Assembly: GCF_003003075.1 (NCBI RefSeq)
Contig: NZ_PVTX01000004.1
Coordinates: 186,001-250,000 of the forward strand
DNA: 64,000 bases
Direction of reading: 5' to 3'
Source of the DNA: Isoptericola halotolerans
GTDB taxonomy: Bacteria > Actinomycetota > Actinomycetes > Actinomycetales > Cellulomonadaceae
Positions 1 through 64,000 of the stretch are shown piece by piece (within the stretch, counting starts at the first letter, position 1; each line of letters starts with the position of its first letter). The translations under genes were made by a program, and so were the position numbers. The notes under the pieces were generated by a model. It saw nothing but the letters and a program-made list of their open reading frames with translations. It was not told where the DNA came from and did no database searches.

Positions 1-772
1 CCGCCGATGCGGTGATCGCCGACGTTCCCACCCACCGCAGCCCGCTGGCCACCAGCCCGGTCGCGAGGCAACCGATCAGCATGTCCCGCCCGTGGCGCGT
101 GCGCACCCGCGCCACCACCCGGATCACCAGGTAGACCAGCAACGTGTCGAGCACGAGGCCCACCGCGAACGTGCCGGCGGACAGGACCCAGCCCAGCACC
201 GCCGAGTCACCCAGCCATCGCGTGATCTGGTTGTTCACCGTCTGCGAGACGATGCTCGCGACGGCCGACGCCAGCAGCATCAACCCGAGGATCACGAACC
301 CCAGCAGCTGCCACACCTTGGACAGCACGGGGCTGACCCCCACCACCGGTGCTTCGAACAGGGACCGCACGGAGTGTCGCAGGGCCGCCATGACGCCGAT
401 GGCCGTCCACAGGAACACGATCGACGCGACGACGGTGGTCCAGCTCCACGCCGTCGTCCGCACGAGCTCGTCCGGCGAGACCAGCCCGGCATCGTCCGGC
501 GAGTCCTTCAGCAGTCCCGGCACCCAGCTGTCGATCTGCTCGAAGACCGCCTCACTGAGCTCCGGACGGTTGCCCAGCACCGCCGAGAACACGCTGAAAC
601 CGATGGTGAGACCCGCGCCGAGGGAGAACAGCGCCGAGTAGGCTATGCCGCCGGAGAGCTGGTTGCCGCGCTGCGCCAGGTACCAGCGCACGGCCCGCAC
701 CTCACGACGGTCCTGCAGCCACTCCGTCCACCGAGCGATCTTCTCGGTCAGGCGCTCGGGTTCGTCAGGCAC
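1..772 (-). CDS. YihY/virulence factor BrkB family membrane protein, partial (3' end outside window)
   Basis: The reading frame is open from a GTG at 770-772 to the window edge, so about 257 N-terminal residues are visible and the C-terminus is missing. After a charged N-terminus (RLTEKIARWTEW) come hydrophobic spans and the family-like 'NQLSGGIAYSALFSLGAG' region, then three or four further membrane helices. YihY/BrkB proteins are inner-membrane proteins with six to eight helices. They were once called ribonuclease BN, but that activity belongs to another gene, and their true role is poorly known. It lies 56 bp from the 3' end of the next gene on the same strand. Family assignment is good; no function is claimed. 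Confidence 0.8.
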   Translation of the reverse strand, partial: MPDEPERLTEKIARWTEWLQDRREVRAVRWYLAQRGNQLSGGIAYSALFSLGAGLTIGFSVFSAVLGNRPELSEAVFEQIDSWVPGLLKDSPDDAGLVSPDELVRTTAWSWTTVVASIVFLWTAIGVMAALRHSVRSLFEAPVVGVSPVLSKVWQLLGFVILGLMLLASAVASIVSQTVNNQITRWLGDSAVLGWVLSAGTFAVGLVLDTLLVYLVIRVVARVRTRHGRDMLIGCLATGLVASGLRWVGTSAITASA

Positions 773-828
773 GCCCCGACCCTACCGAGGAGCCCCGGGC
801 GGGGCAGGTCGTACCGCCGGCCGTCCCG

Positions 829-2901
<2,073 letters not shown>

Positions 2902-2943
2902 GCCCGACAGCCTAGCCCGCGCTCGAACGCGTCCGGTACCCGC

Positions 2944-4326
2944 TCACTCGCTCGGGCGCTCCTGCAGCACGACGCGGACGTCCCGCTCGTCGTCGCCGCT
3001 GCGGACCCGCAACGTCACGGCGTCGCCGGGCTGGCTGGCCCGGATCGCCACGATGAGCTCGTCGCTCTGCGCCACGGGGCGGCCGTCGATCTCCAGGATG
3101 ATGTCGCCGGCCCGGATCCCGGCCACGTCCGCCGGGCCCCCGTCGGTCACCGGTGCGTTCCCCTGCTGCGCCTCCTCGGCGACCTTGACGCCCTCACCGG
3201 TGTAGCTCGAGTCCAGCAGCACCCCGATGACGGGGTAGGTGGCCTGGCCGGACTCGATGAGCTGCTCGGCGGTGGTGCGCACCTGGTTCGCCGGGATGGC
3301 GAAGCCGAGCCCGATGCTGCCGGTCGCCTGCATGGCGCCCGGCGGCTGCGCGATCGCCGAGTTGATCCCGATGACCTCGCCGGCCGCGTTGACGAGCGGA
3401 CCGCCCGAGTTGCCGGGGTTGATCGCGGCGTCGGTCTGGATCGCGTCGATGAACGCCGTCGTCGCCTGGTCCCCGGCCTGCACGGGCCGGTGCAGCGCGC
3501 TGACGATGCCGGCGGTGACGGTCGAGTCGAGACCGAGCGGCGCCCCGACGGCCAGCACCTCGTCGCCGACCACGACGTCGTCCGAGTCACCCAGCGCGAG
3601 CGGCGTGAGCCCGTCGGCGTCGATCTTCACCACGGCCAGGTCGTAGTCCGAGGTCCGGCCGACCACCTCGCCCTCGTGCTCGCTGCCGTCGGCCAGGACG
3701 ACGACGACCTCACCGCCGCCGGTCCCCGCCGCCACCACGTGGTCGTTGGTCAGGACGTAGCCGTCCGCCCGCAGCACGAACCCGGAGCCGCTGGAGAGGC
3801 TGTCGTCGGCACCGGTGACCTCGAACGACACGACCGACGGCAGGACGTCCGCGGCGGTCGACGCGAGAGAACCCTCCGGCCGGTCGAACCCTGCCGCGGC
3901 CTCGGCGCTGCCCGTCGCGGCCGGCAGCCGTGCGGACGGGTCGCCGTCGGAGCCGGCCCCGGAGATCCGTTCGCCCGCGAACCCGCCCAGGAGCCCGACC
4001 AGCAGGGCGAGGACGAGGATCCCGGCGACACGCGCTCCGCCGAGGCGAGCGCGCGGCGGGTCCGGCGTCCCCGCGCCCGTCGGCGCGGGCTCCCCGGACG
4101 GCGATCCCTCCGACGGCGATCCCTCCGACGGCGGCACCTCGGACGGCGGCCCGGCCGGCCCCGGAGGGGACGGCTCGGTGCGTGCACCACCCGGCACCGA
4201 GGGCGACGTCGGGCCCGGGGTCGGCGACGGGGCCGGGGTCGGCGGCACCTGCACCGGCGCAGGGTCCGGGCGCCGCGCCGGCGGCTCGGGCGCCGCGAAG
4301 AGGTCCGAGGGGTCCTGGTGCGTCAT
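2944..4326 (-). CDS. htrA: membrane-anchored HtrA-type serine protease with PDZ domain
   Basis: The 460-residue product begins at ATG 4324-4326 ([10 protein letters not shown]), overlapping the anti-sigma stop by 4 bp. Residues 1-95 are Pro/Ser/Gly-rich and presumably cytoplasmic, one membrane helix follows at about 98-118, then a trypsin-like domain with His196 (TNDHV), Asp229 (SDYDLAVVK) and Ser307 (NPGNSGGPL), and a PDZ domain at about 365-455. HtrA proteases degrade or refold misfolded extracytoplasmic proteins. Placement in the sigE operon makes it a likely member and possible modulator of the envelope-stress response. The Pro/Ser linker contains near-identical 15-bp DNA repeats at about 4090-4155. 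Confidence 0.93.
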   Translation of the reverse strand: MTHQDPSDLFAAPEPPARRPDPAPVQVPPTPAPSPTPGPTSPSVPGGARTEPSPPGPAGPPSEVPPSEGSPSEGSPSGEPAPTGAGTPDPPRARLGGARVAGILVLALLVGLLGGFAGERISGAGSDGDPSARLPAATGSAEAAAGFDRPEGSLASTAADVLPSVVSFEVTGADDSLSSGSGFVLRADGYVLTNDHVVAAGTGGGEVVVVLADGSEHEGEVVGRTSDYDLAVVKIDADGLTPLALGDSDDVVVGDEVLAVGAPLGLDSTVTAGIVSALHRPVQAGDQATTAFIDAIQTDAAINPGNSGGPLVNAAGEVIGINSAIAQPPGAMQATGSIGLGFAIPANQVRTTAEQLIESGQATYPVIGVLLDSSYTGEGVKVAEEAQQGNAPVTDGGPADVAGIRAGDIILEIDGRPVAQSDELIVAIRASQPGDAVTLRVRSGDDERDVRVVLQERPSE

Positions 4327-5213
4327 GGGCGGGTGAGTGCTCCTGTCACGGTGGTCCAGCCGCGGGTGATCCGGGGTACGACCCCCGCATCGTAGGCATC
4401 GTCGGGGAACGCGGCGACCACGTCGACCAGGACGTCGTGGGGGGCGTCGGTCGTCGCCTCGACGACCATGTCGCCCGCCTGCCACGCGACGTGCCACGGG
4501 TCCCGCATCAGCACGTGCACGTCGTCCCGTCCGGGGACGTCCAGGCGCACGTCGGACCGGACCACGTCGGCGAGCCGACCGGGTCGCTCGCGGACCACCA
4601 CGGGGCCCTCGGGTCCCGCCAGATGGATCTCGACGACCTCGCCGTCGGTCCGGACGTCGGTGAGCTCGTAGCCGGCCGGCAGGGCGCCGGGCGCGACGAA
4701 CGACTCGTCCGGCGCGACGGCGTCGGTCACGCTCGTCGACACCTCGTCCGTCCCGGCGAGCATGCTCAGCGCCGCCGCGCGGGACGTCTCGGGCGAGACG
4801 ACGGGAGCCTGCCCCAGCACGAACAGGGCGCAGCCCAGCACGCCCGCACCGCCGGCCCCCACGAGGACCAGCCGACGACGACGGCGCCGCCGTGCCGAGC
4901 CGGCGATGTCGCCGGTGAGGGTGGTCCGCCACGCCTCCGGCGTCTGCCACGTGGTGTCCCGGTCGGGGGCGCGCAGCGGGTCGTGGTCCGTCGACGGGAT
5001 GGACGCGGACAGGGCGAGCAGCCGTGCGGTGAGCTCCGGCGTCGGTGCTACGTCGCAGGCCTGCGACAGCCGGCGGCGGGCCGCCCGCGCCGCTTCCAGC
5101 TCGGCCGCGCACAGACGGCAGGCCGCGACGTGGCAGAGCGCCCGGTCCGTCTCGGCCGGGCCGAGCTGGCCGTCGGCGAGGGCGCTCACCCGGTCCCCGA
5201 GGTGACCGCTCAT
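4323..5213 (-). CDS. membrane-spanning anti-sigma factor with zinc-finger (RseA/RsiW type)
   Basis: A 296-residue protein starting at ATG 5211-5213, overlapping the sigE stop by 4 bp. The N-terminal anti-sigma domain carries the zinc-binding HxxxCxxC motif (His28, Cys32, Cys35 in '[10 protein letters not shown]'). A poly-Arg stretch near 108-114 precedes a single membrane helix at about 115-134, and about 160 extracytoplasmic residues follow. It should hold SigE inactive until released by oxidation of the zinc site or by regulated proteolysis. The mycobacterial counterpart RseA is shorter, so the large external domain here may be an added sensor. Function follows from the motif and coupling. 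Confidence 0.9.
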
Positions 5214-5794
5214 CGCACCACCTCGGCGCGTCGGTGCTCGAGCGCGTCGCGGAGCTGGGCCCGCGCACGGTGGATGCGGGACCGCACCGTGCCGATCTTG
5301 ATGCCGAGCGTCACCGCGATCTCCTCGTAGCTGAGGCCCTCGATGTCGCACAGGACGACCGCGGCACGGTACTCCGGCCGCAGGGCGTCCAGCGCCGCCT
5401 GCACGTCGTTGTCGAGGTGGGTGTGCTCGAACCCGCGCTCCGGCCGCGCCCGGTCGTCGGTGGCCTCGACGCGCGAGGCGTCCTCGCCCATGGCCTCGAA
5501 CCGGATGCGCTTCTTGCGCCGGACCTGGTCGAGGAACAGGTTCGTGGTGATGCGGTGCAACCAGCCCTCGAACGTGCCCGGCGTGTAGCTGGACAGGGAG
5601 CGGAAGACGCGCAGGAACGTCTCCTGCGTCAGGTCCTCGGCGTCCTGCTTGTCGCCGGTGAGGCGGTACGCCAGCCGGTACACGCGTGCGGAGTGCTCGC
5701 GGACGATCTGGTCCCACGACGGAGGTACCCAGCCCGCGGCAGGGTCGGGCGCTGCAGGGTCGGTACGGTCAGCGGTCTCGGTCATCACGGCCAT
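5210..5794 (-). CDS. sigE: ECF RNA polymerase sigma factor SigE
   Basis: A 194-residue ECF sigma factor: region 2 at about residues 33-100 ('[17 protein letters not shown]', '[19 protein letters not shown]') and region 4 at about 135-185 ('[21 protein letters not shown]'). It should direct transcription of envelope-stress genes. The start could be ATG 5792-5794 (MAVMTET) or ATG 5783-5785. The promoter seen at 5806-5832 would place transcription start within a few bases of 5794, so a leaderless or near-leaderless message is possible. The operon order sigE, anti-sigma, htrA, tatB with a divergent O-methyltransferase matches M. tuberculosis Rv1220c-Rv1224. Confidence 0.95.
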
Positions 5795-5800
5795 GGTCCC

Positions 5801-6520
5801 ATGCGAACGTGTGAGCGCCCTGGGAGGTTCCCACGTACGATCGCAGCGCAGCAATCCGAGGGGGCCGCCATCACCACCGGGGTCGGTGCCCAGGACGACC
5901 CGACGGCCGCCTGGGCCTTCAGCGAGACGTACCTCGCCGAGGACGTGACGCTCCTGCGCGCCCGCGAACGGGCCGCGGAGCTGGGCTGCGCCACCGTCTC
6001 CCCCGGCACGGGAGCGCTCCTGCGCGTGGTGGCCGCGGCCCTCCGGGCCCGCGCCGTCGTCGAGATCGGCACCGGCGCCGGGGTGGCTGCGCTCTGGCTG
6101 CTGCGCGGGATGGCCCCGGACGGCGTGCTGACCACGATCGACCCGGAGTCCGAGCACCAGCGTGCCGCCAAGGTGGCGTTCGCCGAGGAGGGCGTCCCGG
6201 TGCACCGCACCCGGACCATCGTCCGGCCGCCCCTCGACGTCCTGCCCCGGTTGTCCGACGGCGCCTACGACCTGGTGCTGGTGGCGACCGACCCCCCGGC
6301 CTACGCCGACTACGTGGAGGCTGCGGTGCGCCTCCTCCGGCCCGGCGGGGTCCTCGTCGTGGTGGACGCCCTGCTGGGTGGGCGCGTCGCCGATCCCGAC
6401 CGGCGCGACGAGACGACCACGCTCGTCCGGCGCCTCGCCCACGCGGTGCGCGACGACGAGCGCCTCACCCCGGCGATCGTCCCGGTCGGCGAGGGCACCC
6501 TGCTGGCCGTGCGCCGGTAG
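5801..6520 (+). CDS. class I SAM-dependent O-methyltransferase (Rv1220c-like)
   Basis: Up to 239 residues. The SAM-binding motif I is '[17 protein letters not shown]', followed by '[16 protein letters not shown]' and '[10 protein letters not shown]', typical of the catechol/caffeoyl-CoA O-methyltransferase family. The substrate is unknown. It is divergent from sigE, as in mycobacteria. The only standard in-frame start upstream of conserved sequence is ATG 5801-5803. That ATG lacks a ribosome-binding site, sits 6 bp from the sigE ATG and overlaps the sigE promoter. An ATC at 5870-5872 follows GAGGGGG (5858-5864) at good spacing and may be the true, non-standard start. The 3' end is certain. 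Confidence 0.88.
5806..5832 (-). promoter_or_regulatory. putative SigE-dependent promoter of sigE
   Basis: On the minus strand a GGGAAC element (5827-5832) and a CGTT element (5806-5809) are separated by 17 bases. This fits the GGAAC / CGTT bipartite consensus of actinobacterial SigE/SigH-type ECF sigma factors. It lies 12 bases before the first sigE ATG, so positive autoregulation is the natural reading. It also lies within the apparent 5' end of the divergent O-methyltransferase frame. Prediction from sequence only. Confidence 0.65.
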
Positions 6521-6541
6521 CAGCCGGGCCGCGGCACGACG

Positions 6542-6575
6542 ACGGGCGCGGAGCAGGTGTCTGCTCCGCGCCCGT
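6542..6575. terminator. bidirectional hairpin terminator
   Basis: A perfect 15-bp inverted repeat (6542-6556 with 6561-6575) closes a 4-base loop. It lies between the convergent O-methyltransferase and DUF3117 genes, 21 bp after the stop codon of the former. There is no clear T-tract, as is usual in high-GC actinobacteria. Confidence 0.8.
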
Positions 6576-6604
6576 GAGTTCGTACGTCGTCAGCCCGAGC
6601 CGAC

Positions 6605-6772
6605 TCAGCCGGTGACGGCCTGGAGGGCCTCGCCCAGCTCGCCGGCCTCGGTCGCGTTCAGCTCGACGACCAGGCGACCGCCGCCCTCCAGCGGGACACG
6701 CATGACGATGCCGCGTCCCTCCTTGGTGACCTCGAGCGGTCCGTCGCCCGTCCGCGGCTTCATCGCAGCCAT
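6605..6772 (-). CDS. DUF3117 family small protein
   Basis: A 55-residue protein starting at ATG 6770-6772 (MAAMKPRTGDGPLEV) and ending LQAVTG. The sequence 'EGRGIVMRVPLEGGGRLVVELN' is typical of the DUF3117 family, which is nearly universal and highly conserved in actinobacteria (Rv1211 in M. tuberculosis) and has no established role. A GGAGAG ribosome-binding site precedes the ATG. It converges on the O-methyltransferase, with the 15-bp hairpin between them. Confidence 0.92.
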   Translation of the reverse strand: MAAMKPRTGDGPLEVTKEGRGIVMRVPLEGGGRLVVELNATEAGELGEALQAVTG

Positions 6773-6913
6773 GTGTGGCTCTCCATTTCCGTTGTCCGGT
6801 TCCCCAACTGCCTCAGCCCCGCCCGTCGCCCCGGCGACGGGTCAACGCTGCCGGCACGGCCACGCAGCTCGAGGCGTGCCTCACCATTCTACTGCGGGCC
6901 GGGTCGTCCCTGG

Positions 6914-7867
6914 TCACGCCATCCCGCGCAGAGCCGCACGAGGCGGCGCCTCGTCGCGGACGGCCGCCACCATCTCGAGCGCCTGCCGCGTCGCCGCGAC
7001 GTCGTGCGCACGGAAGACCCGGGCGCCGTGCCACGCCGCGAGCGCCGTCGCGGCGAGCGTGCCCGGCAGCCGGTCCGCCGGCGGGAGGTCGAGCGTCTCC
7101 CCGACGAAGTCCTTGCGGCTCAGCGCCATGAGGACGGGGAACCCGAGCCCGGCGAGCGCCTCCGTGCGGCGCAGGAGGTGCAGCGAGTGCCACGTGTTCT
7201 TGCCGAAGTCGTGCGTGGGGTCCACGAGCACCGACGACGGCGGCACACCGCACGCGACGGCCCGCTCGGCCGCGTCGCGCAACGTCGTCAGCACGTCCTG
7301 GGTGACGCCGTCGCGCGGATCCTCGGGGGTGCCGTGCTGGGTGCCGTCAGCGCCGCCGGCGCCCGGCGGGTACTCCACCCGCCAGGGGTCGGTGCGGGGC
7401 CGCGCCCCGCCCGTGTGCGAGCAGACGACGCCCACCCCGGCCGCGCCCGCGACCTCGACCAGCGCCGGGTCGTGACCGGCCCACGTGTCGTTGATGAGGT
7501 CCGCACCGGCGCGGACGGCTGCGCGGGCGACCTCGGAGCGCCAGGTGTCGACGCTCAGGAGCAGGTCGGGCAGCTCGGCGCGCACCCGCTCGAGGAACGG
7601 CACCACGCGATCGATCTCCTCGGCGACGCCCACCTCGGGGCCGGTGCCCGCCCGGACCCCGCCGACGTCGAGGATCGCGGCGCCCTCGGCCCACGCGGCG
7701 TGGGCGGCCGCGAGCGCCGGGCCGTCGTCGGCGAACCGGGCCGGCGCGTAGAACGAGTCGCTGGTGCGGTTGACGATGGCCATGACCACCGGGCGGGACA
7801 CCCCGCCGGGCCCGCGGCCGACCTCGCGGCCGCGCAGCACGAGGGGTGCGCCCGCGGGCGGGATCAC
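6914..7867 (-). CDS. folP2: dihydropteroate synthase-like protein, FolP2 type
   Basis: A 317-residue pterin-binding TIM-barrel protein. Start chosen at GTG 7865-7867, whose G-T-G-A overlaps the stop of the upstream LOG gene. Motifs resembling DHPS are present ('ILDVGGVRAGTG', 'LLSVDTWRSEVA', 'DLINDTWAG', 'LVDPTHDFGKNTWHSL', 'LMALSRKDFVGE'). However, the usual N-V-T-P-D-S-F start of the pterin site is 'NRTSDSFY'. This pattern and the neighbours match mycobacterial FolP2 (Rv1207). The M. leprae FolP2 paralogue has been reported to lack DHPS activity, so a folate role should not be assumed. A Pro/Gly-rich insertion lies near residues 165-190. Confidence 0.85.
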   Translation of the reverse strand: MIPPAGAPLVLRGREVGRGPGGVSRPVVMAIVNRTSDSFYAPARFADDGPALAAAHAAWAEGAAILDVGGVRAGTGPEVGVAEEIDRVVPFLERVRAELPDLLLSVDTWRSEVARAAVRAGADLINDTWAGHDPALVEVAGAAGVGVVCSHTGGARPRTDPWRVEYPPGAGGADGTQHGTPEDPRDGVTQDVLTTLRDAAERAVACGVPPSSVLVDPTHDFGKNTWHSLHLLRRTEALAGLGFPVLMALSRKDFVGETLDLPPADRLPGTLAATALAAWHGARVFRAHDVAATRQALEMVAAVRDEAPPRAALRGMA

Positions 7868-8643
7868 GAGCGGAACTCGGCGGCCAGCGCCCGGCCTCGC
7901 TCGACGACGTGCTCCACCGCGTCCTCGGCGGAGTCGGTCAGGTGGAGCAGGTCGAGGTCGGTGGGGTTGATCATGCCGCGGTCCACGACGGCGGTGCGCA
8001 CCCACTCGAGCAGGCCGCCCCAGTAGTCGGTCCCGACGAGCACCAGGGGGAACCCGGTGACCTTGTGGGTCTGGACGAGGGTGATCGCCTCGAAGAGCTC
8101 GTCGAAGGTGCCGAACCCGCCCGGCAGCACGACGAACCCCTGCGCGTACTTGACGAACATCGTCTTGCGCGCGAAGAAGTACCGGAAGCTGACGCCACGG
8201 TTGACGTACTCGTTCATGCCCTGCTCGAAGGGCAGCTCGATGCCCAGCCCGATCGACGTCCCGCCGGCGTCCGACGCGCCCTTGTTCGCGGCCTCCATGA
8301 TGCCGGGGCCGCCACCGGTGATCACCGCGTAGCCCGCGTCGACGAGCCGGCGGCCGACCTCCACGGCGAGCTGGTAGTCCTCGTGGTCGGGTCGTGTGCG
8401 GGCGGAGCCGAACACCGAGACGGCCGGGCCGACCTCGGCGAGCGCGCCGAACCCCTCGACGAACTCGGCCTGGATGCGCATCACCCGCCACGGGTCCGAG
8501 TGCACCCAGTCGGTCCCGTCCCCCGGGGCCAGCAACCGCTGGTCCGTGGTGGTGTCAGGGATCTCGGTGCCGCGCAGCAGGACGGGCCCCTTGCGGTACC
8601 CCTGGCCGGTCTGCTGGACACCCTCGTCGGTACGGTCGCTCAT
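7864..8643 (-). CDS. LOG family / TIGR00730 Rossmann-fold nucleotide phosphoribohydrolase
   Basis: A 259-residue protein with the LOG signatures 'YAVITGGGPGIMEAANKGA' and 'VVLPGGFGTFDELFEAIT'. Characterised LOG proteins cleave cytokinin nucleoside 5'-monophosphates or AMP-like nucleotides to base and ribose 5-phosphate; the M. tuberculosis neighbour-equivalent is Rv1205. The ATG is at 8641-8643. The gene is coupled to the folP2-like gene by a 4-bp overlap and lies 10 bp after dapE. The in vivo substrate is unknown; it may be general nucleotide salvage. Confidence 0.9.
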   Translation of the reverse strand: MSDRTDEGVQQTGQGYRKGPVLLRGTEIPDTTTDQRLLAPGDGTDWVHSDPWRVMRIQAEFVEGFGALAEVGPAVSVFGSARTRPDHEDYQLAVEVGRRLVDAGYAVITGGGPGIMEAANKGASDAGGTSIGLGIELPFEQGMNEYVNRGVSFRYFFARKTMFVKYAQGFVVLPGGFGTFDELFEAITLVQTHKVTGFPLVLVGTDYWGGLLEWVRTAVVDRGMINPTDLDLLHLTDSAEDAVEHVVERGRALAAEFRS

Positions 8644-8653
8644 GGGACCGACA

Positions 8654-9799
8654 CTACTGACCGCGCAGCCAGGTGCGCAGCGCGTCGCGGCACATGGCGA
8701 GCTCGCGTACCGGCACCCGCTCGTCGTCGGCGTGGGCCAGCGAGGGGTCGCCCGGGGCGAAGTTGACCGCGGGGATACCGAGCTCCGCGAAGCGCGCGAC
8801 GTCGGTCCACCCGAACTTGGGCTTCGGCACGCCGCCGGTGAGCGCGAGCACCGCCGCGGCGAACTCGGCGGCGAGCGGTTCGTCGAGACCCGGGCGCGCG
8901 GCCGGCGACGAGTCGGTGACCGTCACCTCGTAGCCGTCGAAGAGCTCGCGCAGGTGCGCCTCGGCCTCGGCCAGCGTGCGCGAGGGGGCGAACCGGTAGT
9001 TCACGGTGACGGTGCAGGCGTCCGGCACCACGTTGCCCGCGATGCCGCCGCGGATCCCGACGGCGTTCATGCCCTCGCGGTAGACGAGGCCGTCGACCTC
9101 GACCTCGGCCGCCTCGTAGGCCGCGAGCCGGGCGAGGATCGGCGCGGCGGCGTGGATCGCGTTCTCTCCCCGCCAGGACCGCGCCGAGTGGGCCGCGACG
9201 CCGCGGGTGCGCACGTCGACACGGATCGTGCCCTGGCAGCCGCCCTCGATGTCGGCCGCGGTCGGCTCGCCGAGGACGGCGAAGTCACCGGCGAGCAGCT
9301 CAGGGTGGTTCCGCGCCAGCCGCCCCAGCCCGCTCTTGGACGCCTCGACCTCCTCGTGGTCGTAGAACACGTAGGTCAGGTCCACGACCGGCTCGCTGCC
9401 GGGACGTCCTAGCTCGACGGCGAGCGCCAGCATCACCGCGATACCCGCCTTCATGTCGACGGTGCCGCGCCCCCACAGGACGCGGTCGTCGCCGGTGCCC
9501 TCCAGACGCGTCGGCAGGTTCGGCGGGTCGGTGAGCGGCACGGTGTCGAGGTGGCCCGCCAGCACGACCCGACGGTCCCGGCCGAGCAGCGTGCGCGCGA
9601 CGACGGCGTCCCCGTCGCGGGTCACCTCCAGGTGGGGCTGCCCGCGCAGGAGCGCCTCGACGGCGTCGGCCAACGCCTCCTCGTCCCCCGAGACGGACTC
9701 GATGTCGCACACCGCGGCGAGCACGTCCACGAGGTCGGACGTGGGGATCTCCACCGGGTCGAACAGGACGGGATCGAAGCGATTCTGCTGGCTGGTCAC
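8654..9799 (-). CDS. dapE: succinyl-diaminopimelate desuccinylase
   Basis: A 381-residue M20-family metallohydrolase (GTG start 9797-9799). It hydrolyses N-succinyl-LL-diaminopimelate to LL-diaminopimelate in the succinylase branch of lysine and meso-DAP synthesis. Metal-site motifs are 'VVLAGHLDTVPL', 'LWGRGTVDMKAG' and 'YVFYDHEEVEASKSGL' (general-base Glu). The lid/dimerisation domain lies in the middle. It is divergent from dapD with only 38 bp between the starts, so the two share one very compact promoter region. Pathway partners dapD and dapC are also in this window. Confidence 0.95.
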   Translation of the reverse strand: MTSQQNRFDPVLFDPVEIPTSDLVDVLAAVCDIESVSGDEEALADAVEALLRGQPHLEVTRDGDAVVARTLLGRDRRVVLAGHLDTVPLTDPPNLPTRLEGTGDDRVLWGRGTVDMKAGIAVMLALAVELGRPGSEPVVDLTYVFYDHEEVEASKSGLGRLARNHPELLAGDFAVLGEPTAADIEGGCQGTIRVDVRTRGVAAHSARSWRGENAIHAAAPILARLAAYEAAEVEVDGLVYREGMNAVGIRGGIAGNVVPDACTVTVNYRFAPSRTLAEAEAHLRELFDGYEVTVTDSSPAARPGLDEPLAAEFAAAVLALTGGVPKPKFGWTDVARFAELGIPAVNFAPGDPSLAHADDERVPVRELAMCRDALRTWLRGQ

Positions 9800-9837
9800 G
9801 CGTTCATCGTGCCACCCCGCGCCGATAGGCTGCTCCC

Positions 9838-10803
9838 ATGACGACGCCCACCACCTCTGACCGCACCGCCTGGGGACTCGGCCTCGCGACCGTGGCCGAC
9901 GACGGCAGCACGCTCGACGTCTGGTACCCCGCTCCCCAGCTGGGGGTGGCGCCCGACGACGTCGACGTGCCGGCCGATCTCGCGGCCCTCTCGCAGCGGG
10001 ACGACGCGCGGCGGGTGGACGTCGCCGTCGTGCGCACCGAGATCGACCTGGACGCGCCGCCGACCGACGCCGCGGACGCCTACCTGCGGCTGCACCTGAT
10101 CTCCCATCGGCTGGTGGCGCCCCACGGGCTGAACCTCGACGGGTTGTTCGGCAGGCTCACCAACGTGGTGTGGACCTCCCACGGACCGTGCAGCGTCGAG
10201 GGCTTCGAGATCACCCGCCTGCGCCTGCGCGCGTCGACGGACAAGCCCGTCACGGTGTACGGCATCGACAAGTTCCCGCGCATGGTCGACTACGTCGTGC
10301 CGTCCGGAGTGCGGATCGCCGACGCCGACCGGGTGCGGCTCGGCGCGCACCTGGCCGAGGGCACCACGGTCATGCACGAAGGCTTCGTGAACTTCAACGC
10401 GGGCACCCTGGGCGCCTCGATGATCGAGGGCCGGATCTCGGCCGGCGTCGTCGTCGGCGACGGCTCCGACGTCGGTGGCGGCGCCTCGATCATGGGGACC
10501 CTGTCCGGCGGCGGCAAGCAGATCATCTCGATCGGTGAGCGCTGCCTGCTCGGGGCCAACGCCGGCCTCGGCATCCCCCTCGGCGACGACTGCGTCGTCG
10601 AGGCCGGCCTGTACGTCACGGCCGGGACCAAGTGCACGGTGCTCGGAGAGATGGGCGACGAGGGCGAGCCGCGCGTCGTCAAGGCGCTCGAGCTGGCCGG
10701 ACGCGACAACCTCCTGTTCCGCCGCAACTCGCGCACGGGGGCCGTCGAGGTGCTCGCCCGCGCCTCGGGCGTGGAGCTCAACGCCGCCCTGCACGCCAAC
10801 TGA
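9838..10803 (+). CDS. dapD: 2,3,4,5-tetrahydropyridine-2,6-dicarboxylate N-succinyltransferase
   Basis: A 321-residue DapD of the actinobacterial type. It transfers succinyl from succinyl-CoA to tetrahydrodipicolinate. The N-terminal domain ('[20 protein letters not shown]') precedes a left-handed beta-helix of hexapeptide repeats with '[19 protein letters not shown]', '[20 protein letters not shown]' and '[11 protein letters not shown]'. It starts at ATG 9838 and its stop overlaps the next start by 1 bp (TGATG). Confidence 0.96.
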
Positions 10804-11702
10804 TGAGCCGACGACGGCGCTCCGCCGCTGGTTCGGCGGTCGCCGTCGTCGCCATCCTGGCCGTCGGTGTGGGGGCGGTGGCCGGAGTCATCTGGTTCCT
10901 GTCCGCCCGCGAGCCCGCACTGAACCGGGAGCGGTGCACCGCCACCCTCGACGGGACGGGCTGGGAGCTCGCCCCTGTCCAGGCGGAGAACGCGGCGCTC
11001 GTGGTGGGCACCTCGATCCAGCGCGGCCTGCCGGCGCGAGCGGGCACGATCGGGCTCGCGACGGCGCTGCAGGAGTCGAGCCTCGTCAACATCGACTACG
11101 GCGACCGGGACTCGTTGGGCCTGTTCCAGCAACGGCCGTCCCAGGGCTGGGGAACGACCACGGAGATCATGGACCCCGTGTACTCGACGAACAGGTTCTA
11201 CGCGGGGCTCGAGCAGGTCGACGGCTGGCAGGACCTCGAGGTCACGGTGGCAGCCCAGGCGGTGCAGCGGTCCGCCTTCCCGGACGCGTACGCCCAGCAC
11301 GAGACGCTCGCGCGGGCATGGGCCTCCTCGCTGACCGGGCACTCTCCCGGGTCGGTCACGTGCGAGCTGTTCGCCGTCGCCGCCGAGGACGAGCTCGTCG
11401 AGGTCCCGAAGCTGCTGGCGCGGGACCTCGGTGTCCCCGGTGAGGCGGTGAGCGCCGACGGGGCGCTGACCACGATCGACGCCGGCGTGCTGCCCTTCGA
11501 GAGCGCCGAGCGGTCCACGTGGACCGTGGCCCACTGGGCGGTGGCGACGGCGAAGGCGACCGGTACCGCCGAGGTCCGGGCGGAGGGGCTGGTCTGGACA
11601 CGGGCGTCGGGCGATTGGTCGCCCCTCGACGCCGGGTCGGAGCCGCTCGCTCGGGGCACGGTCACCGTGACGCTGGGCACGCCCACGGACGCCCCGAGGT
11701 AG
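10803..11702 (+). CDS. membrane-anchored protein with lysozyme/transglycosylase-like motif
   Basis: A 299-residue protein starting at ATG 10803, one base into the dapD stop. A basic N-terminus (MSRRRRS) is followed by a membrane helix at about residues 9-31, and the rest is presumably extracytoplasmic. The segment 'TIGLATALQESSLVNIDYG' then 'DSLGLFQQRPSQGWG' has the E-S-x-L and G-L-F-Q pattern of SLT/lysozyme-like folds found in many actinobacterial exported proteins. Activity on peptidoglycan is inferred, not shown. The stop codon TAG lies inside the first copy of the 20-bp-spaced CGAGGTAGT array, so the last residues (DAPR) come from the edge of the repeat. Confidence 0.75.
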   Translation: MSRRRRSAAGSAVAVVAILAVGVGAVAGVIWFLSAREPALNRERCTATLDGTGWELAPVQAENAALVVGTSIQRGLPARAGTIGLATALQESSLVNIDYGDRDSLGLFQQRPSQGWGTTTEIMDPVYSTNRFYAGLEQVDGWQDLEVTVAAQAVQRSAFPDAYAQHETLARAWASSLTGHSPGSVTCELFAVAAEDELVEVPKLLARDLGVPGEAVSADGALTTIDAGVLPFESAERSTWTVAHWAVATAKATGTAEVRAEGLVWTRASGDWSPLDAGSEPLARGTVTVTLGTPTDAPR

Positions 11703-11814
11703 TAACCCGTTGCGCGAGGTAGTAGCGCTCACGCCGAGGTAGTGACAGGTTGCGCGAGGTAGTGGCGCTTGCGCCGAGGTAGTACCTCGCGTGTCGAGGT
11801 AGTGCGGGGTGGGT
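11695..11814 (+). repeat. six-copy direct array, CGAGGTAGT every 20 bp
   Basis: CGAGGTAGT occurs at 11695, 11715, 11735, 11755, 11775 and 11795: six perfect 9-base cores with exactly 20-bp spacing and 11 variable bases between. Variable parts of units 1 and 3, and of units 2 and 4, resemble each other, giving a weak 40-bp higher-order period. The first core contains the TAG stop of the upstream gene. There is no coding sequence in the array. Confidence 0.95.
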
Positions 11815-11822
11815 CGGGTTCC

Positions 11823-11916
11823 GCCGGGTGTCGGGTCCCGTGCACGGTCGCGTTCACGGGCGCAGGGCGCCCTCCACTTCGGGACTGACGACCGTGCACG
11901 GGACCCGACACCCGGC
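11823..11916. repeat. perfect 28-bp inverted repeat at centre of the array pair
   Basis: Bases 11823-11850 are the exact reverse complement of 11889-11916, with a 38-base spacer that itself contains the palindrome AGGGCGCCCT. In RNA from either strand this forms a very stable stem. It lies between the direct and inverted halves of the 20-bp-spaced arrays, in the convergent region between the 10803 gene and gltA. A bidirectional terminator or a structured RNA element are both possible. Confidence 0.95.
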
Positions 11917-11944
11917 TTTGAGCTTCCCGCCCGGCGCTCCCTCA

Positions 11945-12064
11945 CGCCGTCGGGCACTACCTCGCGCCGCGCGCTACTACCTCGGCGGACGGCCCACTAC
12001 CTCGCGCCGCGCGCCACTACCTCGGCGGGCGGGGCGCTACCTCGGGGCGAGCGGCACTATCTCG
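11945..12064 (-). repeat. six-copy inverted array, reverse complement of CGAGGTAGT every 20 bp
   Basis: ACTACCTCG or a one-base variant occurs at 11956, 11976, 11996, 12016, 12036 (GCTACCTCG) and 12056 (ACTATCTCG), exactly 20 bp apart. Units ending at 11984 and 12024 are nearly identical across all 20 bases. The six copies face the six forward copies at 11695-11814. The array ends 9 bp before the gltA stop codon. Together with the 28-bp inverted repeat it fills the whole 371-bp gap between the two convergent genes. Confidence 0.95.
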
Positions 12065-12073
12065 GCGGGGTGG

Positions 12074-13375
<1,302 letters not shown>

Positions 13376-13479
13376 GTCTTCCTTCCCTGACGGGCTCCCG
13401 GAGCCCCGTCGTCGGGACCTGGGACACGCGAACTCGTGGCAATGTCATGGACTACCGCTCGGGACCACCTGGGGGCGTC

Positions 13480-13505
13480 TCCGCAGGGCAGCCTCGGCCT
13501 GCGGA
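13480..13505 (-). terminator. possible hairpin terminator after dapC
   Basis: An 8-bp inverted repeat, TCCGCAGG (13480-13487) with CCTGCGGA (13498-13505), closes a 10-base loop. It lies 40 bp beyond the dapC stop and about 105 bp before gltA on the same strand. It has no T-tract and is weaker than the other hairpins in the window. Confidence 0.4.
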
Positions 13506-13545
13506 TGAAACTACCCCTCAATCCCATGCGGTTCCAATCCCCGCG

Positions 13546-14694
13546 TCAAGCACCTGTGATGCGCGCCACAGCACGTGCGACGGCGTCGTCGCCGGCCGTC
13601 AGCGCCACCCGGACGTGCCGCGCACCCGCGGCGCCGTAGAACTCCCCCGGCCCGACCAGCACACCACGTTCGGCGAACCACCGCGCCAGGTCGCGGGACG
13701 TCGTCGGACCTGCGGCGTCGTCCTGCGGGCGGACCCACAGGTAGAGGCCTGCCTCGGAGTCGTCGACGGCGAACCCCGCGGCGCGCAGCGCGGGCAGGAG
13801 CGCCTCCCGACGTCGCCGGTACCGCTCCCGCTGCGCGGCGACGTGGTCAGCGTCACCCAGGGCGGCGACCATCGCGGCCTGCACGGGCGAGGGGACGATC
13901 ATGCCGAGGTGCTTGCGCGTCGCCACCAGGTCGCCCACGAGCGCCGGGTCGCCTGCCACGAACGCCGCCCGGTAGCCCGCCAGGTTCGACTGCTTCGACA
14001 GCGAGTAGGCGACCAGGAGGCCGTCGTGGGAGCCGCCGTTCACCCGCGGGTCCAGCAGGCTGGGGACGCGGCTCGAGCCGTCCGGACCGACCCACCTGGG
14101 GTCCCAGGGCAGCTCGGCGTAGCACTCGTCGCCCACGACGACGGCACCGACCTCGCGGGCCGCCGTCACCACGGAGCGCAGGTGCTCGACGTCGGCCACC
14201 GCCCCGGTGGGGTTGGAGGGCGAGTTGACCCAGACCATGCGCACGTCGTCACGCCCGGCCCACGCGGCGACGTCGTCCGCCGGGAGGGGGGTCGCGCCGG
14301 CGAGACGCGCGCCGACGTCGTAGGTCGGGTAGGCGATCTCGGGGTGGACGACGACGTCGCCCGGGCCGAGCCGCAGCAGGCTCGGCAGGAGGCCCACCAG
14401 CTCCTTGGACCCGACCGTGGGCATGACCCCGGCCGGGTCGAGGTCCGGGACGCCGCGACGCCGCGCGAACCAGCCGGCGACGGCCTCGCGCAGCGCCGGC
14501 GTGCCGTACGTCAGCGGGTACCCCGGGGCGTCCGCAGCGCCGGCCAGGGCGTCGCGGACCACCGCCGGGGTCGGGTCGACGGGTGTGCCGACCGACAGGT
14601 CGACCATCCCGCCGGGATGAGCGGCCGCCGTCGCGCGCACGTCACCCAGGGTGTCCCACGGGTAGGCGAGGGACCTCAGGTCGGTGAAACCCAT
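13546..14694 (-). CDS. dapC: succinyldiaminopimelate transaminase
   Basis: A 382-residue class I/II PLP aminotransferase ('SLSKQSNLAGYRAAF' with the PLP lysine, 'WVNSPSNPTGAV', 'VVVGDECYAELPWD'). The opening 'DLRSLAYPWDTL' and the short length fit actinobacterial DapC, which forms N-succinyl-LL-DAP from N-succinyl-2-amino-6-ketopimelate. It lies directly after the 7Fe ferredoxin gene, as in M. tuberculosis (Rv1177-Rv1178), and completes the succinylase set with dapD and dapE. Start ATG 14692-14694. Confidence 0.92.
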   Translation of the reverse strand: MGFTDLRSLAYPWDTLGDVRATAAAHPGGMVDLSVGTPVDPTPAVVRDALAGAADAPGYPLTYGTPALREAVAGWFARRRGVPDLDPAGVMPTVGSKELVGLLPSLLRLGPGDVVVHPEIAYPTYDVGARLAGATPLPADDVAAWAGRDDVRMVWVNSPSNPTGAVADVEHLRSVVTAAREVGAVVVGDECYAELPWDPRWVGPDGSSRVPSLLDPRVNGGSHDGLLVAYSLSKQSNLAGYRAAFVAGDPALVGDLVATRKHLGMIVPSPVQAAMVAALGDADHVAAQRERYRRRREALLPALRAAGFAVDDSEAGLYLWVRPQDDAAGPTTSRDLARWFAERGVLVGPGEFYGAAGARHVRVALTAGDDAVARAVARITGA

Positions 14695-14715
14695 GCGCGC
14701 GTCCGACGGCGGCGC

Positions 14716-15033
14716 TCAGGCCTGCGGGGGCAGGCCGGCGATCATCGGGTCGTCCTTCTCGATGACGCCCATCTTGGCCGCGCCACCGGGCGAGCCGAGG
14801 TCGTCGAAGAACTCGACGTTCGCGCGGTAGTAGTCCTTCCACTCCTCGGGGACGTCGTCCTCGTAGTAGATGGCCTCGACCGGGCAGACCGGCTCGCAGG
14901 CCCCGCAGTCCACGCACTCGTCCGGGTGGATGTACAACGAGCGGGAGCCCTCGTAGATGCAGTCCACGGGACACTCCTCGATGCACGCCTTGTCCTTGAC
15001 GTCGACGCACGGCTGAGCGATCACGTAGGTCAC
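14716..15033 (-). CDS. fdxA: 7Fe ferredoxin (3Fe-4S/4Fe-4S)
   Basis: A 105-residue bacterial-type ferredoxin. The first cluster region reads 'CVDVKDKACIEECPVDCIY' and the second 'DECVDCGACEPVCPVEAIY', the usual pattern for one 3Fe-4S and one 4Fe-4S cluster. It ends in an acidic tail. It is a cytoplasmic electron carrier whose partner is unknown. It starts at GTG 15031-15033 behind AAGGGAA. It is divergent from the small gene at 15105 with a 71-bp shared promoter region, and 21 bp ahead of dapC, with which it is probably co-transcribed. Confidence 0.95.
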   Translation of the reverse strand: MTYVIAQPCVDVKDKACIEECPVDCIYEGSRSLYIHPDECVDCGACEPVCPVEAIYYEDDVPEEWKDYYRANVEFFDDLGSPGGAAKMGVIEKDDPMIAGLPPQA

Positions 15034-15104
15034 TGCAGTTCCCTTTCAGGTCACGGGGATGGAGCACGCTCCGGTCGTTCTCGGGGCACTCTAGTATCGC
15101 TCAC

Positions 15105-15404
15105 GTGACAAACCCGCACGCGTCCCCCGGATCGTCCGACTGGCGAGACTGGCCGGCCGGCACGCGGGCCGTGGTACGCCGTCGGCTCACGCCCGTGGAG
15201 GCGGGCGCGTCCGGGCAGCGCTGGACCGACGTCGTCGGCGTCGTCGTGGCCGCCGACGCCGACGGGATCACCCTGCGGCGGGACCCGGCCCGCCCGGACT
15301 CGCCGGGCGCCGGCGAGCAGGTGCGGGTGCCGGCCGCCGACGTCGAGGCCGCCAAGGTCCTGCCCCCGCGCCCCGCCCGGAGGCCGGCGCGCCCGCGCGA
15401 CTGA
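15105..15404 (+). CDS. conserved small protein, unknown function
   Basis: A 99-residue protein starting at GTG 15105. The core 'WPAGTRAVVRRRL...RWTDVVGVVVAADADGITLRRD' looks like a small SH3-like beta-barrel, similar to the N-terminal region attached to some actinobacterial GNAT proteins. The C-terminus is basic and Pro/Arg-rich (RPARRPARPRD). It has no catalytic motif. It is divergent from fdxA, an arrangement that I recall as common in actinobacteria. Its stop is 5 bp from the tyrA stop, in the convergent spot that carries two copies of the 20-bp-spaced repeat. Confidence 0.7.
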   Translation: MTNPHASPGSSDWRDWPAGTRAVVRRRLTPVEAGASGQRWTDVVGVVVAADADGITLRRDPARPDSPGAGEQVRVPAADVEAAKVLPPRPARRPARPRD

Positions 15405-15408
15405 CCGC

Positions 15409-15437
15409 GCTACCTCGGCGCGAGCGGTACTACCTCG
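15409..15437 (-). repeat. two copies of the CGAGGTAGT element, 20 bp apart, forming the tyrA 3' end
   Basis: On the minus strand CGAGGTAGT (15429-15437) is followed exactly 20 bp on by CGAGGTAGC (15409-15417). Core and spacing match the large array at 11695-12064. The second copy supplies the tyrA stop codon TAG (15410-15412). The first encodes Glu-Val-Val near the C-terminus, so the final dozen residues of TyrA come from the element. Confidence 0.85.
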
Positions 15438-16426
15438 GCGTAGGTGGGGGTGAGGCCGACGACGACGGCGCCCGCCGTGCAGCGCTCGACCAGCGCCGCC
15501 GGCCAGCCCGCGGTCAACGGCACCTGCTCCACCGCGGTGGGAGCCGCGCCGGCGGGCACCGGCGGGTGGCCGGTCTGCCGCACGGCGTCGGCGGCGCGGA
15601 AGAACGCGTGCGTCGAGGCGTTGGTCTCCAGCGCCTCGATCACGAGCTCCAGGTCCCGCACCACCTTGCGCAGCGCGGGCGCGACCCAGGCGGCGTTCTG
15701 GGTGACCATGGCCTCGGTGCGCGCCGGGTCGGTGAACGCCACCCGCGTGCCGTCGCGGAAGCTTCCCGCGGCGAGCCCGAGCGCCACGTCGCGCACGGGC
15801 GCGCCGGCCACGGCGTTCAGCAGCTGGGTGGCGACCACGTGCGGGACGTGGCTGACCAGCGCGGCGGCCTCGTCGTGCACCTCGTCGGTGAGGACGGCGA
15901 CCGTGCCGGCGCACGGTCCGGTGACCAGCTCCAGCACGGTGGCGAGCCGCGCCGGGTCGACCGCCGGGTCGACCGTCACGGCCCAGCGCACCCCGTCCAG
16001 CAGGCTAGCCTCCGAGGCGTCGAACCCGCTGTGCTCGGTCCCCGCCATCGGGTGCGCGCCGACGTAGCGGTCGCCCAGGCCCGCCGCGCGCACCTCCGTG
16101 CGCACCGGCCCCTTGACGCTGCCCACGTCGGTCACGGTGGCCGATGCCGGGGCGTGCGCGGCGACGTCGGCCGCCACCGCGGGCATCGCCCGCAACGGGG
16201 TGGCGAGGACCACCAGGCCGGCGTCCGCGACGCACCCCGCGACGTCGTCGGCGACGGTCAGGCCCGCCCGCCGGGCGGCGGCGCGCGTGGCGGCCGACAC
16301 GTCCGTGGCCACGACGTCGACGCCCCGGGCGGCCAGCAGACGGGCCAGCGACCCGCCGATGAGCCCGAGCCCGACGACGGCGACCCGAGGCGCGTCCTCG
16401 CGCCCGGCGGCGCCGGCGCTCACCAC
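15410..16426 (-). CDS. tyrA: prephenate dehydrogenase
   Basis: A 338-residue enzyme converting prephenate to 4-hydroxyphenylpyruvate for tyrosine synthesis. It has a Rossmann 'VAVVGLGLIGGSLARLLAARG', 'TDVGSVKGPV', 'GAHPMAGTEHSGF' (catalytic His) and the helical C-terminal domain 'SHVPHVVATQLLNAV'. GTG start at 16424-16426 (or 16421-16423) overlaps the pheA stop, so the pair is coupled. The last residues, '...AEVVPLAPR' and the TAG stop, are encoded by two copies of the 20-bp-spaced repeat, suggesting that the native 3' end was replaced or extended. Confidence 0.93.
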   Translation of the reverse strand: MVSAGAAGREDAPRVAVVGLGLIGGSLARLLAARGVDVVATDVSAATRAAARRAGLTVADDVAGCVADAGLVVLATPLRAMPAVAADVAAHAPASATVTDVGSVKGPVRTEVRAAGLGDRYVGAHPMAGTEHSGFDASEASLLDGVRWAVTVDPAVDPARLATVLELVTGPCAGTVAVLTDEVHDEAAALVSHVPHVVATQLLNAVAGAPVRDVALGLAAGSFRDGTRVAFTDPARTEAMVTQNAAWVAPALRKVVRDLELVIEALETNASTHAFFRAADAVRQTGHPPVPAGAAPTAVEQVPLTAGWPAALVERCTAGAVVVGLTPTYAEVVPLAPR

Positions 16427-17370
16427 AGCAGGCCCCGGTCGACGACGGCGGCCGGGTCGTGCGCGCGCACGCTGCCGAGGGGCACGTGCTCGGCCAGTCG
16501 TCCCTCGAGACCGCCCTCCCCCGGCTCCGCGGGGTAGGCCCCGAGCACCTTGAGGGCGTCACCGGCACCGAGGAGGTCGCGGAACAGCTCCTGCACGCCC
16601 GGCTGCCAGGGCGCGGCGTCGAGCGTCACGACGAACACGTACTGGCCCTGGCGCGCCTTGAGCGGCCGGGTCACCAGGCTCGACATGTTCACGCCGCGGG
16701 CGCCGAACGCGTCGGTGACCCGGGCGAGCACCCCGGGGCCGGTCACCACCGGCGTGACCGCGAGCATCGTGCGCCAGGAGGTCTCGCCGTCGGGCGCCGC
16801 GCTGCGCCCCACCGCGAAGCGCTCCGCCGCCCGCTCCCGCCGGTCGAGCACCAGGAACCGCGTGCGGGCCCCGGCGAAGTCCTCGACGGCCTCGGCGAGC
16901 GTCTCGAGCCCGTAGAGCTCGCCGCACAACCGGGGGCCCAGCGCCACCTGGTGCCGGTCGACGTCGCGGCAGGCGGCCGCGTTGGACGCCGCGGGGACGG
17001 GGGTGAGCCCGCGTCCTGCCACGAACCGGTGGCACTGGGCCAGCCCGTGCGGGTGGGCGGTCGCCTCGGTCAGCTCGCCGTGTCCCGGACGCACGAAGGC
17101 GTCGAAGGAGACGTCGAGCACCACCTCGTCCACGGCGACGACGTCGGCGCTGCCCAGCAGCGCGTCCAGCGACGGCACGACGTGCCCCTCGACGGAGCTC
17201 TCGATGGCGACGACGCCACCGGCGACCGCCCCGGACGACACGGCGTCGTGCACCTGGCCGACCGTGCCGAGCGGCACCTCCTCCACGGGGGTGCCGGCGG
17301 ACCGCTGCGCCCACGTGCGGGCCGCCTGGTGGGTGAAGGTTCCCTCCGGTCCCAGGTAGGCGATCCTCAC
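16420..17370 (-). CDS. pheA: prephenate dehydratase
   Basis: A 316-residue enzyme converting prephenate to phenylpyruvate. GTG start 17368-17370 gives 'VRIAYLGPEGTFTHQAA', the standard N-terminus of a monofunctional PDT without chorismate mutase. The substrate region 'CRDVDRHQVALGPRLCGELYGL' and 'RTRFLVLDR' (T-R-F motif) precede a C-terminal ACT domain ('VLARVTDAFGARGVNMSSLVTRPL') that would bind phenylalanine for feedback. It overlaps the ACT-domain gene upstream by 4 bp (GTGA) and tyrA downstream, forming one translationally coupled run. Confidence 0.94.
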   Translation of the reverse strand: MRIAYLGPEGTFTHQAARTWAQRSAGTPVEEVPLGTVGQVHDAVSSGAVAGGVVAIESSVEGHVVPSLDALLGSADVVAVDEVVLDVSFDAFVRPGHGELTEATAHPHGLAQCHRFVAGRGLTPVPAASNAAACRDVDRHQVALGPRLCGELYGLETLAEAVEDFAGARTRFLVLDRRERAAERFAVGRSAAPDGETSWRTMLAVTPVVTGPGVLARVTDAFGARGVNMSSLVTRPLKARQGQYVFVVTLDAAPWQPGVQELFRDLLGAGDALKVLGAYPAEPGEGGLEGRLAEHVPLGSVRAHDPAAVVDRGLLW

Positions 17371-18257
17371 GCGCCCGCCCAGCGCGGCGTCAGCGCGTCC
17401 GGACCCGGCTCGAACCGCTCCCCCGGCAGCACGGCCAGCGTGCGGTGGGCCACGGACCGCGCGTCGAGCTCGGCCACGAGCGCGTCCAGCACGGTCACCC
17501 GCGGGCACCGGAACGACGTGAGGAACACGTGCGGACCGAACGCCGAGGGGTGGCTGCGCAGGTGCTGCAGGTCGACCCCGGCGTCGGCCAGCACGCCCAG
17601 CGTCTCGCGCAGCGAGCCCCGGTGGTCGTCCGACGGGCCGAAGGCCAGCCACACCTGGGCGGACCCGCCGAAGCGCGGCCACGCGTCGGCGGACTCCAGC
17701 AGCCCGTACCAGACCGGCCCCTGCTCGGCGAGGCGTTCGCCGCCCGGCACCTCCACCCAACCGGCCGGCACCCGGCTGCGCTCGACGACCAGCGAGCCGT
17801 GGTCGCCCGCCAGCGCAGCGCGCTCCTCCACCGGCGTCGCGGTCGGGACCAGCCGTGGGCTGACGCCGACGGACCGGAGCGTGTCCGCGCAGTCCCGCAT
17901 CCCGGCCTCGTCCACCACGACCTGACCGCCCACGACTCCTGGTGGTGCGACCCACACCCACTGGGGCCGGACCGGCACGGCGGCGGTCACCAGCAGCGTC
18001 GGGGCCCCGGCCAGCAGCGCCTGCTCGAGCATCGGCGCCGGCTGCTCGGGATGGCCCAGGTGCACGACGGCCGCGAGGTCGTCGATGCTCGCGACCGTCT
18101 CGAGCGCCTGCGACGTCGTCCCGAGGTCGAGCAGCTCCTCGGTCTCGTCGGACACCGCGGACGGCACCGGCGATCCGGCGGCGACGCCGGACCAGCCGGC
18201 GTCGTGGGCGGCGAGGGCGGCGTGGGCCGAGGACTCGCGGGCGGTACGTCCGAGCAT
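17367..18257 (-). CDS. free-standing ACT-domain protein, degenerate prephenate dehydratase-like
   Basis: A 296-residue protein from ATG 18255-18257. The C-terminal 100 residues resemble the regulatory ACT domain of PheA: 'SLRETLGVLADAGVDLQHL', then 'RSHPS' at the place of the usual E-S-R-P motif, then 'HVFLTSFRCP'. The preceding region ('RAALAGDHGSLVVERSRVP' ... 'VWYGLLES') recalls the end of a PDT catalytic domain, but the G-P-E-G-T and T-R-F motifs are missing. It is coupled to vanW by 1 bp upstream and to pheA by 4 bp downstream. A sensor or regulatory subunit of the aromatic branch is an inference. Confidence 0.65.
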   Translation of the reverse strand: MLGRTARESSAHAALAAHDAGWSGVAAGSPVPSAVSDETEELLDLGTTSQALETVASIDDLAAVVHLGHPEQPAPMLEQALLAGAPTLLVTAAVPVRPQWVWVAPPGVVGGQVVVDEAGMRDCADTLRSVGVSPRLVPTATPVEERAALAGDHGSLVVERSRVPAGWVEVPGGERLAEQGPVWYGLLESADAWPRFGGSAQVWLAFGPSDDHRGSLRETLGVLADAGVDLQHLRSHPSAFGPHVFLTSFRCPRVTVLDALVAELDARSVAHRTLAVLPGERFEPGPDALTPRWAGA

Positions 18258-20620
18258 CAGTCCTCGTCCTCGTCGTCGTCCTTCGGCTTGCTGCAGCTCA
18301 CCGCGTCGTCGGGCTTGTACCGCCAGAAGTTGGACTCGTCCTTGACGAGCTCGCCCTCGAGGTAGACCTTGCGGTAGACGGTGATCGCGAACCCGGCCTC
18401 GCCCCCGGAGTACGGCTCGCAGTCCGGGCTGCCCGACTTGTCGACCGTCTTGATCGGCACGACGTCCTGCTTGCCGGAGTCGGACTCCTCGACGTCGTAG
18501 TACTTCGTGGACCAGATCTTCACGTGGAGCCGACCACCGGAGACGTAGCTCTGCATGAGCGCGCCGTAGGGCGTGTCGTTCTTGAACTTCATGTCGATCG
18601 CGCCGACGTAGATCGTGGCCTCGCGACCCGCCGGGTACCGGCTGAACCAGTAGCTGTGCTGCCGGTGCTCGACGTCGTCGAACCCGGCGAAGAACCCGGC
18701 GTTATAGGTGGTCGTGGCCATCTGCGACAGCCCGCCGCCGACGGCGTCGACGTGGACACCGTTGCTCACGACGCCCGCGGCGAAGAACCCGTTCGAGGTC
18801 TCGATCGGGGACAGGGTGTCGATCAGCGAGAACGTCTCACCAGGCTTGACGAGGGTCTCGTTGACCAGCTCGGCGCCCCGCACCAGGTTCTTGGTACGGA
18901 TCGGCTCGCTGGTGAGCGGCGTGGAGAACTCGGAGACGACCTCCTTGACCCCCAGCTCCTCGAGGGAGGCCACGGAGTCCTCCGGGTCCTCCTCGACCAG
19001 CTCGACCGATGTCTCCCGCTCGGTGCTCTGCGCCGCTTCCCCGACGGCGGTCGCGACCTCCTCCGGGTCCAGCGTGGTGCCCGTCTCGCCGCCCACGATG
19101 GTGGGTTCGCCGCCCGAGAACTCGAAGCGGGCGTCGTCGGGCTCGCGCAGCAGGTCGTCGGTGCGGTCGATGAGGGCGCTGGTGAGCCGATCGCCGTCGA
19201 ACTCCGCGGCGAGCGCACCCTCCGCCGGGACGAACGACGTCGAGCGGGCCAGGACGCGCGCCGGCAGCTCCGGGCTCTGCTCCCCGACGGCGACGGTGAC
19301 CGGACCGGAGACGATCTGCTCCGCCTCGGCGTAGGCCTCGTCCGTGGCCGCCTGGTCGATCGCCGGGGGCACGGGCTCGGTGGGCAGCTCGATGGGTCCG
19401 GTGGTCACCAGCCACGACTCGACGAGCACGTCGTCAGCGGCGTCCACCACGACCTGCGTCCCGTCGACGGCCTCGGTGGCCGCCGGCTCGCCGTCCGCGA
19501 AGCGCACGGTCCCGTCGACGGGTTCCGTCGCGAGCGAGGTCGCGACCGACTCGACGGACGACGTCAGGGCGGCGCGGTCGACGTCCACCACCGGCGGGTT
19601 CTCCGAGCCGCCGGCCACGTGCTCGACGAGGCGGGTCGGGTCGAGCGAGAACCCCGTCAGCTCGTCGACCGTCGCCTGGGCGTCGAGCGTGAGCCCTGCC
19701 TCCGCCGGGTCGACTGTGCTCGAGACCTCTCCGGCCTGCACCGTCACCGGTTCGGCCGCCCGGGGACCGAGGCCGCTCTCCAGCGCGCTGACGGCCTGAC
19801 CGGCGTCGAGCCCGCCGATGTCCACACCGGCCACCGTCGTGCCCGAGGGGACGGAGTCCGCGACGAACCACTGGGCACCGACGTACAGGCCGCCGAGGAC
19901 GACGACCCCACCGGCGACGCCGAGCAGCACCTTCGGCCAGCGGCTGGGCGCGCCGTCGCCCTGGAGGCCGTCCAGCGGCGTGCCGGCGGTGCCCGACGGC
20001 GGGACGGCGCCCCCCGTGGGCGCGCTCACGGTCTGGATCGCCTCGGTCGCAGGGGCCGTCGAGGCGCCGGCAGCGGCCGTGCCGGCGCCGCCGACCGCCG
20101 CGGTGCCGATCACCCGGCGCTGCTCGTAGGCACGCACCGTCGGCTGGTACGGCACGTCGTCGGCCTCGTCCGAGGCCTGGACGGCGGGCGGCGTCTTGCT
20201 CGACCCTGCCGGCTCGACCGGCGCCGCCGGAGCGGGCTCCGGTGCGGGCGCGCTCGGCGCCGCCGGGGCCGCCGACCGAGGTGCGGGCGCGCTCGGCGCC
20301 GCCGGGGCGCTGGGCGCCGCGGGGGCGCTCGGCGGCTGGGGCGTGCTCGCCGCCGGCGACGTGTCCGGCCGCGCGGTGCTGGGCGCCTTCGTGCTCGGCG
20401 CCGACGAGCTGGGCTCCGGCGCGCTCGGCGCCGCTCCCGGCACCTCGGTCACGATCGGTGGACGGGCGTCGCCGGCGTCAGGTGCGGGCGCCCGCTCGGG
20501 AACCTCCGGCGAGGCGGTGCTGCCCGGCGACGCGGTGCTGCCCGATGACGCAGGGCTGGCCGGTGACGCGGTGCCACCCTGCTCGGGCAGGTTCTCGTCG
20601 CTCTCGGTCGGCTTGCCCAT
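18257..20620 (-). CDS. VanW family protein with Pro/Ala-rich N-terminus and YoaR-type domains
   Basis: A 787-residue protein from ATG 18618+2002 (20618-20620), chosen because GGAG lies 7 bases before it; an upstream GTG at 20671 would add 17 residues. Residues 20-150 are low-complexity Ser/Ala/Pro with repeated 'APSAPA' units, a membrane helix sits at about 231-250, two YoaR-like repeats follow ('VAGVDIGGLDAGQAVSAL'), and a C-terminal VanW domain ('LVKPGETFSLIDTLSP', 'VGGGLSQMATTTYNAGFFAG'). The extracellular part probably acts at the cell wall; VanW has no proven activity. It is coupled by 1 bp to the ACT-domain gene. Confidence 0.85.
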   Translation of the reverse strand: MGKPTESDENLPEQGGTASPASPASSGSTASPGSTASPEVPERAPAPDAGDARPPIVTEVPGAAPSAPEPSSSAPSTKAPSTARPDTSPAASTPQPPSAPAAPSAPAAPSAPAPRSAAPAAPSAPAPEPAPAAPVEPAGSSKTPPAVQASDEADDVPYQPTVRAYEQRRVIGTAAVGGAGTAAAGASTAPATEAIQTVSAPTGGAVPPSGTAGTPLDGLQGDGAPSRWPKVLLGVAGGVVVLGGLYVGAQWFVADSVPSGTTVAGVDIGGLDAGQAVSALESGLGPRAAEPVTVQAGEVSSTVDPAEAGLTLDAQATVDELTGFSLDPTRLVEHVAGGSENPPVVDVDRAALTSSVESVATSLATEPVDGTVRFADGEPAATEAVDGTQVVVDAADDVLVESWLVTTGPIELPTEPVPPAIDQAATDEAYAEAEQIVSGPVTVAVGEQSPELPARVLARSTSFVPAEGALAAEFDGDRLTSALIDRTDDLLREPDDARFEFSGGEPTIVGGETGTTLDPEEVATAVGEAAQSTERETSVELVEEDPEDSVASLEELGVKEVVSEFSTPLTSEPIRTKNLVRGAELVNETLVKPGETFSLIDTLSPIETSNGFFAAGVVSNGVHVDAVGGGLSQMATTTYNAGFFAGFDDVEHRQHSYWFSRYPAGREATIYVGAIDMKFKNDTPYGALMQSYVSGGRLHVKIWSTKYYDVEESDSGKQDVVPIKTVDKSGSPDCEPYSGGEAGFAITVYRKVYLEGELVKDESNFWRYKPDDAVSCSKPKDDDEDED

Positions 20621-20725
20621 CGACACGCTCCGTGCTGGTCTCGTCGGGGGCCGGCGCTGCCCCACGCTCACGTCCTGGGCGCGGATCCCCGCGCGCCCAC
20701 GAATCCTACTCGGCGCGACCGGCCG

Positions 20726-21142
20726 TCACTGCTGCTCGCCACCGTCGTCGCTGAACCACCGGCGCGGCAGGAACGCCGCCACGGCGAAGAGCAGCAGCCC
20801 GCCGTAGGTCCAGACATATCCGACAACCTGTGCGGGCACCAGGACGTCGCCGCCGGGCCCGGTCGCGGAGAGCACCTGGACGGCGACGAGCCAGCCCGCT
20901 CCGGCCGCCAGCAGCGTGACCGTCCCGGACCAGGCCCGGCAGAGCACGGCGGTGGAGAGCGTCAGCAGCAGCGCCAACGCCAGCCCCGTGGGCAGGCCCG
21001 CCCACTCGCTCCGGTGGGAGACGGTCCCGATCACCCCGACGGCCGCTCCGAGCAGCAGTGCGAGCACGCCACGGAGGGCGAGCGTGCGGCCCGGGACGCG
21101 GGGCGGCGCGGACTGGGCGTGGTGGGGCGTGGTCGAGCTCAC
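20726..21142 (-). CDS. four-helix membrane protein next to mshB
   Basis: A 138-residue protein from GTG 21140-21142, overlapping the mshB stop by 4 bp (GTGA). After a short hydrophilic start (SSTTPHHAQSAPPRVPG) there are four hydrophobic segments, including 'ALRGVLALLLGAAVGVIG', 'GLALALLLTLSTAVLC' and 'YGGLLLFAVAAFLP', ending in a charged tail. I recall similar small membrane proteins beside mshB in other actinobacteria. No enzymatic motif is visible and the function is unknown. Confidence 0.8.
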   Translation of the reverse strand: MSSTTPHHAQSAPPRVPGRTLALRGVLALLLGAAVGVIGTVSHRSEWAGLPTGLALALLLTLSTAVLCRAWSGTVTLLAAGAGWLVAVQVLSATGPGGDVLVPAQVVGYVWTYGGLLLFAVAAFLPRRWFSDDGGEQQ

Positions 21143-22122
21143 CGGGCCGAGCCTACCGGCGTGGCGGGGCGCGTGGCCGCCCGCCGCAGGTGCGCCGTGG
21201 CGAGCACGGGGGCGAGCACGCCGTTGCTCAGCGCGTAGCGCGCGACGACGCCCGGGCCGGCCGCAGGGGTCGTGCGGCCGGCGTGCTGGACCTGCGTCGC
21301 GTGCGCGGCAAGCGCCGCCAGGACCCGGTCGAGCACGGGCGCCACGTCCACCGTGCGGGTCGCGGTCGCCAGCAGGTCGGCGGCGGGCACGGCCACCGGC
21401 GGCAGGTCCCCGTCGGGGTCGGGGAGCATGAGGCCGTGGTCGTCCGCGAGCCGCCGCACCGACGGGTCGGACGCGAGCGCCCGGCGCGCGGACCGCAGAT
21501 CCTCGGCCGGTTCCACGACCTCCCAGCGCTCCGGCACGCGCCACGGCTCACCGCCGACGGCGGCCGTCGGGTCGGTCGCGAGCTCCAGCGCCCGCACGGT
21601 CACCTCGTGGGCGCGGACGTGGTCCGGGTGCCCGTAGCCGCCGCCGGCCTCGTAGGTCACCACCAGGGACGGTCGACGGTCGCGGACGACGGAGGCGAGC
21701 CGCCGGGCCGCCACGTCGAGCGGGACGCGGGCGAACGCCGTCGGGCCCGAGTCCGGTGCCGGCCCGGCGATGCCCGGTGCGACCCAGGCCATCCCCGAGT
21801 CCTCGAACCGCGCGGTCTCCCCGCCGTGCGTGCCGTCGGGGAGCTGGACCGTGTCGAGGAGGACGTGGTCGGCCACGCCGAGCGCGGCCAGCGCGGCGGA
21901 CAGCTCCGTCTCCCGGTACGCGGCCAGGGCGCGCCCGTCACCCTCGAGGTGCGCGAGGCCCGTGGGGTGCGACGGGGTGTCGATGACCTCGCCCCGCTCG
22001 CCACGGGTGCACGTCACCACGGTGACGTGCACCCCCGCCGCCGCGCGGGCGGCCACCAGCGCACCGGTCGCGAGGGTCTCGTCGTCCGGGTGCGCGTGCA
22101 CCGCGAGCAGGCCGCCCTGCAC
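21139..22122 (-). CDS. mshB: N-acetyl-1-D-myo-inositol-2-amino-2-deoxy-alpha-D-glucopyranoside deacetylase
   Basis: A 327-residue zinc deacetylase of the LmbE/PIG-L family that removes acetyl from GlcNAc-inositol in mycothiol synthesis. Zinc and catalytic motifs are 'AVHAHPDDETLATGA' (residues 7-21) and 'YGHPDHVRAHEVT'. The 'RGERGEVIDTP' stretch is also typical. Start ATG 22120-22122, 3 bp after typA. It is strong evidence for an actinomycete that makes mycothiol. It is coupled to the small membrane protein downstream. Confidence 0.94.
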   Translation of the reverse strand: MQGGLLAVHAHPDDETLATGALVAARAAAGVHVTVVTCTRGERGEVIDTPSHPTGLAHLEGDGRALAAYRETELSAALAALGVADHVLLDTVQLPDGTHGGETARFEDSGMAWVAPGIAGPAPDSGPTAFARVPLDVAARRLASVVRDRRPSLVVTYEAGGGYGHPDHVRAHEVTVRALELATDPTAAVGGEPWRVPERWEVVEPAEDLRSARRALASDPSVRRLADDHGLMLPDPDGDLPPVAVPAADLLATATRTVDVAPVLDRVLAALAAHATQVQHAGRTTPAAGPGVVARYALSNGVLAPVLATAHLRRAATRPATPVGSAR

Positions 22123-22125
22123 GGC

Positions 22126-24036
22126 TCAGCCGCGCTTGGCGCGCGCCGTCGCCCGCGCACGCTCCGTGGCGTCGAGGTTGACCTTGCGGATGCGGACGAT
22201 CTCGGGCGTGATCTCCACGCACTCGTCCTCGGCCGTGAACTCGAGGGACTCCTCGAGGGTGAGCTTCTGCGGCGGGATCAGGTTCTCGAAGCTGTCCGCG
22301 GTCGACGACCGCATGTTGGTCAGCTTCTTCTCCTTGGTGATGTTGACGTCCATGTCCTCGTTGCGCGAGTTCTCACCGACGATCATGCCCTCGTAGACCT
22401 CCTGCGTGGGCTCGACGAAGAACGTGCCGCGCTCCTGCAGGTTGATCATGGCGAACGGCGTCACGACGCCCGCGCGGTCGGCGACCAGCGAGCCCGTGGC
22501 GCGCGACTCGATGGTCCCCTGCCACGGCTCGTAGCCCTCGGCGTACGACGACGCGATGCCGGTGCCGCGGGTCTCGGTGAGGAACCGCGTGCGGAACCCG
22601 ATGAGGCCGCGCGCCGGCACGACGAACTCCATGCGGACCCACCCGGTGCCGTGGTTCGCCATGGTCTCCATCCGGCCCTTGCGGGCGGCCATGAGCTGCG
22701 TGACGGCGCCGAGATACTCCTCCGGCACGTCGATGGTCATGCGCTCCATGGGCTCGTGCCGCTTGCCGTCGATCTCCTTGGTGACGACCTGGGGCTTGCC
22801 GACGGTGAGCTCGAAGCCCTCCCGGCGCATCTGCTCCACGAGGATGGCCAGGGCCAGCTCGCCACGACCCTGCACCTCCCAGGCGTCGGGGCGCTCGGTG
22901 GGCAGCACCCGCAGGGAGACGTTGCCGACGAGCTCGGCGTCGAGCCGGTCCTTGACCTGGCGGGCCGTGACCTTGTGGCCCTTGCCGCCCTTGCCCGCCA
23001 GCGGCGAGGTGTTGATCCCGATCGTCATGGAGATCGCCGGGTCGTCGACCGTGATGACGGGCAGCGGGCGCGGGTCGTCCGGGTCCGTGAGCGTCTCGCC
23101 GATCATGATGTCGGCGATGCCGGCCACCGCGACGATGTCGCCGGGTCCGGCGGACTCGGCGGGCACCCGGGTGAGCGCCTCCGTCCGGAGCAGCTCGGTG
23201 ATGCGGACCTGGCCGAGGGTGCCGTCGTGGCGGGCCCAGGCGACCGTCTGGCCCTTGCGGAGCGTCCCGTTGAAGATGCGCAGCAGGGCGAGCCGGCCGA
23301 GGAACGGCGAGGCGTCGAGGTTGGTGACGTGCGCCTGCAGCGGCATCTCGTCGTCGTACGTCGGCGCCGGGATGGTCTGCAGGATGGTCGAGAACAGGGG
23401 CTCGAGGTCCTCGTTCGCGGGCAGCGCACCGTCGGCGGGCTGCTCGGTGGAGGCCCGGCCGGCCTTCGCGGAGGCGTAGACGACCGGCACGTCCAGGACC
23501 GCGTCCACGTCGAGGTCGGGGACCTCGTCCGACAGGTCGCTCGCCAGGCCGAGCAGGAGGTCCGTCGTCTCGGCCACGACCTCGGTGATGCGCGAGTCGG
23601 GCCGGTCGACCTTGTTGACCACGACGATGACGGGCAGCTTGGCCGCCAGCGCCTTGCGCAGCACGAACCGGGTCTGGGGCAGCGGCCCCTCGGAGGCGTC
23701 GACGAGCAGCACCACGCCGTCCACCATCGACAGGCCGCGCTCGACCTCGCCACCGAAGTCGGCGTGGCCCGGGGTGTCGATCACGTTGATCGTGACCCCG
23801 CCTGCCTCGCCCGCGTCGGCGGCGGCAGGACCGGCGTACCGGACCGCGGTGTTCTTGGCGAGGATCGTGATGCCCTTCTCACGTTCCAGGTCGCCGGAGT
23901 CCATCACGCGGTCGTCCACCTGCTGGTGCGCGGCGAAGGCGCCGGCCTGCCGCAGCATGGCGTCGACCAGGGTCGTCTTGCCGTGGTCGACGTGGGCGAC
24001 GATCGCCACGTTGCGCAGGTCGGAGCGCACAGACAT
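22126..24036 (-). CDS. typA: translational GTPase TypA/BipA
   Basis: A 636-residue ribosome-binding GTPase involved in stress adaptation and ribosome assembly. G1 'AHVDHGKTTLVDAML', G2 'REKGITILAKN', G3 'VIDTPGHADFGGEVERG' and G4 'VVVNKVDRPD' are clear. EF-G-like domains II, III and V and the BipA-specific C-terminal domain ('GMIVGENSRNEDMDVNITK') follow. The normal family length is about 610-640. It starts at ATG 24034-24036 with GGAAAGAGAA upstream. The order typA-mshB also occurs in M. tuberculosis (Rv1165, Rv1170). Confidence 0.96.
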   Translation of the reverse strand: MSVRSDLRNVAIVAHVDHGKTTLVDAMLRQAGAFAAHQQVDDRVMDSGDLEREKGITILAKNTAVRYAGPAAADAGEAGGVTINVIDTPGHADFGGEVERGLSMVDGVVLLVDASEGPLPQTRFVLRKALAAKLPVIVVVNKVDRPDSRITEVVAETTDLLLGLASDLSDEVPDLDVDAVLDVPVVYASAKAGRASTEQPADGALPANEDLEPLFSTILQTIPAPTYDDEMPLQAHVTNLDASPFLGRLALLRIFNGTLRKGQTVAWARHDGTLGQVRITELLRTEALTRVPAESAGPGDIVAVAGIADIMIGETLTDPDDPRPLPVITVDDPAISMTIGINTSPLAGKGGKGHKVTARQVKDRLDAELVGNVSLRVLPTERPDAWEVQGRGELALAILVEQMRREGFELTVGKPQVVTKEIDGKRHEPMERMTIDVPEEYLGAVTQLMAARKGRMETMANHGTGWVRMEFVVPARGLIGFRTRFLTETRGTGIASSYAEGYEPWQGTIESRATGSLVADRAGVVTPFAMINLQERGTFFVEPTQEVYEGMIVGENSRNEDMDVNITKEKKLTNMRSSTADSFENLIPPQKLTLEESLEFTAEDECVEITPEIVRIRKVNLDATERARATARAKRG

Positions 24037-24090
24037 CTACGGTTCTCTTTCCGTGGGAGGTGGCACCCGGGATCCCGGGGCCGCTCCATC

Positions 24091-25776
24091 CTACCCGGAG
24101 GTGCTACGCCTCCATCGCGAGCGGCGCGTCCCGTTGGTCCTGCTCTGCTGGCTGATCTCCGCGAAGTTCTCCGTCACGTGGTCCGTCACGTGCTCCGTCA
24201 CGTGCTCGGTGAGCTCCCGGCGGCGCAGGCGCCGCTCGGCCCGGGTGATCTGCCGGTACTCGGCGTCGAGCGCCTTCCACACCGAGATGGCGGACCCGAT
24301 CATCACCACCGAGAAGGGCAGCGCCGTGAGGATCGCCGCCGTCTGCAGCGCGCTCAGCCCGCCCGCATAGAGCAGCGCCGCGGCGACACCGCCCTCGAGG
24401 ATCGCCCAGAACAGACGGGACCACAGCGGCGGGTTCGGGTCCCCGCCGTTGGCGAGCATGTCCACGACGAAGGAGCCGGAGTCCGAGGACGTCACGAAGA
24501 ACACCACGACCAGGACGATCGCGACGACGGCCATCCAGGCACCGCCGCCCGGCAGGCTCTCGAAGAGCTGGAACATCGCCGTGTCGGTGTTGACCACCAT
24601 CTCCCCGGTCTCGGGATCGGGCGCCAGCATCGACCCCGGGTCGTTGCGCTCCTGGTGGATCGCGGACCCTCCGAACACGCTGAACCACACCGTCGTGACC
24701 AGCATCGGCACGAGCAGCGTGCCGAGGACGAACTCACGCACCGTCCGGCCGCGGGAGATGCGCGCGATGAACAGGCCGACGAACGGGGCCCAGGACATCC
24801 ACCAGCCCCAGTAGAAGATGGTCCAGCCGGACTCCCAGGCGAGGCCGTCCTCGCCCTGGAACGCCAGGGTGTCGAACGTCATGAACATGACGTTCTGGAG
24901 GTAGTACCCGATCGACTGCACCCACTCCCGGGCGACGAAGAGGGTGGAGCCCATGATCAGCACCGCGAGGACGAGCGCCGCGGCCAGCAGCATGTTCCCG
25001 TTGGAGAGCCACTTGATGCCGCGCTCCAGCCCGGACGCGACCGAGACCGCCGCCACCGCCGTGATCGCCGCGATGAGCCCCATCTGGAGCGCGAGCGTCG
25101 CGTCCGCCACCTCCAGGTAGTCGAGACCGGCCGCGACCTGCTGCACCCCCAGCCCGAGGGACGTCGCCACGCCGAACACCGTGCCGAAGATGGCCAGGAC
25201 GTCGATGACGTCCCCGAGCCGGCCCTTCACCCGCTCCTGCCCGAGGAGCGGCTCGAGCGCCCACCGGATCGAGGCGGGCCGGCCCTTGCGGTGGATCGCG
25301 TAGGCGAGGGCGAGGCCGATGACCACGTAGATGCCCCAGGCGTGGAACCCCCAGTGCACGTAGGTCTGGCCCATCGCCGCCTGTGCCAGCGCGGGGGCGT
25401 CTCCCGTGACCCCCGGCTTGGGCGACTCGAAGTGCGACAGCGGCTCCGCCACGCCGTAGTAGACGAGCCCGATACCCATCCCGGTGGCGAAGAGCATCGC
25501 GAACCACACGGGCAGCCGGAAGTCCGCCGGCTCGTCGTCCGGGCCGAGCGTGATCTCGCCGAACCGGCTCACGCCCATCCAGATCGCGAAGATCATGAAG
25601 GCGGCCACGATGACGACGTAGTACCAGCCGAACCCGTTGATCGTCTTGGCCTGGAGGGTGTTCATGACCTCCTTGACCGTGTCCGTCGCGAAGAAGGCGA
25701 GCAGCACGAACAGGAGGATCAGTCCCCCCGCCGGGTAGAACACGGCGGGGGCGATCGTGGATCGTCGGCGCGTCAT
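24091..25776 (-). CDS. BCCT family (betaine/carnitine/choline) transporter
   Basis: A 561-residue, 12-helix secondary transporter from ATG 25774-25776, behind AAGGTGA. BCCT hallmarks are 'GMGIGLVYYGVAEPLSHF' and the helix-8 Trp motif 'GWTIFYWGWWMSWAPFVG' followed by 'RISRGRTVREF'. It probably imports glycine betaine or a related osmolyte. The glycine-rich segment of sodium-coupled BetP is not matched exactly, so the coupling ion is uncertain. The cytoplasmic C-terminus has tandem 'EHVTEHVTDHVT' encoded by three 12-bp DNA repeats (24169-24204) and then a basic end (RRSRWRRS). In BetP-type carriers the C-tail senses osmotic state. Confidence 0.9.
   Translation of the reverse strand: MTRRRSTIAPAVFYPAGGLILLFVLLAFFATDTVKEVMNTLQAKTINGFGWYYVVIVAAFMIFAIWMGVSRFGEITLGPDDEPADFRLPVWFAMLFATGMGIGLVYYGVAEPLSHFESPKPGVTGDAPALAQAAMGQTYVHWGFHAWGIYVVIGLALAYAIHRKGRPASIRWALEPLLGQERVKGRLGDVIDVLAIFGTVFGVATSLGLGVQQVAAGLDYLEVADATLALQMGLIAAITAVAAVSVASGLERGIKWLSNGNMLLAAALVLAVLIMGSTLFVAREWVQSIGYYLQNVMFMTFDTLAFQGEDGLAWESGWTIFYWGWWMSWAPFVGLFIARISRGRTVREFVLGTLLVPMLVTTVWFSVFGGSAIHQERNDPGSMLAPDPETGEMVVNTDTAMFQLFESLPGGGAWMAVVAIVLVVVFFVTSSDSGSFVVDMLANGGDPNPPLWSRLFWAILEGGVAAALLYAGGLSALQTAAILTALPFSVVMIGSAISVWKALDAEYRQITRAERRLRRRELTEHVTEHVTDHVTENFAEISQQSRTNGTRRSRWRRSTSG
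24169..24204. repeat. three tandem 12-bp repeats in the BCCT C-terminal tail
   Basis: Three consecutive 12-mers (CTCCGTCACGTG, GTCCGTCACGTG, CTCCGTCACGTG) differ at one base. They encode repeated Thr/Asp/Glu-His-Val units in the transporter tail and keep the reading frame. The copy number may vary between strains. Confidence 0.85.
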
Positions 25777-25817
25777 GGTGATCACCTTGACGCCCTTGTC
25801 CCAGCACGGCAAATGCA

Positions 25818-25851
25818 GACGCCGGCGGGTCCCGAGGGACCCGCCGGCGTC
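25818..25851 (-). terminator. hairpin terminator after the first peptide ABC operon
   Basis: A perfect 15-bp inverted repeat (25818-25832 with 25837-25851) closes a 4-base loop. It lies 14 bp beyond the stop of the dppDF-type gene and before the BCCT gene on the same strand, so BCCT is probably transcribed separately. Only a short T-rich stretch follows on the minus strand. Confidence 0.8.
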
Positions 25852-25865
25852 CGTGGACCGGGCAG

Positions 25866-27623
25866 TCAGCCGGCGAGCGCGTCGCCCTCGAGGCGCGCAC
25901 CCGGGATGGCCGCGAGGAGGTCGCGCGTGTACTGCTCGCGCGGCGTGTCGAAGACCTCGTCCGTCGAGGCCTGCTCGACGACCTTGCCGGACTGCATGAC
26001 GACCACGTCGTCCGCGATCTGGCGCACCACCGCGAGGTCGTGGGTGATGAACAGGTAGCTCAGGCCCAGCTCGGTCTGCAGGTCGTCGAGCAGCTCGAGG
26101 ATCTGGGCCTGGACGAGCACGTCGAGCGCCGACACGACCTCGTCGAGCACGACCACCTCCGGCTTGAGGGCCAGCGCCCGGGCGATGGCGATCCGCTGGC
26201 GCTGACCGCCCGAGAGCTCGTTCGGGAACCGCCGCATGGCGGACTGCGGCAACGACACCATGTCCAGCAGCTCGCGCACCCGTGCCTCGCGCTCCTTCGG
26301 CGAGCCGACGCCGTGCAGCTTGAGCGGCTCCTCGATGGACCGGAAGATCGAGAACATCGGGTCGAGCGAGCCGTACGGGTTCTGGAACACCGGCTGCACC
26401 CGGCGACGGAAGGCGAACGCCTCCTTCGGGTTCAGCGCGGCCACGTCCACGCCGTCGAACTCGACGCTCCCGGAGGTCGGGTCGAGCAGGCCGAGGACCA
26501 TGTTGGCCGCCGTGGACTTGCCGGAGCCGGACTCGCCCACGATCGCGAGCGTCCGTCCGCGCCCCAGGGTGAAGGAGACGTCGTCGACGGCCGTGAAGTC
26601 GGCCGACGAGCCCGGGCGCGGCCCACGGATCTGGAAGACCTTCGTGAGGTTCTTGGCCTCGACCACGGTGGCAGGTCCCGCCGCGACGGGAGCCTCGCCC
26701 ACGTGGTGGGCGTGCAGCTCCGCCGACGCCTCGCCGTGCACGTGCGCCGTCTGGATGCGGCGCGAGGCGAGCGACGGCGCAGAGGCGACGAGCCGTTGCG
26801 TGTAGGGGTGCTGCGGGTCGGCGAGGATCTCCCGGGCGGGGCCGGACTCGACCACCTTGCCCTTGAACATCACCAGCAGGTGCTCGGCGCGCTCGGCGGC
26901 CAGCCCCAGGTCGTGGGTGATGAACAGCAACGCCGTCCCGAGGTCGCGGGTCATGTCCTCGAGGTGGTCGAGGATCTGCCGCTGGACCGTCACGTCCAGG
27001 GCCGACGTCGGCTCGTCGGCGATGAGCAGCTGCGGCCGCGAGGCGAGCCCGATACCGATCAGCGCGCGCTGGCGCATGCCGCCGGAGAACTCGTGCGGGT
27101 ACTGGCGGGCCCGGCGCGTGGCGTCGGGCAGGCCGGCCTCGGCGAGGACCTCGGCGACGCGCTCGCGCAGCGCCGCCTTCGATCCCTTGAAGCCGTTCGC
27201 CTTGAGGGCCTCCTCGACCTGGGTGCCGATGCGCCACACCGGGTTGAGGTTGGACATCGGGTCCTGCGGGACGAGGCCGATCGCCCGCCCGCGCAGCGCC
27301 TCCTTCTCGGCCCGCGAGGCGGTGACCAGGTCACGTCCCTCGAACCGGATGGAGCCGCCGGTGACCTTGCCGGTCCCCGGGAGCAGGTCGATGATGGCCG
27401 CGGCCGTCGTCGACTTGCCGGAGCCGGACTCGCCGACGATCGCCACGCTCTGGCCGGGGTAGACGGTCAGGTCCGCCCCACGGACGGCCTGCACCTCGCC
27501 GACGCCGGTGGTGAAGGAGATCTCCAGGTCGCGGATCTCGAGCAGCGGCTTGCTGGGGTCGAAGGGCGCGGGACCGGCGGTGCCGTCGGCGCCCTCGTTC
27601 GTCACGGGGAACTGGGTGGTCAT
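25866..27623 (-). CDS. peptide ABC transporter, fused double ATP-binding protein (DppD-DppF type), system 1
   Basis: A 585-residue fusion of two ATPase domains. Domain 1 has Walker A 'IVGESGSGKSTTAA', signature 'EFSGGMRQRALIG' and Walker B 'LLIADEPTSALD'. Domain 2 has 'IVGESGSGKSTAAN', 'ELSGGQRQRIAIARAL' and 'VVVLDEVVSALD', with Val replacing the usual Pro-Thr after the Walker B Glu. Each carries the C-terminal oligopeptide-type extension ('PQHPYTQRLVAS', 'PREQYTRDLLAA'). It energises uptake through the permeases at 27620 and 28593, and the start overlaps the upstream permease stop by 4 bp. Confidence 0.93.
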   Translation of the reverse strand: MTTQFPVTNEGADGTAGPAPFDPSKPLLEIRDLEISFTTGVGEVQAVRGADLTVYPGQSVAIVGESGSGKSTTAAAIIDLLPGTGKVTGGSIRFEGRDLVTASRAEKEALRGRAIGLVPQDPMSNLNPVWRIGTQVEEALKANGFKGSKAALRERVAEVLAEAGLPDATRRARQYPHEFSGGMRQRALIGIGLASRPQLLIADEPTSALDVTVQRQILDHLEDMTRDLGTALLFITHDLGLAAERAEHLLVMFKGKVVESGPAREILADPQHPYTQRLVASAPSLASRRIQTAHVHGEASAELHAHHVGEAPVAAGPATVVEAKNLTKVFQIRGPRPGSSADFTAVDDVSFTLGRGRTLAIVGESGSGKSTAANMVLGLLDPTSGSVEFDGVDVAALNPKEAFAFRRRVQPVFQNPYGSLDPMFSIFRSIEEPLKLHGVGSPKEREARVRELLDMVSLPQSAMRRFPNELSGGQRQRIAIARALALKPEVVVLDEVVSALDVLVQAQILELLDDLQTELGLSYLFITHDLAVVRQIADDVVVMQSGKVVEQASTDEVFDTPREQYTRDLLAAIPGARLEGDALAG

Positions 27624-28600
27624 CGCTTGCGAGCCTTCGGGTCGAGGGCGTCGCGCACGACGTCGCCCATCATCATGAAGCCGAGCACCGTCAGGGCCAG
27701 GCCGCCGGCCGGGTAGAGGAGGATCTCCGGCGCGGTACGGATGGCACCCTGCGCGGCGGAGATGTCACCTCCCCAGGAGACCGTGGACGGCGGCAGACCG
27801 ATACCGAGGAAGCTCAGCGTCGCCTCGGCGACGATGAACTGACCGAGCGCGACCGTCGCGTAGACGATGATCGGCGCCGCAGAGTTCGGCAGCACGTGCC
27901 GCCACAGGATCTGTCCGCGCCCCATGCCGAGCGACCGGGCCGCGGTGACGAACTCGTTGTTCTTCACGGACAGCACGGTGCCGCGGGTGATGCGGGCGAT
28001 CTGCGTCCACCCGAACAGCGCGAGCACGAACGCCACGGTGAAGGACGTGCGGTTGGTCGTCACCGACATGATGACGATGGCCGCGAGCACCAGCGGGATG
28101 GCGAAGAAGATGTCGGTGATGCGGCTCAGGATCGTGTCGAACCACTTGCCGTAGTAACCGGCGATCGCGCCGATCGCGGTCCCGAGCACGACGACCATCG
28201 TGGTGGCGAGCACGCCGACGACGACGGAGGCCCGTGCGCCGTAGATGGTGCGCGTGTAGATGTCGCACCCCTGGCGGTCGAACCCGAACGGGTGGCCGGC
28301 CTGCGGCGGCTCGAGCGCCTGGGCCAGGTTGCAGACCCGCGGGTCCAGCGAGGTGAACAGGCCGGGGAAGGCGGCGACGAGGACCACCAGCACGATGATC
28401 ACGGCCGAGACCCAGAACAGCCAGCGGCTGCGCATCTGGAGCCAGGCGTCCCGCCAGAGGCTGGTCGGGGCGTCGTCGGCCTTGACCGCGTCGACGGCGC
28501 CGAGCCCGCCCTCGTCGACGGGTGCGACGTAGCGTTCCTGCCCGGGGCGCGGGCTCGGCGTCACCGGACCGCCCGGGTTCTCGTAGCGGTTCTCAGGCAT
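27620..28600 (-). CDS. peptide ABC transporter permease (DppC type), system 1
   Basis: A 326-residue inner-membrane permease. A long hydrophilic N-terminus (about 70 residues) precedes the OppC-type extended helix ('WLFWVSAVIIVLVVLVAAF') and the BPD_transp_1 core, with an EAA loop 'AARSLGMGRGQILWRHVLPNS'. 'GHPFGFDRQGCDIYTRTIYGAR' is the conserved periplasmic loop. ATG 28598-28600 overlaps the DppB stop by 8 bp; the 3' end overlaps the ATPase start. Confidence 0.93.
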   Translation of the reverse strand: MPENRYENPGGPVTPSPRPGQERYVAPVDEGGLGAVDAVKADDAPTSLWRDAWLQMRSRWLFWVSAVIIVLVVLVAAFPGLFTSLDPRVCNLAQALEPPQAGHPFGFDRQGCDIYTRTIYGARASVVVGVLATTMVVVLGTAIGAIAGYYGKWFDTILSRITDIFFAIPLVLAAIVIMSVTTNRTSFTVAFVLALFGWTQIARITRGTVLSVKNNEFVTAARSLGMGRGQILWRHVLPNSAAPIIVYATVALGQFIVAEATLSFLGIGLPPSTVSWGGDISAAQGAIRTAPEILLYPAGGLALTVLGFMMMGDVVRDALDPKARKR

Positions 28601-29519
28601 AACGGATCCTCGGGTCGAGGGCTGCGTACAGCAGGTCCACGAGGAGGTTCGCCCCGATGTAGACCAGCACCAGCACGGTGGTCAGCGACACGACGGTCAC
28701 GCTCTCGCCACGGATGATCGCGTCGTAGAGCGTGCCGCCCACGCCGTTGATGTTGAAGATGCCCTCGGTGATGATCGCGCCGGACATCAGGGCGCCGATG
28801 TCGGCACCGAGGAACGTCACCACGGGGATGAGCGAGTTGCGCAGCACGTGACGGCCGGTCACCTGGGACCGCCGCAGCCCGCGCGCGCGGGCGGTGCGCA
28901 CGTAGTCGGCCGACAGGTTCTCCGCCACGGACGTGCGCGTGAGCCGCAGCACGTAGGCGAAGGAGACGGCGGCGAGCACCATCGCCGGCATCAGCAGACT
29001 GATGAAGTCGGGATCTCGACCGACGGCGACGGGCAGCCAGCCGAGCCGGACCCCCACGACGATCTGCATGACGAAGCCGACCACGAACGTCGGCACGGCG
29101 ATGAAGAACAGGCTGACGACCAGCGCGCTGCCGTCGAAGATCCCGCCCTTGCGCATGCCGGCGAAGAGCCCGAAGCCGACGCCGAAGATCGCCTCGATCG
29201 CCAGTGCCATGAGCGCGAGCTGGATGGTCACCGGGAACGCGTTGGCGATCACCTCGGTGATCTCGCGGCCGCGGAAGTCGACGCCGAAGTCCAGCGTCAC
29301 CACGCCCCGCAGGAACAGCAGGTACTGGACGATGAAGGGCTTGTCGAGGTTGTACTCGGCGCGGATCTGCTCCTGCACCGCCTCGGGCAGACCACGCTCA
29401 CCGCCGAGCGCGGCCACCGGGTCACCAGGCCGCAGGAAGACCATGGCGTAGAGCAGGAGGGTGGCCCCCAGGAACACAGGGATCACCTGCAGGAGCCTGC
29501 GTCCGAGATACCAGAGCAT
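28593..29519 (-). CDS. peptide ABC transporter permease (DppB type), system 1
   Basis: A 308-residue permease of normal family length with six predicted helices. Markers are the N-terminal 'LGRRLLQVIPVFLGATLLLY', the 'RPGDPVAALGGERG' periplasmic segment and the EAA loop 'TARARGLRRSQVTGRHVLRNS'. Start ATG 29517-29519. It lies 231 bp after the binding-protein gene, across a hairpin at 29705-29737, so permease expression is probably lower than that of the binding protein. Confidence 0.93.
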   Translation of the reverse strand: MLWYLGRRLLQVIPVFLGATLLLYAMVFLRPGDPVAALGGERGLPEAVQEQIRAEYNLDKPFIVQYLLFLRGVVTLDFGVDFRGREITEVIANAFPVTIQLALMALAIEAIFGVGFGLFAGMRKGGIFDGSALVVSLFFIAVPTFVVGFVMQIVVGVRLGWLPVAVGRDPDFISLLMPAMVLAAVSFAYVLRLTRTSVAENLSADYVRTARARGLRRSQVTGRHVLRNSLIPVVTFLGADIGALMSGAIITEGIFNINGVGGTLYDAIIRGESVTVVSLTTVLVLVYIGANLLVDLLYAALDPRIRYA

Positions 29520-29704
29520 GGAAAGTTCTCTCCTCGTGTACCTGGCGGTTCACCCCAGGCTACGGGTTCTGTCTCGTCGCGGCGTCGGAGCCGCGAGCAG
29601 CGGTGTGGACGCAGGGCGTCGGTGGACGCTCCGCGGCCTCTCGCATCGAGTGGTCGACGTCAGACCGTACCGGACGACGTCGACCACGCGGAACTCTCGC
29701 GACA

Positions 29705-29737
29705 GGACGCCGCCCCCGCGGAGCGGGGACGGCGTCC
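29705..29737 (-). terminator. partial terminator hairpin between binding-protein and permease genes, system 1
   Basis: GGACGCCG (29705-29712) pairs with CGGCGTCC (29730-29737), and an inner CCCCGC/GCGGGG stem extends it with one mismatch. It lies 13 bp after the binding-protein stop. Such hairpins commonly cause partial termination or stabilise the upstream message, so that the binding protein is made in excess. Confidence 0.65.
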
Positions 29738-29750
29738 GGTCAGCGGGGTG

Positions 29751-31370
29751 TCACTCCTTGGTGATCTGGTACAGGATCGGGTCGCTGTCCCAGCCGAACT
29801 GCACGTTCTCGACCGTGTCGGCGTAGCCACCGGTCGCGTTCTGGTACCACAGCGGGATGCCCGGGAGGTCCTGGAACAGGATCTCCTGCGCCTCCTTGTA
29901 GAGCTCCGTCGCCGTCTCCGTGTCCGGGGCCGAGCCGGCCTCGGCCAGCTTGGCGTCGAACTCCTCGCTGGAGTACTGGGCGTCGTTCGAGCCGGCACCC
30001 GTGCCGTAGATCGGCCCGAGGAAGTTGCTCATGGACGGCCAGTCGGCCTGCCAGCCACCGCGGAACAGGCCCTCGACCTCGCCCGAGTCACGGGCGTTGA
30101 GGAACTCGTCGAAGGTGGTGTACGGCGCGAACTCGCAGCCGATCCCCAGGTCCTGGCGGATGGTGTTGCACACCGCGTCGACCCAGTCCTGGTGGTCGGA
30201 GTCGGCGTTGGAGGCGATCTTCAGCGTGTAGTCGTCACCGACCGGGTCCATGGACTCGGCCTCGTCCCACATCTCCTTGGCGCCCTCGGGGTCGTACTCG
30301 AGCACCTCCGAGCCGGGGATGTCCTCCGAGTAGCCGTCGATGACCGGCGAGGTGAAGTCGTGCGCCGGGGTGCGGGACCCGTTGTAGAGGGTCTCGGTGA
30401 TGGTCTCGCGGTCGATCGCCTTGGAGATGGCCGCGCGGCGCATGACGCCCGCCTCGCCCTGGAACTCCGGGAGCCACTCGGGCACGTTGACGACCTGGAT
30501 GAGGGCGGCCGGCTGGTTGACCGCACGCTCGCCGAGCTGGTCCTCGAAGGTGGCGAAGGCCGACGACGGCACGTTCGGCAGCACGTCGAGGTTGCCGTCG
30601 AGCATGTCGTTGTACGCCGTGTCCTCCTCGGTGTACGCGACCATCTCGACGCCGCCGTTGGCGGGCTCGCGCGGGCCCTCGTAGCCCTCGCGCGGGACGA
30701 GCGTGATGAGGCTGTCGTGCTCCCAGCTCTCCAGCTCGTACGGGCCGGCACCGATCGGCTCCTCGCCGAAGCCGTCCGGGTTCTCGAAGAACGCCTCGGG
30801 CATCGGGAAGAACGCCGTGTAGCCGAGCCAGAGCGGGAAGTCCGCCGACGGCTCGCTGAGCTCCGCGGTGAAGGTGGTCTCGTCGACCGCCTCGACCATG
30901 ATGTCGGACGGCTCCTCGGCGGAGAAGCCGGCGAAGCCGTTGAAGAAGTACTGCTGGTTCTGGGCGTTGTCCAGGTTCGCGACGTACTTCCACGCGTCGA
31001 CGAAGCTGTCGGCGGTGACCGGCGTGCCGTCGGAGAAGGTCCAGCCGTCCTGGATCGTGATCGTCCAGGTGATGTTGTCCTCGGACTCGATCGACTCGGC
31101 CATCTCGTTCTGAGCGGCGCCCTCGGCGTCGTAGTAGACGAGACCCGAGTAGATGTTCTTCACCACGAGACCGCCGTAGACCTCGTTGGTCATGCCGGGG
31201 GTCAGCGGGTTCTGGGGCTCGCCGCTGTTGACGGAGACGACGCCGGTGCTGGCGCCGTCACCCTCAGCGGTCGAGTCGCCTTCGTCGGAGCCCGAGTCTC
31301 CGCACGCAGAGAGCAGCAGTGCCGAAGCCAGGGTGAAGGCGCCGATGCCTGCTAGACGTCGAGGTGTCAC
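29751..31370 (-). CDS. peptide ABC transporter substrate-binding lipoprotein, system 1
   Basis: A 539-residue family 5 (DppA/OppA) solute-binding lipoprotein. GTG 31368-31370 is chosen because an ideal AGGAGG lies 4 bases before it. The lipobox 'LLLSAC' puts the lipidated cysteine at residue 23 and is followed by a Gly/Ser/Asp-rich linker. The 'MTNEVYGGLVVKNIYSGLVY' and 'WTITIQDGWTFSDGTPVTADSF' segments are typical. Sequence alone does not give the ligand. LpqW beside M. tuberculosis typA has the same fold but a cell-wall role, so transport of peptides is likely, not proven. Confidence 0.92.
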   Translation of the reverse strand: MTPRRLAGIGAFTLASALLLSACGDSGSDEGDSTAEGDGASTGVVSVNSGEPQNPLTPGMTNEVYGGLVVKNIYSGLVYYDAEGAAQNEMAESIESEDNITWTITIQDGWTFSDGTPVTADSFVDAWKYVANLDNAQNQQYFFNGFAGFSAEEPSDIMVEAVDETTFTAELSEPSADFPLWLGYTAFFPMPEAFFENPDGFGEEPIGAGPYELESWEHDSLITLVPREGYEGPREPANGGVEMVAYTEEDTAYNDMLDGNLDVLPNVPSSAFATFEDQLGERAVNQPAALIQVVNVPEWLPEFQGEAGVMRRAAISKAIDRETITETLYNGSRTPAHDFTSPVIDGYSEDIPGSEVLEYDPEGAKEMWDEAESMDPVGDDYTLKIASNADSDHQDWVDAVCNTIRQDLGIGCEFAPYTTFDEFLNARDSGEVEGLFRGGWQADWPSMSNFLGPIYGTGAGSNDAQYSSEEFDAKLAEAGSAPDTETATELYKEAQEILFQDLPGIPLWYQNATGGYADTVENVQFGWDSDPILYQITKE

Positions 31371-31620
31371 GTGTCCTCCTGAGTAGGTGTGCACGCTCCC
31401 GGCATGGATGTCCGGGGGCGGTGGTGCCCTGGCGCGGATGGGCGCACACGGCACGATGCGCAAAGGAGCCTAACCCCTGGACCGTGTCCCGGATCACTCA
31501 TCGACGACAGATTGCCTCGATCGTGACCCGATTGGAACGCGGACGAAACCCGAGGACCTGCGCGAGCGCGTTCCTTCGTCCCGCGCGCGGCATTTGTCCG
31601 GCCTCCGGGTGCGGCGCACG

Positions 31621-32310
31621 TCACACCAGCTCGCCGTCGTGGAGGTCGACGACGCGGTCCGCGCGCGCCACGAGCTCCGGGTCGTGGGTCGTCACCACCG
31701 CCGCCACGCGCTCGGTGTGCACGAGCTCGCGCAACAGGTCCATCACCCGCCGCGCCGTGGCGGAGTCGAGCTGACCGGTGGGCTCGTCGGCGAGCAGCAC
31801 GCGCGGCGCGGCCACCAGCGCCCGCGCGATCCCGACCCGCTGCTGCTGCCCGCCGGAGAGCTCGTAGGGCCGTTGGGCGGCGTGGTCCGCCAGCCCGACC
31901 CGGTCCAGCGCCTCGGCCACCCGGCGCGCCCGCTCGCGCGGCGCGGTGCGCCGCAGCCGCAGCGGCACCTCCACGTTCTCCGCCGCGGACAGCACCGGGA
32001 GCAGGCCGAACGCCTGGAAGACGTAGCCGACCTCCTCGCGCCGCACCGCGATCACCTCGTCCGGGCGCATCGCCGTCAGCTCCCGCGCGCCCAGCCACAC
32101 CCGGCCCGACGACGGCGCGTCCAGCCCGCCGAGGACGTTCAGCAGGGTCGTCTTGCCCGACCCGGACGGTCCCCGGACGACCAGCAGCTCCCCCGGGTCC
32201 ACCGTGAGGCTCACTCCGCGCAGCCCGTGCACCGCGCCCGGCCCGGTGCCGAAGGTGCGGGTCACCTCCCGGGCCGCGAGCGCCGCCGTCGTGCTCGGTG
32301 CTGCCGTCAT
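31621..32310 (-). CDS. ABC transporter ATP-binding protein (LolD/MacB type), last gene of FtsX-permease operon
   Basis: A 229-residue ATPase starting at ATG 32308-32310 behind GAGGAGGGGG, overlapping the upstream ATPase stop by 4 bp. Walker A 'RGPSGSGKTTLLNVLGG', signature 'ELSGGQQQRVGIARALV', Walker B 'VLLADEPTGQLD' and the 'VVTTHDPELVARADR' switch histidine are complete. The LolD/MacB/FtsE subfamily drives FtsX-like permeases that extract or move lipids, lipoproteins or peptides. Function here is inferred from its operon with two large permeases. Confidence 0.92.
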   Translation of the reverse strand: MTAAPSTTAALAAREVTRTFGTGPGAVHGLRGVSLTVDPGELLVVRGPSGSGKTTLLNVLGGLDAPSSGRVWLGARELTAMRPDEVIAVRREEVGYVFQAFGLLPVLSAAENVEVPLRLRRTAPRERARRVAEALDRVGLADHAAQRPYELSGGQQQRVGIARALVAAPRVLLADEPTGQLDSATARRVMDLLRELVHTERVAAVVTTHDPELVARADRVVDLHDGELV

Positions 32311-33185
32311 CGGTCCCCCTCCTCGGTCGTGTCCGGGCGGACCTGGACGTGGTCGGGCTCGAGGGCGAGCCGCACCCGGTCGCGCAGGTCCAGCGCCGCG
32401 ACGAAGTCCGTCGGCAGCTGGAGGCGACCCACCCGGTCGAGCACCGCGAACTCCTCCGCGACGTGCCGCTCCACCCCCGCGGCGTCGGTCTCGGTGCGAC
32501 GCAGCACCTCGGTAGCGGTGCGGCCGTCGCGGATCTGCACGGTGCGGGCCACGTGCTCCGAGACCGTCGGGTCGTGGGTGACGATCAGGGTGGTCACCCC
32601 GGTGGCAGCGTTGACCGCGCGCAGGGCCTCCAGCACCTCGGCGCTCGTGGCCTCGTCGAGCTCGCCGGTCGGCTCGTCGGCGAGCAGCACGCCGGGCCGG
32701 TTGGCGACCGCCACGGCGATCGCGACCCGCTGCTGCTGCCCGCCGGACATCGCCGCCGGCAGCCGGTCCGCGAGGTCCGCCACGCCCAGCAGGTCGAGCA
32801 GCTCGGTCACGCGGGCCTCCCGCCCGCCGCGGGGCGACCGGGCCAGCTCCAGCACGAGCCGGACGTTCTGCGCGGCCGTGAGGTAGGGCAGCAGGTTGCG
32901 CGACGTCTGCTGCCACACGAACCCGACGGCATGTCGCTGGTACCGCACCCGCTCCCGCCGGGACATGGTCAGCAGGTCCGTGCCCGCCACCACCGCCGAT
33001 CCCCCGGTCGGGGTGTCGAGCCCCGACAGGATGCCCAGCAGCGTGGACTTCCCCGAGCCCGAGGCCCCCACCACGGCGACCAGCTCGCCCGCCTCGAGGC
33101 GCAGGTCCAGGCCCTGCAGCGCCTGCACCTCCACACCGTCGGTGGCGAAGATGCGCACCAGCCCGCTGCACAGGATCTCGCTCAT
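32307..33185 (-). CDS. ABC transporter ATP-binding protein (LolD/MacB type) with C-terminal extension
   Basis: A 292-residue ATPase from ATG 33183-33185. Walker A 'VVGASGSGKSTLLGILSG', signature 'AMSGGQQQRVAIAVAVA' and Walker B 'VLLADEPTGELD' are intact. The residues after about 225 ('EVLRRTETDAAGVERHVAEE' to 'LPTDFVAALDLRDRVRLALEPD') form an extension that resembles an AbrB-like swapped-hairpin segment ('VLDRVGRLQLPTDFV'). This is unusual for the family and could be regulatory. It is coupled to the following ATPase by ATGA and lies 31 bp after the second permease. Confidence 0.88.
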   Translation of the reverse strand: MSEILCSGLVRIFATDGVEVQALQGLDLRLEAGELVAVVGASGSGKSTLLGILSGLDTPTGGSAVVAGTDLLTMSRRERVRYQRHAVGFVWQQTSRNLLPYLTAAQNVRLVLELARSPRGGREARVTELLDLLGVADLADRLPAAMSGGQQQRVAIAVAVANRPGVLLADEPTGELDEATSAEVLEALRAVNAATGVTTLIVTHDPTVSEHVARTVQIRDGRTATEVLRRTETDAAGVERHVAEEFAVLDRVGRLQLPTDFVAALDLRDRVRLALEPDHVQVRPDTTEEGDR

Positions 33186-33216
33186 CCGTCCGTCCCTCCC
33201 TGTCTCATCCGCCTGC

Positions 33217-35982
33217 TCAGTCCGTCCCGGCCCGCAGCTGGTCGACGTCGCGCCGGCGCCCGAGCCTCCCCGCGACGGCCGCCCCGATGGCGACGACCCC
33301 GACCAGGCCGAGGGCCAGCGCACCGAGCCAGAGCGGGTCCGCGACCAGCGGCGGTGCGGTGTCGCCGCCGGTGAGCGGCGTGAGGTCCACGACGGCGAGC
33401 ACGAGCGCGGGCACGGCCCAGCCGAGCGCGCCCCCGGCCAGCAGGCCGGCGGCGGTCCACGGCGCCGTCTCCCACGCCACGATCCCCCGCTCCGCCCCGG
33501 CGGGCAGCCCGAGGGTGCGCAGCACCGCGAGGAGGCGTCGCCGCGCCGGGGCCGCCAGCACGAGGGCGAGCACCACCGTCGCCGCGGCGAGCAGGGCCGA
33601 CAGCACGACGGCGAGCACGAAGGCGGTCCGGAGCCCCGCCGCCGACGGCGACGAGAGCAGCGCACGCTCCCCGGCGACCGGGTCGTCGACGACGGCGTTC
33701 GGCTCGACCGCCGCGACCTCCCGCTCGACGCGGGCCCGGTCGGCCGCCGTGGCGCCGTCGTCGAGCCCCAGCAGGGCGAGGCGGGAGGAGCCCGCGCCGA
33801 CGTCGAGCCGTGCGGCGGCGGTCGTGGCGTCGACCAGCAGCGCCGCGGTCGCCGGCGGGAACCCGGGCAGCCGGTCGACGCGCTCGAGCACCGCCACCTC
33901 CTGCCCGCCCGGCCACCGCAGCGGTCCGTCGGCGAGGTCGCCGGCCGCGACGACGGGCAGCGTGCCGCCGTCGGGCGCGACGAGCGCGGCCGACCGCTCG
34001 GGGGCGCCCGGCACGTCGGCCTGCACGGCCGCGAGCGCCTCGGCGTCGGTCGCGTAGACCGTCACCGTGGTCGTCCCACCGGCGTCCTCGACCTGGACGC
34101 GGCCCAGGTCGACGACCGACGCGACGGCCGCCACCCCGGCCACACCCGCGAGCGTCGACACCGTCTCGTCGTCCATCAGCGGGCCCGCCACCCGGACGTC
34201 GGCGCCGACGGCGCCCCACGCCTCACGGGTGACGCCGTCGCGCACCGTGGCGGCCAGGACGGTCGAGGACGCCGCGACACCGACGGCGAGGACGAGTGCG
34301 AGAGCCGGCAGCAACCCGCCCGCGGCGTCGCGCCGCACCCGGGCGGCCCCGAGGAACGGCACCAGGTCGGCGCGGCGGGCGAGCACCCGCTCGACCCCCC
34401 GCACGACGGGTGGCACCAGTCGCAGCACCACGAGGGCCGCCGTGACGCTCACCAGCAGCGGCGCCGCGACGACCAGCGGGTCGACGGCGGGCCCGGTGCC
34501 GTCCGCGCCGGCCACGACGCCCCGGTCGAGCGCCAGCACCGCCGTCAGCCCCGCCGCGAGCGCGACCGCGGCTTCCACGAGCAGCCGGTGGCGCCGCCGT
34601 CGGGCGGGCACCACGTCGAGGTCCGCGCGGCGCGCTCGCGTTCCCCGCGACGTCGCGACGGCCCCCAGCGCCACCGCCGGAGCGAGACCGCAGCCGAGCG
34701 CCGCGACCAGCTGGGCGGGCGAGACCGGGCCCGGAACCACGACCAGCCCGAGCGCCGTGCCGGCCACGGCCGCGGGCAGCCCGACGACGAGCCCTTCGAC
34801 GGCCACCACGCCCCGCGCCCAGACGCCCGAGGCGCCCCGCGCACGCACCAGCGCCAGCGCGCTCCGGCGGCGGTCCAGGACCAGCCCGGCCGCGAGCACC
34901 AGGACCGCCACCAGCGCACCGAGCGGGCCGACGGCGAGCACGGCGACGACGGCGTCCACCCCCTGGCGCTGGCCCAGCACGCGTTCCAGCACGTCGACCA
35001 GGCCCGAGGTCGGCTCCAGCGTGACGGCGTCACCCTCCACCGGCGTCGAGGTCGTGGCGGTGAGGCCTCGGAGCTGGGCCAGGAGCGCCGGCGCGTCCGC
35101 CGACGTCACGGCGCTCGTGTCCACCGGGAACCAGATCCGGGTGGTCGGGCCGGTGACCCAGGCGCCCAGCGTGCCGGGGTCGGCGAACACGGCGGCCGTC
35201 GCGATCTTGCCGACGTTCGGGTCCAGGACCACCTCGGGGGTCACCGCGAGCGGGCCGTGCACCCAGTAGTCGGCCGACGCGTCGCGCGGCTCCCAGGTGC
35301 CGACGAGCTCGGCGGGCGGCAGCAACGGGTCGTCGGTGGGATGCACCGACCCCAGGGTCCAGCCGAGCTCCGCGGCGCTCGCCGTGGACATCGCCACCTC
35401 GAGGGGCACGGGCTCGGCGTCCACCACGCCGTCGGTGCCCGGCAGCATCGCGTCCCGGTCCGCCACCACGGGCGTCGGCTCCGGCCACCTGCCCTCGACC
35501 AGCTCCACCTGGTCGCGCGCCGTGGCGCCCGCGCGCAGGACGATCCGGGGCGCGGCGACGTCGTTGCCCTCGACCGGGCGGACGTCGACCCGCTCGCCGG
35601 AGACGAGCAGGTCCGGCTCCCCCAGCACACGGGCCAGCGGCTCGGGCTGGGCGGCGGCCAGCGCGCGCAGACCGTCGCGGTAGCCGTCCAGGTCCGGCTG
35701 GGGAGGGTCGACCGAGCCCGCACCCGTCGCGCCCAGAACCGGGCCGTCGTCGGCCACGTAGCCCGCGCCGTATCCCGGGACCCCCGGGCTCGTGGCGATG
35801 ACGTCCCGGGCGATCGCCGAGGCCTGCGCCGTGGCGTGCGCGAGCTGCTCCGCGTGCAGGGCCGCGACCGCGCGCGGCACGGCCGACGTCACCGTGGCGG
35901 CGAGCATCGCGATGACGGCCAGCGCGACGGTCGGCCCCGCGGCCGTGCGCAGGTGGCGGCGGACCAGCAGCAGCAGGCTCAT
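33217..35982 (-). CDS. FtsX-like permease (second of pair)
   Basis: A 921-residue ABC permease with an N-terminal helix ('VALAVIAMLAATVTSAVP'), a large extracytoplasmic domain of about 300 residues, and FtsX-type helix bundles near 345-530 and at the C-terminus ('TAFVLAVVLSALLAAATVVLALVLAAPARRR'). Starts at ATG 35980-35982, overlapping the upstream permease stop by 4 bp. With the partner at 35979-38843 it would form an asymmetric two-permease exporter or mechanotransmitter of the MacB/LolCE class. The substrate is unknown. Confidence 0.85.
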   Translation of the reverse strand: MSLLLLVRRHLRTAAGPTVALAVIAMLAATVTSAVPRAVAALHAEQLAHATAQASAIARDVIATSPGVPGYGAGYVADDGPVLGATGAGSVDPPQPDLDGYRDGLRALAAAQPEPLARVLGEPDLLVSGERVDVRPVEGNDVAAPRIVLRAGATARDQVELVEGRWPEPTPVVADRDAMLPGTDGVVDAEPVPLEVAMSTASAAELGWTLGSVHPTDDPLLPPAELVGTWEPRDASADYWVHGPLAVTPEVVLDPNVGKIATAAVFADPGTLGAWVTGPTTRIWFPVDTSAVTSADAPALLAQLRGLTATTSTPVEGDAVTLEPTSGLVDVLERVLGQRQGVDAVVAVLAVGPLGALVAVLVLAAGLVLDRRRSALALVRARGASGVWARGVVAVEGLVVGLPAAVAGTALGLVVVPGPVSPAQLVAALGCGLAPAVALGAVATSRGTRARRADLDVVPARRRRHRLLVEAAVALAAGLTAVLALDRGVVAGADGTGPAVDPLVVAAPLLVSVTAALVVLRLVPPVVRGVERVLARRADLVPFLGAARVRRDAAGGLLPALALVLAVGVAASSTVLAATVRDGVTREAWGAVGADVRVAGPLMDDETVSTLAGVAGVAAVASVVDLGRVQVEDAGGTTTVTVYATDAEALAAVQADVPGAPERSAALVAPDGGTLPVVAAGDLADGPLRWPGGQEVAVLERVDRLPGFPPATAALLVDATTAAARLDVGAGSSRLALLGLDDGATAADRARVEREVAAVEPNAVVDDPVAGERALLSSPSAAGLRTAFVLAVVLSALLAAATVVLALVLAAPARRRLLAVLRTLGLPAGAERGIVAWETAPWTAAGLLAGGALGWAVPALVLAVVDLTPLTGGDTAPPLVADPLWLGALALGLVGVVAIGAAVAGRLGRRRDVDQLRAGTD

Positions 35983-38843
35983 CGCACCTCCGGGCGGTAG
36001 GTCTTGTCGCGCGCCTGCGCCGCGACCCGCCCCGCGACGGCGGCGACCACGGCGGCCGTCCCGGCGGCGGCGGCCCCGACCAGCACGGCGGTCAGGCCCG
36101 CGTCGACGACCAGGACGGTCGGCGTGGCCCCGACGGAGACGATGCCGAGCGTCGCCCCGGCGAGGCCCGGCACGGTCGCCGCCGCGACGGACCAGCCGGC
36201 CAGGACGCCGGCACCGAGCGCCGTCCCGCCGACCATCGCCGTCTCCAGCGCCCGCCCGGCCGCCTGGGACCGCGGCCCGACGCCGGCGGCGCGCAGCACG
36301 ACGACCTCGTCGCGGCGCCCCGACAGCCCGGCGACCGCCACCACGGCCATCCCGACGACGGCGAGCGCCGCCGCCCCCGCCGCCGCGAGGGTGAAGGCGA
36401 GACGCACCGGCGCGGCCGCGTCCGTGCCCCCACCACCGGAGGTGACGACCTCCACGTCCTGCGGCGCCGGAGCGTGCTCCACGGCCGCGGGCCGGGCGGC
36501 GGCGGCGAGCCGCTCGACCGCCGCCGCGTCGTCGGGCTCCGCCGCGGCCAGCCAGACCTCGGCGGGCCGCGGGAGCTGCGCCGCGGTGCGCAGGAGCGTC
36601 GCGTCGAGAGCGGCGAGGTCCACCAGAGCGGCCTCAGGGACCGGCTGGCCCGGTACCGCCGGCGTCACACCCGCTACCCGGAGCGGCACGGTCGAGCCGG
36701 CCGTGGTGATCTCGAGCGTGTCGCCGACCTGGAGGTCCCACCGCTCCGCGGCCGCCTCGCTGACCACCGCCGGGACCGTCGGCGGGGCAGCCGGCACCGG
36801 ATCGGTGGCGCCCGAGCCGGTCGGGCCGTCCGCCACGAGGCGCAGCCGCGACGTCTGCGTCGAGTCCAGCGCCGCGTCCAGCCCGAGCGTGCCGTCCGCC
36901 GCCCGCGCGAGCCCGGCCGACCCGACGGCCGTGGGTGCCCAACGGGAGGCCGACACGTCGAGGGGCACCTCGGTCGACCCCGTGCCGTCTGACACCGTGC
37001 CGTCCGGCACCATCGCCGCGACCGACACCTCGAGCGTCGCCCGGCGCGGCCCCGAGACCCCCTGGAAGGCGAGGTCCAGGGCCACGAGCCGCGCGCCGGC
37101 CGGCACGCCCGCCGGAAGGTTCGCCGTCAGACCGGCGGTGCTCGACCCCTCGGCCAGCTCGGCCGACCCCGCCTCGACGACGTGGAGGGTCCCGTCGGCG
37201 GCGGAGAGCCAGGCCGACACCTCGACCTCGACCGGCTCCGTGCCCGTCGCCGTCTCCGGTCGCTCGTCGACGTCGCTGCTCACCGCGGCGTCCAGGGCCA
37301 CGCGCAGCGCCGTCGCCTCGCCCGGCAGCACCGGTGCGGCCGCGAACGGTGATACCCCACGCAGCGGCGCGGCGAGCACGGCCGCATCGGGGGTGCGCAC
37401 CACGGCCGCCACCTGGTCCGCCGGCAGCGCGGTGAGGCCCACGGCCTCGCCCCGGACGGTCGCGTCGACGACGAGTGCCGGCGCTGCGGCGGCGACCCCG
37501 TCGAGCGCCGCCAGCTCGTCGGCACGGGGCGGCGGGCGTTCGGCGCTCAGCCGGCCGGGCGCCGGCACCGTGACCCGCACGTCGGTGCCCACCTGCTGCG
37601 TGATCGCCTCGGCGCGCGCCCGCTCCGACGTCCCGGCGTAGGCGCCCGCCAGCACCGCCGAGCCCGACGCGAGCACCAGCAGCACGACGCCCACGACGAC
37701 GACGCGCAGCCGCCGTGCCACCTGCCGGGCCGCGAGCACCGCCGTCGTGCCCCGACCTCTCGCAGCCAGCGCCGCCCCCAGCCGCGCCGCCGGGCCCAGC
37801 AGGGCGAGGACGACCAGGCCGAGCGCCGCCAGCAGCAGCGCCGGGGCCGCGGCGGCGAGCGGGTCGGTCCGGACGCCGTCGGGCACGACGACGAGCGGCG
37901 ACCCGAGGGACCGCAGGCGCAGCAGACCGGCCGCTCCGACTCCCACCGCCGCGACGACGGTGCCGAGCGCGGCGACCTGCCGCAGGCGTCCCGACCGGTC
38001 GGAGGCCTCCCGCCCGGCGACGGCGCGGGCCTGCGCCGCGACGACGGTCGTCAGGACGGCGACGGCGCTCGCCGCCGTGAGGGCGCCCGTCCACCCGACG
38101 CTCGCCGTCGGGGACGCCCCGCGGGCGAGGAGGACCGCCACCGCGAGCGCGGTACCGGCGCCCGCGGCGAGCACGGCGACGACGCCGGCCTCGACGAGAC
38201 CCGCCGCGGTCAGCTGCCGAGGGGCCGCTCCCCGCGCCACGAGGATCTCGACCTCGGGCTGCCGGGTCGCGGCGAGGAGGCGGGCCACCTGCGTCAGCGC
38301 CACCAGCGCGGTGAGGGCGAGCAGCGCCACCGGTACCGCGGCGACCGCACCCGCGTCCCGCTGGGCGGCGTGCACCACGGCGGCACGCTCGCCGAGGTCT
38401 CCCTCGACGACGACGCCGCGCACCGCCACGCCGTCGGCCTCCCGCAGGACGCTCCGCAGCCCGTCACCGCCGGCGGTGAGCCCGGCCAGGTCTCCCGGCG
38501 CGAGCGACCCCAGGTCCGGGGTGATCACCCAGGTGACGAACGGGGTGTCCGTCCCGTCGGCGGTCTCGGACCGCATGACGTCGAGCGGCGCGTCGCCGAA
38601 GAGCTCGGCGACCAGGTCACGGACGCGCGCGTCCTGCGTGGCGGCGTCCGGAGCGACGCGCGTGGTCACCGTCAGGCTCGCCGGCTCGGGCGCTGCGAGG
38701 GCCGCGCGTGCGGCGTCCGTCGTGGACGCGGCCACGGCGCCCAGCATCACCCCGCTCGTCGCCGCGACCACGGCGACGAGCAGGGCGACGAGGCTCAGCA
38801 GGCCAGGGTGGGCACCTGCCCGCCGTACCGCGGACCGGAGCAC
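35979..38843 (-). CDS. FtsX-like permease (first of pair)
   Basis: A 954-residue permease starting at GTG 38841-38843, only 3 bp after the stop of the second dppDF-type gene. It has an N-terminal helix ('LLSLVALLVAVVAATSGVMLGAV' region), helix groups near 160-420, a large extracytoplasmic domain near 430-770, and a final helical bundle ('FTLAAAGAAALAVVGMAVVAV', 'AAGTAAVVAAVAGRVAAQ'). It is coupled to the second permease by ATGA. Very Ala/Val-rich and poorly conserved outside the helices, as usual in this family. Confidence 0.83.
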   Translation of the reverse strand: MLRSAVRRAGAHPGLLSLVALLVAVVAATSGVMLGAVAASTTDAARAALAAPEPASLTVTTRVAPDAATQDARVRDLVAELFGDAPLDVMRSETADGTDTPFVTWVITPDLGSLAPGDLAGLTAGGDGLRSVLREADGVAVRGVVVEGDLGERAAVVHAAQRDAGAVAAVPVALLALTALVALTQVARLLAATRQPEVEILVARGAAPRQLTAAGLVEAGVVAVLAAGAGTALAVAVLLARGASPTASVGWTGALTAASAVAVLTTVVAAQARAVAGREASDRSGRLRQVAALGTVVAAVGVGAAGLLRLRSLGSPLVVVPDGVRTDPLAAAAPALLLAALGLVVLALLGPAARLGAALAARGRGTTAVLAARQVARRLRVVVVGVVLLVLASGSAVLAGAYAGTSERARAEAITQQVGTDVRVTVPAPGRLSAERPPPRADELAALDGVAAAAPALVVDATVRGEAVGLTALPADQVAAVVRTPDAAVLAAPLRGVSPFAAAPVLPGEATALRVALDAAVSSDVDERPETATGTEPVEVEVSAWLSAADGTLHVVEAGSAELAEGSSTAGLTANLPAGVPAGARLVALDLAFQGVSGPRRATLEVSVAAMVPDGTVSDGTGSTEVPLDVSASRWAPTAVGSAGLARAADGTLGLDAALDSTQTSRLRLVADGPTGSGATDPVPAAPPTVPAVVSEAAAERWDLQVGDTLEITTAGSTVPLRVAGVTPAVPGQPVPEAALVDLAALDATLLRTAAQLPRPAEVWLAAAEPDDAAAVERLAAAARPAAVEHAPAPQDVEVVTSGGGGTDAAAPVRLAFTLAAAGAAALAVVGMAVVAVAGLSGRRDEVVVLRAAGVGPRSQAAGRALETAMVGGTALGAGVLAGWSVAAATVPGLAGATLGIVSVGATPTVLVVDAGLTAVLVGAAAAGTAAVVAAVAGRVAAQARDKTYRPEVR

Positions 38844-38846
38844 CTG

Positions 38847-40670
38847 TCAGCCGCCGTGGAACGCCCCGCCCAGCGGGTTTCCACCCTCGGCGCCGGGTGT
38901 CTTCCGCCGCGCGGGCCGGTCGTCCCGGGACGTCGGGTCGATGCGCAGCTCGACGACCTCGTCGCCGAGCTCGGCCAGGAGCCGGTGCCGGTCCTCGCGC
39001 CGCTGCTGCTGCTCGAGCGGGTCGGGCACGGGTGCCGCCGCGAGCAGCCGCTTCGTGTAGTCCTCGCGAGGGTGGCGCAGCACCGCGTCGCGGTCGCCCT
39101 GCTCCACGATCCGGCCGTCCTGCAGCACGACCACCTTGTGGGCCAGGAGGTCGATGACCGCCAGGTCGTGACTGACGAACAGGCAGGCGAACCCGAACTG
39201 CTGCTGCAACGACGTGAACAGCTCCAGCACCGAGGCCTGCACGGAGACGTCGAGCGCCGACGTCGGCTCGTCCGCCACCAGGAGATCCGGCTCCAGGGTG
39301 AGCGCCCGAGCGATGGAGACGCGCTGGCGCTGACCGCCGGAGAGCTCGTGCGGGTAGCGGTTGTAGCACGCCCGCGGCAGCTCGACGGCGTCGAGCAGGT
39401 CCATCACCCGCTGCTGGCGGGAGGCGGCGTCCCCCACCTGGTGCACCACGAGCGGCTCGGCGATCGCCTCGCCCACCGGGAAGCGCGGGTTGATCGAGGC
39501 GGCCGGGTCCTGGAAGACCACACCGATGCGACGGCGCAGGTCCTTGAGCTGCTTCTTGCTGAGCGCGCCGAAGTCCTCGCCGAGGATGCGCACGCTGCCC
39601 GAGCGGGCCGGGATGAGGCCCAGCGCGCACTTGCCGATCGTGGACTTGCCCGAGCCGGACTCCCCCACCAGTCCCACGATCTCCCCCTGACCGACGGTGA
39701 AGGAGACGTCGTCGACGGCGCGGAACGCCGGCTTGCCGAGCCGGTGGTACTCGATGACCAGGTTGTCGAGGGCGAGCGCCGGCGCCGGACGGCGCTGCTC
39801 CTCGCCACCGGCCACCGCGACGTCGGCCTGCCCGGTCCCCTCGCCCAGGTGGGGCACCGCGCCGAGCAGCCGCTTCGTGTACTCGTGCTGCGGGTCCGTC
39901 AGGACCTGCTCGGCGGTCCCCGTCTCCACGAGGTCCCCCTTCAGCATGACCGCGACGCGGTCCGCCATGTCCGCCACCACACCCATGTTGTGGGTGATGA
40001 GCAGGATGCCGGTGTCGAGCTTGTCCTTCAGGGACCGCAGCAGGTCGAGGATGTCCGCCTGCACCGTGACGTCGAGCGCCGTGGTGGGCTCGTCGGCGAC
40101 GATCACCTTGGGGTCGCACGAGATCGCCATCGCGATGACGACGCGCTGGCGCTGCCCGCCCGAGAGCTCGTGGGGGTACTGCTTGAGCCGGCGCTCCGCC
40201 TCGGGGATGCCGACCATGTCGAGGAGCTCGGCCGCCCGGGCCGTCGCCTGCCTGCCGTAGGCGATGCCGTGCAGCTGGAGCGCCTCGGTGAGCTGGTCGC
40301 CGATGGTCAGCACCGGGTTGAGCGCCGTCATCGGCTCCTGGAAGACCATGGCGATGTCGTTGCCGCGCATCTTGCGCAGCCCCGCCTGGTCGAGGTCTCC
40401 CACGATCTTGTCGCCGACCCGCACGGTGCCGGAGACCCGGGCGTTGGACGGGAGCAGGCCGAGCGCCGTCGTGGAGGTCACCGACTTGCCGGAGCCGGAC
40501 TCGCCCACCAGGGCGACCACCTCACCGGGGTGGACCTCGAGGGAGACGCCCTTGACGGCGCGCACGTCGCCGAACTCGGTGCCGAAGGTGACCTCGAGGT
40601 CGGTGAACGACAGGACGGCGTCGCCGGTCGAGGTGGCGTCGGACGAGGAGGTGATGTCGAGGGTGGTCAT
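38847..40670 (-). CDS. peptide ABC transporter, fused double ATP-binding protein (DppD-DppF type), system 2
   Basis: A 607-residue fusion with two full ATPase domains: Walker A 'LVGESGSGKSVTSTTALG' and 'LVGESGSGKSTIGKCALG', signatures 'ELSGGQRQRVVIAMAI' and 'ELSGGQRQRVSIARAL', Walker B 'VIVADEPTTALD' and 'LLVADEPTSALD'. The oligopeptide-type extensions 'PQHEYTKRLLGA' and 'PREDYTKRLLAA' follow each domain. It overlaps the DppC stop by 1 bp (TGATG). Its own stop is 3 bp before the FtsX-like permease, so both systems may share a transcript. Confidence 0.94.
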   Translation of the reverse strand: MTTLDITSSSDATSTGDAVLSFTDLEVTFGTEFGDVRAVKGVSLEVHPGEVVALVGESGSGKSVTSTTALGLLPSNARVSGTVRVGDKIVGDLDQAGLRKMRGNDIAMVFQEPMTALNPVLTIGDQLTEALQLHGIAYGRQATARAAELLDMVGIPEAERRLKQYPHELSGGQRQRVVIAMAISCDPKVIVADEPTTALDVTVQADILDLLRSLKDKLDTGILLITHNMGVVADMADRVAVMLKGDLVETGTAEQVLTDPQHEYTKRLLGAVPHLGEGTGQADVAVAGGEEQRRPAPALALDNLVIEYHRLGKPAFRAVDDVSFTVGQGEIVGLVGESGSGKSTIGKCALGLIPARSGSVRILGEDFGALSKKQLKDLRRRIGVVFQDPAASINPRFPVGEAIAEPLVVHQVGDAASRQQRVMDLLDAVELPRACYNRYPHELSGGQRQRVSIARALTLEPDLLVADEPTSALDVSVQASVLELFTSLQQQFGFACLFVSHDLAVIDLLAHKVVVLQDGRIVEQGDRDAVLRHPREDYTKRLLAAAPVPDPLEQQQRREDRHRLLAELGDEVVELRIDPTSRDDRPARRKTPGAEGGNPLGGAFHGG

Positions 40671-41578
40671 CAGGCCTTGGTCCTGTTCTGGCGGGGGTCG
40701 AACGCGTCGCGCAGACCGTCACCGATGAAGTTCACGCTCAGGGCGATGGCGAGGATCATCAGACCCGGCCACCAGAAGAGCCACGGACGCGTGGTGAACG
40801 CCGTCTGGTACTGGGAGATGAGCAGGCCCAGCGACGTGTCGGGCGCCTGCACACCGAAGCCGAGGAAGCTCAGCGAGGTCTCGAGCAGGATCGCCGCCGA
40901 GATCGCCAGCGTGGCCGAGACGATGATCGTCCCGACGGCGTTGGGCAGCACGTGCTTGAAGATGATGCGCTGCGCCCCGGTGCCCACCGCGGTCGCCGCC
41001 ACGACGAAGTCCCGCTCGCGCAACGACAGCACCTCGCCGCGCACGAGCCGGGCGAGGCCGGTCCACGTCACGATCCCGAGCATGAGGGTGAGCCCCCAGA
41101 TGCCCCACGGGCTCGCGATCTTGCCGAGCACCGCCGCGAGGACGAGCAGCGGGATGACGATGAGCAGGTCGGTCAGGCGCATCAGCGCCGCCTCGACCCA
41201 GCCGCGGTAGTAGCCCGCGAAGGCACCCACCACGGTGCCGATCACCGTCGAGATCAGTCCGACGCCCAGGGCGATGATGACCGACTTCTGGGTGCCGAGC
41301 ATCACGAGGGCGAAGTAGTCCTTGCCGATCGTGTCCTGCCCGAACGGGTGCTCCCAGGTGGGCGCGCCCGTGCCGATCTTCTCGTACTGGGAGACCGGGT
41401 CCTTGTCCCACCAGCCCGGGATCGGACCGATCCCGAGGGAGGTGAAGGCCACGATGATGACGACGGCCAGGACGACCATCGCGACGATCGCGCCCCGGTG
41501 ACGGAAGAAGCGTCGCCGGACGAGCTGGCCCTGGCTGTACGACTTCTCCTCGGTGGTGACGGTCTCGGCGTCAGTCAT
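40670..41578 (-). CDS. peptide ABC transporter permease (DppC type), system 2
   Basis: A 302-residue permease. The OppC-type N-terminal helix ('GAIVAMVVLAVVIIVAFTSLG') is followed by 'HPFGQDTIGKDYFALVMLGTQKS' and the EAA loop 'AATAVGTGAQRIIFKHVLPNA'. The length is normal. Start ATG 41576-41578, 45 bp after the DppB-type gene. Confidence 0.94.
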   Translation of the reverse strand: MTDAETVTTEEKSYSQGQLVRRRFFRHRGAIVAMVVLAVVIIVAFTSLGIGPIPGWWDKDPVSQYEKIGTGAPTWEHPFGQDTIGKDYFALVMLGTQKSVIIALGVGLISTVIGTVVGAFAGYYRGWVEAALMRLTDLLIVIPLLVLAAVLGKIASPWGIWGLTLMLGIVTWTGLARLVRGEVLSLRERDFVVAATAVGTGAQRIIFKHVLPNAVGTIIVSATLAISAAILLETSLSFLGFGVQAPDTSLGLLISQYQTAFTTRPWLFWWPGLMILAIALSVNFIGDGLRDAFDPRQNRTKA

Positions 41579-41623
41579 GGCTCGCTCCGATGAGGTGGTG
41601 CAGACGGGATCCGGTCATGGCGC

Positions 41624-43144
41624 TCACCGCCGGATCCGTGGGTCGAGGAAGGCGTAGGCGATGTCCGCCAGCATGTTCATCACGATGGCGGCGATCCCCG
41701 TGACGAGGAAGAACGCCATGACGGGTGCCGGGTCGACGGCGTTGAGGGCGTCGATGAACAAGGCACCCATGCCCTTCCAGCCGAAGACCCGTTCGGTGAT
41801 CACCGCACCGCCGATGAGGTTCGCGAAGTCGAACGCGACGATCGTGGTGATGGGGATGAGCGCGTTGCGGAAGGCGTGCTTGGTGATGACCGCCCGCTCG
41901 CTCAGGCCCTTCGAGCGGGCGGTACGGACGTAGTCCTGGTTCATCGTCTCGAGCATCGAGGACCGCGTGTAGCGGGAGTACGAGGCGACCGAGACCAGCG
42001 TGAGCAGCACGGTCGGCAGGACGAGCTGCATCCCCGTGTCCAGCACCGACTCCCAGAAGTCACCCGTGAAGTTGGGCGTCTGCGAGCCGATCGTCGAGAT
42101 CGGCCGCGGCTTGAGCTCCAGGAAGCTCGACCAGTTCGCGACGAGGATGTCGAAGACGACGACCAGCGAGGTCAGGATGCCGGTGATCGCCGACACGAGC
42201 ATCGCCTGCTTGCGCGCGTAGCCGCCCCAGGCCGCACCGACGCCGAGCGAGACCGCCACGGCGAGCACGAAGAGACCGATGAGCACCCACCACGACGACG
42301 GCGCCAGCAGCAGGTTCGCGAACAGCAGGTAGCTGACGGTCCCGACGACGGCGGTGGTGACGGCCCCGTACAGCACCCTGCGGTTGCCCAGCCCGGCCAC
42401 GATCGCCGTGGTGAGCACCGCCGCCCCGAGAGAGGTGAGCAGCACCATCGCGAGCCCGAAGGTCGGGTTGCGGTACCACTCGAGGACGTTGAGCACGTAG
42501 AGCACGACGGCGACGAACGCGAACGTGGCGCCCGCGGTGTACAGCTTGCGTCGCCAGCTGCCCCCGAGCACGGCCGCGACGACGACTCCGACGATCAGGG
42601 CGATGAGCAGCACCATCGGTGGCTCCATGTCGCCGCTGGCGATCCAGTCGTTGAACCGGATCGCGCCGTACTCCTTCAGCAGCACCGCCGCCCAGAAGAC
42701 CGGCAGCGAGAAGAAGAGGAAGGCGAGGAACGTCACGGTGTAGTCGAAGCCCGAGTACTGCCGGATCGCGGTCAGGATGCCGAGCGCGACACCGATCACG
42801 ATGGCGAGCAGCGTGGCGAGCGTGACGAGGCGCAGGGTCGACCCGGCGGCGAGGCTCGTCAGCTCCAGCACGTCGGACCCGTTGATGTTGGTGCCCAGGT
42901 CGCACGACCCGGTGAAGCATCCACCGACACCCTGGAGCCAGTCCCAGTAGCGCTGGTACCAGGGCTGGTCGAGGTTCATGAGGTCGATGCGCGCCTGCAT
43001 GAGCTGCGCGGCGTTGTCCGCGTTCGACTCGCGAAGGTCTTTCAGCGGGTCGCCCGAGATCGTCACGAGCCAGTAGATGAGGACCGACGCCAGCCAGAGG
43101 ATGAAGACCGAGATGCCGAGCCGTCGGAGGATGAACTTGAGCAC
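41624..43144 (-). CDS. peptide ABC transporter permease (DppB type), system 2, with large membrane insertion
   Basis: A 506-residue permease, nearly 200 residues longer than the usual 305-340. Residues 1-165 match DppB ('LRRLGISVFILWLASVLIY', helices near 103-126 and 133-155). Residues about 370-506 hold the normal second half, including the EAA loop 'TARSKGLSERAVITKHAFRNA'. Between them, about 170-345 adds roughly six hydrophobic segments not found in the core family. The frame is intact, so this is not a frameshift artefact. Starts at GTG 43142-43144. It should pair with the DppC-type permease at 40670. Confidence 0.92.
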   Translation of the reverse strand: MLKFILRRLGISVFILWLASVLIYWLVTISGDPLKDLRESNADNAAQLMQARIDLMNLDQPWYQRYWDWLQGVGGCFTGSCDLGTNINGSDVLELTSLAAGSTLRLVTLATLLAIVIGVALGILTAIRQYSGFDYTVTFLAFLFFSLPVFWAAVLLKEYGAIRFNDWIASGDMEPPMVLLIALIVGVVVAAVLGGSWRRKLYTAGATFAFVAVVLYVLNVLEWYRNPTFGLAMVLLTSLGAAVLTTAIVAGLGNRRVLYGAVTTAVVGTVSYLLFANLLLAPSSWWVLIGLFVLAVAVSLGVGAAWGGYARKQAMLVSAITGILTSLVVVFDILVANWSSFLELKPRPISTIGSQTPNFTGDFWESVLDTGMQLVLPTVLLTLVSVASYSRYTRSSMLETMNQDYVRTARSKGLSERAVITKHAFRNALIPITTIVAFDFANLIGGAVITERVFGWKGMGALFIDALNAVDPAPVMAFFLVTGIAAIVMNMLADIAYAFLDPRIRR

Positions 43145-43261
43145 GGTGTGCCCCTTCGGGGGCGGCAGGGAGTCTGCCGCCGGTCAGATCGGTGGGACGG
43201 AGAGGTCACGCGGCACAGGACCTTGTGCCGTCGCCCGGGACACGGAGCCCTGGCGACAACA

Positions 43262-43296
43262 CCGTGGGGCAGGGAGTCGTGCTCCCTGCCCCACGG
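43262..43296 (-). terminator. hairpin between binding-protein and permease genes, system 2
   Basis: A perfect 15-bp inverted repeat (43262-43276 with 43282-43296) closes a 5-base loop. It lies 16 bp after the binding-protein stop and about 120 bp before the DppB-type gene. As in system 1, it probably causes partial termination, leaving more message for the binding protein. Confidence 0.78.
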
Positions 43297-43312
43297 CTGG
43301 TGCATCAGGTCG

Positions 43313-45139
43313 TCAGGAAGCGCGAGCCCACTGCTCGCTGTTCCACACGATGCCCGACTGCGCGGCGGTGTCGCGCACGTTCTCCAGGTCGGAGCTGTAC
43401 GCGCCGACCCCCGGGTGAGCGAACAGCGGGATGCCGAACAGGGTGTCCCACAGCTGCTTCTCGATCACCTTGGTCTGCTCCAGGTGCACCGACTCGTCCG
43501 CGGTCGAGGCCAGGGTGTCCCAGGCCTCGTCGACGACCTCGTCGGAGTAGCCGCCGTAGTTCTGCGGCTGGTCCGTCGCGTAGATGTTCTGGCCCGAGGC
43601 CTTCTGGCCCGAGCCGGCCCACGCGAACAGCGCGACCTCGTAGTCACCGTTGGGCAGGTCCTTGTCGAAGAACTCCGGCGAGCCGGTGTCGACGATGTTG
43701 AAGCCCACCTGGTCGCAGGACGCCTTGATCGAGGCGATCTCGTCGGCGCGGCGCGGGTTGGGCGCCGAGTAGCCGATGCGGACCTCGGTGCCCTCCTCGA
43801 GGCCGGCGGCCTCGAACTTCTCCGCGGCCATCTCCAGGTCGACCTCGTCGTAGCGGCCGTCGTAGGAGGCCGAGACGACGTCCTCGTAGCTGTCCTGGAA
43901 CGGGAACACCTCACGGGCGTTCATCACCACGGCGGTGTCGTCGATCGGCTTGATCAGGTCGTCGACGATCTTCTGGCGGGGCACGCAGTAGGCGAACGCC
44001 TCACGCGCCTCGAGGCTGTCGGAGAAGACGCCGTTGTTGAAGTTGAAGTCGAGGTGCTCCCACGTCAGCGTCTGACCGGTCGTGACGGTGACGGCCTCGC
44101 CGAGCTGCTCGAGCTGGGCCACCGTGTCGACCGTGGCCTGCGGCTCGATGACGTCGAGGTCGCCGTTCTGCAGCGCCTGGACGTGCGTGTCCGCCGCGGC
44201 GAAGCGGAAGGTGAGCTCCTTGGTCGCCGCCGGGGTGCCCCAGTAGCTGTCGTTCGCCGTCAGGGTGATGGACTGACCGGGGACCCAGCCGTCCTCCTTG
44301 AAGGTGTAGGGGCCCGACGACGGCACGAGGGCCAGGTCCGGCAGCTCGCCCGGGTCGGAGAGCCAGCCCGTGTTCCAGAACTCGGCAGCCTGCTCGAGGA
44401 TCTCCATGTCGAGGTCCTGGATCGCGGTGACGAGCTCCTCGGTGGTGATGCCGATCTCCTCGGCGACCACGTGGGCCGGCAGCGGCGCGCTGACGAGGAT
44501 CTCCCAGTCGGCGTAGATGCGCTCGTAGTCGTACTGGAACATCTTGGCGTCCGCGGAGTCGGCCTGCGGGCCCTCGGGCACGTAGTCACCGAGCGTCATG
44601 CCGGAGACGTGGTTGAACAGCGGCGTCTCGCTCGCGTCCTCGGTGACGGCGCCGTCGGCGGTGATCGCCTGCGTGGCCCAGTCGAGCAGGAAGTCCGCGT
44701 ACGTGATCGGGGTGCCGTCGGACCAGACTGCGTCGTCCGCGAGGGTGTACTGCACCTGCAGCGGGTCCTCGGAGATGGCCTCGTAGGTGCCGAAGGTCTC
44801 GTCGTGGCAGATGGTGCCGTCGACGCCGAAGTACCAGAACGCGCCCTGCATGCGCTCGGTGACGGCACTGTTGTACGTCGAGTACGTCTCGGGCGTGAGG
44901 GTGTTGTAGCCGAGGAACTCGTCCTCGCCCACGGAGTACTTGACCTCGCCCTCGGCCGTCTCCGTGGTGCCGGTGTCGACCTTGCACGGGTCGCTGATCT
45001 GCTCCGCGTCCATCGACTCTTCCGCCATCGACTCTTCCGACTGCGGTTCGTCGTCGGCTGCCGGGCTGGAGCACGCCGAGAGCAGCAGGGCGCCCGCGGC
45101 GACGGCCGCGACGGCTGCGCTTGCTCGCCTGATCTTCAC
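43313..45139 (-). CDS. peptide ABC transporter substrate-binding lipoprotein, system 2
   Basis: A 608-residue family 5 solute-binding lipoprotein. GTG 45137-45139 is chosen for the strong GAGGAGG 6-7 bases upstream. The lipobox 'LLLSAC' places the lipidated Cys at residue 23, followed by an acidic linker with repeated 'EESM'. The typical core includes 'SDGTPITYADFLLDWATQ' and 'DDTAVVMNAREVFPFQDSYE'. It is some 70 residues longer than the system 1 protein and clearly a different paralogue. The ligand is unknown. Confidence 0.92.
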   Translation of the reverse strand: MKIRRASAAVAAVAAGALLLSACSSPAADDEPQSEESMAEESMDAEQISDPCKVDTGTTETAEGEVKYSVGEDEFLGYNTLTPETYSTYNSAVTERMQGAFWYFGVDGTICHDETFGTYEAISEDPLQVQYTLADDAVWSDGTPITYADFLLDWATQAITADGAVTEDASETPLFNHVSGMTLGDYVPEGPQADSADAKMFQYDYERIYADWEILVSAPLPAHVVAEEIGITTEELVTAIQDLDMEILEQAAEFWNTGWLSDPGELPDLALVPSSGPYTFKEDGWVPGQSITLTANDSYWGTPAATKELTFRFAAADTHVQALQNGDLDVIEPQATVDTVAQLEQLGEAVTVTTGQTLTWEHLDFNFNNGVFSDSLEAREAFAYCVPRQKIVDDLIKPIDDTAVVMNAREVFPFQDSYEDVVSASYDGRYDEVDLEMAAEKFEAAGLEEGTEVRIGYSAPNPRRADEIASIKASCDQVGFNIVDTGSPEFFDKDLPNGDYEVALFAWAGSGQKASGQNIYATDQPQNYGGYSDEVVDEAWDTLASTADESVHLEQTKVIEKQLWDTLFGIPLFAHPGVGAYSSDLENVRDTAAQSGIVWNSEQWARAS

Positions 45140-45452
45140 TGGGTTCCTCCTCAAGGGGAAGGACCCCCCGCCGTGCTCGTCCGGCACGCTCGTGGCTGTG
45201 TCCGGTCTCACCCTCGGAGGGTCCGTGGTGTTCGCCACACCGTACCCAGCCCCGGGTGACCGGATTCACCTTCCCGACACTTTGCGACTTGATCGTTACC
45301 GATCTGAGACTGCGGAGAAGCATGGCGCACGATTTCGCCGGTTGCATCGGAACACAAGCGAAACAAGGAGGTTCTGTTCCATCACGTCGCTGTCATATAA
45401 CGATGTTATGGAAGGAAATGGAAAGGCGAATCCCCGCAAAAGGACTCGGCGC
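45140..45452. other. 313-bp intergenic region upstream of the second peptide operon
   Basis: There is no convincing gene here. This is one of the least GC-rich stretches of the window (around 45285-45425) and should contain the promoter of the system 2 binding protein on the minus strand. An inverted repeat ATAAC-GAT-GTTAT lies at 45397-45409 and could be an operator. No -10/-35 pair was convincing enough to assign. Confidence 0.5.
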
Positions 45453-45668
45453 TCAGGCTCGGTGGCCACGCTTCTCGTTGCCGCGGCGGTAGTTGCCGGT
45501 GGCACGTGCGAGCAGCTCCTGGTCCTGCTCCTCGTCCTGACCGAGGAGCGCGACCAGCCGGGCGGCCTTCGCCCCGGCGACCACGACCACCAGCCGACCG
45601 CCCCTGCTGACGAGCACGCGGCCGTCCTTCGTGACGCGGTGGTCGAACGGGTCGTCCTGGAGGCTCAT
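45453..45668 (-). CDS. conserved small protein, unknown function
   Basis: A 71-residue hydrophilic protein from ATG 45666-45668, coupled by 1 bp (TGATG) to the upstream GNAT gene. The sequence 'DDPFDHRVTKDGRVLVSRGG' ... 'LLARATGNYRRGNEKRGHR' resembles a small conserved family I recall in actinobacteria. The N-terminal half looks like a beta-rich motif and the end is basic. Function is unknown; the strong coupling suggests it works with, or is expressed at the same level as, the acetyltransferase. Confidence 0.75.
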   Translation of the reverse strand: MSLQDDPFDHRVTKDGRVLVSRGGRLVVVVAGAKAARLVALLGQDEEQDQELLARATGNYRRGNEKRGHRA

Positions 45669-46471
45669 CAGAGATCCGCCGCCGGACGCCGCCAGCGGTA
45701 CGGCGTCGTCGTGGACACCTTCACCATGCCCGAGCGCTCGAGGATCGGCCGGGAGAACTCGGTCGAGTCGCTGTGCATCATGTGCGTGCCCGCCGCGAGC
45801 GCCGACCGGGCCCGGGCAGCGGTCAGCGCCCGGTAGATGCCGCGTCCACGCCACGCGGGGCGCGTGCACCCGCCCCAGACCCCGGCGAACTCGGTGCCGG
45901 CGACCGGCTCGAGCCGCCCGGCGCTCACGATCTCGCCGTCGGCCTCCGCGACCCACAGCTCCATGCCGGGGTCCACGGCCTGCCGGCGGAGGATCGCCTC
46001 GGCATGCCCGGCCGACGGCGGGGCGCCGAAGACCTCGTCCGCCATCGCCTGCATGGCGCGGACGTCGGCCTCGGTGGTGAGCCTGCGCAGCGTCACGCCG
46101 TCGGGCAGCGGGACGTCGACGGCGAGCGCCTCGGTGAGCCCGATCATGATCGACTCGGTCCCGTCCTGGACGAACCCGGCGTCGACCAGGGCGTCGTGCA
46201 GGCCGGGGGCATGGTCGTGGCCACGCGTCTTCCACTCGACGCGGTCGATCGCGTCGTCGGCGCGGAAGTGGTCGAGCGCCCCCGCGACGAGCTCGCGGAC
46301 GTCCGCCGCATCGGCGCCGCCGAGGTCCCGGTAGGTCACGAACCCCTGCCCGCCGGCGAACGTCACGAGCCACAGCGGTCCGCGGCGGCTCACCCGCAGG
46401 GCGGACGGCGTCTCGGCATCGGTGCGGAGCTGCTCGTCGTAGGCGGCGAGGAGCCGTGCGGTGTCGGTCAC
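45668..46471 (-). CDS. GNAT family N-acetyltransferase
   Basis: A 267-residue protein; GTG 46469-46471 is the most upstream reasonable start, though its GGAG is immediately adjacent, so the start is uncertain. The C-terminal half carries the GNAT fold ('ELWVAEADGEIVSAGRLEPV', then the acetyl-CoA loop 'RPAWRGRGIYRALTAARAR' of R/Q-x-x-G-x-G/A type). The N-terminal half ('LLAAYDEQLRTDAETPSALRV') is a separate domain of unknown role. The substrate is not predictable. It is coupled to the small gene downstream. Confidence 0.82.
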   Translation of the reverse strand: MTDTARLLAAYDEQLRTDAETPSALRVSRRGPLWLVTFAGGQGFVTYRDLGGADAADVRELVAGALDHFRADDAIDRVEWKTRGHDHAPGLHDALVDAGFVQDGTESIMIGLTEALAVDVPLPDGVTLRRLTTEADVRAMQAMADEVFGAPPSAGHAEAILRRQAVDPGMELWVAEADGEIVSAGRLEPVAGTEFAGVWGGCTRPAWRGRGIYRALTAARARSALAAGTHMMHSDSTEFSRPILERSGMVKVSTTTPYRWRRPAADL

Positions 46472-46526
46472 CTCCGTGACGCTGTCATCGCGGCCTCGCG
46501 AGCGCAACGGATTTCCCGCTCGGACA

Positions 46527-47117
46527 TCACTGCTGGCGGGCGGCCCGCAGGTCCTCGTCCGACCACCACGACGCCGCCGCGTGCCCGAGCAGCAGCTTCG
46601 GGTAGTAGGCCCAGGCGAACCACGGGGCCCGGACGGACGGGCCGAGAGCGCCGTCGAGCAGCAGACCGCCGACGGTGAGGGCGACGCCCAGGGGACGACG
46701 CCGGTCCGGGTAGCGCCGGATCGCCGCCGTCGACTCCAGGAGGAAGACGTAGTGGGCCGCGGCCCACACCGCACCGGGGACGCGGCGGGCCGCCCCGCGG
46801 TCCAGCCAGGCGACGGCCGCCGGGTGCACGTGCAGCGCGGCGAACGTGAGGTGCTGGGCGTCCCCCTGCCCGGGACGCTCGTACCAGCGGGCGCACGCCC
46901 GAGTGTTGTTGACGTAGGCGCCGCCGCTGAGGTCGACGGCGAGCAGGCACGCCGCCACGGTGCCGGCACGGGCCGCACCGCGTCGCCGGGCCACCACCGG
47001 CGCCACCACCGCGCCGACCGCCGTCGTCAGTGCGGTCAGGGCGTGGTTGACCGGCGTCGCCTCCGGCCCGACGAACTCGGCCCACGCGCGACGTACCGCA
47101 TCGCGTCCGCTGCTCAC
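46527..47117 (-). CDS. integral membrane protein, unknown function
   Basis: A 196-residue protein. GTG 47115-47117 (VSSGRDAVRRAWAEFVG) is preferred because translation of the longer frame upstream looks non-native; a longer start at 47213 is possible. It has four or five hydrophobic segments and the conserved-looking 'NNTRACARWYERPGQG' and 'LTFAALHVHPAAVAWLD'. The His-x-His-Pro and Arg-Trp-Tyr motifs may mark an active site, but I do not recognise the family. Confidence 0.65.
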   Translation of the reverse strand: MSSGRDAVRRAWAEFVGPEATPVNHALTALTTAVGAVVAPVVARRRGAARAGTVAACLLAVDLSGGAYVNNTRACARWYERPGQGDAQHLTFAALHVHPAAVAWLDRGAARRVPGAVWAAAHYVFLLESTAAIRRYPDRRRPLGVALTVGGLLLDGALGPSVRAPWFAWAYYPKLLLGHAAASWWSDEDLRAARQQ

Positions 47118-47209
47118 GCCGCCACGGTGGCACGCCGGGCGACGAGCGGCAACGTGGACAGCGAGCTCCACGCGTGCCCGATCGGCCGACGAGACGAACT
47201 GGTGGGACC

Positions 47210-47650
47210 TCATTCCCCGGATCGGACGTACCGCGCGCAGACCTCGACGATCGCGGACGCTGCGTCGATCGCCTCCGCGACGTCCTGCCTCGTCGCCGTC
47301 GGGTGCTCGTCGTCCGGATACTCCGTCGCGTTGCGCACCTGGCGCATCCAGTCGAACTCTTCCAGCGCCTGGTCTCCGACGAGTGCAGCGACCGCGATCC
47401 CCGTGTTGCGGTGCGCTCCACCGACAGGGCGGACCCGCATCCCTTCGACGGCGAGGACGGCCGCGAGGGCTTTGCGCGCGGCGTCGTACGCGGCGGTGAA
47501 GGCCATCGCGTGATCGTCCGTGCCGGCGAGCATCTCGGCCGTGCGGACATGCCGCTCGGCGGTGCCGATCACGCTGAGCGCATGGTCGCGATTGACGGCC
47601 ACGCGCTCCAGCCGGCGATTCGCGAGCATCTGGTCGATGACCTCAGGCAT
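47210..47650 (-). CDS. HEPN domain protein (partner of nucleotidyltransferase)
   Basis: A 146-residue all-helical protein. ATG 47648-47650 is chosen for the GGTGA 5-6 bases upstream; GTG 47659 would add three residues. 'RDHALSVIGTAERHVRTAEM', 'AYDAARKALAAVLAVEGMRV' and 'MRQVRNATEYPDDEH' give the four-helix HEPN pattern with the R-N-x-x-x-Y signature. HEPN proteins paired with MNT nucleotidyltransferases form toxin-antitoxin modules, in which the NTase can AMPylate the HEPN RNase. It overlaps the nucleotidyltransferase stop by 8 bp. Toxicity is inferred from family and arrangement. Confidence 0.78.
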   Translation of the reverse strand: MPEVIDQMLANRRLERVAVNRDHALSVIGTAERHVRTAEMLAGTDDHAMAFTAAYDAARKALAAVLAVEGMRVRPVGGAHRNTGIAVAALVGDQALEEFDWMRQVRNATEYPDDEHPTATRQDVAEAIDAASAIVEVCARYVRSGE

Positions 47651-48236
47651 GGACGTCACCCGACATCACATCGACGACCGGACGCGAGCGGATCGTCGCG
47701 ACGAATGGCGAGGGCGCGTCGACACGCCAGTCATCAGGTGCGAGTCGAGAGATGTTCACGGCGGCGTCCAGCCGGTCCCCGGCTTCGGACGCGAGTGCCG
47801 TGAGCGTCTTGCGAGGGGCGTCGCCGACGACGAGCACGTCGATGTCACGAGGGAACGGACCGCACTCCCCTGCCCGGCGCGCAGCCCAGGAACCGTAGAT
47901 CATGACCCGCTCGACGCCGTCCAGGCCCGCGAAGAGCTCCCGGAGCACCGGGACCGGTCCGTAGGTCGCGGCGATCAGGTCTCGCATCAGCGTGAACAAC
48001 GGGTGCTCCGGATTCGCGCGGACGAGCCGGTTGCGTCCCAGGTGTCGGTCGCGAAGCACCTCGCCGTCGACCAGCCGCCCGACCTCGCGATGCACGACCG
48101 GACCGCTGACTCCGGTTCTCCGCCCGAGCTCGGCCAGCGTGAACTCCCGGTCGGGGTGCCCGAGCGTCTCGGCCAGGATCGCCCCGACCGCGTCCGAACG
48201 CACGAACGGCGTCAGCCGCGATGCGGAAGGCTTCAC
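47643..48236 (-). CDS. winged-helix / MNT nucleotidyltransferase fusion (antitoxin-like)
   Basis: A 197-residue protein if it starts at GTG 48234-48236; an ATG at 48255-48257 would add MEDIFLF. Neither has a ribosome-binding site. GTG is favoured because the putative promoter would start transcription there. The N-terminal winged helix ('REFTLAELGRRTGVSGPVVHREVGRLV') precedes a minimal nucleotidyltransferase domain with 'YGSWAARRAG' and 'PRDIDVLVVGD' (G-S and D-x-D). The domain pair suggests an antitoxin that modifies the HEPN partner and represses its own promoter. The gene is slightly less GC-rich than its neighbours, which hints at acquisition. Confidence 0.8.
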   Translation of the reverse strand: MKPSASRLTPFVRSDAVGAILAETLGHPDREFTLAELGRRTGVSGPVVHREVGRLVDGEVLRDRHLGRNRLVRANPEHPLFTLMRDLIAATYGPVPVLRELFAGLDGVERVMIYGSWAARRAGECGPFPRDIDVLVVGDAPRKTLTALASEAGDRLDAAVNISRLAPDDWRVDAPSPFVATIRSRPVVDVMSGDVHA

Positions 48237-48241
48237 AAACA

Positions 48242-48273
48242 GGAAGATATCTTCCATTTATAGGAATCGTCAA
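48242..48273 (-). promoter_or_regulatory. putative promoter and palindromic operator of the NTase-HEPN module
   Basis: On the minus strand, TTGACG (48268-48273) and TATCTT (48244-48249) are 18 bases apart, and transcription would begin near the GTG at 48236. A perfect 14-bp palindrome GGAAGATATCTTCC (48242-48255) covers the -10 region, ideal for autorepression by the winged-helix domain. TATAAA at 48257-48262 is an alternative -10. Prediction only. Confidence 0.5.
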
Positions 48274-48282
48274 GGTGGCGGC

Positions 48283-49368
48283 TCACACGTTGAAGCGGAA
48301 CTCCACCACGTCACCGTCGGCCATCACGTAGTCCTTGCCCTCGATGCGCGCCTTGCCGGCCGCCTTGGCGGCCTGGACCGACCCGTGCTCGACGAGGTCG
48401 TCGAAGGAGACGATCTCCGCCTTGATGAAGCCCCGCTCGAAGTCGGTGTGGATGACGCCGGCGGCCTGCGGGGCGGTCCAGCCCTTGCGGATCGTCCAGG
48501 CCCGGGCCTCCTTGGGCCCCGCGGTGAGGTACGTCTGCAGCCCCAGGGTGTCGAAGCCCACGTGGGCGAGCTGGTCGAGCCCGGCCTCCGCCTGCCCCGA
48601 CTCGGCGAGCATCTCGGCGGCCTCGTCGGGCTCCAGCTCGACGAGCTCGGACTCGAACTTCGCGTCGAGGAAGATGGCGTGGGCGGGGGCGACGAGCTCG
48701 CGCATGCGGTCCTGCATCGCGGTGTCGGCGAGCCCGGCGTCGTCGGTGTTGAAGACGTAGATGAACGGCTTGGCCGTCATGAGCTGCAGCGAGGCGATCT
48801 CGGCGAGGTCGAGACCGGCGGCCTTCGCCCCCTGGAACAGGGTGGTGCCCGCCTCCAGGATCTCCTGGGCCTGCTTCGCCGCGGCGAAGAGGACCGGGTC
48901 CCCCTTCTTGATCTTGACCTCCTTCTCCATCCTCGGCAGCGCCTTCTCCAGGGTCTGGAGGTCGGCGAGGATGAGCTCGGTCGAGATCGTCTCGATGTCC
49001 CCGGCCGCGTCCTGCGAGCCCTCGACGCGCACCACGTCACCGTCGTCGAACGCGCGTGTCACCTGGCAGATCGCGTCGGCCTCACGGATGTTGGCGAGGA
49101 ACTTGTTGCCGAGACCCTCACCCTCGGACGCCCCCTTGACGATGCCCGCGATGTCGACGAACGACACCGTGGCGGGCAGGATGCGCTCGGAACCGAAGAT
49201 CTCGGCCAGCCGGCCGAGCCTCTCGTCCGGCAGGGGCACCACGCCCACGTTCGGCTCGATCGTCGCGAACGGGTAGTTCGCCGCGAGCACGGTGTTGCGG
49301 GTCAGGGCGTTGAAGAGGGTGGACTTGCCGACGTTGGGCAGGCCGACGATGCCGATAGTGAGTGCCAC
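48283..49368 (-). CDS. ychF: redox-regulated ATPase YchF (OLA1 family)
   Basis: A 361-residue Obg-like ATPase. G1 'IGIVGLPNVGKSTLFNALT' and G3 'VSFVDIAGIVKGASEGEGL' are clear, the G4 site is non-canonical ('VFNTDD' region), as expected for an ATP- rather than GTP-preferring member, and the C-terminal TGS domain ('QTYLTAGPKEARAWTIRKG', 'GVIHTDFERGFIKAEI') is intact. YchF binds ribosomes and modulates stress responses. GTG start 49366-49368. It lies 46 bp before the NTase promoter region on the same strand. Confidence 0.96.
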   Translation of the reverse strand: MALTIGIVGLPNVGKSTLFNALTRNTVLAANYPFATIEPNVGVVPLPDERLGRLAEIFGSERILPATVSFVDIAGIVKGASEGEGLGNKFLANIREADAICQVTRAFDDGDVVRVEGSQDAAGDIETISTELILADLQTLEKALPRMEKEVKIKKGDPVLFAAAKQAQEILEAGTTLFQGAKAAGLDLAEIASLQLMTAKPFIYVFNTDDAGLADTAMQDRMRELVAPAHAIFLDAKFESELVELEPDEAAEMLAESGQAEAGLDQLAHVGFDTLGLQTYLTAGPKEARAWTIRKGWTAPQAAGVIHTDFERGFIKAEIVSFDDLVEHGSVQAAKAAGKARIEGKDYVMADGDVVEFRFNV

Positions 49369-49419
49369 GTCGGCCCAGTCTACGCATCGGGGCCGGAGCA
49401 GCCGTTCAGCCGCGGACCG

Positions 49420-50475
49420 TCATCCCTCGACCGTGATGTCGCGGTGCCAGGACTCGGTGACGTAGGCCGTGCGCCAACCGAGCTTGCTGTAGAGCGCCTC
49501 GGCGCCCGTGGGGCTGTCCGCGTCGACCTCCAGGCCCACCCGGCGGCGGCCGCGGGCGGCCGCGTCGGCGATCACGGCGTACAGCAGGCCGGTCGCGACG
49601 CCCCGCCCCCGCGCCTCGGCGAGCGCACCGATGTAGTCGATGTAGGTGCCCATGCTGCCGGACGCGTCCGGTCCGGACTCCGACCCCACCAGTGCTCCGA
49701 CGGGCACCGGCTCGCCGCCGGGGACGGACGGGACGTCCGCGAAGGCCAGCCACCAGTGGTCCCAGCGGTGCCCCGGGTCCTCCCGCAGGCGCTGCACGAA
49801 CTCGGTGAAGTACTCCTGGTAGGAGTTGAAGTGGTCGGTGAACGCGGTCTCGAGGACCTGGTAGACGGCGTTGAGGTCCTCGGCGACCGGCATGCCGTTG
49901 TCGTGCTGGGCGACCCGGCGCACGACGACGCCCTCGTGGGGGACGGGGAACGCCCCCGGCTCGCCCTCGTGGGGCTCCACCGGCCGCGTCATCTGCCACC
50001 AGGTGCGCACGTGGTCGAACCCGGCCGCCGACAACCACCCGCGCAGGACGTCGTCCCCGGCGAACGCACCGGCGTCGAGCTGCGTGCTCCCCGTGCCGCG
50101 GAGCTGCGCGAACTCTCCGCCGACCTCGGCCAGCCACGCGTAGCACCAGGCGGCCACCTGCTCCTGGAGGCCGGTCGCCAGCGTGCGGTCGACCTCGATC
50201 CCGATGACCGCGCGGCCCGCCGCACGGTCGTGGGCGTGCGCCCAGGCGCGGATCACGCCGTCGGCGTCCCGCAGGACGACGTGGCGCCGCGTCCACGACG
50301 CCTGACCGGCGACCTCGTTCTCGACCGCCCGGACGTCGGCGTCCGCCGAGCCCGTGTACGGAGCGGCCTGCCGCGCACGGAGCTCACCCAGCCGGGGGGC
50401 GTCCGCGAGGTCGGGAGCCACCGCCGTCCAGTCGTCGGGAAGAGTCGCTGCCGGTCGGTCGCTCGCAGAATTCAC
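49420..50475 (-). CDS. tandem GNAT acetyltransferase (mycothiol synthase-like architecture)
   Basis: A 351-residue protein starting at GTG 50473-50475. Two GNAT repeats are visible: a weaker N-terminal one ('AVIGIEVDRTLATGLQEQVAAWCYAWL') and a clear C-terminal one ('YIDYIGALAEARGRGVATGLLYAVIADA', then 'VGLEVDADSPTGAEALYSKLGW'). MshD, which acetylates the cysteine of mycothiol's precursor, has the same double layout, but the match is architectural and I would not name this mshD. The closest role is a MshD-like acyltransferase. Confidence 0.78.
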   Translation of the reverse strand: MNSASDRPAATLPDDWTAVAPDLADAPRLGELRARQAAPYTGSADADVRAVENEVAGQASWTRRHVVLRDADGVIRAWAHAHDRAAGRAVIGIEVDRTLATGLQEQVAAWCYAWLAEVGGEFAQLRGTGSTQLDAGAFAGDDVLRGWLSAAGFDHVRTWWQMTRPVEPHEGEPGAFPVPHEGVVVRRVAQHDNGMPVAEDLNAVYQVLETAFTDHFNSYQEYFTEFVQRLREDPGHRWDHWWLAFADVPSVPGGEPVPVGALVGSESGPDASGSMGTYIDYIGALAEARGRGVATGLLYAVIADAAARGRRRVGLEVDADSPTGAEALYSKLGWRTAYVTESWHRDITVEG

Positions 50476-50534
50476 GCGGACCAGTCTGTCAGGTCCGCGC
50501 GACACGCCCGGATGCGTGGGCACCGGAGCACCCG

Positions 50535-52157
50535 TCAGCGGAAGGCGGTCACCTGCGCCAGCAGGTCCGGCAGGCGTCGCTCGTAGACACGTGCGCCCCA
50601 GCGGACGCCGACGACGAGCGCACCGGCCGCCGTGGCCAGCCCGACGGCCACCGCGGCCCAGCCGAACCCGGCCGGCGCCCCCAGGATCGCGGCGAGAGCG
50701 AGGGCGAGCGTCGGCAGCACCAGCGCGAGCACCACCAGGAAGGCGACCGACTGTGCCACCAGCGTCGCGACCGTCGCGCCCTGCGGCGTCTTGAACGCGC
50801 TCTCGCCCGGCTTCGGCACGGGGTACACGAGCCGCGCCGAGACGGCGCTCGACGTCCCCAGGGAGGCGCCCAGCACGCCCAGCGACAGGCCCAGCAGCGC
50901 CGGCAGCGCGTCCCACCTGCCGGCGGCACCCGTCGCCGCCACGGCCATCGCGACGACCAGGGGCGCGCCGACGACGACGACCGGCAGCACCCTCCCCCAC
51001 CGGTCCGCCCGCCCCGGCAGGCCCGTGGCGACGTGCAGCGCGAACGCCGTGTGGTCGTACCCCACGTCGTTCGAGATCCCGAAGCCCAGGATGAACGCCG
51101 TCAACGGTGCGACGACGAGCAGCAACCCGGTCCCCGCGCCGGTCGACAGCCCGACCACCGCCAGCGCGACGGGCAGCAGCGGCACCACCGCGAGCGAGAC
51201 CGCGTACCGCGGATCGCGCACCCAGTAGGTGGCGCACCGGGCCGCGACGGCGCCCGTGGGGGTCGCCGGGAGCCGGGCGAACCAGCCCAGGCCGCGGACC
51301 TTCGGGCCGCTGCTGCTGTGCGGAGGGCTCACCAGAGCGCGGGCGAGCGCGCGGTCCCAGACCCACCACGCGGCGCCGAGGGTGACCACGACGACGGCGA
51401 TGCGGGCCAGCAGGAGCCACCACGCGCCGTCGTGCACGGCGCCCGCGAACGCCCAGGGCGCCCCGAACGGAGTCCACGCGACCACGTCCGCCACCCGGGT
51501 CAGCGCCTCGAGCAGCGCGGGACCGGGGCCCGACGCGGTGACCGTGACGCCCTCGGGACCGACGGACTTCTCGGCACCCGAGGACAACCAGGCGACGGCC
51601 GGACCGATCAGCAGGAGCGGGACGATCGCCACCACCATGAGGATCTCGCGGTAGCGGCGCGAGTCGAGCAGCGGGGCGAGCGCCGTCGTCGTCGCGCGCG
51701 AACCCACCACGCACAGCGCGAGGGCGGCGACGGCGCCGAGCAGGGCCGCCAGGAGCGCGAGCGGGTCGCTCGCCCAGGCGAAGGAGCTGCCCAGGGCGGC
51801 GAGCAGCGTCGCCGCGGCCGGCACCGACACGACGCCCGCGACCGCGAGCCCGGCGAGCAGGCGGCGGCGCGGGATCGCGAACGTGACGAACCGCATCGGG
51901 TCCAGCGTGGCGTCCATGCCGAACGCGAACAGCGGCACCACCCACCACGCGAGCACGACGACGGCCCCCACCACCGTCAGCACCTGCCCGGTGAGCACGG
52001 GGTCGGTCCGGCCGCCGGCGATCGACGCCGCCACGAAGAAGCCGACGACCGTCAGCCCGTAGAGCGCGGCGAAGCAGAGCCCGATCGTCTGCCACACGCT
52101 GCGCCGCAGCGTGTTGGCCAGGAGCCTCAGCCGGAGTCGGACGAGGTGCGCAACCAC
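50535..52157 (-). CDS. ABC transporter membrane protein (ABC-2-like)
   Basis: A 540-residue membrane protein with about 10-12 helices. It starts at GTG 52155-52157 and overlaps the ATPase gene upstream by about 31 bp. Hydrophobic blocks include 'IGLCFAALYGLTVVGFFVAASIAG' and 'VLTVVGAVVVLAWWVVPLFAFG', and 'GFGISNDVGYDHTAFALHVATG' is a conserved-looking loop. With the ATPase it should form an exporter. No drug or lipid specificity can be read. Confidence 0.82.
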   Translation of the reverse strand: MVAHLVRLRLRLLANTLRRSVWQTIGLCFAALYGLTVVGFFVAASIAGGRTDPVLTGQVLTVVGAVVVLAWWVVPLFAFGMDATLDPMRFVTFAIPRRRLLAGLAVAGVVSVPAAATLLAALGSSFAWASDPLALLAALLGAVAALALCVVGSRATTTALAPLLDSRRYREILMVVAIVPLLLIGPAVAWLSSGAEKSVGPEGVTVTASGPGPALLEALTRVADVVAWTPFGAPWAFAGAVHDGAWWLLLARIAVVVVTLGAAWWVWDRALARALVSPPHSSSGPKVRGLGWFARLPATPTGAVAARCATYWVRDPRYAVSLAVVPLLPVALAVVGLSTGAGTGLLLVVAPLTAFILGFGISNDVGYDHTAFALHVATGLPGRADRWGRVLPVVVVGAPLVVAMAVAATGAAGRWDALPALLGLSLGVLGASLGTSSAVSARLVYPVPKPGESAFKTPQGATVATLVAQSVAFLVVLALVLPTLALALAAILGAPAGFGWAAVAVGLATAAGALVVGVRWGARVYERRLPDLLAQVTAFR

Positions 52158-52996
52158 GCCAGGCCCTCCGTCCCTCGGCGGCCGCCGACGAGCTCGACGA
52201 ACCGGTCCTCCAGCGTCTGCTCGCCGCGCACGGCGTCGACCGTGCCGGCGTCGAGCACGTGCCCGCCGGCGATGATCGCGACGTGCGAGCACATCCGCTG
52301 CACCAGGTCCATCACGTGGCTGGACACCACGACCGTGCCGCCCCCGTCGACGTAGGAGTGCAGGATGTCGCGGATGTTGGCGGCGCTGACCGGGTCGACG
52401 GCCTCGAACGGCTCGTCCAGCACGAGCACGCGAGGGGCGTGGATCATCGCGCTCGCCAGGGCGACCTTCTTGGTCATGCCGGCCGAGTAGTCGACCACGA
52501 ACGTGTCCCGGTCGGCCGTGAGGTCCATCGCCACCAGCAGCTCCTCGGTGCGCTCGGCGACCGTCGACCGGTCGAGCCCGCGCAGCAGCCCCGCGTAGGT
52601 GAGCAGCTGGGCGCCGGTGAGCCGGTCGAACAGCCGCACGCCGTCGGGCAGGATCCCGAGCCGCGCCTTGGCCTCGTCGGGGTGCGCCCACAGGTCGGTC
52701 CCGAGCACGTGGGCCGTGCCGAAGTCGGGGCGCAGCAGCCCGGTCGCCATGGACAGGGTGGTCGTCTTGCCGGCGCCGTTCGGGCCGACCAGCCCGAAGA
52801 ACGAGCCGGCGGGCACGTCGAGGTCGATGCCGGCGACGGCGATCTTGTCCCCGAACTTCTTCCACAGGCCGCGCAGGCCCAGCGCCGCGGGCGGTGCAGG
52901 AGCTCCCGGGGTGGCGGGACCGGGGTCGGCACCCTGGCGAGCGACCTGGTCGGCACCCTGGTCAGCCACCTGGGAGGGGTCGTCAGGCGATGTCAC
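52127..52996 (-). CDS. ABC transporter ATP-binding protein
   Basis: A 289-residue ATPase from GTG 52994-52996. A short Pro/Ala/Gln-rich N-terminus precedes 'LVGPNGAGKTTTLSMATG' (Walker A), 'DYSAGMTKKVALASAMI' (signature, with S-A-G replacing S-G-G) and 'VLVLDEPFEAVD' (Walker B). The CcmA/ABC-2 subfamily is suggested by 'HVLGTDLWAHPDEAKARLGILPD'. It pairs with the membrane protein at 50535. It is divergent from rmuC, with 93 bp between the starts. Confidence 0.9.
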   Translation of the reverse strand: MTSPDDPSQVADQGADQVARQGADPGPATPGAPAPPAALGLRGLWKKFGDKIAVAGIDLDVPAGSFFGLVGPNGAGKTTTLSMATGLLRPDFGTAHVLGTDLWAHPDEAKARLGILPDGVRLFDRLTGAQLLTYAGLLRGLDRSTVAERTEELLVAMDLTADRDTFVVDYSAGMTKKVALASAMIHAPRVLVLDEPFEAVDPVSAANIRDILHSYVDGGGTVVVSSHVMDLVQRMCSHVAIIAGGHVLDAGTVDAVRGEQTLEDRFVELVGGRRGTEGLAWLRTSSDSG

Positions 52997-53089
52997 GGGC
53001 ACCACCGTAGCGGTCGTGGCCGCACCGGATCCGTCCGTCACCCGAGTGCCTCCACCCGGGTGTCGGTACCCCGTGGCAGCCTGAGGCGC

Positions 53090-54673
53090 ATGGAGACGAC
53101 GACCGCACTGCTGATCTCGCTCGGCACCCTCCTGGTGGGGGTGCTCGTCGGCTGGCTCTGGCACGCCCTGCGCGCGACCGGGCAGGACCGGTCCGGGGAG
53201 ATGGAGGCCGTGCGCCTGCAGAGCGACCTCGCCGGCGCCCGGCGTGAGACCGCCGCCCTGCGCGACCAGCTCGAGCAGTCCGGCCAGGATCTCGAGCGGC
53301 GGCTGGCGGACGCCCGCGAGCAGCACGCCCGGGAGCTCGCAGCGGTCCGCGAGCAGGCGGACAAGCAGCTCGCCCAGGTCCGCCAGGACGCCGACCGCCA
53401 GGTCGCCGAGGTCAAGGGCGACCAGGAGCGCACGGCCCAGCAGTTCCGTTCGCTGGCCGGGGAGGTGCTGCAGTCCAGCAGCAAGCAGTTCCTCGACCTC
53501 GCCGAGCAGCGCCTCAAGCAGTCCGCGATGCGGGGCGACGAGACCCTCGCCAAGCGCGAGCAGGCGTTCGCCGCCCTCGTGGAGCCGATCGGCAAGAGCC
53601 TGGAGCAGGTGCGCCTCGAGGTCGCCGAGCAGGAGAAGAAGCGCATCGAGTTCGACTCGCGGCTCAGCGAGAACATGCGCAGCCTCGCCGAGGTCAACAC
53701 CGAGCTGCGCAAGGGGACGAACGACCTCGTCACGGCGCTGCGGTCCTCTCAGGAGCGGGGCGCGTGGGGCGAGCTGCAGCTCCAGCGGGTCGTCGAGGCC
53801 GCGGGGATGATCGAGCAGGTCGACTTCGACGTCCAGGTCCAGGCCACCAACGACGACGGCGAGACGCTGCGGCCCGACATGGTGATCAACCTCGCCGGCG
53901 GCAAGAACATCGTGGTCGACTCCAAGGTTGCGTTCCTCGGCTACCTCGAGGCGCAGCAGGCCGACGACCCGAGAGTGCGCGAGGAGCGCATGGCGGCCCA
54001 CGTGCGGCACGTGCGCAAGCACGTCGACGACCTGGCCTCCAAGAGGTACTGGGACCTGTTCGACCAGGCGCCCGAGTTCGTCGTGATGTTCGTGCCCGCC
54101 GAGGCCTTCCTGTCCGCGGCCCTGGAGCGCGACCCGGCCCTGATGGAGGAGGCGGCACGCAAGAACGTCATCCTGGCCAGCCCGGCCACGCTGCTGGCCC
54201 TGCTGCGGACCGTCGCCTACTCCTGGCGGCAGCAGGCGCTGGCGGACAACGCCCAGCGGGTGCTGAAGGTGGGCAAGGAGCTCCACTCCCGGCTCGTCAC
54301 GATGACCGGCCACGTGACGAAGATGGGCCGCTCGCTCGAGGCGTCGACGAAGGCCTACAACTCGATGGTCGGCTCGCTGGAGCGCAACGTGCTCACCTCG
54401 GCGCGTCGGATGGTCGAGCTCGACGTGGTCGACGCGCGGGACGAGATCTCGGAGGTGCGCGGCCTGGAGGAGACGCCGCGGCCCATCACCAAGCCGGAGC
54501 TGCTGGCCGCGGAGGAGGGTGGCGTCGTCGCGATCGACTCGGTGAGCGCGGACTCCGCCCTCGAGGCCCTGGTGGAGGCCGACCGCCGGGCCCTGGAGCG
54601 GGCGGCCGCCCGCCGGGCCGACGAGGAGGCTGCGGCGCGCTCGGCGGACGACTCCGACGCCGCGGCGGGGTGA
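53090..54673 (+). CDS. rmuC: DNA recombination protein RmuC
   Basis: A 527-residue protein from ATG 53090 with GAGG just upstream. A membrane helix at about 5-27 is followed by a long coiled coil (about 35-170) and the RmuC nuclease-like domain ('RGAWGELQLQRVVEAAGMIEQVDF', 'RPDMVINLAGGKNIVVDSKV', 'RYWDLFDQAPEFVVMFVPAEAF'). RmuC is thought to restrain inversions at repeated DNA and has a PD-(D/E)XK-like core. The tail is Ala/Glu-rich. Confidence 0.93.
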   Translation: METTTALLISLGTLLVGVLVGWLWHALRATGQDRSGEMEAVRLQSDLAGARRETAALRDQLEQSGQDLERRLADAREQHARELAAVREQADKQLAQVRQDADRQVAEVKGDQERTAQQFRSLAGEVLQSSSKQFLDLAEQRLKQSAMRGDETLAKREQAFAALVEPIGKSLEQVRLEVAEQEKKRIEFDSRLSENMRSLAEVNTELRKGTNDLVTALRSSQERGAWGELQLQRVVEAAGMIEQVDFDVQVQATNDDGETLRPDMVINLAGGKNIVVDSKVAFLGYLEAQQADDPRVREERMAAHVRHVRKHVDDLASKRYWDLFDQAPEFVVMFVPAEAFLSAALERDPALMEEAARKNVILASPATLLALLRTVAYSWRQQALADNAQRVLKVGKELHSRLVTMTGHVTKMGRSLEASTKAYNSMVGSLERNVLTSARRMVELDVVDARDEISEVRGLEETPRPITKPELLAAEEGGVVAIDSVSADSALEALVEADRRALERAAARRADEEAAARSADDSDAAAG

Positions 54674-54715
54674 CGCCTCCGCTTCCCAGTACCCTCGCGT
54701 CCGTGGAGCAAGTTC

Positions 54716-56491
54716 GTGAGCGTTGATGCCTGGGTGACGCTGGCCGTGGTGGCGGGGGTGCTGGCGCTGCTCGTGCGCGGCCGCATCGCTCCCTCGTTGG
54801 TGCTGCTGGGCGGTGCCGTCGCCGTGCTGGTCCTCGGGGTGGTCACACCGGAGGAGGCGTTCTCCGGCTTCTCCAACCCGGCCCCCGTGACGGTGGCCGC
54901 CCTCTTCGTCCTGGCGGCCGCGGTGGAGAAGACCGGCGCCCTCACGCCGGTGATGCAGCGGACGCTGGGTGACGGCGGCACGTACCGCCGCCCGCTGCTG
55001 CGCAGCCTGCCGCCGACGATGGCCGCCTCCGCGTTCCTCAACAACACGCCCGTCGTCGCGATGCTGGTCATGCAGGTGTCCGCGTGGGCCGAGCGGCGTG
55101 ACATCGCGCCGTCGAAGTTCCTCATGCCGATCTCGTTCGCGGCGATCATGGGCGGGCTGCTGACCGTCATCGGCACCTCGACGACGCTGGTCGTCTCGAG
55201 CCAGATGACGACGTTCGGCCTCGACCAGCTCGGCTTCTTCGAGATCTCCCGGATCGGTCTGCCCATCGCGCTGGTCGGCCTCGTGCTGCTGGTGGTCATG
55301 GCGCCGATCGCCCTGCCGGACCGGAGATCGGCCCGCGCCGAGGTCGAGGAGGAGGGCCGGCGCTTCTCCTTCGAGATGCAGGTGGTCCCCGGCGGCCCGC
55401 TGGACGGCAGGTCCGTCGAGCGGGCGCGGCTGCGGCGTCTCGAAGGGCTGTTCCTCGCCTCCGTGGACCGCGGCGACACCGTGATCGCGCCCGTGCGCCC
55501 CGAGACCGTCCTGCGCGGCGGCAACCGGCTGCACTTCGTCGGGCCCGCGCACCGGGTGGTCGACCTCCAGGACACCCCGGGCCTGCGGTCCACCGAGCTG
55601 GAGCACGTCCTGGACCTCGAGGAGCCGGCCGTCCGGTACTTCGAGGCCGTCGTGGGTCAGCGGTCGCCGCTCGTCGGCAAGACCCTGAAGGACGTCGGGT
55701 TCCGGTCCACGTACCAGGCCGCCGTGCTCGCGATCCACCGGTCCGGCCAGCTCGTCGCCAACCGGCTCGGCACCGAACGGATCCGCCTCGGTGACACCCT
55801 GATCATCGTCAGCGACCCCGGGTTCCGCGACCGATGGCGCGACCGGCCCGACTTCCTGCTCGTCGCGGAGCTCGACGGGAGCCCTCCGGTCGCGACGTCG
55901 CGCGCCTGGATCCCGGTGGCGCTGCTGGCGGCCGTGGTCGTCCTCGCCGCCACCGGGCTCGTGCCGATCCTCAACGGGGCCCTGGTCGCGGCCGCCGTGC
56001 TCCTCGCCAGCAAGGTCCTGACCGTGTCCGAGGCGCGGCGGGCGATCGACTTCGACGTGATCCTCGTCATCGCCTCGGCGTTCGGCCTGGCGGCGGCCAT
56101 GGAGAGCTCGGGCCTGGCCGAGGCGATCGCGGGCGGGCTCGTGCAGGTGGCCGGCACGCTGGGTCCCTACGGCGTCCTGCTCGGGCTCGTGCTCGCCACG
56201 ATCGTGCTCACCGAGCTCATCACGAACAACGCCGCGGCCCTCCTGATGCTCCCGATCGCGCTCAACGCCGCCGCCGCGGGCGGGGTCGACCCCCGGGGTG
56301 CGGCGATCGCCGTGGCGGTCGCCGCCTCGGCGTCGTTCCTGTCGCCCATCGGCTACCAGACCAACATGATGGTGTACGGCCCGGGCGGCTACCGGTTCAC
56401 GGACTACGCCCGCCTCGGCTGGATGCTGACCACGCTCGTCATCCTCGCGACCGTGATCCTGGTGCCCGTGTTCTGGCCGCCCGCCGGGTGA
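54716..56491 (+). CDS. SLC13 family permease with TrkA-C (RCK_C) domains
   Basis: A 591-residue transporter starting at GTG 54716 behind GGAG at 7 bases. Each half has a membrane block containing the 'FLNNTPVVAMLVMQV' and 'ITNNAAALLMLPIAL' repeats, the substrate/ion motifs of the DASS/ArsB fold. The middle (about residues 205-380) has two soluble RCK_C modules ('GDTVIAPVRPETVLRGGNRLHFVG' and 'RLGTERIRLGDTLIIVSDPG'). Such proteins are annotated as anion (sulfate/dicarboxylate) transporters with ligand gating. The 3' end stops 3 bp before the convergent ispH. Confidence 0.9.
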   Translation: MSVDAWVTLAVVAGVLALLVRGRIAPSLVLLGGAVAVLVLGVVTPEEAFSGFSNPAPVTVAALFVLAAAVEKTGALTPVMQRTLGDGGTYRRPLLRSLPPTMAASAFLNNTPVVAMLVMQVSAWAERRDIAPSKFLMPISFAAIMGGLLTVIGTSTTLVVSSQMTTFGLDQLGFFEISRIGLPIALVGLVLLVVMAPIALPDRRSARAEVEEEGRRFSFEMQVVPGGPLDGRSVERARLRRLEGLFLASVDRGDTVIAPVRPETVLRGGNRLHFVGPAHRVVDLQDTPGLRSTELEHVLDLEEPAVRYFEAVVGQRSPLVGKTLKDVGFRSTYQAAVLAIHRSGQLVANRLGTERIRLGDTLIIVSDPGFRDRWRDRPDFLLVAELDGSPPVATSRAWIPVALLAAVVVLAATGLVPILNGALVAAAVLLASKVLTVSEARRAIDFDVILVIASAFGLAAAMESSGLAEAIAGGLVQVAGTLGPYGVLLGLVLATIVLTELITNNAAALLMLPIALNAAAAGGVDPRGAAIAVAVAASASFLSPIGYQTNMMVYGPGGYRFTDYARLGWMLTTLVILATVILVPVFWPPAG

Positions 56492-56494
56492 CGC

Positions 56495-57532
56495 TCAGAC
56501 CGGCTGGATCGGCAGCTCGCGCCGCTTCGGACGCGGGCGGTCGTCCTGCCCGCCGGACTCCTTGAGCCCGGCGCGCAGCTCGCGGGGCAGCGAGAACATG
56601 AGGTCCTCCGTCGCGGTGCGGACCTCCTCCACGGCGCCGTACCCGCGGTCGGCGAGCATCCGCAGGACGTCGTCGACCAGGATCTCCGGCACCGAGGCGC
56701 CGGAGGTCACCCCGACCGTCGTGACGCCGTCGAACCAGGCGTCGTCGATCTCGGTCGCACGGTCGACGCGGTAGGACGAGCGCGCACCGGCCTGCAGGGC
56801 GACCTCGACGAGCCGGACCGAGTTCGAGGAGTTCGCCGAGCCGACCACGATGACGAGGTCGCACTCGGGGGCGAGCTTCTTCACCGCGACCTGGCGGTTC
56901 TGCGTGGCGTAGCAGATGTCGTCGCTGGGCGGGTCCTGCATCTCGGGGAACTTCTCGCGCAGCCGGCGCACCGTCTCCATCGTCTCGTCGACGGACAGCG
57001 TGGTCTGCGAGATCCAGACGACCTTGTCGGGGTCGCGCACCACGACCTTGTCGACCTCGTCGGGAGAGTTGACGACCTGCACGTGGTCCGGCGCCTCGCC
57101 GGCGGTGCCCTCGACCTCCTCGTGCCCGTCGTGGCCGATGAGCAGGATGTCGTAGTCGTCCTTGGCGAAGCGCACGGCTTCCTTGTGCACCTTGGTCACG
57201 AGGGGACAGGTCGCGTCGATCGTCTCCAGGCTGCGGGCCGCCGCCGACTCGCGGACGGCCGGCGAGACCCCGTGGGCCGAGAAGACGAGCCGGGCGCCCT
57301 CGGGCACCTCGTCGGTCTCCTCGACGAAGATCGCGCCGCGCTCGCGCAGCGTGTCGACGACGTGCTTGTTGTGCACGATCTCCTTGCGCACGTAGACGGG
57401 CGCGCCGTAGGCGTCGAGCGCCTTCTCCACCGCGACCACGGCGCGGTCGACGCCGGCGCAGTAGCCACGGGGCGCAGCGAGCAGCACGCGCTTGGTGGTG
57501 GTGGGTGCGGGGGCCGGAGCAGTCGTCGTCAC
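56495..57532 (-). CDS. ispH: 4-hydroxy-3-methylbut-2-enyl diphosphate reductase
   Basis: A 345-residue 4Fe-4S enzyme catalysing the last step of the MEP isoprenoid pathway to IPP and DMAPP. Cluster ligands are Cys25 ('[11 protein letters not shown]'), Cys108 ('[14 protein letters not shown]') and Cys206 ('[11 protein letters not shown]'). The catalytic Glu and other family features, including '[11 protein letters not shown]', are present. It starts at GTG 57530-57532. It is divergent from xseA, a common neighbourhood in actinobacteria. Confidence 0.96.
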
Positions 57533-57629
57533 CCGACCAGTCTAGGAGGCCGGGTGTGGAGAGGCTGTGACGGCCGTCGCAGCGTCGACCGCAGGTCGGC
57601 TGTGGGTGGCGTGCGGCATCCTGGGTCGC

Positions 57630-58916
57630 GTGACCGACGCCAGCCCCGGACCCGACTCCCCCCAGCCGCTGCCCGAGCGCGCCGCGGAGACCACCGCCGA
57701 GCGCCCGTGGCCCGTCCGCCTGCTGTCGACCAAGATCCGCGACTACGTCGCCCGGATGTCCTCGGTGTGGGTCGAGGGCCAGGTCGTCGAGCACACCTAC
57801 CGCCGCACCTCGGGGATGCAGTTCGTCACCCTGCGCGACACGGACGTCGAGGCCTCGCTGCCGGTCAACATGCTGACCCGCGCCTACGACGGCCTGGACC
57901 GCAAGCCCGACGTCGGCGACCACGTCGTGGTGCAGGCCAAGCCGGAGTTCTGGGTCAAGACCGGCCGGATGTCGCTGCGCGCCACCGCCATCCGGCAGGT
58001 GGGGGTCGGGGAGCTGCTCGCGCGCATCGAGCAGCTGCGCAAGGTGCTCGCGGCGGAGGGTCTCTTCGACGCCGACCGCAAGCGCCCGCTGCCGTTCCTG
58101 CCCGCCGTCGTCGGGCTCGTCTGCGGCCGGGAGTCCAAGGCGGAGCACGACGTCGTGGTCAACGCCCGGGCACGGTGGCCCCAGGTGCGCTTCGAGATCC
58201 GGGAGGTGGCGGTCCAGGGTGTCAACGCGGTGCGCGAGGTGTGCGAGGCGGTCACCGAGCTGGACGCCCGGCCCGAGGTCGACGTGATCGTGGTCGCGCG
58301 CGGCGGCGGTTCGGTCGAGGACCTGCTGCCCTTCAGCAACGAGACGCTCGTGCGGGCCGTCGCCGCCTGCACCACTCCCCTGGTCAGCGCGATCGGGCAC
58401 GAGACCGACACGCCGCTGGTCGAGCTCGTCGCGGACTACCGCGCGAGCACGCCGACCGACGCCGCCAAGCGGATCGTGCCGGACGTCTCCGAGGAGCGGC
58501 AGCGCGTGACCCAGGCCCGCCAGCGGATCCGCGGAGCCGTGACGGCACTGCTGGCGCGCGAGCAGCACGGGCTCGACTCCGTGCGGTCGCGCCCCGTGCT
58601 CGCCCGGCCCCTGAGCATGGTCCAGGCCCGGGAGACGGAGGTCGCCCAGCACCTGCGTCACGCCCGGCACTGCCTGGACGCCGCCCTGCTCAAGGGCGCC
58701 GGGGAGATCGGTCGCCTCGCGGGTCAGGTGCGGGCGCTGTCGCCCGCCTCGACGCTCGACCGTGGCTACGCCGTCGTGCAGCGTGGCGACGGCGCGGTGG
58801 TCCGGGACGCCGCGGAGGTCACCGCGGGTGACCCGGTGCACGTGCGGCTCTCCGCCGGCGCCCTCGACGCGACGGTCACGTCCGTCACGGCCGGCACTGC
58901 TGGAACTGCCCCCTGA
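57630..58916 (+). CDS. xseA: exodeoxyribonuclease VII large subunit
   Basis: A 428-residue large subunit from GTG 57630 (VTDASPGPDS); GTG 57567 would add 21 residues that look non-native. An N-terminal OB-fold ('SSVWVEGQVVEHTYRRTSGMQ') is followed by the catalytic core ('VVGLVCGRESKAEHDVVVNAR', 'DVIVVARGGGSVEDLLPFSNE', 'VSAIGHETDTPLVELVADYRA') and a coiled coil. Exo VII cleaves single-stranded DNA. The expected partner xseB is on the same strand but 1.8 kb away, with a minus-strand ABC-F gene between. Confidence 0.94.
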   Translation: MTDASPGPDSPQPLPERAAETTAERPWPVRLLSTKIRDYVARMSSVWVEGQVVEHTYRRTSGMQFVTLRDTDVEASLPVNMLTRAYDGLDRKPDVGDHVVVQAKPEFWVKTGRMSLRATAIRQVGVGELLARIEQLRKVLAAEGLFDADRKRPLPFLPAVVGLVCGRESKAEHDVVVNARARWPQVRFEIREVAVQGVNAVREVCEAVTELDARPEVDVIVVARGGGSVEDLLPFSNETLVRAVAACTTPLVSAIGHETDTPLVELVADYRASTPTDAAKRIVPDVSEERQRVTQARQRIRGAVTALLAREQHGLDSVRSRPVLARPLSMVQARETEVAQHLRHARHCLDAALLKGAGEIGRLAGQVRALSPASTLDRGYAVVQRGDGAVVRDAAEVTAGDPVHVRLSAGALDATVTSVTAGTAGTAP

Positions 58917-58923
58917 GGTCCGG

Positions 58924-60555
58924 TCAGCGGGCGCGGGCCACGCGGCCCTCGTCCCAGACGGGCTCCGCGGACTCCCGCACCGTGCCGTCCTGACCGAACA
59001 CGAGGAACCGGTCGAAGCCGCGGGCGAACCACCGGTCGTGGGTCACCGCGAGCACCGTGCCGTCGAACGCCTCGAGGCCCTCCTGCAGCGCCTCGGCGCT
59101 CTCGAGGTCGAGGTTGTCGGTGGGCTCGTCGAGCAGCAGCGCGGTGCACCCGGCGAGCTCGAGCAGCAGGATCTGGAACCGGGCCTGCTGCCCGCCGGAG
59201 AGCCGGTCGAAGGGCCGCTCGGCCGCCGTCGTGAGCTCGTACCGGCGCAGCGCCGCCATCGCCTTGCCGCGGTCCTGCGCATGGTCCTCCCAGAGGATGT
59301 CGCGCAGCGTGCGGCCCGCCAGCTCCGGGTGCGCGTGGGTCTGGGCGAAGTGGCCCGGCACCACGCGTGCCCCGAGGCGCGCGGACCCGGTGTGCGCCAC
59401 GTCGCCGCCCGCGAGCAGGCGCAGGAAGTGCGACTTGCCCGACCCGTTGGAGCCGAGGACGGCGACCCGCTCGCCGTAGAAGACCTCGAGGTCGAACGGC
59501 TCCATGAGCCCGACGAGCTCCAGCTCCTCGCACATGACCGCCCGCGTGCCCGTGCGCCCGCCCCGCAGCCGCATGCGGATGTCCTGCTCGCGCGGCGGCT
59601 CGGGCGGCGGGCCGGCCTCCTCGAACTTGCGCAGACGCGTCTGCGCCGCGCGGTAGCGCGACGCCATGTCCGGGCTGTTCGCCGCCTGCTGGCGCAGGGT
59701 CAGCACGAGCTTCTTGAGCTGCGCGTGCTTCTCGTCCCAGCGCCGGCGCAGCTCCTCGAAGCGCGCGAACCGCTCGCGGCGGGCCGTGTGGAAGGTCTCG
59801 AAGCCGGCCCCGTGCACCCACGCGTCCGATCCCGCCGGCCCGGGCTCCAGCGCGACGATCCGGTCCGCCGCGCGCGCGAGCAGCTCGCGGTCGTGGGACA
59901 CGAACAGCACCGTCTTGCGGGTGGCGCGGAGCTGCTCCTCCAGCCACCGCTTGCCCGGCACGTCGAGGTAGTTGTCGGGCTCGTCCAGGAGCAGCACCTC
60001 GTCGGGCCCGCGCAGCAGCGCCTCGAGCACCAGCCGCTTCTGCTCGCCGCCCGAGAGCGTCCGCACCTCCCGCCACTGGGCGCGCTCGAACTCGACGCCG
60101 AGCGCCGCCGTCGTGCACACGTCCCAGAGCGTCTCGGCCTCGTAGCCCTGCACCTCCGCCCAGTCGGCGAGCGCCTGGGCGTAGCGCATCTGGGCCGGGA
60201 CCCCGTCGACGCCGGCGTCCAGCTCCATCACCTCCTGCTCCGCCTCCTCGACGGCGCGGGCGGCGTCGCGGACCCGCGGCGGCGCGACGCCGGCGAGGAG
60301 CTGCCGCACGGTGGTGCCGTCGCGCACGGATCCCACGAACTGCGGCATGATCCCCAGCCCGCCGCTCACCGTCACGGCGCCGGCGTCCGGCAGGAGATCC
60401 CCGGTGATCAGCCGCAGCAGCGTCGTCTTGCCCGCACCGTTCGGGCCGACGAGCGCGGTCGCGCTGCCCTCCCCGACGCGGAAGGAGACGTCGTCGAGCA
60501 GCGCGCGCCCGTCCGGCAGCACGTACTCCACGTGCGCGACCTCAAGATGACCCAT
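58924..60555 (-). CDS. ABC-F family ATPase (ribosome-associated)
   Basis: A 543-residue protein with two ATPase cassettes and no membrane domain, from ATG 60553-60555. Walker A 'LVGPNGAGKTTLLRLITG' and 'VLGSNGSGKSHFLRLLAG', signatures 'TLSGGEQKRLVLEALL' and 'RLSGGQQARFQILLLEL', Walker B 'VLLLDEPDNYLD' and 'ALLLDEPTDNLD'. The charged linker with 'EKHAQLKKLVLTLRQQA' is the ABC-F interdomain arm. These proteins act on the ribosome, in translation rescue or antibiotic protection. Its stop is 7 bp from the convergent xseA stop. Confidence 0.92.
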   Translation of the reverse strand: MGHLEVAHVEYVLPDGRALLDDVSFRVGEGSATALVGPNGAGKTTLLRLITGDLLPDAGAVTVSGGLGIMPQFVGSVRDGTTVRQLLAGVAPPRVRDAARAVEEAEQEVMELDAGVDGVPAQMRYAQALADWAEVQGYEAETLWDVCTTAALGVEFERAQWREVRTLSGGEQKRLVLEALLRGPDEVLLLDEPDNYLDVPGKRWLEEQLRATRKTVLFVSHDRELLARAADRIVALEPGPAGSDAWVHGAGFETFHTARRERFARFEELRRRWDEKHAQLKKLVLTLRQQAANSPDMASRYRAAQTRLRKFEEAGPPPEPPREQDIRMRLRGGRTGTRAVMCEELELVGLMEPFDLEVFYGERVAVLGSNGSGKSHFLRLLAGGDVAHTGSARLGARVVPGHFAQTHAHPELAGRTLRDILWEDHAQDRGKAMAALRRYELTTAAERPFDRLSGGQQARFQILLLELAGCTALLLDEPTDNLDLESAEALQEGLEAFDGTVLAVTHDRWFARGFDRFLVFGQDGTVRESAEPVWDEGRVARAR

Positions 60556-60733
60556 GGGCTGATGGTGCGCCGTCGGACGCACCGGGGGCAACGCGATAAC
60601 GGCGCGTCGCTCGTTCCAGAGGCCTTGAGGGGCTCGGGGCTCGAGGGGCCTCGAGAGGCTCGGCGGGACGACGGAGCGTCCTGACGGACGGACGGACGGG
60701 CGCCGTGTCGGTGCGGTGCGGTTGACTGTCCCC
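60556..60733. other. 178-bp region between divergent ABC-F and xseB genes
   Basis: It should hold promoters for the ABC-F gene (minus) and xseB-pfkB-can (plus). Short G-rich near-repeats of GAGGGGCTCG / GAGGGGCCTCGAG lie at about 60626-60660 and can form overlapping hairpins. No specific promoter can be assigned. Confidence 0.4.
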
Positions 60734-60982
60734 GTGACCGACGCAGATCCCACCACGCAGGCCGGCGTCCCCGACGTCGGGACGCTCACGTACGAACAGG
60801 CGCGCGACGAGCTCGTTCAGGTCGTCGCGCGGCTCGAGGCCGGCGGCGAGCCGCTCGAGGCCTCCCTCGCCCTGTGGGAGCGCGGAGAGGCCCTCGCCGC
60901 CCGCTGCCAGGAGTGGCTCGACGGCGCTCGCGAGCGCCTGGCCGCCGCGCAGGCCACCACGAGCCCCGCCGAGGACGACTGA
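60734..60982 (+). CDS. xseB: exodeoxyribonuclease VII small subunit
   Basis: An 82-residue small helical subunit from GTG 60734 (VTDADPTTQ). '[20 protein letters not shown]' and '[22 protein letters not shown]' are the XseB coiled-coil hallmarks; it binds XseA to build the large Exo VII complex. A GTG start is required for normal length, and a longer frame to 60716 is possible. Its stop overlaps the PfkB-type gene start by 1 bp (TGATG). Confidence 0.93.
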
Positions 60983-61905
60983 TGGCGCGGCACGTGCTCG
61001 CCGTGGGCGAGGCGCTGGTCGACGTGGTGCACCGCGCGGACGGGTCCAGCGCCGAGCACCCGGGAGGTTCCCTGGCCAACGTGGCCCTGACCCTGGGCCG
61101 GCTCGGCCGCGACGCCCGTCTGGCGACGTGGCTCGGCCGCGACGACCGCGGGGACGCGGTGCGGGCCTGGCTGGCGGAGTCCTCGGTGACGACGACGGCG
61201 GGCAGCGACGGGGCGCCGCGGACCTCGGTCGCGCAGGCCACGCTCGACGCGGCCGGCTCGGCGACGTACGAGTTCGACCTCGAGTGGCGGGTGCCCGCCG
61301 GTGCCGGGGCCACCGCCGAGACGCTGGCGGTCCACACGGGGTCGATCGCCGCGGTGCTCGAGCCGGGCGCCACCGGCGTGCGGCGCCTGGTCGAGTCCGC
61401 GCGCGCGACGTCGACGATCTCGTACGACCCCAACGCCCGCCCCGTGCTGATGGGCGAGCCCGCGGACGCCCGCGCCCACGTCGAGGCGCTGGTCCGGCTG
61501 GCCGACGTCGTGAAGGTCAGCGACGAGGACCTCGAGTGGCTGGCCGCGGGGACCGCCCCGCTGGACGTCGCGCGTGCGTGGGTGCACGATCTCGGCGCGG
61601 CCCTGGTGGTCGTGACGTTCGGTGGCGAGGGCGCGACGGCGGTGACGGCGGCGGGCGAGGTCCACGTCCCGTCCCGGTCCGTCCAGGTGGTCGACACGGT
61701 CGGCGCGGGCGACTCGTTCATGGGTGCGCTGCTCGACGGCCTCTGGTCGGCCGACCTCCTGGGGGCCGACCGCCGCGAGGCGCTGCACGCCGTCGACCAC
61801 CGCACCGTGGAGGAGCTGCTGGCACGCTGTGTCGCGGTCGCCGCGGTGACGGTCTCCCGGGCGGGCGCGAACCCGCCGTGGTCCTACGAGCTGGAGGATG
61901 CATGA
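60982..61905 (+). CDS. PfkB family carbohydrate kinase
   Basis: A 307-residue ribokinase-fold sugar kinase from ATG 60982, coupled to xseB. 'AVGEALVDVVHR' and 'HPGGSLANVALTLGRLG' are N-terminal PfkB signatures, 'VDTVGAGDSFMGALLDG' carries the catalytic Asp and the anion hole. It probably phosphorylates a fructose-like or other furanose sugar, but the substrate is unknown. Its stop overlaps the carbonic anhydrase start by 4 bp (ATGA). Confidence 0.9.
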   Translation: MARHVLAVGEALVDVVHRADGSSAEHPGGSLANVALTLGRLGRDARLATWLGRDDRGDAVRAWLAESSVTTTAGSDGAPRTSVAQATLDAAGSATYEFDLEWRVPAGAGATAETLAVHTGSIAAVLEPGATGVRRLVESARATSTISYDPNARPVLMGEPADARAHVEALVRLADVVKVSDEDLEWLAAGTAPLDVARAWVHDLGAALVVVTFGGEGATAVTAAGEVHVPSRSVQVVDTVGAGDSFMGALLDGLWSADLLGADRREALHAVDHRTVEELLARCVAVAAVTVSRAGANPPWSYELEDA

Positions 61906-62549
61906 CCCCGAAGGACGCCTGGGCCGCACTGCGGTCCGGCAACGAGCGCTTCGTCCGTGACGAGCCCGCCGAACGGTCCCAGATGTCGGTGCGCCGTGCC
62001 GAGCTGACGGCGGCGCAGCACCCGCACACGGTGGTGTTCGGGTGCTCGGACTCGCGGGTGGCCGCCGAGATCATCTTCGACCAGGGCCTCGGGGACGTCT
62101 TCGTCGTCCGCACCGCGGGTCACGTGGTCGACACCACCGTGCTCGGCTCCATCGAGTACGGCGTCGAGGTGCTGGGCGCACCGCTCGTGGTGGTGCTGGG
62201 CCACGACTCGTGCGGAGCCGTCGGCGCCACGGCGCACACCCTGCGCACGGGCGAGCAGCCGCCCGGGTTCGTCCGGTCGGTGGTGGACAAGGTGATCCCG
62301 TCGATCGCGGACCTCGCCGGAGCCTCCACGGACGACGACGAGGACGGCGCGTTCGCCGACCGGCTGCGCACGGCGCACGTGCGCCACACGGTCGAAGCGC
62401 TCCGCGGCTACTCGCGTGCCCTCGACGCGGCCGTGTCGGAGGGGCGTCTGGCCATCGTCGGGGTCGAGTACGACCTGGCCGAGGGCTCGGCCCGCCTGAT
62501 CGAGGTGGCGGGCGACGTCGGCGAGGCGCCGCTGCCCCGAGCCGCGTGA
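61902..62549 (+). CDS. beta-class carbonic anhydrase
   Basis: A 215-residue zinc enzyme interconverting CO2 and bicarbonate, from ATG 61902 and coupled to the kinase gene. Zinc ligands are Cys48 ('[12 protein letters not shown]', with the Asp-Arg dyad), His101 and Cys104 ('[13 protein letters not shown]'). The family-typical '[19 protein letters not shown]' is present. It may supply bicarbonate to carboxylases. Confidence 0.94.
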
Positions 62550-62595
62550 CACCTCTCACACGCTGACGGCGCCGCCGGTGCGGCACGATAGACGC

Positions 62596-64000
62596 ATGAC
62601 TTCCGACACCGTCGCCGGCGGCGCCGACGCGCCCGAGACCGAGTACCGCATCGAGCACGACACGATGGGCGAGGTCCGTGTCCCGGCCCATGCCCTGTAC
62701 CGCGCGCAGACCCAGCGCGCCGTGGAGAACTTCCCGATCTCGGGGACCCCGCTCGAGCGCGGCCACGTCCAGGCGCTGGCCCAGGTGAAGAAGGCCGCCG
62801 CCCTCGCCAACGCCGAGCTGGGCGTGCTCGAGCGGGACGTCGCGGACGCGATCGCCGCCGCCGCCGACCGGGTGGCCTCCGGCGAGCTCGACGAGCACTT
62901 CCCGGTGGACGTCTACCAGACCGGTTCCGGGACGTCGTCGAACATGAACACCAACGAGGTCCTCGCGACCCTGGCGACCCGGACTCTGGGCCGCGACGTG
63001 CACCCGAACGACCACGTCAACGCCTCGCAGTCGTCGAACGACGTCTTCCCCACCTCGGTGCACGTGGCCGCCACCGCCGGGGTCGTGCGGGACCTGGTGC
63101 CCGCACTGCAGCACCTGGCCGACGCCCTGTCCGCCAAGGCGGAGGAGTTCGCCGGCGTCGTGAAGTCCGGGCGCACGCACCTGATGGACGCCACGCCGGT
63201 GACCCTCGGCCAGGAGTTCGGCGGCTACGCGGCCGCGGTGCGCTACGGCATCGAGCGTCTGGAGTCGGCGCTCCCCCGCGCCGCCGAGGTCCCGCTGGGC
63301 GGCACCGCCGTCGGGACGGGCATCAACACCCCGGCGGGCTTCCCCCAGCGCGTCATCGAGCTGCTGCGCGAGGACACGGGCCTGCCGCTGACGGAGGCGC
63401 GCGACCACTTCGAGGCGCAGTCCGCCCGCGACGGCCTCGTCGAGCTGTCCGGTGCCCTGCGCACCATCGCCGTCTCCGTGACGAAGATCTGCAACGACCT
63501 GCGCTGGATGGGCTCCGGCCCGAACACCGGCCTGGGCGAGATCGCCATCCCGGACCTCCAGCCGGGGTCGTCGATCATGCCGGGCAAGGTCAACCCGGTC
63601 ATCCCGGAGGCGGTGCTCATGGTGGCCGCCCGTGTGGTGGGCAACGACGCGACGGTGGCGTGGGCCGGCGCGACGGGCACCTTCGAGCTCAACGTGCAGA
63701 TCCCCGTCATCGCCCAGGGCGTGCTCGAGTCGATCCGCCTGCTGACGAACGCCTCGCGCGTGCTGGCGGACAAGACGGTCTCCGGGCTGACCGCCAACGT
63801 GGAGCGGGCCCGGGCGTTCGCGGAGTCCTCGCCGTCGATCGTCACGCCGCTGAACAAGGTGATCGGCTACGAGGCCGCGGCGAAGGTCGCCAAGAAGGCG
63901 GTAGCCGAGGGCCTGACGGTCCGTGAGGCCGTCGTGGCGCTCGGCTTCGTGGACCGCGGCGAGGTCACGGAGGCGCAGCTCGACGAGGCGCTCGACGTGC
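62596..64000 (+). CDS. fumC: class II fumarate hydratase, partial (3' end outside window)
   Basis: The frame is open from ATG 62596 to the window edge, with 468 codons visible, so nearly the whole protein is here. It catalyses fumarate to L-malate in the TCA cycle. '[24 protein letters not shown]', '[16 protein letters not shown]', '[15 protein letters not shown]' and the fumarase/aspartase signature '[11 protein letters not shown]' (catalytic Ser loop) are complete. It lies 46 bp after the carbonic anhydrase. Confidence 0.96.

Follow-up and report, generated by a model that had tools for sequence, protein, structure and literature searches.

Architecture of the locus

The window, i.e., the whole stretch of 64,000 nucleotides that was analysed, covers 186001-250000 of contig 4 in a genome of 3.85 Mb (G000), which by kinship groups with Isoptericola, and contains two opposed runs of a short core in the gap between two convergent genes. 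Such a run of core copies at a pitch of ~20 bp is called a row in the following. The features of the locus are:

10803..11702, + strand, gene of 299 amino acids, family unassigned, without a Pfam match (own gene caller, Pfam search)
11695..11803, + strand, sense row of six CGAGGTAGT cores at an exact 20-bp pitch (sequence)
11804..11955, no strand, centre of 152 bp between the opposed rows (sequence)
11823..11916, no strand, perfect 28-bp inverted repeat (11823-11850 / 11889-11916) with a 38-nt loop (sequence)
11956..12064, − strand, opposed row of six cores at an exact 20-bp pitch, running in sense out of the citrate synthase gene (sequence)
12074..13375, − strand, citrate synthase gene gltA (PF00285), with its 3′ end toward the row (Pfam)
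15409..15437, − strand, second short row (one exact core and one core with a mismatch) where the gene 15410-16426 (−) ends (sequence)

The plus-strand CGAGGTAGT cores start at 11695, 11715, 11735, 11755, 11775, and 11795, and all six are exact; the reverse cores start at 11956, 11976, 11996, and 12016 (exact) and at 12036 and 12056 (one mismatch each). Six cores facing six reverse cores at 20-bp steps, with four perfect and two mismatched reverse copies, is exactly what the original prediction had described. Its figure of 120 bp for each half has to be corrected to 109 bp, measured from the first to the last core. The arrays had also been said to fill the convergent gap; the first core in fact overlaps the upstream gene and includes its TAG stop (11700-11702). 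The 28-bp inverted repeat in the centre is an addition to that prediction. At the second short row, the TAG stop of the gene 15410-16426 lies inside the second core. The window contains 13 copies of CGAGGTAGT, versus 0.13 expected from shuffles, and two lone exact copies lie outside the rows, at 2327-2335 and 59964-59972.

A constant pitch and a conserved asymmetric core

The 20-bp spacing recurs throughout G000. A genome scan gave 142 core pairs at 19-21 bp versus 0 for the reversed pattern, which bears out the spacing as more than a local peculiarity; at exactly 20 bp, there are 139 CGAGGTAGT pairs (45 + 94), and again the reversed pattern gave none. We found 62 rows with 308 units in 41 stretches of G000, which were chosen where matches were (the stretch L182 was left out of the row, unit, and centre counts). 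Successive exact cores on the same strand, up to 100 bp apart, are separated by 20 bp in 138, 40 bp in 18, 60 bp in 4, and 21 bp in 3 of 163 cases. Two rows lie where the stretches L137 and L138 overlap; they enter once in the 62-row, unit, and distance counts (171 distances with the duplicates, 163 unique) and twice in the pair, spacer-match, and 149-row counts given below.

The same pitch emerges without assuming any core. Repeated intergenic 7-mers at a lag of 20 number 456 in 400 kb of G000, a region known to hold rows, and 776 in 400 kb of the genome G058, where nine of the 20 stretches were taken because matches were listed there, compared with 24-65 at lags of 19 and 21 in these two samples. 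The other 11 G058 stretches, whose choice did not depend on matches, gave 163 at lag 20 but 5 and 7 at the neighbouring lags (19 and 21). In the close relative G021, the count at lag 20 is 5.

Among 246 internal units of G000, core positions 1-8 (CGAGGTAG) are conserved in 98-100%, position 9 is T in 83%, and position 10 is a purine in 96%. The remainder of the unit is a GC-rich spacer whose length is fixed and whose sequence is free. Both the core and the 20-bp consensus are asymmetric, not palindromic. The number of units per row ranges from 2 to 10 in G000 and reaches 12 in G094 and G058. The rows are thus phased arrays, with a constant helical pitch and a conserved asymmetric core.

Position and polarity at gene ends

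Gene ends were taken from our own codon-usage caller, without annotation, and small genes were possibly missed. On this basis, 53 of the 62 rows in the 41 G000 stretches run in sense out of the 3′ end of the upstream gene. The unpaired rows are sense in 27 of 28 cases (the antisense one is in L149), and the paired rows in 26 of 34; the eight antisense arms belong to pairs between co-directional genes. The two 400-kb samples from G000 and G058 contain 46 rows, of which 40 come directly after a sense gene and none is situated between divergent genes; by gap class, rows are present in 17 of 138 convergent, 15 of 425 co-directional, and 0 of 137 divergent gaps (700 gaps in all). The G058 stretches not chosen for matches (n = 11) contain five rows, four sense and one antisense. 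Among the matches listed from several genomes (92 stretches), at least 149 rows are present, of which 37 are far from a called sense gene end and 18 have none called. The rows, with the exception of the 9 antisense ones among 62, sit at transcription-unit ends with a fixed polarity.

The TAG stop codon of the gene lies inside a core in 26 of the 62 rows, in the first core in 20, the second in 5, and the third in 1. Lone exact 8-base cores are placed differently: 1 of 48 in G000 and 0 of 50 in G058 are at gene ends, and 47 of 48 and 49 of 50, respectively, are inside coding sequence. Since lone cores are not concentrated at gene ends, the unit is the row as a whole.

Where a row starts at least 40 nt past the stop codon (20 cases from several genomes, three of the intervals with another row), nine of the intervals contain a perfect stem of at least 8 bp, versus 143 of 1000 length-matched gene ends. 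This excess indicates that a terminator-like hairpin often precedes the row. With regard to a possible replacement of intrinsic terminators by rows, convergent gaps of G058 and G000 with at least 40 unmasked bases were compared: a stem of at least 9 bp was found in 3 of 12 with rows and in 23 of 50 without, both being small numbers.

The placement at gene ends, with rows in convergent and co-directional but not in divergent gaps, would also suit a topological element, in which a protein or topoisomerase recruited to the rows would handle the overwound DNA that accumulates at gene 3′ ends, similar to sites of GapR or gyrase; a length of 20 bp per two turns would be slightly overwound as well. 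We consider this improbable, as neither the strong sequence specificity nor the polarity is expected of a supercoil sensor.

Core types, distribution, and turnover

The letters of the core differ between genomes. Type 1 is CGAGGTAGT; type 2, CGAGGTAGGCAAC, occurs in G058 and, by inspection of matches, the same kind of core occurs in G042; type 3, CGAGTCAGCGCA, occurs in G425 and G428. The pitch, polarity, and place are kept across the three types. In 280 kb of G425 and G428, which have type 3 rows though they lack GGTAG triplets at the 20-bp pitch, we counted 12 rows, with samples that start at the gltA end, where a row had already been seen, and with three row stretches at one gene end counted apart. 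Their steps are 20 bp (42) and 40 bp (5), 11 of the 12 are sense, and opposed pairs are present.

The type 3 consensus contains no sense-frame stop; a T as the first letter, found in 12% of its units, creates a TGA. Other species retain the pitch, polarity, and place although their cores differ, and CGAGTCAGCGCA has no such stop; the stop codon in the core therefore seems incidental. A three-frame translation stop cassette, in which TAG-bearing cores close all frames (three suffice because a step of 20 shifts the frame), would account for the TAG in the core, for the 26 of 62 genes that end inside a core, and for the TGA of some type 3 units; however, the type 3 rows have the same layout without the stop and largely refute it as a general function. 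In addition, such a cassette would need only its stop conserved, yet positions 1-8 are equally conserved, and we give it hardly any credence.

GGTAG triplets at the 20-bp pitch were found in 11 of 18 genomes of the genus (5 to 176 matches; 0 in the other seven) and in 10 of 101 genomes of the family sample, with more than 4 matches only in this genus; the reversed-pattern control gave 1 match in each of two genomes of the family sample and 2 in G425 within the genus. Of 347 genomes of the order, three have the stricter GAGGTAG triplet, and all three belong to this genus. G021 has 0 GGTAG triplets genome-wide and no rows in a 400-kb sample, and no rows were seen in samples of G072 and G424 (140 kb each) and G429 (120 kb). 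Samples taken for the core type of G434 (40 kb) and G427 (20 kb) contained none either. G084 has one weak opposed pair of type 3. In a gltA tree, the array-free G021 stands beside the array-bearing G000 and G094, and G084 stands beside G058; the presence of rows is therefore patchy. At the gltA end itself, five of the 21 genomes compared have rows (G000, G042, G425, G428, and G078), and G058, G094, G426, G434, and others are row-rich genomes, yet have none there.

The original prediction had named close relatives that lack the array, with no other change at the locus, as evidence against it. G021, whose GltA is 97% identical, is in part such a relative, with a short hairpin in place of the rows; in view of the genome-wide counts, this shows a lineage-dependent presence and not chance.

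Certain gene ends with rows in G000 also bear rows in G094, Isoptericola QY 916, or Krasilnikoviella flava. The number of units and the spacers vary at such ends, even between L143 and L171, with flanking proteins of 97% identity, and each lineage has its own spacer consensus. Short type 1 rows with the same layout occur in Cellulosimicrobium, with steps of 20 bp (16) and 21 bp (11), as well as in Occultella gossypii and one actinobacterial MAG. In viral contigs, the type 1 exact pair gave one match (L123, ~10752), which is a 10-bp tandem repeat of CGAGGTAGTG, and type 2 gave none; with these two types searched, a phage origin was rejected.

This turnover brings in the main rival to the interpretation given below, a selfish or neutral minisatellite-like element whose 20-bp units multiply, shuffle between loci, and survive at gene 3′ ends, where they do least harm, without a host function. 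The fast change that close relatives show in unit number and spacers, the lineage-wide spacer consensus, as in concerted evolution, the patchy occurrence within the genus (11 of 18), and the six near-identical composite copies in one genome, described in the next section, all agree with it. However, the core and pitch stay fixed while the spacers drift, which requires selection or a strict copying machine; the avoidance of harm alone gives no polarity, whereas 27 of 28 unpaired rows are sense; and some sites are common to Isoptericola and Krasilnikoviella genomes. On balance, we regard such an element as rather unlikely.

Opposed pairs, their centres, and RNA folding

All 61 row pairs found within 450 bp, the distance to which pairs were sought, are convergent and none is divergent (seven sets of loci). 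The space between the arms of the 18 G000 pairs is 0-159 bp in 15, including six with no more than 21 bp, and 290, 383, and 1181 bp in the other three, whose centres hold genes from our own gene caller. The centre may be missing altogether, may consist of a short palindrome or a terminator-like hairpin, or may contain a called gene. Of all 62 rows, 28 have no partner. In L141 (~4014-4031) and L153 (~4074-4122), the opposed rows meet in the perfect palindrome CGAGGTAGTACTACCTCG, and the palindrome is longer in L095 (~7060-7165); these junctions look like products of template switching.

The central hairpin of the window has a near letter-for-letter copy at five other G000 loci, six array loci in total. 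It is a member of a separate dispersed hairpin family, which is also present in array-free relatives. This family (window 11823-11916, L186, L187, and others) gave 3-21 matches per genome in eight of eight genomes, some at the same place on both strands. An interior of ~56 nt is conserved and the outer stem differs by locus; neither the hairpin nor any other part of the window matched Rfam at the gathering score.

The ends of Mu and Tn7 are inward-facing multi-site ends, and the opposed rows resemble them in layout. Mobile-element ends that bind a transposase at several sites and were inserted beside genes would fit this layout and the six near-identical composites, but the transposase or cargo between inverted ends that marks Mu/Tn7-type elements was not found: with 15 of the 18 centres at 159 bp or less and six at 21 bp or less, most are too short for a transposase gene. 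The Y1-type (RAYT) transposase PF01797, the only transposase family searched, was detected in 0 of 11 genomes, with controls positive in 5 of 14. Furthermore, 28 of the 62 rows are unpaired, the rows run into the stop codon, so that their edges are ill defined, and the viral contigs yielded only the one type 1 pair mentioned above and nothing of type 2. An origin as mobile-element ends is very improbable.

In RNA, the two halves of the window array had been suggested as able to pair as a rod. Such a rod is indeed predicted for the whole element (z = −13.8), but mirrored cores together with the central hairpin give a rod anyway. Mirrored spacers match hardly better than spacers of other loci, with values of 0.51 versus 0.48 in G000, 0.57 versus 0.48 in QY916, 0.58 versus 0.54 in K. 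flava, and 0.60 versus 0.56 in G058, and in Cellulosimicrobium they match less well than the control (n = 3). RNA pairing across the spacers accordingly has little support, and because 28 of the 62 rows are unpaired as well, pairing of the arms is not general. Folding of five single arms gave z values of −1.6, 0.9, −0.4, and −0.4 for four of them and −6.3 for L145.

These foldings bear on an RNA-level 3′-end element, in which CGAGGUAGU words in the sense transcript would be bound by an RNA-binding protein, or the arms would pair, and the 3′ end of the mRNA would be stabilised or processed. The sense polarity, the nearness to the stop codon, the long rod of the whole element, and the well-folding arm of L145 are in accord with this, but four of the five single arms are barely beyond shuffles and mirrored spacers are hardly more alike than the control. 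The frequent location of rows past a terminator-like hairpin also counts against it, and single-stranded RNA has no evident need for an exact 20-nt pitch; an action at the RNA level is therefore unlikely in our view, if less so than the topological element.

Comparison with known repeats

We know of no named element with a fixed pitch, a fixed core, and a fixed polarity, and a description of such rows was not found among the best-ranked matches in the open-licence literature. REP/BIME sequences are interspersed and intergenic, often lie at gene 3′ ends in opposed orientations, and are linked to RAYT transposases. The rows share with them the intergenic place, the 3′ ends, and the opposed orientations, and type 1 and 2 cores contain GTAG; in contrast to REP/BIME, they have a non-palindromic core, a fixed 20-bp tandem pitch, and core letters that differ within one genus. 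A REP/RAYT system was rejected, as no Y1 transposase was found in the 11 genomes and the unit is not an imperfect palindrome. Mycobacterial MIRU-type units are ~50 bp in length, lie between co-directional genes, and are not known to have a phased short core. They are similar to the rows as variable-number tandem units at stop codons in actinobacteria, but the MIRU units are longer.

In the case of Beggiatoaceae, direct repeats of the heptamer TAACTGA have been reported that are genome-wide, mostly intergenic, polar, and patchy, with stop codons in the unit; one genome has 169 sets, and in the main genome, the 7-bp repeats are mostly just upstream of start codons (PMC4679880). The rows resemble these repeats in being genome-wide, polar, patchy, and built of stop-bearing units, but differ from them as interrupted 20-bp units downstream of genes and in opposed pairs (PMC4679880). 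A place before start codons was not seen for the rows, with 0 of 46 in divergent gaps and 40 of 46 after a sense gene. The BrickBuilt MITE of Porphyromonas gingivalis contains 23-bp repeats without spacers, inverted leader and tail ends, and promoter elements, and its abstract reports no gene-end polarity (PMC4596501). BrickBuilt resembles the rows in that its tandem repeats, of ~20 bp, are intergenic, limited to a species, and part of a dispersed element, whereas the actinobacterial rows have spacers and gene-end polarity (PMC4596501).

A putative polar barrier at transcription-unit ends

The window locus is one member of a family of helically phased polar rows that occurs throughout the genome, is specific to certain lineages, and marks transcription-unit ends. 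To our knowledge, how high-GC actinobacteria end or insulate their transcription units is poorly understood, and we know of no phased bacterial rows of a roadblock kind. A constant pitch with changed core letters, one-way asymmetric sites, and a place at unit ends are expected of head-to-tail sites of a cooperative protein. From this layout, we tentatively favour, short of calling it probable, the reading that the rows are head-to-tail sites for a putative cooperative DNA-binding protein that would form a polar barrier at transcription-unit ends. Each core would be the site of one protein subunit, and the subunits would lie head to tail on one face of the DNA, two turns apart and touching each other. 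The row would then act as a one-way barrier or insulator that keeps RNA polymerase from reading past the gene or terminator, and opposed rows may guard both sides. A polymeric DNA-binding protein was among the roles suggested in the original prediction; it is the best fit, as the pitch is kept while spacers and core letters change, although the protein itself is putative. The frequent location of rows past a terminator-like hairpin was counted in favour of an action at the DNA level over one at the mRNA level.

Roadblock termination in yeast offers a parallel. A DNA-bound, sequence-specific protein, Reb1 or Rap1, stops read-through there, and the block by Rap1 depends on orientation (PMC10310618). 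By analogy with these two blocks, we propose that the rows may serve as barriers, with the difference that Reb1 and Rap1 are eukaryotic (PMC10310618).

Several observations were counted against the barrier reading. Antisense rows exist (8 of 34 paired and 1 of 28 unpaired), a row seems superfluous where a good terminator precedes it, row-rich genomes may have no rows at a given gene (gltA ends, 5 of 21), the copy number varies from 2 to 12, and Cellulosimicrobium mixes 20- and 21-bp steps. Some close relatives, such as G021, have no rows, so the job of a barrier would be dispensable. Two turns of relaxed DNA amount to ~21 bp, and 20 bp is not exactly two turns. No binding protein for the core was found, the single guess checked being LytTR. 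Sites of LytTR response regulators are 9-bp direct repeats about two turns apart; LytTR was rejected as the binding factor, with one copy in each of nine genomes, including array-free ones, and none in K. flava and G007.

Because the core word changes from species to species at an unchanged spacing, the rows look like an undescribed system and might serve as docking sites of a protein that would mark or block transcription ends. A wider claim, doubtful but conceivable, is that they represent a new class of transcription-unit-end barrier, in which a species-specific protein would polymerise head to tail on 20-bp sites right after the stop or terminator, with the recognition word rewritten at least twice in one genus, the pitch kept, and, as a consequence, the protein and its full set of sites across the genome co-evolving. 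With dozens of phased and polar copies, whose core letters vary by species at a constant pitch, the rows would be a natural experiment in protein-site co-evolution; even if selfish, they would be a repeat class with a rule of fixed pitch, core, and polarity.

Other repeats and hairpins

Units of CGAGGTAGTCCCGGTTCC at ~20 bp, partly inside ORFs, are present in Chloroflexi MAGs (L082, ~5349-5428; L099, ~1750-1850; L117, ~3808). Nocardioides immobilis contains an identical two-unit sequence in L039 (4729-4757) and L086 (2286-2314), and the L039 copy is antisense after an ORF. By eye, the gltA 3′ flank of G072, G007, and G032 (L190, L191, and L193) bears another long hairpin, with outer stems that differ and a recurring interior around GGCGGGAG, GAGGAACGAG, and CGGATGGA, which may be a second structured element.
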